A stretch of DNA of 64,000 nucleotides, taken from NCBI GenBank assembly GCA_009760855.2, contig WPIO01000017.1, positions 4,206,501 to 4,270,500 on the forward strand, read 5' to 3'. A program made the position numbers and the translations under genes. Each line of letters starts with the position of its first letter. Position 1 is the first letter of the stretch. The notes beneath the pieces are model-generated. The model had not been told where the DNA came from. It did not search any database and worked only from the letters and a program-made list of their open reading frames with translations. Shown piece after piece: positions 1 through 64,000 of this stretch. Source of the DNA: Cristatella mucedo. Taxonomy: Eukaryota; Bryozoa; Phylactolaemata; Cristatellidae.

Positions 1-99
<99 letters not shown>

Positions 100-100
100 A

Positions 101-143
<43 letters not shown>
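1..143. repeat. (GA)n microsatellite at left edge
   Basis: Almost pure GA dinucleotide tract with a short GGGA interruption near base 93 and one GACA near 111. It runs off the left edge, so its full length is unknown. Confidence 0.97.
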
Positions 144-145
<2 letters not shown>

Positions 146-1667
146 CATTTAGCTGCATCGGAAGACTTTTCGCTGGGCATGGTGTCACGGCCCCACTATC
201 GGCCAACTTACATATCTTATGAAAAAATTCGGATGGCGACGAGTATTGATATTACTGCAAGTAACCATATTGCCGCTCTATGCAGTGCAACCGGGATTAG
301 CATTAATATTGTACACCGACCTAAGAGAACACAATCTATTTCTAGGCACGTTGCATAATTTGCATAGGGTGTCTATTGGTGAGCGATAACATGCATACTG
401 TCAGCGTGCATAGCACACAAAGGAAAACCCATTCGGACCCAGCAAATGCTGAGAGAAACAAACAGATTTTCGGCTTCTTTTTAAATGTAATTTATTCAGT
501 GGATGTTTCGACGTCAGTTGGGAGTGAGCTCAGGCAATGTAAGCATATGAATCAAAGGCTCGGTCTCCAAAGGATTAAAAACCAGCTCTCATCGGTACTT
601 TGACCATCCCGTGGGCAGTGACTCATAAAGCTAGAAGTTGTAAGCATAACCCCTAGGTCTAAGAAGGGCTGAGGGCTATCTAATCCCCTTGCCCTAAGTC
701 TACCACTAAGGAGGAACTTTCAGTTCGATTCGAATGGAGTAGCTGGCACAGATTGCTACGTTTACCGATTAGGCCTGCGGGATGATTGGCAGTGCCGAGA
801 CAAATCGAGGAGACAATCGCGGATTCTGCTAAATTGTTGAGAAATTTCCGAATTTCCTTTCGATATGACACTGTGCACGATCGTGAGACTGTGCTTAAGT
901 GAAGGTCGCAGCAACGTGAAACGTGGAACGTGAAACGTGTTTGCATGCATTTTCAGAGAAAAGCTGCTCGATTCACTCAAAGTGCACGTCAGAAATTGTC
1001 TGCTGCAGCATACAGGGATAGCTGCACAGCTGTTTGTGTGTAAGCGCCTCACTGGACAGAGGCTTCGAAAGTGGTCTCTTGGACAGAGGGGGGCGGGGCA
1101 GCTAGATGCATATACAGGTTAAAGCAAGACATTGGCTTATGCTCTTGGAGTGGACAAAAGTAGCGGCCACGAAGGCCTTGAACTTTAATACAAGTGACGC
1201 ATGGATCAATATGGATATCGCTGGTGCCAGCCTACTTTCCACATCTGTAGGCGCAGCAAATGCTTCACGTGCACACTTACACTTACAGACATTATGCATT
1301 GACACGAATGCACAGCTTCCGTATTAGGAATGCACATCATACCGTGGAATTAGGAGCCACACGTTTGTCTCGGGTTGAACGTGGGTGAGTGTGGATAAGC
1401 GCTGCTGAGCTATTCTATGGCTCTCCAAGTCACTTTCAGTGCCGTGCCACTTCTGTGTCGCCTGCCCTTCGCTTTAATATGGCTACTCAAATGCAAGCCA
1501 ACTTCCATACATCTAAAGGTGAGAGTTCAGGGTCCTGATCTCAGCTTCGACTCTGCAAGAGCTGCATCCTGGTGGGAATTGATATGAGGCTCGGCTGGTG
1601 ATGGTCACATGATCTCGGCAGGAACAGAGCTCAGCAACAAAGAGCTCGACAGTAAAAGTAAAAGCAC
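144..1667. other. Intergenic DNA, no gene recognised
   Basis: Short open frames on both strands overlap each other and show no family resemblance, no splice-site pairs of note and no repeat family seen elsewhere in the window. I see nothing supportable here. Confidence 0.6.
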
Positions 1668-1745
1668 TAATAATAATAATAATAATAATAATAATAGTAT
1701 ATTGCACCCTAAAGAGAGCTAGATCTCTGCATAGGCACTTCATAT
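1668..1745 (-). mobile_element. L2-type retroposon 3' tail remnant
   Basis: Reads (TAA)n, then a degenerate copy of the stem-loop tail found on dozens of elements here (complement of 'aggcact...agatct...gcgctata'). Only the last ~75 bases survive, so it may come from an L2 LINE or from a SINE1 with the same tail. The following 1746-2269 shows nothing recognisable. Confidence 0.6.
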
Positions 1746-2269
1746 ATATACTAGAGCAGAAGTACTCAATTGGTAGTCAAAGAGCGTCAGTCTGCCAACG
1801 TGATAGCAGCATTCCTGAGCAATGTCAGTTCCATGTCAACAATCAGTGAACGGCTAGTCTGCACATATCCAGCCTAGGTTCCAGTCAAGACAGAGAATGA
1901 GACGTGGGTAACGAGCGAGTATTTATAATACATCCCGACCACAAGCTTTCAGCTGTCTGCTTTCATTGACGGAATTCTCATGTAGCCAACGGAAGAAAAC
2001 CGCAGGCTCTTCCCCGACGCACAAGCAGCAGGTGGCTTCCACTGGGCGAGCGGCTTCCACTGGTAAGAAAAACCAGCCGCGACACTGTCAGCTGCTACTG
2101 CGTCAGGATGGCGAGATAAAAAAAAAGGTAAATCGGCGTTGGAAAGGGGCGTACTGCAGCCATCATCGTGGGTACCCGAGCAAGATTTCAAAGTAACCAA
2201 CGGAGTACAACCACGCTTAACGAGTCACCAGCTGGTGGCGGTGGAATGGCTACGTGAAGACTGAACTGG

Positions 2270-2346
2270 ATAATAATAATAATAATAATAATAACACATC
2301 TGTGTGGCGCTCTCGGAGAACTAGATCTCTATTTAGGCACTTTGCT
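2270..2346 (-). mobile_element. L2/SINE1-type 3' tail remnant
   Basis: (ATA)n followed on the plus strand by 'ggcgctctcggagaactaga', the complement of the shared L2/SINE tail. It lies directly beyond the second exon of the macroglobulin-like gene, hence inside its second intron if that gene continues leftward. Confidence 0.65.
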
Positions 2347-2462
2347 TAATGAAACACCGTGATCAAATAACGGAAGTAACGGAAGCACGATCCACTGCAG
2401 GCCGAGGAAGTCGGGCCGCGCTCTAGGAATGATATCGGGCGACTACGCACGGCGAGACTTAC

Positions 2463-2853
2463 GCGAGCTGAAAGTTGCGCGCGCTTCAGCGTAGACGTCT
2501 TTCGCGTCTTCGGAATCGGGGCGCCTGAGCACGTAGCTGACGTTGACGGCAGACAAGTCTTCGCTAAAGGCGACGCAGAAAGTTTCATTTTTTCCGGGAA
2601 TCAGCCGGTTCGGAGCCGTCAGAATGAAACCCCTGCAACAAGACGGCGCCTTCGCGTTACGCCGCCGCACTGGCCGCGCGCGCGCGCGCGCTGGGCGTCC
2701 CAGTTAGCGAGTGCACCGCAGAACGGAACGCGGAAACTGCGGGAGAAACGCAGCGGGCGGTACTCACTGCTTAGAAAGTGCGCTGTCAACTAGCAGCAGC
2801 AGCGCAAGCAGCCGTAGACAGCACTTAATCTGCTTTCCCGAAGCCGGCTTCAT
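2463..2853 (-). CDS. Alpha-2-macroglobulin/TEP/CD109-like protein, first two coding exons (partial)
   Basis: Seen: exon 1 is 2853-2768 (ATG at 2853-2851). It encodes 28 codons plus 2 nt and reads as a signal peptide: basic start (MKPASGKQIKCCLR), Leu-rich core (LLALLLLV), small residues DSALS. Its donor is GTGAGTA at 2767. Exon 2 is 2632-2463; its acceptor ends TTGTTGCAG and its donor is GTAAGT. Phases agree (2 nt + 1 nt give Gln). Exon 2 encodes 56 residues beginning GFILTAPNRLIPGKNETF, then CVAF and NVSYVL. Family knowledge: 'TAP..L.PG.NE..CV' is the start of macroglobulin domain MG1 of secreted thioester proteins and protease-trapping macroglobulins, and a signal-peptide exon followed by a ~170-nt exon fits. 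NET and NVS are possible N-glycosylation sites. Inference: secreted innate-immunity or protease-inhibitor protein. Exon 3 onward (expected about 1,400 residues) is not found in bases 1-2462, so the gene continues left of the window or is broken. A2M, TEP, CD109 and C3 cannot be separated from MG1 alone. Confidence 0.75.
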
Positions 2854-2924
2854 GACAGCAGCTCAGGGGCCTCTGCTAATATGAGAAACAGCAAGAGCCA
2901 GCGGTTCGTACGGTCCGCGGCCGG

Positions 2925-2932
2925 TTATATAT
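2925..2932 (-). promoter_or_regulatory. TATA box of the macroglobulin-like gene
   Basis: The minus strand reads GGATATATAACC within a GC-rich block, about 75 nt before the ATG at 2853. A start site about 30 nt downstream would be near 2895-2900, giving a 5' leader of roughly 45 nt. A strong TATA box suits an inducible secreted-protein gene. Supported by position and motif only. Confidence 0.6.
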
Positions 2933-2959
2933 CCGCGGCCTCGCGAGCAATTTCCGGAA

Positions 2960-4750
2960 AACGGCCTTGGTAGCAGGTGTTTACGCGAGCCTGGAGCAGG
3001 CACCAGTCACGAATGTCGAGAGCGGGCGGCGCGGGCGCTCCGACCTGAGCCGGAGCTATCGCGTTACCGCGGTGCATTTGTGTGACGCAAACAGCCGACC
3101 TCGCCGAGAGGACGTGGGGGACTCACGTGGTCGAAGTAGTCTGGGCTAGCTTTGCAACGGCCGCCCGCGTATCTTATTGCGCTCTTAGACTGGCCCGCTC
3201 GGTGAGCTCTAATGAACTGACGTCGGGAGCAGTGGTAGCCAGCTACTTGCACTCGGCAGCGCGAACGTCGCGAAAGGAGTCTCGCGGAGGTTGCAACTAT
3301 CAGCTTCCGGAGACAGGTAGCTAGGCTCTACTCGCCCTTTGGATTTAGGACGAGCAGCAGCAGCCCCTAAAGCGCATTACTTCCTTTGCAAAGGGTTCTT
3401 AATTAGCCCGCTCGAATCCTGCCGTCCGGGGCGTTCTCCGCGTTCGTTCGGACGGATGTTCCTATCCAGAGACAGCTGCGAGCCAGCTAACGCGGCGTCG
3501 TTCATGCGTAGAGCTAGATAATCAAATTTTTGTAGTAAACCCAAATATGTAAAGCTTAAGCCTCGATGCCTGAAAATCCAAAATCCAGCTACTAGACGGT
3601 AAGCTCAAAAACTTACAGCCCCTAAGAAATACACCGAAAATCTTAAGCCCTGAGCTAAAATGGTATATCAAAATGTGTTTGCGTAGCATAAACATAAACA
3701 GACGCTGGCGACAGACCACGTTTAACAGCCTACTATGGCTCTGTGCCCATAGCAGAAAGTGAGCCCATTTTATGGACGAGCGACGCCATATTAGCTGGCG
3801 AGCAGTGCTGTGAATGCAGAAAAAAGTCTAGTCTGCAAGATTGAAATCTATACGATGCCATCTGGCGTTTCCGACGTGTTTAGATAGGCTGAACAATTTT
3901 AAACTGTAGCCTGTGGTGAACAATTACTGTTTAATTTGTGTAACCGATACTAGCGAACACCGGCTAAAGTACAATCAACGATTAGCATACATTCAATAGC
4001 AATAGAAGTTGTGAAAATTTCCCGTCGAGTTGAATTGAACATCGCACGGACTGCAGCGCACCTGCCCTGTCTCTGCAAATCAGGTTTGATTCTCAGAAGC
4101 AAGGGACGCCACGGAAAACGACGATCCACTGCGATCCAACTTTTACTTCCAAAAGAAGCGGCGCACAACTGCGGTTTTAATTTCATATTGTAGACAATGG
4201 TGTGACGGTTTCCTCATAAAACGCATACAAATTTATTCGAAGGCGCATGCACGATCCTGTGCAAACGGCTTTTAGCGGCCTGGCTGAGCGAATGGCCCGG
4301 CACTTACAACCTGCGATCCGCCTGCCGCATCCAAAATGAGCTGCGAGAAGAAGTGGTTTTAGTTCCCGTATAATATAAAAGTGGGTCTAGTTTAGCTAAG
4401 AATGCTCGTGGAGTTTCGCAAGCCCGCTCTTTAGCAAATGGTCTCAAACCATCAGGCACTGCCAGTCGTAGGGTGCAGAAAATACTCGCGGGGTTAGTTA
4501 CGCTCAGGTAATCAATAACACAAAAAACAAGTATAACGCTTAGGTCAACATGCTAAAGCAAAAAAGACAAGTCATGCCCACGGGTTCGTAGGACCTCTGG
4601 CTAGGGAAAATGCACTATAATGATGAACGTAAAGCACACCTCACCACACAAAAAGACGCGTCCACTGGGACAGAGGGGAGCTGAGCATGGCGAATGCCTT
4701 TGTGCTGAGAATTAAAATTGCAAGGTCATCGCAGGTAGTGGTTTAAACTC
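2960..4750. other. Intergenic DNA, no gene recognised
   Basis: The first ~550 bases are GC-rich, continuing the macroglobulin gene's upstream region; the rest is mixed. Open frames are short and unrelated to known families. No repeat shared with the rest of the window was recognised before the SINE at 4.76 kb. Confidence 0.55.
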
Positions 4751-4759
4751 GATGAGCCG

Positions 4760-4915
4760 TGAAGGCACACTAGGTAAGGCGGTTGCTTTTCACGACCTCG
4801 GTCCCGAGGTCATTATTCGATCATGCGGTGGGCGATTTTTTGTTGCCGCTGCAAGCGGTGGTGATAGCTGTAAAGGCTCATCTGTCGCTATACAAAAGAG
4901 GCTGCTAAACCAGCT
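4760..4915 (+). mobile_element. SINE2 copy
   Basis: Head 'cacactaggtaaggcggttg' with tRNA-like A-box character, then the body common to this family: 'cgctgcaagcggtggtgata', 'taaaggctc', 'tcgctatacaaaagaggctg' and a final 'aaaccagct'. The B-box region is degenerate, so this copy is probably transcriptionally dead. Confidence 0.85.
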
Positions 4916-5234
4916 AGTATTTGTATGTATCGCAAGGCCGCGTGCAAGCAACCAGTAGCATTGGACGATGGTCGAAAATGATGCACATCGACGCACTCAG
5001 TGTAGTCATCGGCGTGACCTATTACAATCATGTTTCAGTAGCAAAGGTCAAGGTAACGCTGCATAGCAGCCCACGCGGCTGGTTGCTGGGCAAGATCTGC
5101 GACTAACTGGGCCAGAAAATCTGACCATTATATGGAGCAAGATTTTTCTGCTGAGAGCATGCCATTGGTAAACACCGCGGTTGTTGTCTTTTTATAGGGC
5201 TAAATTGTTGGCGTGAAAAATTTTTTCTGGAAAT

Positions 5235-5430
5235 TTCAAATAATAATGCTATATTTTGTATAGCGACCTCAGAGAACTGAATCTCTTTCTAGGTGCTTTA
5301 CAGATGCTGTATAGAAAGCAATACCAAATGATTGGTGGTAACACCCACAAGCTGCGGGCTCAGTGATATGTACACGACAGACGAATCACAAAGACCAACC
5401 AAATGCTGAACTCATTTAAGTGCTTAAGAT
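5235..5430 (-). mobile_element. L2-A 3' end remnant (diverged)
   Basis: Plus strand shows 'cctcagagaactgaatctct' followed by 'ttctaggtgctttac', the complement of the L2-A tail, then a diverged version of its 3' UTR. It ends near 'cgaatcacaaagaccaacca', which corresponds to the end of the ORF in better copies. Confidence 0.7.
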
Positions 5431-5531
5431 GCTTACAATGTCATGTGGATACCTTCGTGACGTTCAGTTCGTCTACGCAGCTCAGCGTCCCCACTGAAAA
5501 AGAAAATAATTCCATGGCATAGTAGTGCAAG

Positions 5532-6080
5532 GTGACTCTAAAAAAGATCTTGGACTTTCTTTCAGTGTGCAAGCACACAGTTTCTGCTTATCACAACTGT
5601 GTACTTTCACGTTGCTTACTGAAAAAAGACAGTGCAGCGCTTCAATTTTCAATACAGCAAGGATTTTATACTGCCAGGCACAAGTACTGCAGTTTCCACG
5701 TTAAAAATAAAATCCGCATACATCTATGTTCAGCCGATAAAGTGGGGATACCAGTGAAGCAAAGGCGAAAGATGCTTGACCTAATATCTGAGAATTCAGG
5801 ACTGCTAGAGATTCAGTGCGATCTCGTATTTGAAGATATGCTAGATAACTTGACCCAGCATGTTGCAGGAGACCAAATGCAGCATCGCTGCCTCATTGCA
5901 ACTGTAATGCAAAAGTTCAGATTCGGCTTGCTCCCGGTAGCCAGCCTGCTGTCGAAGTTCGCGCCACGTAGTTCTGCGCTAGCAATAGTGCAGAGAGCTG
6001 AAAGCACCGAAAGCGAAAGTGCTGCCGCTGTGGCAGGAAAAACGCTTCATAAAACAGAAAATATTCTCGTTTCTTTTTAG
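5532..6080 (+). other. Unassigned 182-codon open frame (begins with GTG)
   Basis: An open frame lies between two minus-strand L2 tails. Its first codon is GTG and the first ATG falls well inside, so it is not obviously a complete CDS. The middle ('KQRRKMLDLISENSGLLEIQ', then CDLVFEDMLDNL) has protein-like composition, but I recognise no family, and no flanking splice sites stand out. It could be an exon, an old mobile-element ORF or chance. Confidence 0.2.
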
Positions 6081-6219
6081 TAATGGCGAATTTTCTGCGC
6101 CCTAAAAGCAAGCAGCTTCGAGCGAATTTCGATGCGTCCTCGTACGGTCCTTTGACATCTCGAAAGGTACCGAGCAGCGGTCAGAAACATGCATGACGAA
6201 GCTTTTGTGCAGAATGGCT

Positions 6220-6540
6220 AAAAATAATAATAGTACACTTGATAAAGCGTCCTCAGAGAACTTAATCTCTTTCTAGGCCCTTTAAATTTGCTGCAAAGGA
6301 AACGCAATCGAATGGTAAGTGGAAATCTCATGCTTGATAAACAACATGAATAACATGGTTAGAGGTGACATGCACAGGGTCAGCATGCAAGTGTGGTTAG
6401 TGGCAGCATGCAACATCAGCACGCATAAGCACGTAAAGGACGAATCACAGGGACCCACTAAATTCTGTCCTAAATAGATGCGTTTTTAAGTTCTTTTTAA
6501 ATGTGGTCAAGTCACGGGATGTTGTCGTCTAAACCGACGG
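6220..6540 (-). mobile_element. L2-A LINE, 3'-end copy
   Basis: Complete 3' end in reverse: (ATA)n, tail hairpin complement ('cctcagagaacttaatctct'), the 3' UTR with its repeated 'catgctgccactaaccac' type sentences, and the last codons of the ORF near 6480. It is 5'-truncated, as expected for target-primed reverse transcription. 6541-6870 holds nothing else recognised. Confidence 0.88.
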
Positions 6541-6869
6541 TAGTGAAATTATTAATGCAAAGAAACAGCGTCGTCATATGTGTCGCTGTTCAACATTTGG
6601 TGGCGCGCGTGCGGTCGTCAGCTTCCGTTGCCGGTGGCCCTTGAGGCGTTGACGCTGGTACTCGTTACAGCGAAAAAGCACACTAGCATATGAAACCGCT
6701 TCGTTTGATGACTGCTCCTCGTCGAGAATTCTTTTTAAGCTTACCAAATTAACCTTACACATATTTGTTCAATGTTTTTCGTTTGCACGTGCAAGCGCAA
6801 TCGGGCTAAATTGTGCAGCAAACTCTCGATGACATACTGAGCACCGTGCAATCTTTCCACATAATCTCG

Positions 6870-8000
6870 CAGCCCTCCTTAGCGCGAGACAAGTTGCGCC
6901 AAGCGTCGAACTTGCCGGGTCACCAGCTACGCCGGCACGTTGGAAACATTTGCACAAAAGTGCACATGCGCGATTGCATGCAATTTTGCGCATTAAACCA
7001 CTACCAAGTAATTTTAGCTTGGAATTAAAACCACACAGCTTTTCACAGCTTATTTTGGAAATAGCCTGCAGATGACAGTTCAAAAGTACTTGGCTGCTAG
7101 TTGGTGGAGCCTTAAAGGACAATTGTATAAGCACACGTAGCGGAATTGTATGAAACTTTGTGAGTTAACCCGAAACGTGAAGCCACTGTCTTTATTTTAG
7201 AACTAAAACCGCCGCTTCGTGCAGCTGATTTAGCAAATGTCCCTTGGGGGCCATTGGCAGGGCCGTGCTGTTGGTTGGAGGCCATTTCTGTAGAAATGCA
7301 CACGCGCAGTTGCACGAACTTGTGTGAGTAAGCAGTAAATACTATTGCCTGTAATTTGGAACCAGAAGGACAGTTTCTTGGAGGTCGATTTGGAAATGGC
7401 CTGTAGATCGCAGTCCGAAAGTGCCGGGCAAGTGGCCGAGCCGGGCCGTTTGAGGTCATTTACATGGAAAACGCGCATTTGCAATTGCATGAGATTCTAC
7501 GAATCAACCCTAAAAGTGGTATCGTAGAATACGTAAAGAAAAGCGCAGATTTGCAGTGTTTATTTTAGAAGTGGCAGGAAGATCACAGCTCTAAAGCGCC
7601 GGGCAACTGGCAGAGCCAGGCTGTTGGAGATCATTTACTATTAAACGTGCAGGCGAAAATGCATGAAATTTTACGATGGATTGTGTCTCTAATTTGAAAT
7701 CAAGATTGCAGCTTTAGCGCAGCTTCTTTTGGAAATCGCAGGCAGGTAACAGTTCGCAAATCCCTTGCCACTGACTGGCCCGGACCTTTGGAGGCCATGT
7801 TCATGAGAACTCAAGTCTAATAATATCTGAATACTTAATATCTAAAGGCGCAATCGCACGACATTTTGTGAGTTACTCACAAAACAATGCTGTCTATAAT
7901 TTGGAATTGAAACCGCTGTTGGGGTGCTATTTTTGGAAATGGCAGATGGATCACAGTAGATGGATGGCAGCAGTTGTCCGCGGTGCCCGAAGAAAGTATC
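6870..8000. repeat. Diverged ~170-bp tandem repeat array (about six units)
   Basis: The same landmarks recur in order: 'tttggaattaaaaccgc', 'ttttggaaatggcctg', 'gatcacagttc', 'gccgggcaactggc', 'ggaggtcatttac', 'cgcgcaattgcatgaaattt'. The 'gcatga' landmark falls near 6975, 7146, 7311, 7486, 7661 and 7856, giving spacings of about 165-195. Units are strongly diverged and partly shuffled. No ORF spans them. The period is close to nucleosome length, as in many satellites. Confidence 0.75.
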
Positions 8001-8095
8001 GGGGGGGGGGGACAGCAGAAATTATCGGGGGGACAGCAGAAAGTATCGGGGGGGGGGACAGCAGAAAGTATCGGGGGGGGACAGCAAAAAGTTCG
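7991..8095 (+). repeat. G-run minisatellite, 4 units of ~21-25 bp
   Basis: Four copies of 'agaaagtatc' plus a run of 6-11 G plus 'acagc', at the right end of the 170-bp array. The plus-strand G runs could form a G-quadruplex; run lengths are exactly where assembly or sequencing errors are likely. Confidence 0.9.
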
Positions 8096-8099
8096 GATG

Positions 8100-9862
8100 G
8101 CACTTACTGAGCTTCACTGTTTCCCTGCAGAAAGCAGTTTTTGCCATGGGTGTGCGAAAGTGTGTAGAGCCTTTGAAAGTCTTCATTTATAGAGCTAAGC
8201 ACTACAAAAGTAACTTGTCACTAGACTTTAAGAGTGTGACCTATAATTGTGGAGCCAGCAACTCGTAGCTCAGCTAACAAATGCCGAACTCGACTCCCAA
8301 ACATGCAGGTATTCAGTTGATAGTAAAAGATAAAACACGCAGTAAATATTTCCAACGGTGCAGAATTAAATCAAAACAACTGACAGGAGACATCTGGCCA
8401 TATTCAACTAAAGAGCAGGTAACCGCACCTTAGTGATGCCATGTGGCCATATTCAACTCCAGATATTAGCCGTCCGGCAAGTTTATAAAATTGCGCATGC
8501 GAAGGCAATCAATTTCGATAGCAATCTGGTATACACTTAACTAATTATAAGATGTTGTATGAAATCAACACCTAAAACTATGATTCATGCGTCGCTCATA
8601 ATATTCATAATACCGGAGCCGTCCGTACACTCACGCGGCAGCAAAAATCCAGGTCCAGTTAGGAGCGGTTAGGTATTCACCACATGACCATTATGTCGAT
8701 AGTTGACTGTCGGCATCGCAAGGCAACAGACGGACCTAATGTCACGCTCTGTTCACAGAGCTTATATTGCCTCTTGTTACTGGCTCTTAAGCTCAGTGGT
8801 ATGGTGCTCATGCTTCAGGATGTAGACTGGGAGAGTCAGTCCTGCAGTTCTCATTGACCCTTGAAAGTAGGACGGAAGACGCCAAGGCTCCTCTGTAGAG
8901 ATAAAAATAAGGATCTTGAAGCAGCCGACATTCAATGTTTTTCTTATTTTACGACCGAGGCAGCACGATCGTTGCTCGATCAATCGCTTCCATCTACATA
9001 CTCATTTTCGGGGCGCTGCATACGCACGCGCGGCATATCATTTTCTCGCTGGCAAACTTCATAGGCGATGTCGATGCACTTTTATCACAATTTATAAATA
9101 TGCTGCACATGACTTACAGCACAGCTATTCTTTCAAGGACCTGGTTTTACCATGTTTTTGGCTTTACACTTTAATGAACCTATGTAAATGCTTTACGTGT
9201 CTTCTCACTCTATGGTTGGTGCCCTGGATCTCGCATTCCTTGCAAGTCCATTCATTCGTGCGTTGACCCTGTTTCCTGGTAGAGTCAGTATATTGGAATC
9301 AGAGTGTCACTGCACTGGTACGTTCGTGCTTACACATCGGTTAGTAATAGGCATCGACGCGAAAGCGGTGCACATTTTACCCACCAGCATCCGCCTAACA
9401 GAACACAACAGAATAGTGAACAGATTTGAGTCCGATTGACCGGCAGGCAGGAAGCAAGTAAAATAGAAAGTATCAGTGCAGGGCAGGCCGTAGGAAATGA
9501 AGTGCTCAGGTCGGCAGTGGGAGCTCGCCGTCGCCGTCCATGACCTAAAGAGCAAGATAATTTTTCACTGACGGTAATTTTAGTGAAAGGAAGGGGCCGC
9601 TTTCGATACGACTACAACGGCACGGCACTTTGACAGGCCATACTAAGTAGTTAGTCTATCCACACAAATACGTTTTCGATCCACATTAATAGGGGATCAT
9701 CATAGATTACCCTACGCGCGATAAAGCTCGTGAGTGGTCGACAGCCAGTGGCTGGCCGAGCGAGGATGAATACAACAATTCTACAACCGTCCATGGGATT
9801 GCTGCCCCGCTCGAAGCAAAATTATTATTTGGAAAAGTCCCACGGTAGATGTAAAACAAAAA
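8100..9862. other. Intergenic DNA, no gene recognised
   Basis: Overlapping frames around 8.9-9.3 kb give hydrophobic translations in several frames at once, a sign of AT-rich non-coding DNA. No splice-site pattern or known family seen. Confidence 0.55.
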
Positions 9863-9935
9863 ATACATATTTCACTTGTATAGCGCTGAGAGACCTTAAT
9901 CTCAATCTAGGCGCTTCACATTTACAACAGGACTC
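9863..9935 (-). mobile_element. L2/SINE1-type 3' tail remnant
   Basis: 'cacttgtatagcgctgagag' followed by 'accttaatctcaatctaggcg' is the complement of the shared tail. The next bases ('ctctagcccgcgacatgg') resemble the SINE1 B-box complement, so a decayed SINE1 is more likely than an L2. Confidence 0.6.
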
Positions 9936-9939
9936 TAGC

Positions 9940-10938
9940 CCGCGACATGGGCGGTCAAGAGCGAGCGCCTCGAGAGCCGCCGTGGGCCAAATGACCAGAT
10001 GATCTACGGTTGCTTTGCATTTAGAGATTAGGGATCGATGGATCAGGCTTGCTTCCGGCGAGCTTAGGTCGCCAATAGGCGAGTGTTCTCTTTCGTTTTC
10101 TTGTTCAATTTGCTACAGTCGCGAGCCTTTCAAGGCAGGCTTGCAAGCAGCCGATTTCCGCGTTTTATGCCAAGTGAGCGCCAACCAGGGCACCTCTGTC
10201 AGAGGCGCAGCGATGCACGAGCAAAACTGCGGATGAGTGAAGCTAATACATAAATAAGTATATCGCTGTACCTTGCGGTTCTCCTCTCAATCTGGGAAAG
10301 TGTCGTTGGACAGCAAGTGGTAGCTGCTTAAAGCAAACGAGCACAGGGGATCCTTCAGGGCCCCGCCCCGGATCTTAGCGAGCCCGGGATAAGGAACTAG
10401 CTCCGACTAACTCGAAGCAGTGATGAGTCAACAACCGGGTCTTTCGTAACCGTCACCACCGGCGCAGCTATTGCCAGCTGCTGCTCGACCTACTTGCTCA
10501 GCTCTTGGGCTGGTGGCTGCTGGCGGCTATCGACCACATCGGCTTGGACTCCGAGCTCTCATCAAGGAACAAACAGGCATTCTGAGGGCTAAAGTATCCC
10601 GTTGCCCCAGTATCCAATCAGCCTGTCAGATTCACGCGCTTGCTAGGAAATTGCCGTAATGATGACTGCCTGGACCCAAAAAGCAGAGGTGTATCGTCTG
10701 GAGACAACCACTTCCTGGTTCGAGCTGCTTTACGTGCGTCTGCCGCTAAAGGCCACGCCAGCGTACCAAATCATTCATGGGGTGCAAATGATAGCGCTAG
10801 CAGATCGCTCTTGGGGCGCTTTTGCATGGACTCGCGAAAGTAGCTCAGAAAGTACGTTCTCTGGTCGCCAACCACAGCAGGTGTGCTGGTTGGCGCATAT
10901 TTGCAGGTATATACATACACTAATAGCAGCGATACTTT
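9940..10938. other. Intergenic DNA, no gene recognised
   Basis: Several 60-105 codon frames overlap at 10.0-10.9 kb with no recognisable family. Nothing else supportable. Confidence 0.5.
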
Positions 10939-10939
10939 C

Positions 10940-11300
10940 TTTTAGATCACCCTCAGAGAACTCAATTTCTTCGTAGATACTTTAAGTAACCAGTAAAGGA
11001 GCCGCGTCAATATGGTTAGTGATAACCAGTACTCACAGAGTATCTCACGTGCACTCTGCGAAAGTAATGAGGATAGAGTGGGTCTGAGGATTTGAGGCTG
11101 GCTGGAGGCGCAGCTAATCGACTTGAGTCAGAAGAGCCGGCGGTACGATATCCGGCAGCCGGATTGGGAAGTAGTTCAAATAGGTCAACTGGAGCAAGAG
11201 TAGGAAGGGACCTAAATATGGGTGAAAAGCCTTGAAGTCAATGCTCTGCTTGCTTGGGACCCACTGCAGGCGTTGTATTGCAGTGGCTCCAGCGGCGCTA
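10940..11300 (-). mobile_element. L2-C LINE fragment (old)
   Basis: 'cctcagagaactcaatttct' is the tail complement. Downstream, 'cgacttgagtcagaagagcc' and 'ggagcaagag...agggaccta' match in order the better copy at 61.0-61.5 kb. This lineage is more diverged than L2-A. Confidence 0.6.
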
Positions 11301-11639
11301 GCTCTAGTGGACAGTTCTCACGGAGACAGTGCAGACGTGAGCGGTCAAAGAGACTCTTTTCATTTCTCTCAACGCCTACATATACATACGAGAGCTCGAT
11401 GAGCCACGGCAGACGTGAAGAAATATAACATATGCTAGTGGCCTGTCGCTGCACTGCGTCAGTGACCGCAGGTTAGAAGTAGGCTTCGCTGTGTCAATCG
11501 CTCAACTACGGGAAGGTGAGGCATACATTAGTGTCAGGGCGCTTCGCTAATTACAACAGCAGAAGCCGCAGGCGAACGCGGCACAGGTCGGCGAGAAACG
11601 ACGATATGTGGCAGCCGAAGCGCTTAGACAGAGAAGCCC

Positions 11640-12592
11640 AGTAGTCTAGTTTTATACCAACTGCTAAAACTTGGGTTTGTTTGGATACGGATACCACGTC
11701 TAAGTTGGTCCATGCATTCGTGACATCTCGTCTTGACTTCTGTAACTCACTGCATGCTGGCCTACCGGCATGTGGAATCAGGTGATTACAGCTGGTGGAA
11801 AACTCTGCAGCCAGGCTTGTCTGTCGTGAGCATCGCAGTTGCCACATCACACCACTTCTTGGCGACCTGCACTGGCTAAAAAAAAATACTAGCTGATTTA
11901 ACAGCCTCTTTTTGTATAGAGACAGAAGAGACTTTACGGCTATCACCACCGCTTGTAGTGGCGATAAAGGATCGCCCACTGCAGGATTCGAGCCCATCAC
12001 ATCGGGGCCGAGGTTGTGAAAAGCAACCGCCTTACCTAGTGAGCCATTACGGCTACCAGTCAAGCAACGGATCGACTTCAAGATTTTGTCGCTTACTTTT
12101 AGATCACTTCATTCTTTGGCTCCAGCCTGTCTCTCAGATCTACTCCCCCACCAGGCCAAGCATCGTACCACCCGCTTTTCGGGTTCCAACAGTCTACCAA
12201 TACCTCGTACAAACCTCAAATCCTTTGGAGACCGTGCATTCAGTTCGTATGCTCCCAAAGCCTGGAACTCACTCCCGACTTACGTCAGAACATCTCCTGA
12301 CTTGACCACATTTAAAAAAAACTTAAAAGCACACCTATTTAGGACAGCATTTAGTGGGTCCCTGTGATTCGTCCTTCGTACGCTTATGCGCGTTGACAGG
12401 GTGCATGCTGCCACTAACCACACTTGCATGCTGACCCTGTGCATGTCACCCCTAAGCATGTTATTCTTGGCCTTTATCAAGCATGATACCGCTTACCATT
12501 CTACCGTGCTTCCAGTACAGTACAAGTAAAGTGCCTAGAAACAGATTAAGTTCTCTGATGGCGCTATATCAAATGCCTTTTTTATTATTATG
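11640..12592 (+). mobile_element. L2-A LINE, 3' half, interrupted by a SINE2
   Basis: Encodes the C-terminal part of the L2-type reverse transcriptase polyprotein: a segment corresponding to 'DTTSKLVHAFVTSCLHFCNS' of the 39-41 kb copy, then, after the SINE at 11879-12045, frames with 'LTFRSLHSLAPACLSDLLPH' and 'AFSSYAPKAWNSLPT'. It ends with the usual 3' UTR, tail hairpin and (TTA)n. Multiple frameshifts and the nested SINE make it dead. Confidence 0.88.
11879..12045 (-). mobile_element. SINE2 nested in L2-A
   Basis: A reverse-oriented SINE2 splits the L2 codons for 'LHWLPV' (compare the intact copy at 40.5 kb). The host motif 'ggcta' is present on both sides (11874-11878 and 12051-12055), consistent with a short target-site duplication. 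The B-box complement 'ggattcgagcc' is preserved. Confidence 0.87.
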
Positions 12593-12597
12593 TCGCC

Positions 12598-12789
12598 GTG
12601 ATGGCTTACTAGGTAAGGCGGTTGCTTTTTACTACCTCGGTCCCGAGGTCGTGTGTCCGAACCCTGCGGTGGGCGATTATCGCTGATTATCGATTATGGT
12701 TCGTTATCGCTGCTGCAAGCGGCGGAAGTAGCCGTAAAGGCTCTTTTGTCGCTGTACAAAAGAGGCTGTAAAATAAGCTAGCATTTTTA
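12598..12789 (+). mobile_element. SINE2 copy at the 3' end of an L2
   Basis: Starts 'gatggcttactaggtaaggc' directly after the (TTA)n of the preceding L2-A. It carries an internal expansion near 12677-12710 where 'gattatcg' is repeated, making it longer than the 151-bp reference copy at 17.5 kb. Confidence 0.88.
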
Positions 12790-12933
12790 TGTCACACATG
12801 CATATATAATTTGGTTGTAGTATCGCTGTCTAAACAAGCCCGAATTTTAGTAATATTATGTAGCTGAAAGTAGGCAGACTTGACTGCGGAGCTAATGTGG
12901 CCGTCTAATGAAAGGTCACTTTACAACTGGACA

Positions 12934-12937
<4 letters not shown>

Positions 12938-12970
<33 letters not shown>
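12938..12970. repeat. (TA)n microsatellite
   Basis: Short TA tract forming the A/T-rich 3' tail of the minus-strand SINE1 that follows. Confidence 0.9.
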
Positions 12971-12974
<4 letters not shown>

Positions 12975-13102
12975 CATTTGTATAGCGCCCCAAGAGAACT
13001 AAATCTCTATTCAAGCGCTTCACATATGCCTCAGGGCTCGAGCCCACGACCTCAGCCAGACCTTAGTCGGGGCGAGCACCTTAACCACTGAACCAACCCA
13101 GC
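12971..13102 (-). mobile_element. SINE1 copy
   Basis: Complement reads: 'gctgggttggttcagtggtt' (A-box region), then 'aaggtgctcgccccgac', B-box 'ggctcgagccc', then the L2-like tail 'gaagcgcttgaatagagatt' and 'ggggcgctatacaaatgaat'. Essentially full length. Confidence 0.92.
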
Positions 13103-13332
13103 ATATAACTTGGATTTCATGCAGGTCCCAAAGGAGATGTGCTTGCCGAGTCGATTCTGAACTTACTTAAAGTTTTATAATTTCTGAATCACACTTGGTT
13201 TTCCAAGAACTAGTAAGTTGGCAATATCGTCATTCAATTTTAGAAATCTTGCTGCCATGCATGTGCGAATGCCATCAGTACATCCTTACATGCATCAAAG
13301 GAGTTGAAAGACTTCGACGTGCTGGAAGCAGA

Positions 13333-13830
13333 CTAGATAGGATGAAAGCAAAGGTACAGCTGAGTGCCATCTGCATTGAAGTGAAAGCCTAGATTGTGCC
13401 TAGTAGTTACATCGCCAAGAGGGAGAGTATAAACCATGAAAAGAACCAGACCAAGCACCGAGCTCTTAGGTAAGCCGTTCTTCAGCGATTCTTCGGATGA
13501 TCTTAGTCCATTCACATCAATGCTTAGCGATTTTTCACTGAGATAAGACCCGAACCATTGAAGTCTTGTGCCACCGATGCCCACGCGAGATTAGAGGCGC
13601 CCGAGAAGGACTTGGGGATAGAAAGTATCAAAGGTAAGTAAAGGACGAATCACAGGCACCCACTAGATCCTGCCATAGATAGGTGCGTTTTTAATTTGTT
13701 TTAAATTTGGTCAGTCAGGGGATGTCGTGACAAAGTCGGAAGCGAGTTCCAGGCTTTGGGAGCATACGAACTAAAGGCACGGTCCCGAAAGGATTTGAGG
13801 TTTGCCCGAGATTAGGTCACTTTGGAGCAC
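13333..13830 (-). mobile_element. Two L2-A LINE fragments in scrambled order
   Basis: 13333-13600 encodes the RT core region (FGSYLSEKSLSIDVNG, then a degraded 'VPQGSVLGPVLF' block and HNLGFHF, with the YADD motif mutated to NADG). 13630-13830 encodes the C-terminal end ('...KAWNSLP...FK.NLK'). On the minus strand the C-terminal piece comes before the RT piece, so these are two insertions or a rearranged one. Not functional. Confidence 0.82.
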
Positions 13831-14134
13831 TAGATAAATGTTGCCTTATTTTTATGATTACTATTACTGTTATTATTATTACAATACCATGAATTTATGT
13901 TGCCGGCTGTAGCCCCGCTTCAGGCTAGTAGTAGCTGGCGACGAAATGGCGTTTTTATTTTTATGTGCCGCTCTCATACCCGCACTCAGACGCTCTCATA
14001 CCCGCATCAGAACGCCGTGCCTCGTTTCTTCGAGAATTGCATGCGTTTATTCAGGAGTGGAAAAACTGGCTGTCAAACTGCGAGTTTGCGTAGAGCAACA
14101 ATAACCTAACGCGCTTTCTATCCATCGAATGCAA

Positions 14135-14198
14135 AGAAAGAGAATGTCGCAGAAAGAGAATGTCGCAGAAAGAGAATGTCGCAGAAAGAGAATGTCGC
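14135..14198. repeat. Four perfect 16-bp tandem repeats
   Basis: The unit 'agaaagagaatgtcgc' occurs four times without a mismatch. Perfect identity suggests a recent expansion. The rest of 13831-14284 has nothing recognised. Confidence 0.97.
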
Positions 14199-14284
14199 AT
14201 CCTAGGTTTCTATGCATATGTGTTCTTATTACTATCATAATCTTTATCTCTAAGAAGCAATTATCGACGCGCCCTTAACTGTCT

Positions 14285-14840
14285 ACAGCTGGTGCACAAC
14301 TTCTTGGCTCGTCTGGCCTGTCGTCAACGGCCCACGGCCGTCCTTCAGTTGCAGCACTTCCATCCGAGCTTTAGTGGCTGCCTATATCAAACGTCCTATA
14401 TATTGTAAGATCCTCAGACTGGATTACAGATCACTTCAGTCGCAAGCACTAGCCGACCTATTCCATGTCTTTTCGCCTCCAGTCACGGGCTCTTTCACCA
14501 TCCGCTCCAAAGCACCTAGTCATCTTGTCTCCCTGCACTAAAATGAAACCTTTTGTGGTTCGAGTCATACACATAAAATCTCAAACTCACGTCTGCGTAC
14601 GGTCACCCACCATTTGTAATGAACCTGCAGCCTTTAAGTCGCAGCTCGAGACGCACCTGCTTTGGCCAGCTTTCCCAGCTCTGCCTCGCTGAAATGTCAT
14701 GTTCCGATGTGCTTTGCCACCGTGCCTGTGCACGATTCATGTGGTGCTATGCAATGCCATACAGTGCGCGTTACTGGCCGTAGTTCTTACTAACCGACTG
14801 TAATGAGTGTCTTCATGCTTGCTTTAGCATAGGAAACCCT
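14285..14840 (+). mobile_element. L2-D LINE, C-terminal fragment
   Basis: Degenerate frames contain a 'LVHNFLARLACRQRPT' segment and a terminal 'FKSQLETHLLWPAFP', the end of a CR1/L2-type polyprotein. The lineage differs from L2-A and L2-B; another 3' piece lies at 41.9-42.1 kb. Confidence 0.6.
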
Positions 14841-14846
14841 AAGCGT

Positions 14847-15715
14847 GTGGCTGGATTGAAAGGCTTTGCTGTTCTAATAGGTGATGCTATTGTGCGACCT
14901 TCACCGCGTGCTCTTAATCTAGGTGTCGTGTTCGACAGCTGCCTCAATTTCAAAAGCTTCATTCAGAAGACTGCCTCTACATCTAGCCATCACATCCGAT
15001 CCCTATCCAAGATTAGAAGCTGTCTCCCACAGTGGCTTGTAAAAAATTTAGCTAGCTCTTTAGTTCTGTCTCGGCTTGATTATTGTAATTCCCTTTTGGC
15101 TGGGCTGCCAAAGAAAGCTATTATGCCGCTACAGCGGACTATGAATATGGCTGCAAGGCTGGTTTTCAAGTCCCAGCGGTTTGAGCACGTGTCACCTCTG
15201 CTGAAAGAGCTAGGATGGTTGCCGGTTGAGCTAAGGATACAGAGCAAAGTTCTTACGCTGACCCACAAGGCCCGCCACGGCTTGGCTCCTTCGTACCTAG
15301 CTGAACTGCTGCATCAGTTTCAGCCTGTTCGCGCCCTCAGGTCCTGTGTGGAAAATAAATTAGCTGTCCCATTCCTCCGCTTAAAGACAGTTGGCGACAG
15401 AAGCTTGAGCTCTGCAGGTCCTAGACTGTGGAACTCGCTTCCACAATTCTTACGCAACGAAAACTATTCTCCAGCTGCCGACTATGGCACATCTTTTCCA
15501 GCGGTCCTGAACTGCTACTTCTATGCTACTCACTACCTCAACTGCTCTCCTGACTCTGCTATGCTTCCCACTTTCTCTTTGTTGCGTGAGACGAAGTCTG
15601 TTGGCTACCGAATGCGTACCGAAAGCTGCTTAGGCTGTGAGTGCGCTATACAAAACTCTCCTGCGTAACACCCACATGGTCTTTATGACTTTGTGGAGTT
15701 ACTGACGGAGATACA
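14847..15715 (+). mobile_element. L2-B LINE, C-terminal RT region (273-codon frame)
   Basis: A 273-codon open frame (first codon GTG) matches the part of CR1/L2-type polyproteins after the RT catalytic core: NLGVVFDSCLNF, 'LASSLVLSRLDYCNSLLAGL', 'ELGWLPVELRIQSKVLTLTH', RLWNSLPQFL. The 3' end is 'tacattacatta'. There is no YADD box because the 5' part is missing. The frame is nearly intact over this stretch, so L2-B is one of the younger lineages here. Confidence 0.9.
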
Positions 15716-15719
15716 TTAC

Positions 15720-15965
15720 ATTAGCATGCTGGCCAAAGGATAGTACGTATTCACTTTTCTATGCTCGTCTGAGTACGATATGTCGCGTTTCCCTTTGCAG
15801 CAAATGTAAAGTGCCTAGAAAGAAATTTTGTTCTCTGAGGGCGCTTTATCAAGTGCATTATTATTATACCGTGTATGTCACTATTCCTTGGGTACTGATT
15901 CTCTTGCCATGGAGTTAAGCGCCTAGAGTTCTCTTACGGAGCTATACAATAATTATTGTCATTAC
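15720..15965 (+). mobile_element. Two L2-type 3' tails in series
   Basis: The first (about 15720-15868) has the L2-A end 'aaatgtaaagtgcctagaaa' and (TTA)n. The second (about 15905-15965) has only 'gttaagcgcctagag' and 'gagctatacaat'. Very short 5'-truncated insertions. Confidence 0.75.
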
Positions 15966-16124
15966 TTATGGGATTTCTTCCTCTGCAAGCCGCAAAAGTA
16001 AAGTAAATTATATGTTGGATCTCGTAAATGGATGGAAATAGATTTGGCAGCCCACGCACACATTGCCGCTCGATGCAATGGCTCATTAACTACCGCGCGG
16101 CTAGTACATTCATGTACGTGCACT

Positions 16125-16835
16125 CTTATATTGAAACCTCAAACCCAGCAAGAAGATTTCAGTCTGGACTTAGAGCTAGTCCCTCCACAGAGTCAGCATT
16201 GCTTAGGGTGTATAATGACCTTCTTACGAATGCAGAATTGAGTCATGCCTTTCTGCTTGTTTTGCTTGATCTTACGACTGCGTTTGATACAATTGATCGC
16301 AAGGTTCAGGTCGTACCTCAAAGTATTGATGTGAACAAACCAAAATCCTCTGAAGAACGACTGAGGTACGAGTCTCACCTCAGGGCTTTGTGCTCGGTCC
16401 ACTTACTTTCATGGTTTATACTCTCCCTCTTTCCGATTTGATAGCCAAGCACAACATAGGCTATATATATAACTTCTATGCCAATGAGACCTTTGCTTTG
16501 ATCCCTCCAGCCCTCTACCTTCAGCACATCGAATTCTCTACACACACTTGCTGCATGTATTGCTGACATCCGCACATTTGTGGCATTAAACTTTCTCAAA
16601 TAAAATGAAGATAAAACCAACTTATTGGTTAAGGGAAAACCAAGTGCGACTCAGGAATTGGAAAGAATTATCGCTCAAAATCAGCTCTGCCAGGCTATCT
16701 CCTGCTGATACTCCACGTAATCTATGTTTCCCGTTCCAAAGTAACCTTTACCAAATGAACATATCAGCTTCACAGTCAAGTCTGCCTACTTTCAGATACA
16801 TAAAATTGCTAAAATGTATCTGGCTGTCGTTCGAG
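16125..16835 (+). mobile_element. L2-A LINE, RT region, degenerate
   Basis: Frames read RFQSGLRASPSTESALLRVY, LLVLLDLTTAFDTIDRK, then after a deletion SIDVN and a ruined YADD block, then a segment with lost reading frames. The RT palm motif 'LDL..AFDTIDH' is recognisable, but a deletion and frameshifts inactivate it. Confidence 0.85.
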
Positions 16836-17003
16836 GCTTGGCGCATTTGTTCGTCGAGCCCACCTGAGCCTGCTCCCAGTGCGTGGCATCTGCGTCTACC
16901 GCTTCGACTCTTCGGAATCAGCCGCATGTCGTCGCTGCTCTGCGGAAATGGACACGCTGCCGCACGCGCCCTCTAACTGTCTGTCGCCCGACGATACCGC
17001 CGA

Positions 17004-17148
17004 GCTGGTTTGACCCGGTGGTTAAGGTGCTCGCCCCGACCAAGGCCTGCCTGGCCGAGGTCGTGGGTTCGAGCCCCGTGGCATATGTGAAGCGCCTAAA
17101 TAGAGATTTAGTCCTCTTAATTGCTATACAAATGAATTATATGTAATT
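17004..17148 (+). mobile_element. SINE1 copy nested in the R2/NeSL-type LINE
   Basis: Full-length SINE1: 'gctggtttgacccggtggtt' A-box region, B-box 'gggttcgagcccc', L2-like tail 'gaagcgcctaaatagagatt', then an AT tail. It sits between the CCHC knuckle and the RARHN segment of the host LINE. The canonical B-box makes this one of the better preserved copies. Confidence 0.93.
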
Positions 17149-17543
17149 ATATATGCCTGCCATGAGGGCCAGGCATAACCTAATCCTGTACCGTCTGTTC
17201 AACGCCCGGCCGGATCACCTTCGGCAGTGGACGACGCTAGATAAATGTGCTTCGGTGAGCTACAGCTCACTGCGCCCGGACCTCGTTGTCGACAATGGAA
17301 CAACCGCAGTTATTATCGACGTGGCGATCCCATTTCACAGCGACGAGGATAGGATGCCCCGGGCGAAGGCCACGGATCGAAAGATCACAAAATACGCAGG
17401 CATAGCGCATGACTTTCGGTCCCAATGTCTAGCGGCGGCGTCGGCTCTGATGTTTGTAATAGGAGCACTCGGTCGCGGTACCCGGGTAACGAGCGGTGCC
17501 TCGATCCCCTTGGCACCAAAACAACGTACCGGAAGCTCTTCCG

Positions 17544-17694
17544 TGATGGCTCACTAGGTAAGGCGGTTGCTTTTCACGACCTCGGCGCCGAGTTCGAATC
17601 CTGCGGTGGGCGATTCTGTATCGCCACTGCAAGCGGTGGTGATAGCCGTAAAGGCTCTTCCGTCGCTATACAAAAAGAGGTTGTTAAATCAGCT
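17544..17694 (+). mobile_element. SINE2 reference copy with 10-bp target duplication
   Basis: 151 bp flanked by 'agctcttccg' (17534-17543) and 'agcacttccg' (17695-17704), a 10-bp duplication with one mismatch. This fixes the SINE2 ends: it starts 'tgatggctcactagg' and ends 'ttaaatcagct'. Internal B-box 'gttcgaatcc' is exact. It splits the host-LINE codons for 'RKLFR/FRKLCVSD'. Confidence 0.95.
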
Positions 17695-17879
17695 AGCACT
17701 TCCGAAAACTGTGCGTCAGCGACACAGTTCGCGGCAGCGCCGAGGTGTGGGCCCAGTTCTCCGCGGATGGAGGCGACCGTGTCGTCGTTCGGCATAGTAT
17801 CGCTCAGCCGCGAGGGAGAACTGCATACTATCTGCGCTTGCACAAAAGCTTGTGATTTTTCAACAAAATATTTTTAATT

Positions 17880-19795
17880 ATTATTTATCAATTGCATTGC
17901 TGCCAAGCACCTACAAATTCATGCTCATCAGATCACTGGTGCCCTGTTTTAGCTGCCCCAAATAAATATGCCCCCACGCTACGAAGCCGAGTTAGACAGG
18001 TTCCCAGTCTTGGGCGCCATAATGCGGGGGCGGTAGTTAACATCCACCGGGTCAGCTCTGAGCAGTGCGACAGCGGCACACTGAAAGGAAGCTCACTCAG
18101 CCCTTCTGTAGCCTATCTAGAACAAACACAGGAAGGAACAACCGTTTACCCGCACGCGTCGAAAGCCCCGATGGGCTCCCAAGCCCATCAAAACAAAATG
18201 CACTGTCCTACTCTGTGAGATATCCAAGCTCCGGGCTGTATGCGCACCGCCCGACGGACCCATTTAGATCTGTCCAAAACGAATTATCTGTACAGCCTTA
18301 TAAATATGAATGCCCCTTATCCATAAAACAGTAACGGCCTTTTGCAACTGACTCTGAGCGTACGCGGCAAAGGCCGTCGCAGCTGCTCCAGCAGCTCCGT
18401 CAAGAAAGGAAACCTTGTGCTGAGAGGTAACCCACAAATTATACATTCAGCACTAGTTCTCCAGAGTAAACAGCGTCCCTGGCTGGCCAATCACTCATCC
18501 GATGACCTCCTCCGGATTAACTTGCCATTAGTAAAAAGACGACAATTCATTAGTTGCGTATTTATGAAAACACGAGCTGTTTCTGAATTTTACATTAATA
18601 AGTTGTGTAGATTTTCGCATAGCGCAGACATGCTAGTCCGCCGCTTTACAATCGGATCGAGCTTACGCTGGAGCAACAGCTTTACACTCCAGCAACTTGC
18701 TCAATATATATCCATTCTTATATTCATGCTGACATTTGCATGACTGTAGCAAACGCAGTCTCGTGAAGATCTTGATAATGTTGAATTTTTGTGTTCGATA
18801 CATCGCGAATTTTTTCAACTTCAGTAATAAGCTACGAGCAGCTCTTGAACAAATTGTACTTGCTACTGAAAAGCGTCAATTGCCTGCCGAATGTGGTGCG
18901 ACTCCCCTTGCGAGTGTACACGTATTAAACTAATGGCGTACACATATCTATATCGTTACAAAGCTAATGCACCCTGCTTAGAAACAAATATCTCGGAGAT
19001 GAGGATTCAGCCGAAGCGTTTTATTTGCTAGCGCACGTTCGCTTCAGTATCTCCTAGCCTCAACACTCAGGATGTTTCTTTTGCATCGAACAATCTTAAA
19101 AAAGATTGTCGCAAGACAGATGTTAAAGCACATTTAAACTAGTGTTACAACTGAACACTATTAGATAGGGTCCCACTTCTCTGTATGCCGAATGATGTCA
19201 TCAGAAGTAACAACAATATTAAAAACGGCACAACTTCTCACTGGCTAATTGGCGACTTGTGACACTGTCAATCGCCGGATTCTTCCGAATAGACTACGAA
19301 CAGCGATCGATCTGACGACGTAATTCTAGCGAGGTTTGAGTTGCACCCGTAAGGTTGATACCAGACCAGTCTCGTGGAAGTTGTATGTATCACATCTAAC
19401 AGGCCCGTCACTCACGGATGTCCTCAAAGAGTGCGTTTGATCACCCACTGCTCTCCATTGATCTATAGAGAAACATGGGCAGAGAATTATAGGCTGACTT
19501 GCGGTCTGCCTAGAAAAGCCGGCTGGTAGTGGTGTAACGCCGAAGGCTCGGCGGAGTAGGCTACACCTGCCGCTTACCTAGCGGCGTTGCCTTGCGCCTA
19601 ATACCGTTCGGTGCGCGCCTACGCGCAATAAGCTGGCCGCCACGAAACGAGCGTTTTTGGCGCTGACCTGCTTACCGTTACTAAAAGGGGTCGTGAGTCC
19701 GCGGAGTGAATTGGAAAGCGAGACACACAAATTGGGGATTTTACTGAGCTTTATTCGCAAGCGCACAAAGTCGCTGCGCGTCTAGCTCAGTTTTA
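17880..19795. other. Intergenic DNA, no gene recognised
   Basis: No family recognised in 17.9-19.5 kb. At 19.53 kb the plus strand reads 'tgtaacgccgaaggctcggc', which resembles the start of some Gypsy LTRs, but no matching end or second copy was found. Confidence 0.5.
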
Positions 19796-19799
19796 TCTC

Positions 19800-20340
19800 C
19801 ACACTCCTCGCACGTTCTCAACAGCACCAACACTCTTGCGGAGGGAATACTTCTCCACACTGGGCGCGAACCGGAGCCTAAACCCTAACCGGAGAACTAG
19901 GACTCCGTTTCCACTTGTGCGGAAGGAATACCCCACACACGCCACCTCAAGCACTCCTGCGGAGGAAACACGTCTCCGCACTTAAGCTGCTTACATCTAA
20001 AATGGGGAACGACCCAAGTAGACAGAGCTCGAACCGGAGCCTAAACCCTAACTGGAGAACTAGGACTCCACACATGCCAACTCAAGCACTCTTGCCGAGG
20101 GAATACTTCTCCACACTGAGCGCGAACCGAAGCCTAAACCCTAACCGGAGAACTAGGACTCGGTTTCCACCAGTGCGGCAGGAATACTCCACACACGCTA
20201 CCTCAAGCACTCTTACCGAGGAAACACGTCTCCACACTAACGCTACTTACATCTACACTGGGAAACGCCCCAAGTAGACAGAGCTCAAACTGGAGCCTCA
20301 ACCCTAACCGGATAACTAGGACTTCACATACGCCAACTAC
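19800..20340 (+). repeat. Complex tandem repeat, ~256-bp composite unit
   Basis: The block 'gagcctaaaccctaaccgga' with its follow-on 'gaactaggactc' recurs near 19.87, 20.03, 20.13 and 20.29 kb, with spacings alternating near 160 and 96. 'ggaatacttctccacact' and 'ggaaacacgtctcc' alternate between them. A two-block higher-order unit present about twice fits best. 'aaccctaacc' is telomere-like but isolated. Confidence 0.78.
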
Positions 20341-21165
20341 GCCTAGCTCGCACCGGCAAATCCCTATGCCGAGACCACGTGCTAGCGCGCACACACAAAA
20401 CACAAAAGAAACACAGAATGCCAGCTCGGGCGCGATACGACCGTATTCGGTGGAGTCCACCGAATCCTCCTAGCGCTGTCTTGTCCTGTTCCGTCCATCG
20501 TCGGCGGACAGCCCGCCCTCCTCCATCGCTTTCAGAGAAACGAGTCTGACGGCGTTGAAGCGCAGAGCCGGACAGAAGACCAGAAGAGACCAGAGACACA
20601 ACACACAGAGCGAGCGTCGCTCGACTCTTAAATACTTCGCTGAGACAATGGGGCCAGAACTTAGTGGTATTGGGCCCGACACCTTGGCCCATTACGGTAA
20701 GGAATTAATACCGTCCCCAGGCCACTGGAATGTCCCCTCTGTCCAGCTTGAATGGCGAATGGCTTCCAGACGATTCTTTTTGGACAGAGTGATGGCGAAG
20801 GTTGACAGGTCAGCCAACATCAATCAGCAGCTCCCGCGGGTATCGGGCCAATTCTAAAGGCCGAATCGCCACCGCTAGTCAGAGAGCTTCCTGGCTTGCT
20901 CTTAAGCCCTTGCTCTCTAACCGCACCGACGCTCCTCTCTGGCTCACTGCTCCAGGACATAGGAGTTCTAGCCCGCCTCCGAACAGCTCTTGTTCGGGCT
21001 AAAATTCAGCCAAGACCAGCAGGGCGCTACCGTGGTGTCGTTCAGTGCTGTCCCATTTTGGTCCCCTCCCCGTCTTCCGAGCGAACAACATCTATCAGTA
21101 AAATTGATTAGCACCTGAACGTACCCCACCCCCCTGTTTTCAGCAGTGCAACTCTGAAAGCAGCA
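20341..21165. other. Intergenic DNA, no gene recognised
   Basis: GC-moderate sequence with short frames on both strands that shadow one another. Possibly the remainder of the element carrying the tandem repeats at 19.8 kb. Confidence 0.45.
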
Positions 21166-21170
21166 TAGAG

Positions 21171-21611
<441 letters not shown>

Positions 21612-21649
21612 AGCAAGATGTTGCTGCTTAATAGATTTTTTCGATAGAG

Positions 21650-23045
21650 TTGGTGTGACTTACTATTGCCAATTCAATCGGCATTGTGCCCACGCGCCCC
21701 AGCGCACGGGCACAATGGGCGGCACACGACGCCGGCGCCGCGGGAGCGCAGGCGGAAGGCTGCAGCGAGACTGTGCATTGTGCGTCCGCTCGGCGGCGCC
21801 GCCGTCAAAGATCATTTGTTCTCGACTTTCCGCGGCAGCCAGGCGCCCCTCATCGTCGTTGCCACCGACCGCTTGGCAGGTAGGAAGGACTCCTTGTTGT
21901 AGGCTTCGTCGACGGTTGATAGACGACCGCGCCCCGCGCCCCCGCGCCAAGTGACACGGCGCGGCGAACTGGACCACCGCAGCCACTAGCGGGAAGAGGA
22001 AGTTGACGGGGCGGGCGGCGACTGGTGAGACACGGCTTTCTCCAACTACCAGCTGGCCAGATGACGCCGGTTCCGATTTCAACTTAAGCGGTTCGCCCAA
22101 GGCGAAATACAACCCCCGGGCGAGCGAGCGTTGGCCATGTCCGGACCTGCTCACGCTCCGATTCGATTCCCCGTTCGCTTGATGCAGTTAGCGGTTCGCT
22201 GCAACGGCCTGCGCGTACCGGCCGCGACCCGTGGATTTTGCGCCACCACGCGCGGAAAGTGTGGAGAGCGACCGTTTGCTGGCCAGGCACGGCGGCATGC
22301 AGTCCGAAGTGCGCCACCACCTGGCGGCTACGCGCCACAGTGGTAAGTGCGCCCGCAGACGCAGGCCGCTCTGCTAATTCCTAGCAGCCGATCGACCTGC
22401 CGGCCGGCCGGCCGGCTGGCGCGCACCTGGTGCGCGTCATTGTGAGAACGCCGTTCTGTAGAGCTGCAAGATTCGCAACCCTGGAGGACGCCTCTCTTTG
22501 TCGGCATACCGAATGCACGGGTCAGGCCGCGGCCGCGTCGCTCCGGCGGCGCGTCGCTGCGGTGGCGCGATCGAGAGGGTCGCGGCGGCACCCCCCTCCC
22601 CCTCCCCCTCCCGAGGCGTGCATCTGCGATCTGTCGCCCGCCACTGAGAGGCCCCGACCCTTGCGCGTGCGTGCGTGCGTGCGGGAACTGCGCGCACGCC
22701 TCGCATCTGGGCGACCGCGGTCGGTCGCCGCAACGCCTGTGCGGCGCCGCGAGTTCGCTGTCCGCCACCATCAGCTGCGCCACCGGGGCGGCTTCGCTTG
22801 AGCGCTTCGTTCGAGAGGAGAAATTCGCGCACGCGAAAAGCGCAGCACTGACTTATCATTATTATTATTATAGCAGGATATCGTCTAGCGGGAATCGATA
22901 TGGATGGAGTATGGGCAACTAGACCCGGGTACGAAGATCGGGCTGGTTAGAAACTCCCCTCCCCGGCCCGGCCCGGCCCGGCCCGGCCCTAGTATCCTGT
23001 AGCGGCTCAATAGAGCGGGCGCGTGCCTTTCCCTCCGACTGACCC
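21650..23045. other. CpG-rich block
   Basis: Dense CpG from about 21.66 to 22.85 kb, ending in (TTA)n at 22857 and a (GGCCC)n stretch near 22967-22988. Long frames on both strands reflect lack of AT-rich stop codons. Apart from the candidate exon at 22137, no coding segment is convincing. The composition suits a promoter-associated CpG island. Confidence 0.6.
22137..22342 (+). CDS. Candidate first coding exon with mitochondrial-targeting-like N-terminus
   Basis: ATG preceded by ttggcc, then 68 codons plus 2 nt ending at a good donor (CAGTG|GTAAGTGC). The first 43 residues contain many Arg and no Asp or Glu (MSGPAHAPIRFPVRLMQLAV, then RCNGLRV), as in mitochondrial presequences. Met16 is an alternative start. 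It lies inside the CpG-rich block. I do not recognise the protein and found no matching second exon, so this is a gene-like signal, not a proven gene. In GC-rich DNA such a frame can occur by chance. Confidence 0.35.
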
Positions 23046-23069
23046 GAAAGTGACCAATTCTTGAGTAAT

Positions 23070-23357
23070 TAATAATAATAATAATAATGCACTTGATAAA
23101 GCGCCCTCAGAGAACTCAATCTCTTTCTAGGCGCTTTACATTTGCTGCAAAGGGAGACGCAATTGAATCGTGAGAAATATCATGCTTGATAAACAACATG
23201 AATAATATGGTTTGGGGTGACATGCACAGGGTCAGCATACAAATGTGGTTAGTGGCAGCATGCACAGTGTCAGCACGCATAAGCATATGAAGGATGAATC
23301 ACAGGGACCCACTAAATGCTGTCCTAAATAGGCGTGTTTAAAGTTCTTTTTAAATTA
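23070..23357 (-). mobile_element. L2-A LINE, 3'-end copy
   Basis: (ATA)n, then 'gcgccctcagagaactcaat', the full 3' UTR complement, and the end of the ORF ('cacagggacccactaaatgc'). Close to the copy at 6.2 kb and less decayed than most. Confidence 0.92.
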
Positions 23358-23404
23358 AGCGAAGCCAAAACGGCGCGTACTTGCTTAACCAGCAGGCGAT
23401 AATC

Positions 23405-23426
23405 GCCCACACACACACGCACACGC

Positions 23427-23498
<72 letters not shown>
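23405..23498. repeat. (CA)n followed by (TA)n
   Basis: Compound microsatellite: about 60 bp of CA with CG interruptions, then about 30 bp of TA. Confidence 0.96.
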
Positions 23499-23499
<1 letters not shown>

Positions 23500-23501
<2 letters not shown>

Positions 23502-25188
23502 CGGCCATCATCAGCCGCTGTATATAAATCAGCACAACGCGCAGCAGGCTAAAATGCTCTCAGCCGTGAGCAGCGCTGACTTCTCGAGAAGTGTTGTCAT
23601 TTCGGCTAAAGGTGCTTGAACACTAAATGGGTTTAAATGAATGAGGGCGGTAAGGACCTCTTCAAGTGCATGCAAAATCGGTTCGCGGAGTTTACCAATA
23701 GGATTGCGGACTTGGAGATCGCAGCCGTTACTTCTTTCGCCAGACCAAAATAGAGGCCTCCCCAAGTGTGGCAGCTTTGCTTCTTTAGTTTATGGTAAGA
23801 AGCCTTTCGCACGGTCCCCAATTAATGCGCGCCGGCCAGGCGCCATTCTGATACCCTAACCTTGCGGACGCTACCCAACGAATTCTACGGTCCAACCGCT
23901 CAGCGTCGCACTGGCCGAGCCAGTGCGACGCGGGGCGGCGGCGCGCCGGGCATGCGTCACTGCAATGCCGCCGTGTCTCAGCGCTCTCTGCCGCGGGCCG
24001 AACTCCAAGAACGCCGCCATGTCACTCGGCTCTCCGCCGCGCTAGTTTGGCCCAACAGTTAAGGTGCTCACCCCGACCTAGGTCAAGGTGAATGCATTCG
24101 ATGGGGTGAGGTTGTGGACTCGAGCTCAGTGACGTACGTAAAGCGCCTTAATAGAGATTAAAGGTGCTATACAAATGAATTAAATTTTCTTTCACCTTTG
24201 GTCTGCTCTGGCGAAGAGTTTCCACGCAGTCTCGTCGCGAGACTTGCGCGCTGTTCGTTCGTCAGCACCGAAGCACGGTCCGTAAGATGAGCTCGCTGGA
24301 GCTCGAAATTCCCGCCTCACCGGCAAAGCCGCGACAGCTAGCGAAGGCGCCCTCTCTGCACGCTCCGCGGTGCCAGTCGGCTGCGGTGCGGTGCGCGACG
24401 GGCACGCGTTGAGCGACTTCCGTCTCGCAGTCGGACGAGCGATCGCTGCACGTCCTTGCGGCGCTACGCGTCTCCATTCGCAGGTTGACTTTTCGCGACT
24501 ACCCAGGGGTCAGAGAAATGCACGCGTCGTGTCGGCGCTGGAAGATGCGGGATTTCGTGTCGCGAAGCTAAGACCAGGTACGCGTTCGGCAGGGGGCGAG
24601 GCGGGGCGGGGCGGCGCGCGCGCGCATTCTTTCTCGCGAACTCCTTTCGCGCCCCGCGCGCGTACCCCGTATCTTTGCACGATCTCGTCGGGCGTTCGGC
24701 GAGCGGTCGACGCATCGTCGAGCTCTCGGCGGAGTAGCTGCGTCCGGTTTGACAGCGAGACGGGCAGCCGACGGGAGGCGTCGCATTGGAAAAGCCCGGA
24801 GCTGTGCGGAAATACAGTAGTCACGTGCGAGACCCGACCGAAGTTAGCCGTTCAAGCCTCCCACCCGCCCGTCCCCCGCTGGCCAAAAGAGCAGCACATT
24901 TTCCCCTGCCTGGCCCGTTGGACGTCCGGTAGACTCTCCAGTGGCTGCCGGGGCGTGTGCGCGTGGGCTGGGGGAGGGCTACCGAGCTTCGAGAGGCGCC
25001 CATTCTGGGCGGCTTCTCTCTTCGGAGGTCATTCTTCTGCCATCATTCCTTCGATATATGCTAAACATGCTAAACATGCTAAGCAAAAAAGAAGGGCGCT
25101 TTCGAAGACCGCATTCGGCTCGCACGCTTAGGCTGATTTCCGGAGCGGCTCTCAAAACTATTACATTGACTAGAGCTCGTTTGTGAAG
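23500..25188. other. Second CpG-rich block, no gene proven
   Basis: GC-rich from about 23.85 to 25.0 kb. A 253-codon frame at 24370-25131 and an ATG frame at 24289 have no recognisable family. A donor-like 'gaccaggtacgcg' lies near 24577, but the ATG frame stops before it. Confidence 0.5.
24041..24185 (+). mobile_element. SINE1 copy
   Basis: 'gctagtttggcccaacagtt' head, internal insertion near 24085-24105, B-box 'ggactcgagct' (degenerate), tail 'aaagcgccttaatagagatt' and 'ctatacaaatgaatt'. Confidence 0.9.
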
Positions 25189-26339
25189 CTTTGGATAAGG
25201 TAGCTCATCTACGACAGAGGTCCAAAGAGATCTTACGCGCAGCGAGCTTCCGGAGAGCTGCTTCCGACCCATCGTCGCAACTCTTTCTAGACGGATCGAT
25301 GGGTTTGACGAGGCTTCGGGCCGACGCGCGCCTTCAGCGTGGAGCTCCGGATTTACCCAAAAGCGAGAAACTCTTAGACGGTCCGGAGAGTCTTCCTATG
25401 CGGTGCGCCCTCGGTGAGCGCACCTTCAGACTTGTTTCTAAGGCTGTAATATTTATTTTTGATTCTCACACTTAAGCCTGGTGGACAGGCGGCCTCCAGA
25501 CGCGGTTCTTGGCTGGCACTGCAGATGGGAATCCAGCCTCTTAGGTGGCGTTTAGAAAAACTTCCGGGCCGTGTGCTGGTTTGGCTGCTCCCAAAATAGA
25601 CCGCTACTTTTTTCGCGGTGCTAGAAAGCTCGTAGTATGTGCCATTATTCGGCAGCATAATCTGGGTCCACTTCCAGACAACGATGCCGTTTCTTTTTAA
25701 AATAACCCATATATTTAAGGAGGAAAGGTCATGAGGCCTTCCGGGTTGTGACCTTTGAAGTGTAAGCTACGTGTTATTTCTCCGAGTGAGACCTCCCTTT
25801 CTCATAGGGCAGTTCATTTGCGGTGCCGCTTCATGGGCTCTATTTCCGGGTCGGCCTGAAGCAGGTCAGAGGCTTCTATTCCCCGGCAAAGGAGCTTCAA
25901 GATCCCTTGACCTTACAAATCAGCTCTGTCGGCTGCTAAACAAAGACACCCTAGGGGTTCTAAATGCAGCGAGTCGCCAAAGGGTTTTAGCATTTAGCAT
26001 TTTGTCATTGCCTCGGTTCACTGAGCCGCAGTGAGCCGAGCGAGCTCTAGTATCTATTGAGCCTTAAAGCTTCCAGTAGGCTTGGCCGCCCCATCCGCTA
26101 GCTACGACGGTTTCAGAAAGGAGCTACCAAGCTAAAACATTTTGAAAATGAAAATGTAGGATATCTACTCGGTGGCTCTAGCTGTAGCAGCAACAGCTCA
26201 TCGCTGCCCTTATCTGAAGGGCAGAATCGAGCTGCTTCTTAAGCGAGGCCGGTCGAGTTTTCGTTGGTTCGGCACACACACTCGGAGTCAGTTTAAATCT
26301 GAGCGACCGTCGTTCTTTGAAGAAAAAATCCTGCCATCA

Positions 26340-26720
26340 GAGTAGCGTTAATGTGCGTAATTCCTTTTAGACGTATTTAAAGAGGCCTGTCGAGCGGCGT
26401 GCCATCGGCGAGGCACTGCGTACGAATAGAATCAATAATCTAAATGGCGGTGCGAATCTGTAGCTGGGCGCACCGAAGGAGCTACATCGCGGCTACGCGC
26501 CTTCTGAGCGAAACTGCAGATTCAGCGAACTGTCATGATTGGGTGTTCAACGAAAGCGAACGGGTAGAATAGCAGTCCGGGCTAAATGGCAAGCTTGTAT
26601 GCTGTAGGGATAGAGAACCTTTTACGAGCAGATATTTTTAAGAGAAGCCCTCCACGTTGTGCTACGCCGCTCAATACCGAGGTTTAGCTCCCGCCACCTA
26701 AAAACTCTGGCTACTTCCTT
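26340..26720 (+). repeat. Unclassified dispersed repeat, copy 1
   Basis: Shares ordered blocks with 33020-33373: 'cttttagacg', 'gacctgtc.a.cggcg' (here ggcctgtcgagcggcg), 'gagcagat', 'ccgaggtttagc' and 'ctctggctac'. A further partial match lies near 25.27-25.35 kb ('tagacggatc' and 'ccttcagcgtg'). No ORF, no obvious terminal repeats. It behaves like a non-autonomous mobile element, but its class is unknown. The neighbouring 25.19-26.34 kb shows nothing else recognised. Confidence 0.55.
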
Positions 26721-26795
26721 ATTACCATATTTAAAAACTCTGGCTACGTCCCTATTACCTTATTTAAGAACTCTGGCTACGTCCTTGTTACCCTA
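26699..26795. repeat. ~34-bp tandem repeat, 3 units
   Basis: 'aaaactctggctacgtcc' followed by 't.attaccttattta' occurs three times at the right end of the unclassified repeat. Confidence 0.9.
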
Positions 26796-26799
26796 ACTC

Positions 26800-28232
26800 G
26801 GCGTGGGAAGCTATGAGAAATTGAATTGTAGCCAGAGTAAACCGGCTGTAGCCGGCTAAAAATTCACAGCCGGCTCGCGCGCGCACACGCAAGCCTGCTG
26901 GCACGAAGCACGAGCGGTGGCACTCTACCGCGTATCGTTGAATCGCTCGCTAAGGCAATATTTTCTTATGGGCGTTTCCTCGCGGGAACGAAGTTGGCAA
27001 CGTTGCCTACTCGACTGCTCCTTTAAGGTTCTCGAAAGCGAAATCTAGCTGTAGCCGCGGGGGAATTTATTCACTGCATGAACTGGCGCTCATCCGTCGT
27101 AGATCTTCCTACCGCCCTTAAGGTGGGGTTATGGGGTTAGGATGGTGTTATGCATTATCTAGCTTCGCTCGCTCTGACGACGCTTGAGCCCTGCATCGTT
27201 GACGATATTACACAAATGCCCACGATCAGACAAGACAGCCGCGCCTGTCCTAATGTAGTTTACAATTAATGGCTAAGGAAGGGCGACAATGAGAAGTTAA
27301 GAAAACGAAAAGGTCGCAGCCGCAGCCTCTCGCTATTGCGGGAGACTGCTGCCGGTCGTCAGCTGCCGATCGAGGCTACGAGCGAGCCTATTCGTGCCCC
27401 AATTGACGGCTCGCCCCGCTCGCCTCGGCCGGGCTAGCGGAGGAAATAAGCGAGGCTTAGGGCGGAGCAGTGGCGTACCGAAGGGGAGCTGGGGGCACGT
27501 GTCCCCTGGCGCTGGATCGGGGAGGGATCGCCAAGATGGGCGCCGAATACTGTTGAAATTGTATATATACATCACATCTAGCGAACGAGAGCGCCACCTG
27601 TGTAGTTCGTCTCCAGCAGGTGCACAATATCCGAGGAGCGCCACCACTGGGGCAGGTATAAGCCGAGACGCTTCAATTTAAATAAAGTCAAACATTGAAG
27701 AAGAAAGATTCTGGCGTAATAATTGATTGTGGTTTTCCAAGGTGCGTTAGCCTAGGATTCCGTTTTCCATTCGATGCTACTTAAATTAGTCGATGACTCC
27801 GTGTCTTTACGTACCATTCGGGGCTGGGCCTCATCAACGATGAATCATTTCGCCACAGTTGAATACCTGAATATACGCTGCAGGTATACAGTAACTTCGC
27901 CCCAAATGACGCACTACTTTGCACTGCTTTAGCTCCACCTGTTTGATCATTGGTGCTACCGCTTACAAGTCAAGATGTAGTAAGTAACTCGTAGGCTCAA
28001 CTAGTCGTAGTCTTCTGGCGACACTTGGACTGCAGCATCGGTCCGAGGTGCGCTCAAAGCTGAATGCGAACAGAAACCCTTCAATCTAAGGACCGCAAAT
28101 GAAAATCTATCGGAAAACCCGAACTAATAGACCCCAATACGAGCCTACTGCTTTCTCTTGGATGATAAACTCTAGAGCAAAGTAAAGCGTAAGGAAATTT
28201 TCGATCATCCTCTTTTATATAAATAAAATAAA
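26800..28232. other. Intergenic DNA with one possible MITE
   Basis: No gene recognised. A 186-bp stretch at 27466-27651 starts 'cagtggcgtaccgaagg' and ends 'gcgccaccactg', a short terminal inverted match seen in some cut-and-paste elements, but the duplicated flanks are weak. Confidence 0.4.
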
Positions 28233-28235
28233 TAT

Positions 28236-28367
28236 AATTAATTTGTATAGCGCCCCAAGAGAACTTAGTCTCTATTCAGGCGCTTCACATATGCCTCAGG
28301 ACTCGAGCCCAAGACCTCAGCCAGACCTTGATCGGGGCGAGCACCTTAACCGCTGGACCAAACCAGC
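28236..28367 (-). mobile_element. SINE1 copy
   Basis: Near-consensus, in reverse: 'atttgtatagcgccccaaga', 'cttcacatatgcctcagg', B-box complement, 'accttaaccgctggaccaaa' and 'ccagc'. A useful reference for the family. Confidence 0.95.
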
Positions 28368-28637
28368 ACTTGAACTACTTCATTTTACATAGTCCGGTGC
28401 TCTTCACCAGCGGAATGTCCAAAACTTTTTTTAAGCAGACAAATTTTGACCTCGATCGGCAGATAAGGGTATGGAACGAGCTAATGCACGTGCTCGCGCT
28501 ATAGGTACGCTGACTAGAATCTGGCAGTCTGGCGTCGGCAGAGCGATGGGTCCGGCCGTTCTGGGCGTTTCCGGCGCTTGGGTGACTCGTCCGCCTCGCG
28601 TTCTACGACTCGCCACCAGGCGCTGTGATTGCTTCCA

Positions 28638-28772
28638 TACACAGTCCAGCGGATAAGGTGCTCGCCCCGACCAAGGTCTGGCTGAGGTCGTGGGCTCGAG
28701 CCCCGAGGCATATGTGAAGCACCTGAATAGAGATTAAGTTCTCTTGGGGCGCTATTTAAATGAATTATATAA
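28638..28772 (+). mobile_element. SINE1 copy
   Basis: 'cagtccagcggataaggtgc' head, 'gtcgtgggctcgagccccga' B-box, tail 'gaatagagattaagttctct' and 'ggggcgctatttaaatgaat'. Together with the inverted copy 270 bp to the left it forms an inverted SINE pair. Confidence 0.94.
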
Positions 28773-28859
28773 ATACATACAAGCCAGAGACAAATTTGCT
28801 ATGATTGAACGGCCGTGAATGCCAACCAGGAGGAGAGGAATTAGGTGCTTAAATTTCAC

Positions 28860-28965
28860 GAACTAGGTCGTGGTTGCGAAGCCTGAATCGGACAATTCTT
28901 TAGTGCCCACTAAGGCTCTTTTGTCTCTGCTATAGATGAGGCGTCAGTCATTCGATCTTTCCCTT
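28860..28965 (+). mobile_element. Decayed SINE2-like remnant
   Basis: 'attctttagtgcccact' and 'aaggctcttttgtctctgct' with 'gatgaggc' match the SINE2 body in order; the head is barely recognisable. Confidence 0.5.
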
Positions 28966-29304
28966 TCGTGAGTACGAAGAAGTTGTGCCTATTGAAAGGA
29001 TTTCTCTCCTATCCACCAATACCAGTGAGTACCAGCGTCGGCGAATATTCTATTTGAGGTGGCGGATCAAATCACAAAGCGTCCATATTCCACTGAGATC
29101 GTCAGCCTAAATGGAAGGCTGCTCAGGAGCTTTTCTTCGAATGCGATCCGATTATGCAGACTTAGCATTTGAGTTTGCGGGAGCTTACGAAATGTATAGT
29201 TATTACGTAGTCCACAGGCTTAACAGTCAGCCAGGGACTATGCTTACACAAAGATGGAGCTACACGAGACTCTCAGGATTTCAAACCGCCAGAGTAGCCA
29301 GTAC

Positions 29305-29468
29305 AGTGGCACACTAGGTAAGACGGTTGCTTTTCACGACCTCGGTCCCGAGGTAGTGAGTTCGAATCCTGCGGTGGGCGATTCTTTATCGCCACTGCAA
29401 GCTGAGATGATAGCCGCAAAGGCTCTTTTGTCACTATACAAAAGAGGCTTTTGAATTAGCTAGTATTT
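29305..29468 (+). mobile_element. SINE2 copy
   Basis: 'gtggcacactaggtaagacg' head, B-box 'gttcgaatcc' exact, body 'attctttatcgccactgcaa', end 'gctcttttgtcactataca' and 'aaagaggctttt'. The following 29469-29954 has nothing recognised. Confidence 0.94.
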
Positions 29469-29954
29469 ATTGCCATCAGACACCACGGTTGCGGCTGGTC
29501 TGCTTATTGCAAATAAACATTTGCGTGTGCATTCACGACTTTATAGAGTGATTTCGGAGTCTCGGCAGAGAACTAACCTAAGGAACCTGACGCTTCTGAA
29601 CCATTCCTATCGCTAGACAAAACCTTTGTTCTCAGACCCATTGCAGATGACCGCTAGTGGTTTAATGGTATGAAAATAACGACTGCTACGCGGCCATGGC
29701 TTTGGCAGTGGATACAATTGATGCGTTGTGGATTTAGTGCACCACTTGAATTATCCAGCGACGACAATGCTGCCATTATCTTGACGTGGATAAAAGCATG
29801 TAAAATAACAAAACTTAGATTTTGTATTGTTCTCCAATAGAATTTAAATTACGTTCTGGGAACTTTACATATTCTGGAAAGGAAGCTAGTCAAATGAGCA
29901 GTCATACCCTGCACAGTTTTAGCGTAACCATATAAAAGACAATTTACAAGGACG

Positions 29955-30083
29955 TACTGGTTTGGTCCAGCGGTTAAGGTGCTCGCCCCGGCCAACGCCT
30001 GGCTGAGGTCGTGGGCTTGAGCCTCCTGAGTAGATACAAAGTTCTCTTGGGGTTCTATACAAATGAAGTATATATATTATATG
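29955..30083 (+). mobile_element. SINE1 copy, tail partly deleted
   Basis: 'actggtttggtccagcggtt' head and 'gtcgtgggcttgagcc' are clear. The tail keeps 'gttctcttggggttctatac' but lacks the 'gaagcgcctgaat' block. Confidence 0.9.
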
Positions 30084-30149
30084 TACCAAATTCTTTGAGG
30101 AACGTCTTGGTTTCTTTGCCTTTGTGTAACTGTCGTTGTGCCAAGGGGT

Positions 30150-30480
30150 GAAGTTATTTAAATAGTTGGTGGGTTCCTGGCTTCGTGAGCATCGGAACTA
30201 ATGCATGGTCCCCAAAGGATTTGAGGTTGGTTTAAAGCACAGCTACGTAACTAGATTCAGAGGATCTGAAGGTGCCGACGAACTCGAGGAACAATCCCTT
30301 TTGAGAGATTACAGTTTAAAGGTTAGAGGTTAAAGGTTAAGAGGTTAAGGGTTAGATAGGTATGCCGGAGAAAAATATTGATGGGAACTAAACTATAGTA
30401 TAATGACAGGAATTTGAAGTCGTTGCGTTTCTTGATAGAAAGCCAGTGCTTGTTGCGATATGTGGAGCCAAGTGGCCATG
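30150..30480 (-). mobile_element. L2-C LINE fragment with internal heptamer run
   Basis: 'ggttcctggcttcgtgagca' and 'ccccaaaggatttgaggttg' are the complement of the conserved 'NLKSF...AWNSLP' region; 'gaatttgaagtcgttgcgtt' corresponds to an earlier part. Between them lies a degenerate 'aggttaa' array (about 30313-30357), a local expansion inside the old element. Confidence 0.65.
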
Positions 30481-30639
30481 TCGACGTTCACGACCGACAA
30501 GCACGGTTGCAAAGTTTTACACAAAATACAGGCGTCTTATTTCGCTGGCAAGAATACCTGTAATATGTGCGGCAAAAAAGTCTCCAAGAAACTTCACACC
30601 AACGCATGGACCACTTTGGCTGTGGTATCCTCATCAAGG

Positions 30640-31285
30640 ATTGTGCTCATGCGTGCTGACATTGTGCATGCTGCCACTAACCATACTTGCATGCTGACCC
30701 TGTTCATATCACCCCTAACCATGTTATTCTTGTTGTTTATTGAGCATACTACCACTAACCATTCGATCGTGCTTCCTTTGCGGCAAACTTAAAGTGCCTA
30801 GACACAAATTTAGTTCACTAAGGGCGCTATGTGAAATGTATTATTATTGTTACTATCGTACCACCCGCTTTTTGGATTCTAACTGTTTATCAATACCTCG
30901 TACAAACCTCAAATCATTTGGAGATCGTGCGTTTAGTTCGTATGCTCCCAAAGCCTGGAACTCACTCCCGACATCCGTCACGAAATTCCCTGACTTGACC
31001 ACATTTAAAAATAACTTGAAAATGTACCTATTTACGACAGCATTTATTGGGTCCCTATGTTTCGTTCTTTATGTGCTTACGCGTTCTGACACTGTGAATG
31101 CTGCCACTAACCATATTTGCATGCTGACCCTGATCATGTCACCCCTAACGATGTAATTCATGTTGTTTATCAAACATGATACAACTCACCATTCGATTAC
31201 GCTTCCTTAGCCACAAATGTAAAGCGCCTAGAAAGAGATTGAGTTCTGTGAAGGCACTTTATCAAGTGTATTATTATTATTATTA
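30640..31285 (+). mobile_element. Two L2-A LINE 3' ends in series
   Basis: Copy 1 (about 30640-30850) is the 3' UTR and tail. Copy 2 (about 30855-31285) includes the last codons (SFGDRAFSSYAPKAWNSLPT, then KFPDLTTFKNNLKMYLFTTA), 3' UTR, tail 'aaagcgcctagaaagagatt' and a clean (TTA)n. Confidence 0.9.
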
Positions 31286-31289
31286 TTAT

Positions 31290-32921
<1,632 letters not shown>

Positions 32922-33019
32922 TGGGGGCTAGAGTGACGTGTTTTTGACGTACACGTTTCATGTCGGCTGCCACAGTGGCTGTCGTTTTTTAAAGACGGGG
33001 TTGCATTTTTAGAGTTTAT

Positions 33020-33373
33020 TATGGTCAAGCTCTTTTAGACGGATCTGAAAAGACCTGTCAAACGGCGAGCCTTCAGCGTGCTACTTCAGGATCTCCGAAG
33101 TGATTTTTATAAGAACTCGAGTTTCTTTTTAGTTTGTCGAAAGAGTCTTTTGGATGGCTTGCTTTCGGAACGAGTTACTGGCTTTCCAAAAATATTGTAA
33201 GCCTAACCAAAAGCCAAGCGAATCATTAAAATAACAGCAAAAACATTAAAGTAATAAGATTGAAAGGGGACGAAAGAGCTTTGTCGAGCAGATTTCACAG
33301 ATTAGTCGTTGGGCCGCACCTATTAAGGTCGAGGTTTAGCACCGCATACCAAAGGTCTGGCTACGCCCTAGAG
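33020..33373 (+). repeat. Unclassified dispersed repeat, copy 2
   Basis: Ordered blocks shared with copy 1 at 26.34 kb: 'cttttagacggatctgaaaa', 'gacctgtcaaacggcg', 'gagcagat', 'gtcgaggtttagc', 'tctggctacg'. It is directly interrupted or bounded on the right by the SPIN-like MITE, so the repeat is older than that insertion. Confidence 0.55.
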
Positions 33374-33560
33374 CAGCGGTTCTCTACCTGTGGGTCGTGA
33401 TACCTTTGAGGGTCGGACGACCCTTTCACAGGGGTCGCCTAAGACTATCGGAAAACGTGCATTTCCACATTTTGCATACAATAATTTTATAGTTATGGGT
33501 CACCACAAAATGAGGAACTGTATTAAAGGATCGCGGCGTTAGGAAGATTGAGGAGCACTT
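33374..33560 (+). mobile_element. SPIN-like hAT MITE
   Basis: 187 bp starting 'cagcggttctctacctgtgg', continuing through 'tttcacaggggtcgcctaag' and 'gttatgggtcaccacaaaat' to 'aggaagattgaggagcactt'. The start and the complement of the end form hAT-type terminal inverted repeats (cagcggttctc...). Flanks 'ccctagag' and 'tcctaaag' agree at 6 of 8 bases, the 8-bp duplication expected for hAT elements. Established knowledge: this layout and wording match the SPIN (Space Invaders) non-autonomous hAT family. No transposase ORF is present, so it needed enzyme in trans. Confidence 0.88.
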
Positions 33561-33569
33561 TCCTAAAGG

Positions 33570-34965
33570 CAAAGGACAGACTCGTTGCGTCAGTTTAGGT
33601 GGGCAGCCGAAATTCAGTACCTCTTACTAGAGTGCTAGTACTTCGTCTAGACTGGAAGGTGAGCTCCGAGATAGAAAGTCAGAAGGGACGGGTTTGAGAG
33701 CATTCAAGGGCAGCAGAGCCTGGACAGGAGGCCAACGAGTCCAATTACGATCAGCTGTACCGCCGGCCACACTAGAGGCTACAGTATTCTCCGATCGTAT
33801 CCGTCTTGCATACGAGGACCATGGGGAAAAACTCCGTGGACGAGGACGTGGTGACGATGGCTGGCAACCATTTCTCGGCGCCGCGCGAGCTAGCTTTCTA
33901 ACCGCTATGGACTGCACCGAACTCTCCTGAGTCAATCAAGCCGGAGCAGATTAATCAGTATAGGACAGCATTTGGTTTTCTTTGTCATGTGCGCAACTCC
34001 TGAACCTACGATGCCAAGCTAAATGTTCTACGATAGTTATAGTATTAAATTGTATAGCGCTCTAAGAGAAATCTCTTTTGAAGGTGCTTGTTTATTTTTC
34101 TGCAGTACAGTCATGTTCAAGTTACAGTTTCTTATTTTTATATAATCAGTTCGTGACCCATGTGGCAGGGCCTCAGCAAAACTCCATAAAAATGAGCGAG
34201 CTACAATATGCACGTCTTTGTACTTTCTAATGATAGTCGTATGCTGTATCAAATCAATGTGCCAAGCTTCGGAGTACACAGGCTTCTATCGTGGCCTTCA
34301 GGCTCAATAGTTGCATCCATGCATTTTCATTGTAGACTAGGCTGAGCGGGCTGCATAGGCTGGAACTGTAGAGGTGCATCAGCGCACCTTCATTATGCCC
34401 TAGGCTGAGGGGTTAACAAATATATGCTTGCACTGTAGAGTTGCCTCAATATCGTAATCCTTAACTGTCGCGCAGGTTCACGAGTGTCCTTTCGGTCGTG
34501 CTTGTCTTTGCGTATTAGTACCATGTTAAGCATCAAAGCAGCAATCGCCAATTCCAAAAACTTACCTTCTACAAAGTAGCCACGCACGCCATACGGGTAG
34601 AATGAAGGTCGTTTCGATTAAACCTGATCTCTACAGGGCCAGACTTCTCTTATAATGTTTCGCTTGTTCCCATGGATGTCTCTGCTCTCCAACCCACAGG
34701 CCTTAAAATCACAGCCGGCCGTTATAACATTTTCAGGCATCAATGAGCTTTTTTCTTTTGCATTTGAAAATTTGACTACATAGTTCTTGTGGGCTCGGGA
34801 TAAAAAGAAAGCAGAAGGAGAAGACTTCAGAAATGTGCGCCAGACAAAACAGACGCACCGCTGTTGGCTTTATAATTCGATAGGAGCAAGATCGCTTGTC
34901 GACATTTCATAGTCATCTTGCCTGGATGTCGCTGTAAATGTAAGAGCGAAGCCTCGAGCGAATGG
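33570..34965. other. Intergenic DNA with one retroposon tail
   Basis: About 34045-34090 is an L2/SINE1 tail remnant on the minus strand ('aaattgtatagcgctctaag'). No gene recognised in the rest. Confidence 0.5.
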
Positions 34966-34973
34966 AACGCACA

Positions 34974-35007
34974 TGACGTCACTTGATACAAGCTAGAGGA
35001 TATAAAT
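34974..35007 (+). promoter_or_regulatory. CRE plus TATA promoter-like site
   Basis: A perfect cAMP-response element TGACGTCA (34974-34981) lies 19 nt upstream of TATAAAT (35001-35007). A start site near 35030 would give a short transcript segment ending at a donor-like 'ttttttggtaagg' (GT at 35078). CREs cluster just upstream of the TATA box in many inducible animal promoters. The downstream gene is not identified; no coding exon is convincing between 35.1 and 36.2 kb. Confidence 0.4.
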
Positions 35008-35089
35008 GCCCTCGTGCTGCTTGAACCGTCGCTAGTCGTCGCTTGCGTGCATAGGTCGAAGCACTGCCGTTTTTTTGGTAAGGCCACGA

Positions 35090-36195
35090 TTGAGCCGGCT
35101 CGGGTGCGTAAGCGCAGGCCGGAAGGGCGGGAGCGGTCGTGTGGGAGCGGACGACGATCCCCAGCGGCAAGCGTTTAGATGTCTGTAATGGCGCGTAATT
35201 TCTTTCGATGGCACGCGTAATTTCTTTCGCGCCACAGTCGAAAGTCGCCAACTTGGTCGTTTCGAGTTGATTGCTCTTGAAAACCAGCCGAAGCCCCGTC
35301 CACGCCCGGCTGGAAGCTAAAATGCGCACTGCTCTTGTAGGATCGTTCCTCGCCGACCGCCGTATTCACAGCCGGCTGAATCTTCAAGTAATTATAGCTC
35401 CTCGAGCGCAGCAGCGAAGAGCTTACCGTCTGACTTCAAGGTGCTCCACCTTGGATCGGCTGCCCAGACTTTCTTCCGGTGCACGATTCCCCGTAAGAGA
35501 AAGACATTCGTCATACACCCAGAATGGGACTCGGAGCGGTAGCAGAAACTAGTGCTATATCTCGCTGTGGTAATAATGTACTACGAGTCGATTCAGTACT
35601 ATCGTACAACCGAGCAGAGAGAATAAGCTACATCATAAAATCGCCGACTCTCTATATGGTGCACAGTGCATCATTCTTGTGACACGAAATTTAAATAGGG
35701 TCTCATTTCAGATTCTATTTGCTAGACACCTTAGCGTTAGAGAGCATTCTAGCAGTGAAAATGAAATGTGTCGTTTCTATCTTTGCAAGGGAGAGATTGG
35801 TAATGAGCGGTCGTGCACTGCTTAGGATATCTATTTGTTAAATAGCTACAACGGAGTGTTTCCGGCGGCATGTTGTGCTTTTTGTCTTTGGCATTGCAGT
35901 TGCAGCGTTACCAATCTTGGTGACCGATGTCGATTGTCTGGACATCCTGGCAAGCTTCACATTTTTAGTACTTAGTGTGCGTCTAATTTCCTAATGTATA
36001 CCCTACGTTTTCCACTCTGCTAATAAATATTGCTAAAGCGAGTTCAGCTGCTGCTTCACTATTAGCCCTCAAGCAACCATGGTCAGATTTTCGGAACTTC
36101 CACGAGAGAAATTTTTGGGACACTCGCCACGGACACCTTTTAGGGCATATGATTGAAAAGAATGTGGACGATACACCAAGCAACGACACATAAGC
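35090..36195. other. Intergenic DNA, no gene recognised
   Basis: Short overlapping frames on both strands. A local direct duplication of 'gcgtaatttctttcg' occurs near 35191-35230. Nothing else supportable. Confidence 0.45.
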
Positions 36196-36319
36196 ACCTC
36201 GGTGCTTCAGCAGGCGTCTATAATCTCCTCAAGATTACTGCTCGCCGCGCGGAGCCGCTCGGCCAGGCGTCTCTGGAGGAGCTGCCCCTCCCGACTCTCG
36301 CCGCCAGCCACAACTAATC

Positions 36320-36373
36320 GCCAGGGAGCTGCTGGGCCGCGGCTGCTGGGCCGCGGCCCAGCAGCTCCCTGGC
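36320..36373. repeat. Perfect 23-bp inverted repeat with 8-nt loop
   Basis: Arms 36320-36342 and 36351-36373 are exact reverse complements; the loop is ctgctggg. The arms are GC-rich (gccagggagctgctgggccg...). A single RNA or DNA strand would form a very stable hairpin. The loop repeats part of the arm, suggesting the palindrome arose by templated inversion of a short duplicate. Too short for a normal miRNA precursor. Confidence 0.95.
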
Positions 36374-36394
36374 ATTCCCAGCTCCCCAGCATTG

Positions 36395-36635
36395 TCGTGA
36401 TCCTTTCAAGCCGTCCTGAGCTGCTACTTCCATGCTTCTCACTTCCGCGACTGCTCTCTTGTCTCAGCTATGCTTCTCACTTTCTCTTTGCTGCGTGAGA
36501 TTAAATCTCTTGGCTACCGAATGCCTACAGATAGCCGCTTACGCTTTGAGTGCGCTATACAAAACTCTCCTGCATAACACCCACATAGTCTTTGCTTCAT
36601 ATGGCTTTGCGGAGTAGCGGACGGAGATTTATACA
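36395..36635 (+). mobile_element. L2-B LINE, 3' end
   Basis: 'gctacttccatgcttctcac', 'cactttctctttgctgcgtg', 'tgagtgcgctatacaaaact' and 'ctcctgcataacacccacat' follow the L2-B 3' end in order. Confidence 0.88.
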
Positions 36636-36654
36636 TGCAGTCATTCCTCGTCAC

Positions 36655-37310
36655 TTCACGCTCGATTTTCGCGGCTTCACTTGAGCTATTCTTCTTTTCT
36701 AGCTTGACAGTCACACTAGGCTTGCCCATAACTATCGTGTCGGTCTTATCATCATTTATTTTCAGGAAGTAAGCAGCCATGTAAATGCGAATGTCGTCGA
36801 TTCTGACTACACAATCCCAGAGAGTCTTAGAACGCTTGAAGGATAGGTATAGCTGCATGTCATCTGCATAGAAATGAAAGACGCGAGTGCGCTTGACGAT
36901 GACATTGAAGAAGGAGCGTTTAGACAGTGAAAAAAAGCGGGGCCAAAGACTAGTCTTTAAGGCACCCCCAACTTTGAGGACTGCCCGGACGACCGACAGC
37001 CATATACAACTAGTCTCAGACATCTCTCACTGAGGTAGGCCCCCTAGCCCAGTTTATACTGGGCTAGTGATAAGAGGTCTGGAAGACTCCGGAGGACGGC
37101 TGTGTCTAATCGTGCTAGTAGTTCAATGAGAACTAGCAGAATGGTCGTGTATTGATTAGCATGGTTCACAAAATCTTTTTCAACCCTACTCAGAGCAGTT
37201 TTTACAGAATGGATAGTTGCGTTCTCATGATCTAAGGTTAACTTCCTGATGAGTGGCCTGACAATAGCTGTTTGCAGGAGGGGAGGGATTTCACCGATAA
37301 CCAAGGATAT
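36655..37310 (-). mobile_element. Diverged L2-type LINE, RT region
   Basis: Minus-strand frames contain HFYADDMQLYLSF (the YADD catalytic box), MAAYFLKINDDKTD and an upstream 'HENATIHSVKTALSRVEKDF' segment equivalent to the 'HSTESALLRVHNDL' box. Several frameshifts. It is distinct from L2-A and probably older. Confidence 0.82.
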
Positions 37311-37435
37311 TTACATTATTAATATTATTATTTTTTTATTCGTTATGGAGGTCCTCTAGGGACAGTAAATTAGCTATTCTTTTTTTTCATCTAAAGAATT
37401 TTGGCAACAAAAGCTTTGGTAATGTAATGTAACGT

Positions 37436-37582
37436 ACTGGTTTGGTCTAGCGGTTAAGGTGCTCGCCCCGACCAAGGTCTGACTGAGGTCGTGGGCTCGA
37501 GCCCCGAGGTATATGTGAAGCACCTGAATAGAGATCACGTTCTCTTTGGGCGCTATACAAATGACTTATATATATAAATGAC
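37436..37582 (+). mobile_element. SINE1 copy
   Basis: 'actggtttggtctagcggtt' head, B-box 'gggctcgagcccc', tail 'gaagcacctgaatagagatc' and 'gggcgctatacaaatgactt', then an AT-rich end. Confidence 0.94.
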
Positions 37583-37599
37583 TTATATACTGCATTTCG

Positions 37600-38035
37600 G
37601 TCGGTAACCCCAAAAATCCACAAAGACAAAGTTAGTATTACGCAGGAGAGTTTTCTATAGCGCACTCAGAGCCTGAGCGGTTTTAAGTACGCGTGGGGTT
37701 TTTGCTCTGCAGGTCCTAAATCGTGGAACTCACTTCCACAATTTTTGTGCAAAGACATCTGTTCTCCTGCTGCTGAATCTGGCATATCCTTTCCGTATGC
37801 AATGTGCTGATAGTTCCATGCTACTCACTTCATTGATTGCCATCCTGACTCAGCCGTGCTTCTCAGATTTCTCTTTGCTGCGTAAGATGAAGTCTGTTGG
37901 TTACCATGCGTGCCTAAAGCTGCTTAAGCTTGGAGTGTGCTCTCCTGTAAGCTGTAGAAAACTCTCCTGCGTAACCTCCACTGAGTCTTATTTGTGGTTC
38001 TATTTGGAGCTTTAGACGGAGATACATTACATTAC
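37600..38035. mobile_element. Inverted pair of L2-B 3' ends
   Basis: 37600-37680 is the L2-B tail on the minus strand ('gtattacgcaggagagtttt'). 37690-38035 is a longer L2-B 3' end on the plus strand ('tcctaaatcgtggaactcac' through 'gagatacattacatta'). Two insertions head to head, able to form a hairpin. 38036-38560 has nothing recognised. Confidence 0.82.
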
Positions 38036-38559
38036 AAAACGGCTCACTGACTACCCTAGTTAATGCACTAGTTAGATTCCAGGTGAGCGAAGTTCTTAAA
38101 GGCCCACCGTAACCAACAAGTGCTTAAAATGGCACACACTTTCCTAAAAATGAGCAGTTCAGCTGGGCTAAAAGACAAGACAAAATTGAAAATCCAATCC
38201 AGTCAAGCATTTTAGCGAGGAACCTGCGCCATTTGAAAAACAAGAGCGGACGCTTTGTAATGACTTTGTATTGACTGTCGGTCCTATAGAATGAAGAAAA
38301 AATGAAATGCTCTTTAGGAGCTGATAACTCCTTAGGGCAATTTTCTATAGAAACAATGGCAAAACTAGCTAAACTGGTCTGGTCATCTGGTAGCGTACTC
38401 TTTCATTTTTGCAGAACGCCTCAAACGCTTTTTCTAAGTCAACGCCAACACACAGTCGTGGCTTAAATTTCTACGCCGTTTACACCGTCTACCTTCAACC
38501 ATTTTAAACCTTGCCCCTCATCCGACTCACTTATTTCCGTTGCAGTCTGCATTCTCGGC

Positions 38560-39240
38560 ATTCGCATTTGGATGGCTACTAACTTACTAACCTTACTGGT
38601 GATGTTACCCCCAATAGCTGTGGGCGAACGTAGTGTTATCCGAAATTTGAAAGACCAGACTTTCACGGTTAGTTCAGTTACTACCACTCTCTTGGTGTTC
38701 GCTAATAATCTAGGCGTGCCCATTCAAAATAAATTGTCATTGGGTGAGCGCATTTCTTCCGCTGTCAAGTAGGCCAACTTTCAGCTAAGGAGCACGGCTG
38801 AAATTAGGGCCTGCTTTGATGAGAGTACAGCAGCCAAAGTAGTTCACGCCTTTGTGACTAGGAGTCTAGATTTCTTGCGATTCCCTTTATTCTAAACTAT
38901 AGAGGCCTCTGACCTTAATTTTTTTCCAGCACAAAACGCTGCGTGAAAAACTCGGCGGCTCGTCCGGTCTGTCGTCAACAGCGCGTAGCTGCCATCGACA
39001 CGTGGCTTCCTGACTTAGCTTCTCTGACTCCTTACCAAGCGTCGAAACAATTCAAAGATCCTCTGCTTGGCTTGGCATGTAATTCACTCGCTTTCTCCGA
39101 CCTACCTATCCGACCTCTTTGCTCTCTTGATGTGCTGTCGAACCTCCAGCTTCTCAGCGTCAAATCCTCCCGCCATGCCTCCGAACAAGTTAAAGCGATT
39201 GGCGATTAAGCACACAGATCGAAGGCAGTGAAAGTTTATA
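38560..39240 (+). mobile_element. Old, diverged L2-type LINE fragments
   Basis: Frames give 'MAT', LKDQTFTVSSV, 'GVPIQNKLSLGERISSAVK', then 'STAEIRACFDESTAAKVVHA' and 'FVTRSLDF', matching in order the segment after YADD in L2-A. The right part (38930-39230) resembles the L2-D C-terminus. Heavily mutated. Confidence 0.65.
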
Positions 39241-39261
39241 ACTCTCTTCTGGCTACGGCTA

Positions 39262-39360
39262 TAATAACAATATTATTAAAACACTTGATAAAGTGCCCTA
39301 AGAGAACTCAATCTCTTTCTAGGCGCATTACATTTGCTGCAAAGGAAACACGATTGAATG
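39262..39360 (-). mobile_element. L2-A tail, reverse orientation
   Basis: 'gataaagtgccctaagagaa' followed by 'ctcaatctctttctaggcgc' and 'tttgctgcaaaggaaac'. It stands back to back with the long plus-strand L2-A that follows. Confidence 0.88.
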
Positions 39361-39364
39361 TTTA

Positions 39365-41045
39365 GTGGTAGCATGCTCGATGTCATTGGCCACAGATCAT
39401 GTCCCAGCACCTTTCCAAAAAGCTGTAGTCAGGCCACTTCTCAAGAAATCAACACTAGACCAAGAGAACTTGAGCAGCTATCGCCCAGTCTCCCTTCTAC
39501 CATTCCTATCAAAGACATTGGAATGGGTCGTGGCGGACCAGCTGAACTCATTTATCGAAACTTCAAACCTTGCTAGTAAGTTCCAGTCTGGCTTTAGAGC
39601 GAATCACTCCACAGAGTCAGCATTGCTTAGGGTGCACAACGACCTACTTAGGAATTCAGATATAGGTAGAGTGTCTCTGCTTGTTTTGCTCAATCTTTCG
39701 GCAGCTCTTGATACTATCGATCACAGAGTTCTTCTAGAGCGCCTCTCATCTCGCCTGGGCATCACTGGCACTGCTCTTGCAATGGTTCAGGTTGTATCTC
39801 AGTGGAAGACTCCAGAGTATTGACGTGAATGGACAAAGATCAACCAAGGTACCTCTGAAATATGGGGTACCTCAGGGCTCCGTGCTAGGTCCGGTTATTT
39901 TCAAGGTTTATACTCTCTCTCTCTTGCTCATGTGCTTGCCGAGCACAATCTAGGCTTTCACTTCTATGCGGACGACACTCATTTGTACCATTGCTTTGAT
40001 CCCTCCCAGCCTTCGAGCACCTCAAATTCTCTCAACTCACATGCTGCATGTATTGATGTCATCTGCGCATGGATGGCAGCACATTTTCTAAAACTGAGTG
40101 ATGATAAAACCAACTTACTAGTTATGGGCAAACCCAGTGTGATTCAGAGATTGGAAAGGCTGACGCTCAAAATTGGCTCTGCCAGCATATTTCCTGTTGA
40201 ATCAGCTCGAAATCTAAGTGTCATGTTCCAAAGTGACCTCTCGTTAGATGACCACATCAGCTTCACAGTCAGGTCTGCCTACTTTCAGCTACATAACATT
40301 GCTAAAATTCGGGCTTGTTTAGATAAGGATACCACGTCAAAGTTGGTCCATGCATTTGTGACATCTTGTCTTCACTTCTGTAACTCACTGCTTGCTGGCC
40401 TACCGGCATGTGCAATCAGGCGATTACAGCTGGTGCAAAACTCTGAAGCTAGGCTTGTCTGTCGTGAGCATTGCAGTTGCCACATCACACCACTTCTCAC
40501 AGACCTGCACTGGCTACCAGTCGAGCAACGGATTGACTTCAAGGTTACGTCGTTCACTTTTAGGTCACTTCATTCTTTGGCTCCAGCCTATCTCTCAGAT
40601 CTACTCCCCCACCGGGCCAAGCATCATACCACCCACTTTTCGGAATCCAGCAGTTTACCAATACCTCATACAAACCTTAAATCCTTTGGAGACCATGCAT
40701 TTAGTTCGTATGCTCTCAAAGCCTGGAACTCACTCCCGACTTGCGGCACAACATCCCCTGACTTGACCACATTTAAAAAGAACTTAAAAACACACCTATT
40801 TATGAGAGCATTTAGTGGGTCCCTGTGATTCGTTCTTCATGTGCTTATGCGTGCTGATACTGTGCATGCTGCCACTAACCACATTTGCAGGCTGACCCTG
40901 TGCATGTCACCCCTAACCATGTTATTTATGTTGTTTACCAAGCATGATATTACTCGCCACTCAATCTCGTTTCCTTTTGCAGCAAATGCAAAGCGCGTAG
41001 GATGAGATTGAGGTATCTGAGGGCGCGTTATGTGATGTATCTCCG
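39365..41045 (+). mobile_element. L2-A LINE, longest copy (reverse transcriptase to tail)
   Basis: Two long frames joined by one frameshift near 39.80 kb. Frame 1 (152 codons): 'KAVVRPLLKKSTLDQENLSS', YRPVSLLPFLSKTLEWV, FRANHSTESALLRVHNDLL, LLVLLNLSAALDTIDHR. Between frames: YGVPQGSVLGPVIF. Frame 2 (298 codons): HNLGFHFYADDTHLYHCF with the YADD box, FLKLSDDKTNLLVMGKPS, DLHWLPVEQRIDFKV, KAWNSLPT. In frame 1 the palm Asp-rich box has Ala-Leu-Asp for the usual Ala-Phe-Asp. Then comes the L2-A 3' UTR and a mutated tail. The endonuclease and ORF1 are absent, so it is 5'-truncated and inactive, but it is the best reference for the family. Confidence 0.93.
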
Positions 41046-41510
41046 TCTGTAACTCCACAAAGTCATAAAGACCACGTGGGTGTTACGCAGGAGTTTTGAA
41101 TAGCGAACTCACAGCCTATGCGGCTTTCGGTACACATTCGGTAGCCAACAGACTTCGTATCACGTAACAAAGAGAAAGTGGGAAGCATAGCAGAGTCAGG
41201 AGAGCAGTTGAGGTAGTGAGTAGCAAAGAAGTAGCAGTTCAGGACCGCTGAAAAAGATGTGCCATAGTCGGCAGTTGGAGAGTAGTTGTCGTTGCGTAAG
41301 AATTGTGGAAGCGAGTTCCACAGTCTAGGACCTGCAGGGCTCAAGCTTTTGTCGCCAACTGTCATTAAGCGGAGGAATGGGACAGCTAATTTATTTTCCA
41401 CACAGGACCTGAGGGCGCGAACAGGCTGAAACTGATGCAGCAGTCCAGCTAAGTACGAAGGAGCCAAGCCGTGGCGGGCCTTGTGGGTCAGCGTAAGAAC
41501 TTTGCTCTGT
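41045..41510 (-). mobile_element. L2-B LINE, 3' end
   Basis: Minus-strand 134-codon frame: 'APSYLAGLLHQFQPVRALRS', CVENKLAVPFLRLMTVGD, RLWNSLPQFLRND. It begins at the tail complement 'gtaactccacaaagtcataa' and is closely similar to the 14.8-kb copy in reverse. Confidence 0.92.
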
Positions 41511-41514
41511 ATTT

Positions 41515-41885
41515 ATCAAGTGCATCATTGTTATTCTTATTATAAGTCAGGAGATGTGACGCAAGTCGGGAGTGACTTCCAGGCTTTGGGAGCCTACAAA
41601 CTAAAGGTATGATCTTCAAAGGATTTGAGGTTTGTACGAGGTATAGGTAAACAGTATGATTCCGAAAAGCGGGTGGTGCGATGCTTAGCATGGTGGGGCA
41701 GTAGACCTGATAGGTATGCTGGATCCGGATACAGAAAGGATCTAAAACTGAGCGACGAAAAACTTGAAGTCGATGCGTTGCTTGACTGGGAGTGAGTGGA
41801 GGTTGGTGAGAAGTGGTGTGATGTAGCAGTTGCGACGCTCACGATAGACAAGCCTAGCTGCAGAGTTTTGGTCTCTATCAGCAAT
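41515..41885 (-). mobile_element. L2-A LINE, C-terminal fragment
   Basis: Complement of 'ccaggctttgggagc', 'ggatttgaggtttgtacgag' and 'gacaagcctagctgcagagt', the conserved C-terminal codons of L2-A. Frameshifted. Confidence 0.82.
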
Positions 41886-42060
41886 GGCCTTGAACCTTTA
41901 AGTCTCAGCTAAAGACGCATCTGTTTTGTCGGCCTTTTCCTTCTCCCCATAGAACATGTGTGTTTTATTCCGGTCTGTTTTGCTTGAATACATGGGCACG
42001 ATTTATTGTAAGTTACAAGCCTATCTTACTAACCGGTGACCATGAGTGTTGCTGCGATTG
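41886..42060 (+). mobile_element. L2-D LINE, 3' fragment
   Basis: 'cctttaagtctcagctaaag' and 'acgcatctgttttgtcggcc' parallel the 'FKSQLETHLLWP' codons at 14.63 kb, followed by a similar 3' region. Confidence 0.6.
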
Positions 42061-42171
42061 CTTCAGTATGATGGCCTAAGCATTACACTCGCTTGCATTT
42101 TTATGCTGGATAGCATGCATGGCACTAACCCTTGATTATTGATCCTGCTGTAGCTATCGTGACAAATAATC

Positions 42172-42324
42172 CTGGCTGATTTAACAGCCTCATTTTTATA
42201 GTAGCAGAAGAGCTTGTGTGGCTATCACCACTGCTTTCAGTTGGCAATATTCAATCACCCAACTGCAGGATTCGATCCCACGACCTGGGTCGTGAAGAGC
42301 GTGCGCCTTCGCTTCTGGGCTACT
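42172..42324 (-). mobile_element. SINE2 copy plus adjoining tail remnant
   Basis: 'ctggctgatttaacagcctc' is the SINE2 3' end in reverse; the body and the B-box complement 'ggattcgatcc' follow. Immediately right (42325-42390) a plus-strand SINE1-type tail reads 'gtgaagcgcctagatagtga' and 'gggcgctatgcaaat'. Confidence 0.88.
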
Positions 42325-42536
42325 TGTGAAGCGCCTAGATAGTGAGTTCGTTGTTTTAGGGCGCTATGCAAATAACGCTACTATATTAATATTATCATTC
42401 TTTTGCATTCTAACCGTGCTTCAAAGCCATTGTGCTGACTTACCAAATCACCTGGGAGTTGGGTAGCATTTTGAACACGGTTACTCTGATCCGAAGCGTA
42501 TTCAAAGCAGCCCGACACCAGATTGAGTGTCAAATG

Positions 42537-42542
42537 TTTATT
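42537..42542 (-). terminator. AATAAA polyadenylation signal of the F-box gene
   Basis: The minus strand reads TGA (stop, 42549-42547), then ATGC, then AATAAA. Cleavage 10-30 nt further would leave a 3' UTR of only about 25-40 nt. Confidence 0.7.
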
Positions 42543-42546
42543 GCAT

Positions 42547-45429
42547 TCAGCTCTCAATGCTCGTGCCCGAGCCGTGCTTATCGCGAAGTTTATCGACCGA
42601 TACGCTTTTGCAGCCGTAAAGCTGCAATGATTTGAGCGACTTCCTGACGGTGAGCAAATGGTCTAGGCACGCATCAGACACGTTGCAAAAGTTGAGCTTG
42701 AGGGTTCTTAGACGCGGCCAACTCTCCGCCAGGCGAAGCACTCCATCCGAAGATATGCTCGTCGAGCTGGCGTCGAATGCCTCCATGTTCGGGCAGCTCG
42801 AGAACAGTGCGCCGAGCGCGGCCGCGTCAAAAGCCTTGCACGACGACACGTCCAGCGAGATCAGATCGAGCTTGCATGCGATCTCGACCAGCGCCCTACT
42901 GCTCAGACCGACACAGTTAGACACGACGAGCTGACGCACGTGCCGGCAGGCGCTGCACAGCTTCGCCATCGTGCCGTCGCTTGTCTGCTTGAGGCCTCTC
43001 AGGTCCAGCGAGCGCAGGCCGTCAAGCCGACGGACGAGCGAGGCGATGGACGCGTCCGTCAGCCTGTAGCACTGGCCGACGTTGACGATCTCGAGGCTCG
43101 CGCACCGACGCAGTGCGCTCAGCCCCTTCGGCGTCACGCGGAAGCAGCCAAACAGCTCGAGCTGCCGAAGGCGGGCCGACAGCGAGCCCGCGATCACCTC
43201 GAGGCCAGCGTCAGTGACGGCCTGGCAGCCGTTGAGTACCAGCTCGGCCAGCGCGGGCAGGCTCCTGCACGCGGCGTCCACGTCGCCGTCCGACAAGCCG
43301 CACCAGCTGACGTTCAGGTGGACAATGCTGGCGCAGTGCACGGCGGCGTGCCGCACCAGGCGGTCGCCGGCGAGCGGCGGCTCCGCGCAGCCGGTGACGT
43401 CCAGGTTGAGCAGCCGGTCGCCGCAGGCACGAAAGGCGCGAGCCAGGCCGCCGTCGGTCACGGCCTCGCCGTCGGGCTTCGTGCCCGAGCAGTGAGCCAG
43501 GGCGAGGCTCGCCGGTCGCTTCTGGCAGATGGCAAGCAGCTCGCCGTCGGACAGCTTCTTCTTGGCCACCGTCACGGCGCGCCACAGCGACGGGTCGCCA
43601 GCGAGCCGGCGCAGGTGCGCGCACGTCTGCATGCATCGGCCGAGGTCCGCCGGCAGCAGGCACCGCATGACGCTCAGCCACATCTCGTCTGGCAGGCACT
43701 GCCACGGCGACAGCTCGCCACTCTGGATGCGCGGCGTGCACTCGGCCAGACGGGCGTAGACGGTGTCCTCCCGGGCGGCCGCCGTGGCGGTGCTCCGAGG
43801 CCGGGCTCGCCGGCCGACGGCGCCAGAAGCTCCGCTCGCCGGCGGCCGAGCTGCGTCGTCGCGGGGCAATGACGGGGCGAACGAAGTAATGTCGGCGTCG
43901 CCGCCGCCATTGTCGATGAACTCGTCGTCGATGAGCTCGTCGTCGCCTGGGACGAAAGCCGAGCTGACTCTCGCCGCGCCAACCTTTGTCGACCTCAGCG
44001 TCGGCTCGGAGGCCGGCAGTGCCGCGTCTCTCCGCCCTTGCTCGCTCGGCCGCCGGCTCGCGGCCGCCACAGGCGGCGACCAGCTGCTGCCCAGGACGGT
44101 GGCGGCGCCCGCCGCCGCCGCCGCCGCCTCGCTGGGAGGATTGGGTCGGCTCGGCTTGTGCCGCCCGACGTTTCCATCGAGCGGGGCGCTGCCGCCAGCG
44201 GCCTCCGAGGCGGCGCGTGTACGAGCCGGATGTTGAGGCCTGCTCCTGCGGGCCGGTTCCCGAGTGGCCTCCTCCGCCGAAACGGCCGGCAGCGGCTCGG
44301 CCGAGCGCCGAGTCGACGCTGCTTTCCCAGCCGCGGCGGCGGCGGGGGCGGCGGCTGGGAAAGCAGCGGTCGCTGGCTCGGGCGCTTTGGGCATGTCGCT
44401 TCTGGCGCGAGCTATCTCGGGCTTGGACAAAGCGTGCCTCGGCACTTCTTTGCGTGCATTCTGGAGCTCAGCTGACGCCGAGGCTATCGTCGACAGATCG
44501 ATGGGCGGCACTCTCGGAGCTTTGGCGGGCGCTGCCGAGACGGCAGAGTTCTTGGCGGCTGCAGCACCGGTACCAGCGGAAGAGTTGGATGTTTCGCGAA
44601 CCATTCTTTCCGTCCTGTCGATAAGTGACCTAGAACGAGCCATGTCCTGGGTGTCCGACTCGTACCGGACAGATGACGCCGGAACGACGACTGCGGCTTC
44701 GAACGCCTCGTCCTCGAGCCGTCGAGCGACTTGTCGGAGTGGTGGCTCGCCTGCGTCTCGAGACCGCGCCGGAGCGCCATCGCTCGCTAGAGCTGCGCGT
44801 GTCCAATGATTAGCAGCCTCCGGAACGCCGCCGGAAGGATCGAAATGGCGGTCACGCGCTTGCTCGCATTCGCCGTCGTCGAAGGCGGGGGTGGGGTGGT
44901 CGTGGACCTGCGACGACGCCAGCGATGAGGCCGAACCGTCGAACCTGATGGCATGGGCGCGACCGAGATTGATAAAGGGCTGTCTGTTGAGCTTCCCAGA
45001 TCGCTCTTCTCTATGCCTTGAGAAGTCCATAAACTCCCTGACCGTGTCGCTCCACGCGGACCTCGCCGGCGGTGGCGGTGGCGGAGGCACGTCGACGACC
45101 CGATCAGCCCGAGGCGGACTGGGACGATCGAGCGACGGGTGGCTGTCAGCATTTTCAGAAATTCGTGGGCTATTTGATCTAGCCCAATCACTGAAATTCG
45201 CTTTCGCGTAGATTTGCTCGCTAGTAAACGACACGGTCACTTCCTTCTGCTCGTAGTTCCGCGAAGCCGAACCCGGTAGGCCCCACCAGGCTGCCGAAAG
45301 GCTGTCGCCTTTCTGGGTGAGATCCGTTTGCCTCCTGACGCCGGCCAAAAGGCCGTCTTTGGAAAGGTCCTGATAATATCTCACGGTGGGGCGGTGAGTA
45401 CGCAATCCATAGTCGAGCTGGCTATCCAT
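42547..45429 (-). CDS. F-box/leucine-rich-repeat protein, intronless
   Basis: A single frame of 960 codons from ATG 45429 (the open frame extends 18 codons further, but without an ATG). Residues ~1-570 are low-complexity and probably disordered, with a Pro7 run at about 115-121, Ala/Pro-rich stretches and RS/RRP segments. Residues ~574-621 are an F-box (LSPWQCLPDEMW, then C.QTCAHLRRLAGDPSLWRAV). From ~625 to the end run about 12 leucine-rich repeats of the Cys-containing type (LNLDVTGC, HLNVSWCGLSD, ELVLNGCQAVTDAGL, QLELFGCFRVT, SLDLRGLKQTSD, SLQLYGCKSV). Family knowledge: the F-box binds SKP1 in SCF ubiquitin ligases and the LRRs recruit substrate. It resembles the FBXL group, but I cannot assign an orthologue, and a 570-residue N-terminus is unusually long. 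Codon use is very GC-rich and overlapping opposite-strand frames are shadows. A weak TATA-like 'ttaatata' lies at 45577-45584. Confidence 0.85.
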   Translation of the reverse strand: MDSQLDYGLRTHRPTVRYYQDLSKDGLLAGVRRQTDLTQKGDSLSAAWWGLPGSASRNYEQKEVTVSFTSEQIYAKANFSDWARSNSPRISENADSHPSLDRPSPPRADRVVDVPPPPPPPARSAWSDTVREFMDFSRHREERSGKLNRQPFINLGRAHAIRFDGSASSLASSQVHDHPTPAFDDGECEQARDRHFDPSGGVPEAANHWTRAALASDGAPARSRDAGEPPLRQVARRLEDEAFEAAVVVPASSVRYESDTQDMARSRSLIDRTERMVRETSNSSAGTGAAAAKNSAVSAAPAKAPRVPPIDLSTIASASAELQNARKEVPRHALSKPEIARARSDMPKAPEPATAAFPAAAPAAAAAGKAASTRRSAEPLPAVSAEEATREPARRSRPQHPARTRAASEAAGGSAPLDGNVGRHKPSRPNPPSEAAAAAAGAATVLGSSWSPPVAAASRRPSEQGRRDAALPASEPTLRSTKVGAARVSSAFVPGDDELIDDEFIDNGGGDADITSFAPSLPRDDAARPPASGASGAVGRRARPRSTATAAAREDTVYARLAECTPRIQSGELSPWQCLPDEMWLSVMRCLLPADLGRCMQTCAHLRRLAGDPSLWRAVTVAKKKLSDGELLAICQKRPASLALAHCSGTKPDGEAVTDGGLARAFRACGDRLLNLDVTGCAEPPLAGDRLVRHAAVHCASIVHLNVSWCGLSDGDVDAACRSLPALAELVLNGCQAVTDAGLEVIAGSLSARLRQLELFGCFRVTPKGLSALRRCASLEIVNVGQCYRLTDASIASLVRRLDGLRSLDLRGLKQTSDGTMAKLCSACRHVRQLVVSNCVGLSSRALVEIACKLDLISLDVSSCKAFDAAALGALFSSCPNMEAFDASSTSISSDGVLRLAESWPRLRTLKLNFCNVSDACLDHLLTVRKSLKSLQLYGCKSVSVDKLRDKHGSGTSIES

Positions 45430-46077
45430 GCCCGCCGAGCGTATGAAAGTGGAAGCACACCGGAAGGCCGAGTCCGGATCCAAGCGGCTACGTCAGGCTG
45501 CTACCATGGTCACGGCCTTGACTCAGCGAGCGGAGTTAAGCCGCTCCCAGCCAGGCCGCGAGCCACTACCGCTAGGTTAATATACCGAAACCTCGTGAGT
45601 GAATGCCTCCAGCCGAAGCCTGAGCAGCGTAGAGGCTGTTTGTGCCAAGCTGTGTGTGGGCCGCCTCGCGCTGGGGCACGCCACCCACGCAAGACGCACT
45701 TCCCTGCGGCGGCAGCGTCCTTTGACCCTCGTGGCGAACCAAACCCCCACAAGGTAGTCTTTAACAACTGGAACAAGGAAGAGCCACGGACTAAGGACTG
45801 AGAGCTTCGTGCAGAATAGCTGAGGTCTATCTGAGCATCTCCTGGATCAGCTTGCAATCCATGGACTCGGCTGCAGCTTCGGTGCAGCGGTGCCGTTATT
45901 ACAAACGTGGTGTGCGGCTTCCACGTCCGATCAAAACTAGGTAGCAAACGCAGCGCTCGTAACGGTGCTAGTCTCAGCCAATGTGTGCAGAATACCGGCA
46001 ACGCTTGACCCGTGTAGCACGGCTAGAGACTTGTAGGTGCTGCACCAATGCACGAAGTTATGCCGACAGTAGCAGTA
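45430..46077. other. Upstream region of the F-box gene
   Basis: Opposite-strand frames here have no recognisable family. This should hold the gene's promoter and 5' leader. No repeats recognised until the L2 at 46.08 kb. Confidence 0.5.
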
Positions 46078-47300
46078 ACACCGATACCTTGTACAAACCT
46101 CAAATCCTTTGGAGACCGTGCATTTAGTTCGTATACTCCCAAAGCCTGGAACTCCCTCCCGACTTGCATCATAACATCCCTGACTTGACCACATTTAAAA
46201 ATAACTTAAAAATACCTATTTAGGACAGCATTTAGTGGGTCCCTGTGATTCGTCCTTCTGCACTGGTGCAGCTCTCAGCTTAGCCGCGATGGGAGCCCTT
46301 GCCTTAGGGGGGTCGACTAGGGCGCCTAGTACAGACCCAGCTCCTGATCCACCTAGCTCAGGTTAGAATGGAGCTGTATGCAGGCGATACGGTTAGGAGA
46401 TGGAGCGACTAATGTGCTTGTCTTAGCGGGTTCGACTAGGACACCTAGTACAAGCCCGGTTCCCGGTCTACCTGCTAAAGTTAGAAAGAAGCCTGGTGCA
46501 GACGATGCGGTAAGGATGTGCATCGACTAATATGCTGAAGTAGAAATAGCAGCTGCGCGCGAGGTCAGGAGTTGAGAGGAGAGAGAATATAATGAGACGA
46601 CTGACAAAGCTCGGGGCTGCAGCTTGGGGAGTCGATCAGAGACTACGCCCCGAGAGCACGGCTGCAGCTTCGGTAGTCGATGCGAGACTACGCTTCGAGA
46701 GCACGAGTGACGAACCTACGGCGACGGACAGCTAAGTGCAACTTAGACTGCGCAGTTGTGTTCTGCCGGCTACTCAGTAAGCTGCTCGTATCTTGGGGTG
46801 CTGTAGCGGCCCGCCTTCGGGGTTGGGACAATCGCTAGCGACTCACGCATAGGATAGTTTATTATACGCGGGCTTCGGGAGTTTGCGCTGTTAACTCCGT
46901 CGGTCTGGTGCGTGCAGCGTAAAGCCCTTGCGCCGGCGCGTAACCACTACTAACAGGCCCACAATAAACTGTTGCTTTCGGCACCCAATTGTGGCCGCCT
47001 GTGTTTTAACCGCACTGCAGCACTGCATCACACAGTCCACCGGTAGAGAACCGGGGGACAAGCATCTCTGCGCGGTTACACTTAATGTGCTTATGCGGGC
47101 TGACATTGTTGCATGCTGCCACTAACCACATTTGCATGCTGACCCTGTGCATGTCACCCCTAACCATATTATTCATTTTGTTTATCAAGCATGATATTAC
47201 TCACCATTCAATTATATTTCCCTTTGCAGCAAATGTAAAGCGCCTAGAAAGAGATTTTGAGTTCTCTGATGGCGCTTTATCAAGTGCATTATTGTTATTA
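46078..47300 (+). mobile_element. L2-A LINE 3' end split by a solo LTR
   Basis: Left part 46078-46258 holds 'ccttgtacaaacctcaaatc' through 'gtccctgtgattcgtccttc'. Right part 47081-47300 resumes with 'atgtgcttatgcgggctgac' and runs through the 3' UTR, tail and (TTA)n. Comparison with 40.83-40.85 kb shows that the two parts join without loss once the 822-bp insert is removed. Confidence 0.93.
46259..47080 (+). mobile_element. Solo LTR, 822 bp
   Basis: Starts TG (tgcactggtgcagctctcag) and ends CA (gcgcggttaca), flanked by cttc/ctta, a 4-bp duplication with one mismatch. Contains a TATA-like 'ttattatacg' near 46860 and an AATAAA at about 46962, the layout of an LTR (U3-R-U5). Two internal tandem duplications are visible: a ~125-bp unit (46304-46540, 'gactaggncncctagtacan') and a ~45-bp unit near 46612-46705 ('ggctgcagcttnggnagtcg'). 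No internal gag-pol, so it arose by LTR-LTR recombination. Superfamily not assignable; the strand is inferred from the AATAAA. Confidence 0.8.
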
Positions 47301-50150
47301 ACACGGCAGCGACGAAGAGCGCTCATACCTTAACATAGAAAGTCTGTGTGCATAGCGTAGACAAGTCTATTTGACTGCAGTGGAGAGTGACAGGCGTTCA
47401 ACAGCGGCCATGGCTTACGCTAACGGCTCCGTAGCCTAGAGCTTTAATCAGCTCACATGACAAAGGCGAGTCTAGACTTACAGGGGACTTCCTATCTCAT
47501 GGCTCCAACTTGCATTCGGTCTCGGCCACAGATTAATCAGTCATAATCCGGCTGGTTTAGCAGGCGCTGCCGTTTACCGTATCTTGAGAATGATCGAAGC
47601 AGAATGCTGCTAAATTAGGAAGGTAGGCCTCAGGCGTAAGGCTGTGTAAAACGCACTTGCTATTCGAGCGTCGTGCATCTTAATTGCGTTGAATCGTTGT
47701 TAGTGGTCGGGGACAGATCGCCGAGCAGTAAATCGTATGCAGGCTCTGTCTTGGGAGCCTGAATATTCCGTTTCGACTCCAGGAACCAGCCTGATATAAT
47801 TTCACTTTTAAAACGAAACAGCGTTAAAGTGCAAGAAGAGCTCAGCATACGCTGTAAGCATTCACATGTGTGTTCATCCTTATTTACATTTATTTGTTAT
47901 TCACCATTCTTGTGTGAACAAAGCCAACTATGGATGGGGCCTCTCATAAAGCCCGTGAAATGTGACTCGTGAAAATCGACCGCCATGAGAGAATTGCAAA
48001 GGGCTCACTTTTTTATAAAGTTAAGGAAAGCTTTATCTATGCAAACCTCATACAAGGGCAGACAGAATACAATGCATTCGTAACCGTCGAGTTGCTCGAG
48101 AAACTTGACTTACGATAAGTGCTGCCACGAGTATGCATCGCCACTAATGTTGGGGTCGCTAGCCATCTCTGATTTATTTTAGATTAAGTAATTAAATTCG
48201 CTAAAGCGTTTTCCTATAGGAATGCAGTTGTTCAAACATTTAGCTATCCATATTTAACGATTGGTATACCTTGACTCACATAACTCTTGTCAACCGAGTA
48301 TGGATCCTGTCCTGTGCATGATGCCTGACAACTTTGTGACACGCATAAGCTGATGAAAGCAAAGCTGGATTAATCGACTTTCAAAGATGCTTATCTTTGG
48401 CTGTTTGCGTGATACCTCCGCTATCCGGATTTTAATCCTAATCATAACCATTATTTAGCAACAAATAAAGTTTATTTTTTGTGGCAAAAAGATCAGAATG
48501 TGCTCCCTAAGGCCTTGATATTGTTGAGATCCTAAAGAGTTGAGCTAAGGAGCATACTCAGCGAGTAAACATCAACAATACGGGTCAGAATTAGCTTGAT
48601 GTTCTCACTTCGATAGTTTGACTTAAGCCATTCACTCTTCTATCCAAGCTAGATATCAGTCCTTTCATCGTGAAATCAAACCTACCCCGTGGGAAAAGAG
48701 TCGCCAAATACGGCAGTTAGTTAAAGCAAATGTCAGCGTTCGACTTTGGTCTGCCATGCCGTTCTTCAGGCAGGAAGGAATAGAGAAAGTGTGGATGATG
48801 TCAGCTGAGAGAAGCTATTAGCGTAGCCAGAGCGACAAATGGCCTGGTTCAGATTGCTCAGCTTGGTCAAGCTATCCGAACCTGGATGCGTCAGAGGGTG
48901 AGCTGACAGTAACTGATTAGCATGTTAGCTTGAGCTCATCCCCGCTACTAGGCTGGTAAAGAGCCCATATGGAACCGCTGACTGCAACAGCTTCAGGGAT
49001 TCTTTTTCCATCTACTTTCGAGCGGAATTGGCTAGATATCTTACTGTCAAGAGACATTATGTGCACAAAGCCTGGCTACGCTCCAAAAATACCATTTCGC
49101 AGTAACTCAGGCAGGCGATATATAATCTTCAATGAAAGACGCGGTGGCGAATGTACATTTTGAACATTAAATGAGGGACGAAAAGTTTGTGCTTGAGTCT
49201 CCCATTAAAAAATTACTACATTCAATCACTCCTACTTTTTCTTTCAAGCATTTGTAGTTTGCATTTAGAAAACCTGTGATCTCTTCGACCGAAGGCCTTA
49301 GGGATAAAGCAATTAATCCCGGAGACCTATACATACCGGCAGTAATCTATAATAAGTGCACTAGCTTGCAATCCTAAGCAAACGGGTAACTAAAAATGAA
49401 CAACTGCAAAGAATACGCGTGTTATAGATCGATAGAAATTACCGTGTTCTTCAGCAGTAATAAAGCTAATAAACTTACCTTTCACAAGTTAATCAGCGGG
49501 ACCATTAATCTAAATAGTTATTGTCAAATTAAAACTTAAATACTGACTCGAAAGTCGGTTAACTATTCAGCTTCCAAATAGGTGTAATCTATTTCGTCTC
49601 AAGCTATGGATGTAGGCATGATTCTTGCTAACGAACCAAAAGCCTAGTCAAATTGATTAGACCCGAGAGGCTTTAATGGCTCGGTTGGATTACTGTCATC
49701 ATTGAAATCGCGTATATAAAAACCCAAGTAATTACCATCCCAATTCTGAGCTTCCTTAATACAGAAAAACCGCTACAAAACAAATTTCTGGTTATAATGT
49801 GTGCAACACAGAGGAGCTGCACTACTTATATTTGTGAATGAATGCCTACTGGTGGCTGCGCTTAAATGTCACCGATCAGTACACCAGTAATCACCGAAGT
49901 CAGACTGAAAAATATTTAGCCAAACCATTTGTCAAATTAACCCCGCCGAATATTTTAAATGGATATCGTAGCACTGATAAGAAAGCCTAACCTCTAGAAG
50001 CAGACGCGAGAGTCATAGCAACTCAGCTATTTAGACCAGAAAATATGGCACCTCTTGAGCATAAGCCTAAAGGAATGACAGTAACGGTTCAAAGCCGACC
50101 GGACGCATAAGAAGTAGCAGCAAGCGGGGAAGGAGCTTCGCAGGCTGCGT
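47301..50150. other. AT-rich intergenic DNA, no gene or known repeat
   Basis: The longest stretch in the window free of the local LINE and SINE families. Only very short frames; no splice-site pairs with coding sequence between them were recognised. Confidence 0.6.
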
Positions 50151-50154
50151 CGCG

Positions 50155-50512
50155 CTTGAGAGTAAAGACCGTTGGCGACAGAAACTTTAGCTCTGCAGGT
50201 CCTGGACTGCGGAACTAGCTTCTACAATTCTCACGCAACGACAACTGCTCTTCTGCTGCTGACTATGGCTCGTCCTTTTCAGCGGCACTGAGCTGCTACT
50301 TCCACGCTACTCACTAACTCACTACCTCAGCTACTCTCCTGACTCTGCTATGCTTCCCACTTTCTCTTTGGTGCGTGAGGTGGTCTGTTGGCTACCGAAT
50401 GCGTATCGAAAGCCGCTTGGGCTTTGAGTTCGATGTAGAAAACTCTCCTGCGTAACACCCACGTGGTCTTTATGGTTTTGTGGAGTTACAGACTGAGATA
50501 CATTACATTACA
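50155..50512 (+). mobile_element. L2-B LINE, 3' end
   Basis: 'gagagtaaagaccgttggcg', 'ctctgcaggtcctggactgc' (RLWNSLP codons), 'cactttctctttggtgcgtg', 'actctcctgcgtaacaccca', ending 'tacattacattac'. Confidence 0.9.
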
Positions 50513-50514
50513 TA

Positions 50515-51794
50515 GTTGGCGTCCTTATAAATGTATCTATCTAAGCAACGGTGTCACAAAAAGTCAACCTACATGTAGCCAGACTGGTATTACAGCGATG
50601 ATCGGGGAGACAATATGCCGGCTCCATTTTACCTGCAAGTCACCTAACACCAGGGGTCGCCGTATATTTCTAGCAGCTGGCTCGCTTTAAATGCAAACCC
50701 AATTTCCATATAGATGCATGCTAGATTTGTTCCGGTGAGACTTTACGATTTGCGAGGCCTTAAGTGAGGAAGATGCGTTAGCAAAAGCACTTAGTTCTTA
50801 GCCCGTGCTATGCAGAAAATACTTGACTACACTAGTCAGCACGCGCCGACAGTCAACCAGCACAATAAGGCGACTTCATCTGACCCAGACGGCCTATAAG
50901 AATGACACAACCGCCGAGGTAATCGAGAAAAGCAGCAAGAGAGAGGTAGTGCAGCTCTCTGCCATCTGCTCTTACTCTGCAGCTAGTACCGCAGAATCCA
51001 GAAAGAAGCACTTCCCACAGGGAGGAGGCGAAAGTGTGCTTTTGTACGAAATGGGGGTCATGTTAAAATTAGACCGGCATCGAGAAATATCCATGTCTTT
51101 TTATTGCAAGTTATTTCTCTGTGATAGAAAAAAGACTTGTGGTGGACTGGCCATTATTACTCTCTCCTCCCTCAGTTTCAGACCGTCTGCAGTCTTCTTG
51201 AAGCAGCCTTTCAAATCTCTTTTAATAAGTCCCTCCAATAGCAAGCTGTAAGTAGTTGATAATCAATTTACCCGCTCTATTTTATAAGGCCTCCTTTATT
51301 TCAGATTTTGCAGATCTCATTTAAATTCGGCATTCCAGAAGTCTTTTTTCCTAATTCTGGGTGATTTTAGCATTCATTTTGTGGCGAATTGTGTTCTTTG
51401 AGTGCTTCATGCTCTGTCATGGCTCATATTCATGGCTCCTGTAAGCTGACGCTCTGACACCAAGCACGCGCCTGTACACAAACGACGAAAGGCAGAAACC
51501 GAGGAGGGCTCCAACACAAGTGTATTCCGTCAACGCCCGCAGCGTTACACCACACAGCCGTTCTCCCCTTCGTCTTGTTTCTCACTGGCTGCCCCTATCC
51601 AGTGACTTATCCTCGTAAAACCATTTCCTAATAAACCAACACTGCCCATAAACCAGCAGCCATAAACGCCATTGGCCCATGCAGTCGCAGTATGGCAATA
51701 AAACTATCACTGCTCCACTCAAAACTAAGGTCACAGACTCACATCAGTATTCTCGTGGAATTGTATGCATGGATGTATGCATGTATGTACGTAT
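50515..51794. other. Intergenic DNA, no gene recognised
   Basis: A 148-codon frame at 50805-51251 has no recognisable family and starts with GTG. A short ATGT-type microsatellite (about 51763-51800) precedes the next L2-B. Confidence 0.5.
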
Positions 51795-51796
51795 GT

Positions 51797-51990
51797 ATGT
51801 ATCTCTGTCTGTAACTCCACAAAGTCATAAAGACCATGTGGGTGTTACGCAGGAAAGTTTTGTATAGCGCACTCACAGCCTAAGCGGCTTTCTGTTCGCA
51901 TTCGGTGTAGCCAACAGACTTCGTCTCACGCAACAAAGAGAAAGTGGGAAGCATAGCAGAGTCAGGAGAGCAGTTGAGCAGTTAAGTCCT
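51797..51990 (-). mobile_element. L2-B LINE, 3' end
   Basis: Complement of the L2-B end: 'gtaactccacaaagtcataa', 'agttttgtatagcgcactca', 'acaaagagaaagtgggaagc'. Confidence 0.92.
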
Positions 51991-53329
51991 AGTATTACCG
52001 AATTCTGCTTATCTGAACGCACATCGATCTCATTCAGTCCGCGCTGTGTGTCCCCTTCAGTATCCAAAAGCAGCTGCTAATCTTTCAAAATCAAGGCCCT
52101 TGACATTAATACTGTCCACGGGAAAATATCTGTGCCGGCTGCTCAATCCTCCAGCCCTAGAATTTAAGCCGGGTTTACTGGTGAGTCTTGCTTTCAACCA
52201 GCTTCCTTCCTACTAGAGTCTTCGGTCTATACGTAACCAATACTCGGGGTCGGTCAAAGACGAGGTAAAAATTAATGAAGACTCAGCAGCAGTGCGTGCT
52301 GCTAATTCTTGGCCAAGACTCGGGCAGGACTTAGCAAACGACCAAGCGTAGGAGCCTTCAGGGGCACGCCTTCTTCGCTGCGCTGAAAAGCATGGGGAAC
52401 GACTCGACCGGTGGTGAAATCGTCGAAGCGTTTTACGAGCCTCCGCTCGTGGGAATCTGCGAGCTAGTCATACGAGAATTAGAGAGTGAGGTGGCGGACG
52501 ATAAAGCGACCAAAGAAGGTTAAAATTTAACGGGAGGTGCATCTTTGAGGGACACTTCCTATCTGTAATATAAAAGCAATGTCCACACGACCACTCGGGG
52601 GGCGGATCAAGTAGGAAGCCAAACTTTAAGGAAGGCCGACCGTGTAAAGTGCCTACGAAAAGGAAGACCGAAGTATGGCAGAAGTAGATAGGAAGCAAGA
52701 CTCACCAGATTTAGCTTAGTGGTAAGGAGCTCCCGCCAGGTCGTGGTTTTCAGCCCTGATGCCGTTCTTTATTGCTCACTGCGAGTGTAGTTGTAGCCGC
52801 TAACGCTCTCTGCCGCTACATTAACGAGGCATTTGAATCAGCTGAACTTTATCTTTTTGTCCGACCTGCCGTCACTAACGAAATGCTACAGCATGCCAAT
52901 AACTCCCTCACTCAGTGTGCCTCGTCAACGTCCGACTCGAAAGCAGCAGTGCCCACGAGAGCAGAGCCGCAAGCAGTCACTCACGTCGTTCGCTCACAGC
53001 CAGTGCCGACACGATCCACCGCCAGGCGGCCGCTTAAGCGGCTGCCTGAAACATGTACGCCCCGACCGCTATCCCTTTTCGGGAGCGGTCACACAAGACG
53101 GCAGCTCGTTACCGTGGCTAGCCGAGCCCAACAGAGCTCTTCCAATGAGGTTCTGGATAAGTTTAATCCTTGGACTTAAAAAAAAAAGCTGGAAAAAGCC
53201 TGTATAGGATCAGGAGTGACTGTCCATCGACTGGCATACGAGACTATCATAGGTTGCACCAATCCATCGCAGCTAAAGCAGAGTCTACATTACAGCAAAA
53301 CTATAACAGAATCTCAAATTCACAATGTA
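51991..53329. other. Intergenic DNA around a SINE variant
   Basis: Apart from the SINE2-related element at 52705-52850, two overlapping 120-135 codon frames at 52.77-53.21 kb have no recognisable family. Confidence 0.45.
52705..52850 (+). mobile_element. SINE2 variant with a different head
   Basis: Head 'gatttagcttagtggtaagg' differs from SINE2 but is tRNA-like. The body then follows SINE2: 'gttctttattgctcactgcg', 'gtagccgctaacgctctctg', 'ccgctacattaacgaggc', 'gaatcagct'. The same variant is at 59.85 kb and, in reverse, at 60.65 kb. Confidence 0.75.
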
Positions 53330-53805
53330 TGGATACAAAGCTCTTTCGATGAACCAAAAGGCCCGCGATGGCTTGGCTCCTCCATACCTAGCTGAACTGA
53401 TGCACAAGTTTAGGCCTCTTCGTAGCCTCAGGTATAGACAATAAATTAGCTGTTCCACTCCTCTGCTAAAAGACCATATGCGAGAGAAAACTCTGCTCTG
53501 CAGGTCCTAAACTGTGGAACTCACTTCAACAATTCTTACGAAACGACAACTACACTCCTACTGCCGACCACTGCACAACCTTTGCTGCCGCCCTGAGCTT
53601 CTACTTTCATGCCACTCACTAACTCGGGTGCTCTACTGAATCAGAAATGCTTCTCACTTTCTCTTTGTTGCGTGAGATGAAGTCTGTTGGCTACTGAATG
53701 TGTACCGAAAGCCTCCCTGGCTGTGAGTGCGCAATACAAAACTCTTCTGTGTAACACCCACTTAGTCTTTGCAGAGTTACAGAGAAGATACATTACATTA
53801 TATTA
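53330..53805 (+). mobile_element. L2-B LINE, C-terminal and 3' end
   Basis: 'aggcccgcgatggcttggct' and 'ccatacctagctgaactgat' (KARHGLAPSYLAEL), 'ggtcctaaactgtggaactc', 'cactttctctttgttgcgtg', ending in 'tacattacattat'. Frameshifted. Confidence 0.9.
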
Positions 53806-54169
53806 CAATCCAAAAATGCTGGCGTCGACCATCAAACGTCTCTTCAACATATTCCAGGTCACCACTTTACCAAGTGCTCCTTCTGGAAATCGAGCAGCTC
53901 GTTTTCTAGTTTCTTTGTCAGCAAGATATCCAAGATTAGAGTGTACTCTCTCCAGTGAAATCCCCGGACGACTCATCCTCCGTTTTTGCCTTTTCCCAAT
54001 ACCTACTTTCAATCCGGTGTCAATCGACCTCATCTCGAAGTTCCTTTGCCACTCTAAAAAGGCTAGTAGCCCTCTAGACCCGCATCTACAGTGTTCCTTA
54101 CGAGATGCAATATTTGCAACAGATATGCCCTTAGAATAAGATCGTTTTGCTAGATCCTGGATCAAGAAT

Positions 54170-54745
54170 TGGGGTGTGTTTAGATTGAGATACCACAGCC
54201 AAGCTCGTCCAAGCATGTGTTGTATACCATCTAAAACATCCTTAAATCCCTACTTGCAGGTATTCCTGCTCGTACAGTAAGATGTTCACTGTTGGCGAAA
54301 GTCACTGCCGTAAGACTGGCCTACCGCGAACGTCATAACTGCCGTATTAACGACTTATCACCAACATGCTCTGGCTCCCCATCGGGCAGCATTTGAACAT
54401 CAATGTTCTTTCCCAAGTCGTTGACTCTAACCTGCCTCAAATCCATTCATGATCGAGCCTTCGGTTCGTATACTCCGTCCCAAGTCCAGGACAACCATAC
54501 CAACCAACATCACGACAGCCCCCTAACTTAACCTTTAAAAAGAGGGTGAAAGCTTACCTTTTACTAACAGCGTTCGCTCATTCCGAGTGCATTGTCCTTT
54601 GCGTGCTTATGAGTGCTCACGCGGTGCTTGGTATCACTTAGTAAACGATGTGCTTCCTTTGCAGCATATGTAAGGTGCCTAGAAGAGATTTGTTTCTCTT
54701 AGAATGCTATACCGACGCTGTAATTTTCATAATTATTACTGTGCA
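54170..54745 (+). mobile_element. Diverged L2-type LINE, C-terminal and 3' end
   Basis: 'gtttagattgagataccaca' parallels the 'LDKDTTSKLV' codons of L2-A. Later 'acatgctctggctccccatc' parallels 'LHWLPV', and the tail reads 'catatgtaaggtgcctagaa' then 'tctcttagaatgctatac'. Older than L2-A. Confidence 0.72.
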
Positions 54746-54749
54746 CAAC

Positions 54750-56168
54750 TGTAACGTATAGGCAATCCCTGGAGTTTTTGCTGGAGCGCTGTACTTAGCG
54801 AAGAGCAGATTTCGGCACTTGGCCCCTCGGTCCTTACCGGCAGGGGTGGCCACGTGTATATGGGCACCGCGTGCTCACTCGCAGCGTTGCAGCCCATACT
54901 AGTAAGGGTTTGGCGGACAAGAGTCAGCCTAGATTCATTATTTAAGCCCTCGCCTTTGGAGGGATGCTCTCACATCCAGGATGAGATTGGCTTCTTAATC
55001 GAGATGGTTTGACCGTAAGACCATCAGCACGAAAATGGTCCCAACAAGCGCAGTAGGCCTTCAGCGGTAGAGCTGATAAGTCGAGTAGGATGAAAACCAC
55101 TGGAGCTACTACGTATGGCTTACTATGCAAATTTTAAACATCTTCCAGATCGTTTGGCACAGGTTACCGCAGGTACCTCTTATGTCTACCTGCTGAGCTT
55201 AAATAACGAGGGCGGCGGAAATATAGTTAGTGCTAGCACGAGGGGGAGGGGGCAAACGCCACCACTGACATTTGCCACCGATGGGCCCTGAAGGCAGCCG
55301 CCACACATACATCAGGACGACCGAGACCTTTTTTCAAATACTTATTAGGCAAATACACATACACCTGTACACCTTTGCGATGTAAGGCCGGGGTCGTGCG
55401 ACATTTAAGCGAATGCTGACGACACCCATTGGTCGATAGACGTTAACTTCACTAGTGCGGCAGCCACCTCTAACTACAGTGTGCGCACAATGTTTCGTCG
55501 TTGAGAACCGGTTACTGATATTCTCTAGGATCACTGGAGTTCATAGCTCAGAAAAAAGCAGCGGAAACTGAAGCTAACTAACACTTCGCATGCAGATGAA
55601 AATGTCCCGCGTTGGATTTATTCGCATATTGTGCCTGCTGGGCCAGTACGGTACGATTCCCAAAACCAACGGAGGGGGTCGCCAACAGCGCGAGAAACGC
55701 GCTAATAAACACTCAAAAAGTTGCTCTATTCAAGAAATGACCCTACCTATCGTTCTTTCTGTTTTTAAAATGTACGCTTTGTAGACATATTGCAAGCTTC
55801 TTTCCAGAATATAACGTCGGGGTCGAAGAGCATGGCCCTGTGTAGGTCCGCTCAGGCCATGGAAACCAGCCCGTCGATGTAGCACTGGCAACGCAGAGCT
55901 TTGGACAAGCCGCCTGAAAATATCTTGAAAGGAAGTAAGTATATAATGCATCTGGTTTATCTCGTCCTCGCTGTTGGTGTCCGCACGCAGTTCCGCGAGA
56001 AGCTGCACCCTTATTGGGTCGGCGCACAAGGGGCTGCTCTAAGTCGCCATATTGCAAAACACAACAAGCCGTGCAGCTACAACTTCCGCACAGGCATTCC
56101 ACGGTCCATCGTCGACTGCTGCGGCTTGCTGCGGCACGTAGCGTTTAGGGTCGCGTGGCTGGTGGTTA
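54750..56168. other. Intergenic DNA and UBE2Q upstream region
   Basis: No repeat recognised. On the minus strand 55730-56102 has two overlapping frames of ~100-119 codons with protein-like composition (for example 'VQLLAELRADTNSEDEINQM') but no ATG start for the longer exon-like stretch and no known family. A divergent gene sharing the UBE2Q promoter is possible, not shown. Confidence 0.4.
56045..56053 (+). promoter_or_regulatory. YY1-type motif upstream of UBE2Q
   Basis: CGCCATATT fits the YY1 consensus CGCCATnTT and lies about 116 nt before the start codon of a TATA-less housekeeping gene, where such sites are common. Motif only. Confidence 0.35.
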
Positions 56169-58292
56169 ATGGCTTGCTTGGTCAGACTGAAAGACGACGT
56201 TAAACTAATCGAGCAGCTTTTCCCCCGTGGGCACCCGCGATTTCGCGTCGAATCGGCATCGGTGGACGAATTGACCTTCACTTTTGTCGCGGCGTGCGGC
56301 AAATGTATCGTCATCCACGCAACTTTCACGGTAAGTTAATGCACCCCCAAGTTCGACAGTACGGCCGCCGTTGAGCGTGCCATTTGCCATGTTGTAACTT
56401 GGCATGTTGTACTGCGTTTATGCCACTAGCTCCGATTACCGTCGGGTTTCCGTCGGTCGGACGTAGCCTCTCGACAGCCAGCCGGCGTGTTGTTGCAGGA
56501 TACATATCCGCGAACTGCGCCGCTGTGGTTTAGCGACGACGACGACGCCACAGTCGAGGCAGCTTTGCAGGCTATGCAAGAAGTCACCGCGTCTGACCGC
56601 AATGTAAGTCTGAAGCAAACGCAATGCTCCGAGTAAGGAAGCATCGAGTGAAGCAACGCAGCGTTCGAATGTATGTGTGTATGTATGCCCTGGCGACTGT
56701 AGGTCCTACGTCAAATTGGCCTTCTGGTTAGCAACCTTTGCAAGCTTCACAATGTGGATATTCCCACAGAAGTAGTCAGCTTGTTGGACAAAAGCAAGGT
56801 GAGCGAGCTGCACCATCCCATGTGTGTACGTTGTTGGAGCGCTCAATAGCTGAGCCAAGTGGGTAGTTTGCAGTGGTGCCAGCGCCGCCTGCTGCAATAA
56901 CTTGGAGCTGTGGTCAGCGGGTGGGCAATTGTTATATATTAAGTAGCATGACCCTGTTTGTTTGCCGGATGTTTATCTTTTTGTTTACTCTAGGGTTAGT
57001 GGCTTACCTTCAAGTAAGCCCATGCTACCAGAGGAAACCGTGGCTCCCTTCATATCCATACGTAGCTATAGACTGTGCAGTTAGCATGTCTTTGTGTTCA
57101 CTGAGCCCTGTTTAGCTTAATGGCGTGTGCAGCCAAGTGGATACTGAGCAGCCAAGTGAGGGGTCCGTCCAGCGCACCTGCACTGAACCCATCGTGCTGC
57201 TGCTTCTTCCAGTGCATGACCCCGAAGGCTACAGCGATGCTGCCGCCTTGGAGGCAGCCGGCAAGGCTCACGTCTAACGGCTAAGAGTATCTGTAGGGCT
57301 GCTGCATTATGTACTCTCTAAGCCGCCGTGTGCTTCAGAAGTCCCCACGGTCTTGGGTTTGTGCGTTATGTCAGCATCTGCAGATATTCATATTGGGACA
57401 AAAGACGCCATAGCTTGCGCCTAATTGCTGCTGATCCTTGATGCTACTTGAATGAGCATGCTTTGATAGCAAAGTAGCACCTTGCACGATGCTAGGTTGT
57501 CTCAGCCATGGAGTGTTGTGTGTGTGTGGCATGTTTGTTGTAAAAACTTTACATGTGCCGCATAGCAGCTCTACTTGCATCCACCTGTTAGGAGCTGTGC
57601 ATTATAACGAGTACTAACTCTGCTGAAAATGTGTTACTACAACCCAGTGCCCTTTAAATACCAAACAGAAAGCCTAGCTACCAATCGTCATTCTCTTAGT
57701 TTGTGCCCAGCTGAGAGAAAATGACTGTTAATGTTGTTTTTTGCTGTAATGCTTGATTTTTAGATGGATACATCAGCTAGCAGTGCAACTGATGACGAAG
57801 AGGACGATGCACCAGTAGACACGGAAGAAGACTTCCACTATGAAATGGAATCCGGAGCCAGGTACTGCAGTGGCACCTTGCAGTCGGCGGCTGTGAGAGT
57901 GTTGACTGGATTCACTGGAACTCATGTTAGATAGATAGATGTCCTCTTGCTTACTTTGTTATCGTCACGACGATGCCTCTGCCTTTTTAGTGGACTTTCT
58001 GGTAGATAAAGTAATCAAACTGCAGCCAGGTGTCTGTCTGTTTCACTTATGCCTTGCATGCTCGCAGCACCCGTTTAAAAATGGTAATGGTTTTAATCTT
58101 TTTTTGCTAGCGATGCCACGCAGAAGGAGGAATATGATGGAATAGACACCCACAACATTGCAGAACTGGAGAAACTGAAACAGCTTCAAAGGGAGGACTA
58201 CTTGAAAGGATCAGTTCAAGGATCGGTCCAGGCAAATGCTAGACTCATGAAAGAACTGCAAAACATTTACAAATCTGATAGCTACAAAGAAG
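56169..58292 (+). CDS. UBE2Q: Ubiquitin-conjugating enzyme E2 Q (UBE2Q) homologue, exons 1-5 (partial)
   Basis: Exons: 56169-56330, 56499-56603, 56703-56798, 57764-57861, 58111-58292. Introns 1, 2 and 4 begin GTAAGT, GTAAGT and GTACTG; intron 3 begins GTGAGC and intron 5 GTAATT; all in-window acceptors are AG after pyrimidines. Phases 0,0,0,2,1 agree throughout. The 214 codons read MACLVRLKDDVKLIEQLFPR, 'DTYPRTAPLWFSDDDDATVE', QIGLLVSNLCKLHNVD, an acidic linker (ATDDEEDDAPVDTEEDFHYE), then GSVQGSVQANARLMKELQNI and YKSDSYKE. Family knowledge: this order (RWD-like N-terminal domain, acidic linker, 'GSVQAS.RLMKEL..IY.S' helix) is specific to UBE2Q1/Q2 enzymes, which carry ubiquitin as a thioester and pass it to substrates. 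The in-window part stops just before the UBC core, so the catalytic Cys is not seen; no further exon was found to base 64000. Intron 5 starts with an L2 insertion at about +8. Q1 versus Q2 is not decided. Confidence 0.93.
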
Positions 58293-58299
58293 GTAATTC

Positions 58300-59570
58300 A
58301 GAAAGCATTACTAGACCAAATAAACTTGTAGCTTCTGCCCACTCTGCCTTCTACCGTTCCTATCAAAAACACTGGAACGAGTAGTGGCAGACCAGCTGAA
58401 CTCTTACAATGAAGCTTCAAACCTAGCAAGCAAGTTCTAGTCTGGTCTTAGTGCTAATCACTTCACAGAGTCAGCATTGCTTCGGGTGTACGACATTTTC
58501 AGAAATGCAGGCTCGGGTAAAGTCTCTGCTTGTTTTGCTTGATCTTTCGGCAGCGGTTAATACAGTTGATCATCAAGCCCTTTTCCATCGCCTCTCATCT
58601 CGCTAGGGCATCACTGGTACTGCACTACAATGGTTTGAGTCTCAAGAGTATTAATGTGAATGAACAATCAATCATCTGAGGAACCACTGAAGTATGGTAT
58701 ACCTCAGGGCTCTGTGCTTGATCCGCTGAACTGTCAACTCCCTTGCTGCATCTATTCATGACATCTGCACATGGATGGCAGCAAACTTTCTCAAATTGAA
58801 TGACTATAAAATCAACTTACTACTTATGGGCAAACAGGTATGACAAATTGGAAACCTTAATGCTCAAAATCAGCTCTTCCAGCATATCTTCCATTGCATC
58901 TGCACGAAATCTAGATGTCTTGTTCCAAAGTGATCTTGCACTAGACGACCACATCAGCTCCACGGTCAAGTCACCTACTTTCAAGGGCATAACATTGCTA
59001 AACTTCGGGCTTGCTTAGGCAGTGATACTACCTCAAATTGGTCCATGCATTCGTAACATTCTGTCGACTTCTGCAGCACTGTTTGCTGGTCTACCAGCCT
59101 GTGCACTTAGGTACTTTAGTTGGTACAAAACTCTGCAGTTAAGCTTGTCTGTCGTGAGCAGCGCAGTTGCCACATCGCTCCACTTCTAGTCGACATGCAC
59201 TGGCTCCCAGTCAAGCGGTGTGTATCGACTATAAGCTTTTTCAATTGACTTTTAGGTTCTTTCATTTTTTGGCTCCAGCCTAGCTATCAGAACTACTCTC
59301 TCGGCAGGCTAGACATCATGCCACCGTTTAGTTACATCTTGTACGAACCTCAAATCCTTTGGTGACTGCCTTTAGTTCATGTGCACCCAAAGCCTGGAAC
59401 TCACTCCCAACTTATGTTACAACATTCCCCGATTGACGACATTTAAAAGAGCTAAAAGACACCCTTTTTTGACAGCATTTAGTGTGTCCATGTAATTCGT
59501 CCTTTGTTTACTTATGCGTGCTGTCACTGTGCACGCTGCCACTAACCACATTTATATGTTGAAACTTGCA
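58300..59570 (+). mobile_element. L2-A LINE in UBE2Q intron 5
   Basis: Begins 'agcattactagaccaaataa', matching the 'STLDQENLSS' codons of the 39.4-kb copy. Then 'ccttctaccgttcctatcaa', 'cagagtcagcattgcttcgg', a truncated 'GVPQGS' block, 'DYKINLLLMGK' codons, 'LDDHIS', 'LVDMHWLPV' and 'KAWNSLP', to the 3' UTR ('gctgccactaaccacattta'). Several deletions and stops. Same strand as the gene, so it is transcribed with the intron. Confidence 0.9.
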
Positions 59571-59589
59571 TGTCGGCCTAACTATGTTT

Positions 59590-59800
59590 TGCTTGCTGTA
59601 ATAATAATAATAAAACGTTGTAGCTTCCTCAGAGAACTGAATCTCTCTAGGCACTTTGCATTTGCTGCATATAAAGCATTACGAAATGTTTGGTAGTAAC
59701 GTCTGCAGGCAGCAGGCACTGTGCATATTACCACTTAGCGTTTGATCGTGCTTCCTTTACAGCATATGTAAAGTACCTAGAAAGAGATTTAATTTTTATA
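59590..59800. mobile_element. Opposed L2-type 3' tails
   Basis: 59590-59715 is a reverse tail ('cctcagagaactgaatctct'). 59725-59800 is a forward tail ('catatgtaaagtacctagaa' and 'agagattta'). Both are 5'-truncated remnants inside UBE2Q intron 5. Confidence 0.7.
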
Positions 59801-59849
59801 TCACACATTATTCTTGCATTTGACCCAAGTCCAAGTCTTGGGATTGGGG

Positions 59850-59990
59850 CCTACCTCTTTAAGACCCGGGTCATGGGTCCTAGTCCTGAAGGGGGGGATC
59901 CTGTATTGCCCACTGAAAGTAGTTGTGATAGCCGTTAAGGCTCTTCTGCTGCTATATTAATGAGGCTGTTGAATCACCTAGCCTACATTT
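59850..59990 (+). mobile_element. SINE2 variant copy
   Basis: 'ctgtattgcccactgaaagt', 'gtgatagccgttaaggctct', 'tctgctgctatattaatgag' and 'gctgttgaatcacct' follow the variant at 52.7 kb. The head is degraded. 59991-60647 has nothing else recognised apart from (TTA)n near 60396. Confidence 0.7.
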
Positions 59991-60647
59991 TTTTACTGCA
60001 TCGATTTGGCAGTTGCACCCATTCAGCCGTTGTAGTCACTTCTAATTGCCAGGTGGTCCACATTAATCCCAGATGTGTATCATGTTAATGATAATCGTTG
60101 GCCATTGCTGTAATTCTTTATCGGTTGCGTTTGTTCCTGTTTTGCTCTTGACGTGCATACTAACCCTCTGTTAAGTGAGAGGCTTTCCAGCCTTGTAGGC
60201 CTCAGAGCTCAGAAGGTCTGCATCTTGGTGAATGTGTACTCAGTAGTATATTTGTCTCTTCGAAAGCATGCATTGTGTTTGGCCAGTGGTTTGCAGCAGC
60301 TAATGTGCTGCCATTTTTTGAAGAATACCTTGTAGATGTAAGATAAACTGCTAAACGTTGCCTGTTTTTTCTTAGGATGTGATACAATTGTCTTGTTATT
60401 ATTATTATTATTACTGACTCAATAGTTGTCACATTGTCAACAGGGTTCCTACTTTGCACGAACTTTCAAAGTTTGCCTGATGCTTAGAAATTACCCAATG
60501 ACCGGTCCTTCTCGTGAAAGCAGACCCACCCTGCCCACCCTGAACAATGATTGTGCAGTGTCACTTCTTGATGCCCACCACTTTGCTCAGCCACTTGTGA
60601 AATTTAAGTAAATGAGTGAAGGTCGTCTTATTCAACAGTCTCGTGTA

Positions 60648-60765
60648 TGTAGCATCACAAGAGCCTTAGTGGCTATCATCCTTACCTGCTTGCAGTGGGC
60701 AGTAAAGAATAGCCTTTTGGGATACTTTTAACCCATGACCTGGACCGAAAAATGTGAACACCTAA
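60648..60765 (-). mobile_element. SINE2 variant copy, reverse
   Basis: 'aagagccttagtggctatca', 'tgcttgcagtgggcagtaaa' and 'acccatgacctgg' are the complement of the SINE2-variant body and B-box region. Confidence 0.65.
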
Positions 60766-61009
60766 CTCCTGGGATAGACCTAAAGACAAGCTTGGGGACC
60801 AGAACAACCCATTTTGCTTAGTGTTCCCTGACTATGGAAGCCGTGGCCGGAATATAAATCGTCATACCTTAGGTCGTCTGTGGCTGCCAAGTGTACCTTT
60901 CACTGGCCTTTCATGTCCTCAACAATATTCATACCTTCGCACAAAATTTAATGTGTACCGTGTACCACTGAGAGTACCTCGAGGATTGTGTGTATTTTCA
61001 GATATGAGG

Positions 61010-61520
61010 ATAATGATAAAATATTTGTATACACCCACAAGATAACTAAATCTCTTTCTAAGCACTTGACATGTCCTGAAAAGGAAACATCATGTCATTT
61101 GATAAAAAAACGACATGCACGATTTCAGCACATACAAGTGCTTCGATGACAATTCATGTGCACAAAGCAAATACTACTACAAATGGGTAGATTCTTTCTT
61201 AGCTTGTTTTTTAAAGGTCAAGTTAAGGGATGACATTATGTAAGTCGGTAGTGGGTGCCAGGCTTTGGGAGCATATTAGCTTAAAAAAGGTCTAAAGGAT
61301 TTGTGTTTCGTTTGACGGAACTACTAAACGGCTCGAGTCAGAGGAATTGGCATGTTGCTCTAAGAAGCCTGATTATGAAGTATTTCCGATAGGTAGATTG
61401 GAGCAAAAGAATATAGGGACCTAAAAATGAGTGGTGGTGCATGCTGCAGGGGAGTTAAGAGATTGTGTGATGCTGGAAGGCAGTTACAGACCGAAGCACA
61501 GGCACAGCCGTTTTTCAGTT
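61010..61520 (-). mobile_element. L2-C LINE, 3' end
   Basis: 'gataactaaatctctttcta' is the tail complement. Further right, 'ggtgccaggctttgggagca', 'aggatttgtgtttcgtttga' and 'agggacctaaaaatgagtgg' match the L2-C pieces at 11.0 and 30.2 kb. Confidence 0.75.
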
Positions 61521-61615
61521 TTGTTAAAATGAAAGCCTTTATTGTCCTTGGTGATTACTCTGGGAAGAAGAGGATACATTGTGGAAATAAATGAATCTTG
61601 CATAGATTCTCATGG

Positions 61616-61685
61616 TTAATAATAATAATATTGCACTTGATAAAGCGCCCTCAGAGAACTTAATCTCTTTCTAGGCGCTTAACTA
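61616..61685 (-). mobile_element. L2-A tail remnant
   Basis: (TAA)n, 'cacttgataaagcgccctca', 'gagaacttaatctctttcta', 'ggcgctta': the last ~65 bases of L2-A only, nearly consensus, hence a recent or well-preserved tiny insertion. Confidence 0.88.
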
Positions 61686-61689
61686 CTGG

Positions 61690-63455
61690 TCCGGTATACA
61701 AAGGCTGTACTACAATGCTCGGTTGTTCACGGCTGGCTGTTTTTTGCCATTTTGATATCGGGCCTTAAGGTTGAATGCTTGGCCAGGGATCAAAACAAAT
61801 TGAACCTTTAGATTGGCTGCCAAGCGTACTTCTGGCTATCCTGCCGAGCTTAGGAATTGCATGGCATGCATATCTTAATGGTTCTGCTGCTTACAGTCCA
61901 TCTAGAAGAATTTTCTAATGTATGGATACATCTAAATGCATAGAATATACCCATGTGTGCACTAGTAGCCGTAAGCTTTTTTGCCCCATGAATTGCGACA
62001 TTCGACAAATTCTTGCAAAACTGAAGAAAAATGCACCATTCAAGCATACACTAAGCAACAAAAGACTACTTCTCAAAATGGAAACCAAAGCAAACAGACG
62101 ATGTAAAAACGTGTCTATTCTGCTGTAAAAAGAAATTAACTCTAAGCCTGAGTTCAGACACCATTAAGGAATAGGCATTTTTTCTGGATCTGCAATTGCC
62201 ACGTGCAGGTGCACAGACGGATAGTCCTCTGCCGGCTGAGTTTTGAGGCTAGTGTCGTTCTCTGACGACCAGAAGAAGTTCTCCTGGTTTTACTTTCGGT
62301 CAATATGTTCTTGACATGGCAATGTTCTGGATGCTGTGTAGTTTATACAATTGACACAAAAATTCCAATTCTACCGAATTTGGCAATTGAAGATGATTCT
62401 TGTTTCTGCTCTTGTTTTGTGTATACTTCACCTTTGCTTGGTAAGTTGTTTCAGTTCTGGACGGCTCTGTCTGGGATGAAAGAAATCTAGTCACACTAAG
62501 AGAAATTTCAGTATGGTTATTAAGTCTAAGCAATATCATGGTGAGAAAAGGCTGCTGCTGTAAGAAAAGGAAGTCGGTGCTATTACCCATAACATATTTT
62601 ATGAGCTTCCTTACCTTCACCACCGCATCAAGCCTCGACCGAAAGTTTGCGACCAGTGAAGCTGTGTAGGGAGATTTAGTTTATAGGTTTCGAGCCATAT
62701 CTCGGATATCAAGGATCCAAAAATGCAAACATAATATTTTATGCTGGGCTTTTAATCCTCTTGGCCCCCTATCACTGATCAATAGACAAGCCAGTGCTAT
62801 GTTTTAAGTTTAATTACTGCTTCGTGAATCAGTTGTTTTTTCAAGCATACGTTGTTCCCTGCTATTAAAACCATTTGCTGTTGAATCTGACCGGTATGAG
62901 GACGTAAGACCAAACCCGAAAGCATAAGTGTGTACTATACCAGCTGCTACCCACACTTTCAGAATACCAGTTTTACCTGGATAGTAAAAAGTTAGCACTG
63001 TAGCAGCAATTTAAAGCAATAAAAAGAATTAGTTTTAAGTAAAGAGTCGTTCTGAATTTTGCATATATATCGTCAGGCTTTAGCCTCCATTAGTACTTCA
63101 GGGAAATCATCTAAGTGAGGGTTCTGTCCCCGCTAGGTAGGTTGCTGGAGTCTCGATCTGTTGACCTTGTATTGTACCTGAATTTGTTGCAGTTTTTGGT
63201 GTTGAGCCCCTGTCGCCATCGAGTCATCTAGCTGCTTATGTGTTCCCAAAGCATATGTGCATGCTGCCGAGTATCCTATTGGCCGTGGCCTCAAGTTGCC
63301 GAGTTAGCCCACATTAACTTGGTGCCATGTATTTGCAGATTCGACCTCTGTGAGCTAAAATTGACTTAACTCGCTCATTGTTAACCGGTAATCCCCCAAT
63401 AGTACTCTTGCTTTTGACCCTTGAATCACTGACTGCCAAGGTGATCGCAATAGTA
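61690..63455. other. UBE2Q intron or intergenic DNA, nothing recognised
   Basis: AT-rich with short frames. I searched by eye for the UBC-domain exon of UBE2Q (Tyr-Ser-Val-Glu-Leu start, Gly-Gly-Ala-Leu-Cys-Met active site) and did not find it. Confidence 0.5.
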
Positions 63456-63459
63456 CATA

Positions 63460-64000
63460 AAAATAATAATAGTAATAATACATTCGCTTAGAACTCAAGA
63501 GAACTGAATCTATGAGAGCACTGCTGTGGATCATCACAGGGACATTTTAAGTACAAACTGTCTACAATCGTTCACTTTGGTGTCTTCAGTCCATCGATTT
63601 ACTCCTGAATGGTTTTTGTTTTGCAGTTACAAACTTTACTCCATACTCCAGCAGTTCTTTAGCAGGACCATTCCACAGCCATACCACACACATAAGTTAA
63701 CTGAGGCCAAAACTTAAAGCAGTGCCCGATATTCATAGCAGCTAAGCAAAGGGTTTGTGCATCGAGTTAGATAGCGCCGGCTAAGCTGCCGAAGTGCCAC
63801 ACCCACGGCTTCGATCGCCTTATTGTGTACCTTTCTCCTACTGTCGTTAAGCAGGAGCAGGCCAGTTGCTTTACTCTCTGATGGTGTATTATACGACCAC
63901 TTGGAAACCTTTGTTAAACAAATGTTATATTAAATGTAGTTCTGACTATAGCTGTTCAGCAGCCCAAAATGCAACTACACTATACCTTTAGATAACCACA
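63460..64000. other. Retroposon tail remnant and right-edge DNA
   Basis: 63460-63525 is a minus-strand L2-type tail remnant ('actcaagagaactgaatcta' after ATA repeats). 63526-64000 shows no gene or repeat I can name. Confidence 0.5.

Follow-up and report, generated by a model that had tools for sequence, protein, structure and literature searches.

A dead SPIN-type MITE copy in an invertebrate genome and its probable descent from a horizontally acquired long SPIN element

SPIN (SPACE INVADERS) elements and their non-autonomous SPIN_NA derivatives occur in tetrapods, as Pace et al. reportedly described in 2008, and Lymnaea is reportedly a further SPIN host. In the bug Rhodnius prolixus, one report records SPIN with the families SPIN_NA_12_RP and SPIN_NA_13_RP, and puts the identity of four transferred families, taken together, to vertebrate copies at a maximum of about 98.1% (PMC11614815). 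A hAT element with about 1,000 copies and significant identity to SPIN is recorded in Biomphalaria glabrata, where no intact DNA transposases were detected (PMC5440852). A non-exhaustive literature search aimed at SPIN returned no invertebrate host beyond Rhodnius and Biomphalaria.

The family analyzed here has the same sequence blocks, terminal repeats, 8-bp duplications, and combination of few long elements with many MITEs as SPIN/SPIN_NA of tetrapods, from which it differs by an internal deletion of its own and a 20-bp join. The Rhodnius families, as described, are likewise SPIN MITEs in an invertebrate, but in a blood-feeding insect, unlike the present host, whereas the SPIN-like hAT of B. 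glabrata likewise resides in a lophotrochozoan at a similar copy number, in a host whose pulmonate mitochondrial gene order is not the order found here. We read the element as a SPIN MITE (hAT, Buster-like) that is now dead, in a host where a long SPIN element would have arrived horizontally, bred a burst of MITEs, and then decayed, and we assign this reading a probability of roughly 0.93.

The element lies in a 64,000-nucleotide window (the whole stretch of DNA analyzed), at positions 33374..33560 on the plus strand, exactly the coordinates and the 187-bp length given in the earlier note, which had described a SPIN-like hAT MITE in an invertebrate genome. It is full length, beginning with CAGCGGTTCTC at 33374 and terminating with ...GAGCACTT at 33560 (longer ends: 5' CAGCGGTTCTCTACCTGTGGGTCGTGA..., 3' ...GATTGAGGAGCACTT), and differs from a 40-copy host consensus at 20 of 186 aligned bases. 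The imperfect 8-bp duplication that had been noticed is borne out by the flanks CCCTAGAG (33366..33373) and TCCTAAAG (33561..33568), which agree at 6 of 8 positions, a level reached by 0.74% of the position pairs of the same spacing in the window; the 2 mismatches compare with about 1.7 expected for two decayed duplications. The 15-bp terminal inverted repeats are imperfect, again as described: the left one (33374..33388, plus strand) carries a single change from the family consensus CAGCGGTTCTCAACC, and the right one (33546..33560, minus strand) has decayed, with 9 of 15 positions paired here (matched by 0.55% of window positions) versus 14 of 15 in the consensus. Between its outer limits the element consists of a left SPIN-shared block of 85 bp (33374..33458), a family-specific 20-bp join from which the SPIN interior is absent (33459..33478), and a right SPIN-shared block of 82 bp (33479..33560), all on the plus strand. 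A perfect run of 141 TA dinucleotides occupies window positions 32637-32918, 455 bp ahead of the element.

Further copies were sought in the window's own assembly (572 Mb, 688 contigs), and the genome-wide search advocated in the earlier note proved productive, with many copies found and roughly 1,600 estimated. In the genome, a 24-mer taken from the left block has 185 exact occurrences and 1,346 when up to 3 mismatches are allowed, the backward-pattern control giving 0 in either case. A simple model of these counts, which assumes equal decay at all sites, puts the divergence per site at 8.5% and the family at about 1,570 copies. Twenty random 10-kb stretches, placed at fixed positions along five large contigs already known from the copy list, contained 2 MITE copies, 93% and 90% identical, one of them complete and flanked by the exact duplication ATTTAGTG; extrapolation from 2 copies per 200 kb gives about 5,700 copies with a very wide error. 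The consensus was built from the best 40 of 2,003 candidates, selected for likeness to the window copy, which is itself included, and these 40 copies sit on 27 contigs of the one assembly. Target duplications matching at 6 or more of 8 positions flank 31 of the 40 (exact in 13), compared with 640 of 7,780 mispaired flanks (8.2%), and 9 copies are without a duplication of that quality. The target consensus is nTCTAGAn-like, and the final base is G in 37 of 40 copies. No more than 6 pairs of flanks have a stretch in common (29-67 bp), so the insertions look independent. At CpG positions of the 40 selected copies 109 of 878 cells differ (12.4%), versus 336 of 6,589 (5.1%) elsewhere. Short terminal inverted repeats define hAT elements (PMC11008031); repeats of about 15 bp, paired at 14 of 15 positions in the consensus, and the 8-bp target-site duplications of the superfamily are both present in this 187-bp non-autonomous family. 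The calls of a MITE and of a hAT element are upheld.

The SPIN_NA-type consensus used for comparison was a working sequence, not copied from a database entry, and was fixed before the genome copies were fetched. Aligned with it, the window copy is identical at 164 of 185 bases, with 42 gap columns, nearly all of them interior, and scores 173 in local alignment, whereas the remainder of the window reaches 29 and 20 simulated 64-kb windows do not exceed 33; no second copy above chance was found by this alignment within the 64-kb window. An origin as some other host hAT MITE, SPIN-like in its terminal repeats only, would agree with the fact that similar ends are common to hAT families and with the poor pairing (9/15) of the ends of the window copy. 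However, the match is not confined to the terminal repeats, because the inner 137 bp, left after cutting 25 bp from each end, alone score 107, far beyond the maximum of 30 in 1,000 shuffles, whereas MER5A and MER20, hAT MITEs with similar ends that were tried, likewise as working sequences, as the identity of the element, score no better than shuffles.

The agreement also sharpens when the family is considered as a whole. The 40-copy host consensus matches the working SPIN consensus at 85 of 85 positions in the left block and 80 of 82 in the right block, 165 of 167 in total, and it restores the working-consensus base at nearly every block site where the window copy departs (9 left and 11 right departures in the window copy, 0 and 2 in the consensus). 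One of the two right-block differences is at the join; the other, the single majority base outside the join that differs (host GGGTCGCC versus GGGTCACC in the working consensus), is split 23 to 17 among the copies, 17 of which carry the working-consensus base. The working consensus was fixed before the copies were fetched and so predicted their sequence, which strengthens the SPIN name. In addition, the SPIN interior of the working consensus is found in three long copies described below. A SPIN-like MITE related to SPIN only through its terminal repeats has, on this evidence, very little chance of being the right identification, and generic hAT similarity is a very unlikely explanation; the SPIN-like identity originally put forward, and with it a match reaching far inside the terminal repeats, is supported by sequence comparison as SPIN-type, the name SPIN proper resting on the working consensus.

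Searches in other material gave little. Exact-pattern scans for SPIN pieces in prokaryote genomes and IMG/VR contigs hit only 7 viral contigs, through one 16-mer, at chance level (alignment scores 27-35); blastn against phage and plasmid sequences gave no match, and none of 12 SPIN sequence strings sought in paper text was found.

Long relatives of the MITEs were located with a 78-aa working query for the Buster/SPIN-type transposase C-terminus, which has at least 143 matches in the host genome (best 150 of 305 candidates scored). The best four transposase-remnant loci among the matches listed, on contigs C658, C676, C133, and C5, are 46-52% identical to the query, the C5 match being 0.5 kb away from a SPIN 24-mer. 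Of these four fetched loci, three have both SPIN ends: 2,956 bp apart on C676, 3,110 bp on C133, and 1,123 bp on C5, the last a deletion derivative. Exact 8-bp duplications flank the C5 and C133 copies; the C676 copy has both ends and no target duplication, and in the stretch fetched from C658 neither MITE end was found and the interior match scores 20, not above chance. The 56-bp part of the working SPIN consensus that is absent from the MITE can be placed, in each of the three long copies, directly within the 3' end, with alignment scores of 51, 53, and 72, against 22 in the window and at most 26 in the 20 random stretches.

The transposase frames of these elements are broken: the longest stop-free piece seen in the transposase sense measures 192 aa (C133), and Pfam and NCBIfam recognized no domain in the long-copy pieces submitted. 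The search for an autonomous hAT with matching ends that the earlier note advised found long elements carrying broken remnants that resemble a Buster/SPIN transposase. A 576-bp segment from inside one long copy is matched at 5 places in the genome, its own included; three of these matches are nearly full length, and one is on C111, where a further long copy lies near 23,757,000-23,759,100. Pairwise K2P distances between long copies are 0.173-0.209, or about 0.09-0.10 each, close to the decay of the MITEs. Few long elements with many dependent MITEs is the usual arrangement, and it is the one present in this host. Two observations concern targets: a long SPIN copy (L079 715-1837) has the target CACTAAAT, which by eye lies within a LINE-tail repeat of the window, and ATTTAGTG, the target of the unselected MITE copy at L056 5636-5823, is the reverse complement of CACTAAAT; a preferred SPIN target inside the LINE-tail repeat is possible.

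A second hAT was considered as a partner of SPIN and rejected; its ends read TAGGGCTGTACCGG, and the element aligns with the MITE at chance level only. It has a 640-aa open frame with zf-BED and hAT dimerization domains (C222:7449800-7453800), and 55 of the 138 matches listed (best 150 of 766 candidates) have an identical score, at least 15 of these 55 with frames of 635-642 aa. From its sequence, this second hAT looks recently or still active.

For the age of the SPIN-type family, the mean divergence of the 40 selected copies, 5.6%, is probably too low because they were selected for likeness to the window copy, and the 24-mer ratio together with the two unselected copies is the better guide. 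At assumed, not measured, rates of 1-5 x 10^-9 substitutions per site per year, 8.5% would translate into an age of about 17-85 million years; the idea that divergence could date the arrival is therefore realized in part, in that a divergence of ~8.5% was obtained, which is a divergence and not a date.

These data are best explained by a history in which a long SPIN element would have entered the germ line of the host by horizontal transfer, and in which its transposase would have mobilized both the parent element and a short form reduced by internal deletion to the two ends. This 187-bp form would then have multiplied to give the roughly 1,600 copies detectable now, each with an 8-bp nTCTAGAn-like target duplication. 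Eventually the reading frames of the few long copies would have been lost and transposition would have stopped, after which the copies would have decayed by ~8-9% per site. We infer that ancestors of the long copies seen here supplied the transposase to the MITEs and that no intact SPIN copy remains in the host genome; the transfer into the host, with its direction and route, would likewise belong to the reconstructed part of this history. Purely vertical descent since an ancient ancestor shared by vertebrates and the host, with no horizontal transfer, would accord with the age and wide spread of hAT elements. Horizontal transfer is usually proven by a patchy distribution among animals, and our search covered the host genome alone. 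Nevertheless, non-coding identity at 165 of 167 positions, a value that depends on the working consensus, is improbable over >500 million years, and vertical descent is argued against because the copies have decayed by 8.5% since the last burst, yet the two consensuses remain nearly identical. We accordingly regard vertical inheritance as having a slim chance at best, and favor the horizontal arrival of SPIN.

SPIN is typical of tetrapods, and vertebrate DNA in an invertebrate assembly could also yield such a copy. The Rhodnius copies came from tetrapods, according to PMC11614815. Such contamination is nonetheless very unlikely, to the point of being negligible, given that the 40 listed copies are spread over 27 contigs of one assembly, that CpG observed/expected ratios in the 5-kb flanks (0.98 and 0.91) and in 200 kb of genome (0.77) are above vertebrate levels, that mitochondrial COX1 is read with a non-vertebrate code, and that one long SPIN copy is bordered on its right by a LINE-type repeat also present in the window. 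The ratio is 0.94 over the whole window and ranges over 0.53-1.17 in single 4-kb window pieces and 0.39-1.10 in single 10-kb genome stretches, the 200 kb sampled having a GC content of 46%; the CpG ratio is lower in vertebrates.

The mitochondrial evidence comes from contig C688 (21,008 bp), where at conserved sites of COX1 AGA/AGG is read as Ser and ATA as Met, and both AAA codons fit Lys. A Macrostomum-like flatworm, brought into consideration by GC content and long exons (PMC9469890), was rejected on these codon readings. We take this code to be the invertebrate one and not that of vertebrates, flatworms/echinoderms, or cnidarians, and the host is accordingly an invertebrate, as the earlier note had held, the contaminant contig that it had entertained not being what was found. 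One strand carries nad1-nad6-cob-nad4L-nad4-nad5 contiguously (gene names assigned by eye), and the remaining gene order is unlike any known to us. Moved nad6/cob and rrnS/rrnL/nad1 blocks are described for the molluscs Conus and Ilyanassa and the brachiopod Terebratulina (PMC2639372). Code and gene order suggest a lophotrochozoan of mollusc/brachiopod grade. The contig also contains a perfect 2,119-bp direct and a 1,795-bp inverted repeat, which, with its enlargement, may be an assembly artefact or real, and rrnL lies on the other strand from the protein genes identified. Shorter COX1 matches on C166, C83, C549, and C299, some with TAA or TAG stops, are probably nuclear copies of mitochondrial DNA.

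Elsewhere in the window, a single 981-aa open frame on the minus strand (42547-45492), GC-rich and with an F-box and leucine-rich repeats, is followed by AATAAA a few bases past its stop codon. A LINE-type fragment (RVT_1; L2/CR1 type by eye) lies at 39323-40828, with related copies at 12, 15, 30, 53, and 58 kb, one pair of which is 95% identical. A family of ~170-bp repeats (4755-4928, 11881-12056, 17541-17701, 29307-29475, 42160-42309, and 59855-59995) is probably a SINE, its consensus showing by eye a tRNA-like promoter box. Six-frame Pfam scans of six 5-kb window stretches found no family; elsewhere, 10 chosen open frames were scanned.

The present genome is another host of a known traveller, SPIN. 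The proposal that it extends the host list holds in that a host is added, and the extension is modest, as SPIN or SPIN-like elements are already reported in invertebrates (PMC5440852, PMC11614815). More tentatively, and at rather less than even odds, SPIN may have made its way into a lophotrochozoan lineage, possibly a whole phylum, that lacks an earlier report, leaving a burst of MITEs and fossil long copies. If true, the transfer network of SPIN would not be limited to blood-feeders and pulmonate snails, and each added host narrows when and how SPIN crossed phyla. This host offers a measurable burst (~8.5% decay), long copies of similar age, and a consensus nearly identical to the working one for tetrapod SPIN, and with these three in hand the timing and route of SPIN would become testable, given relatives.
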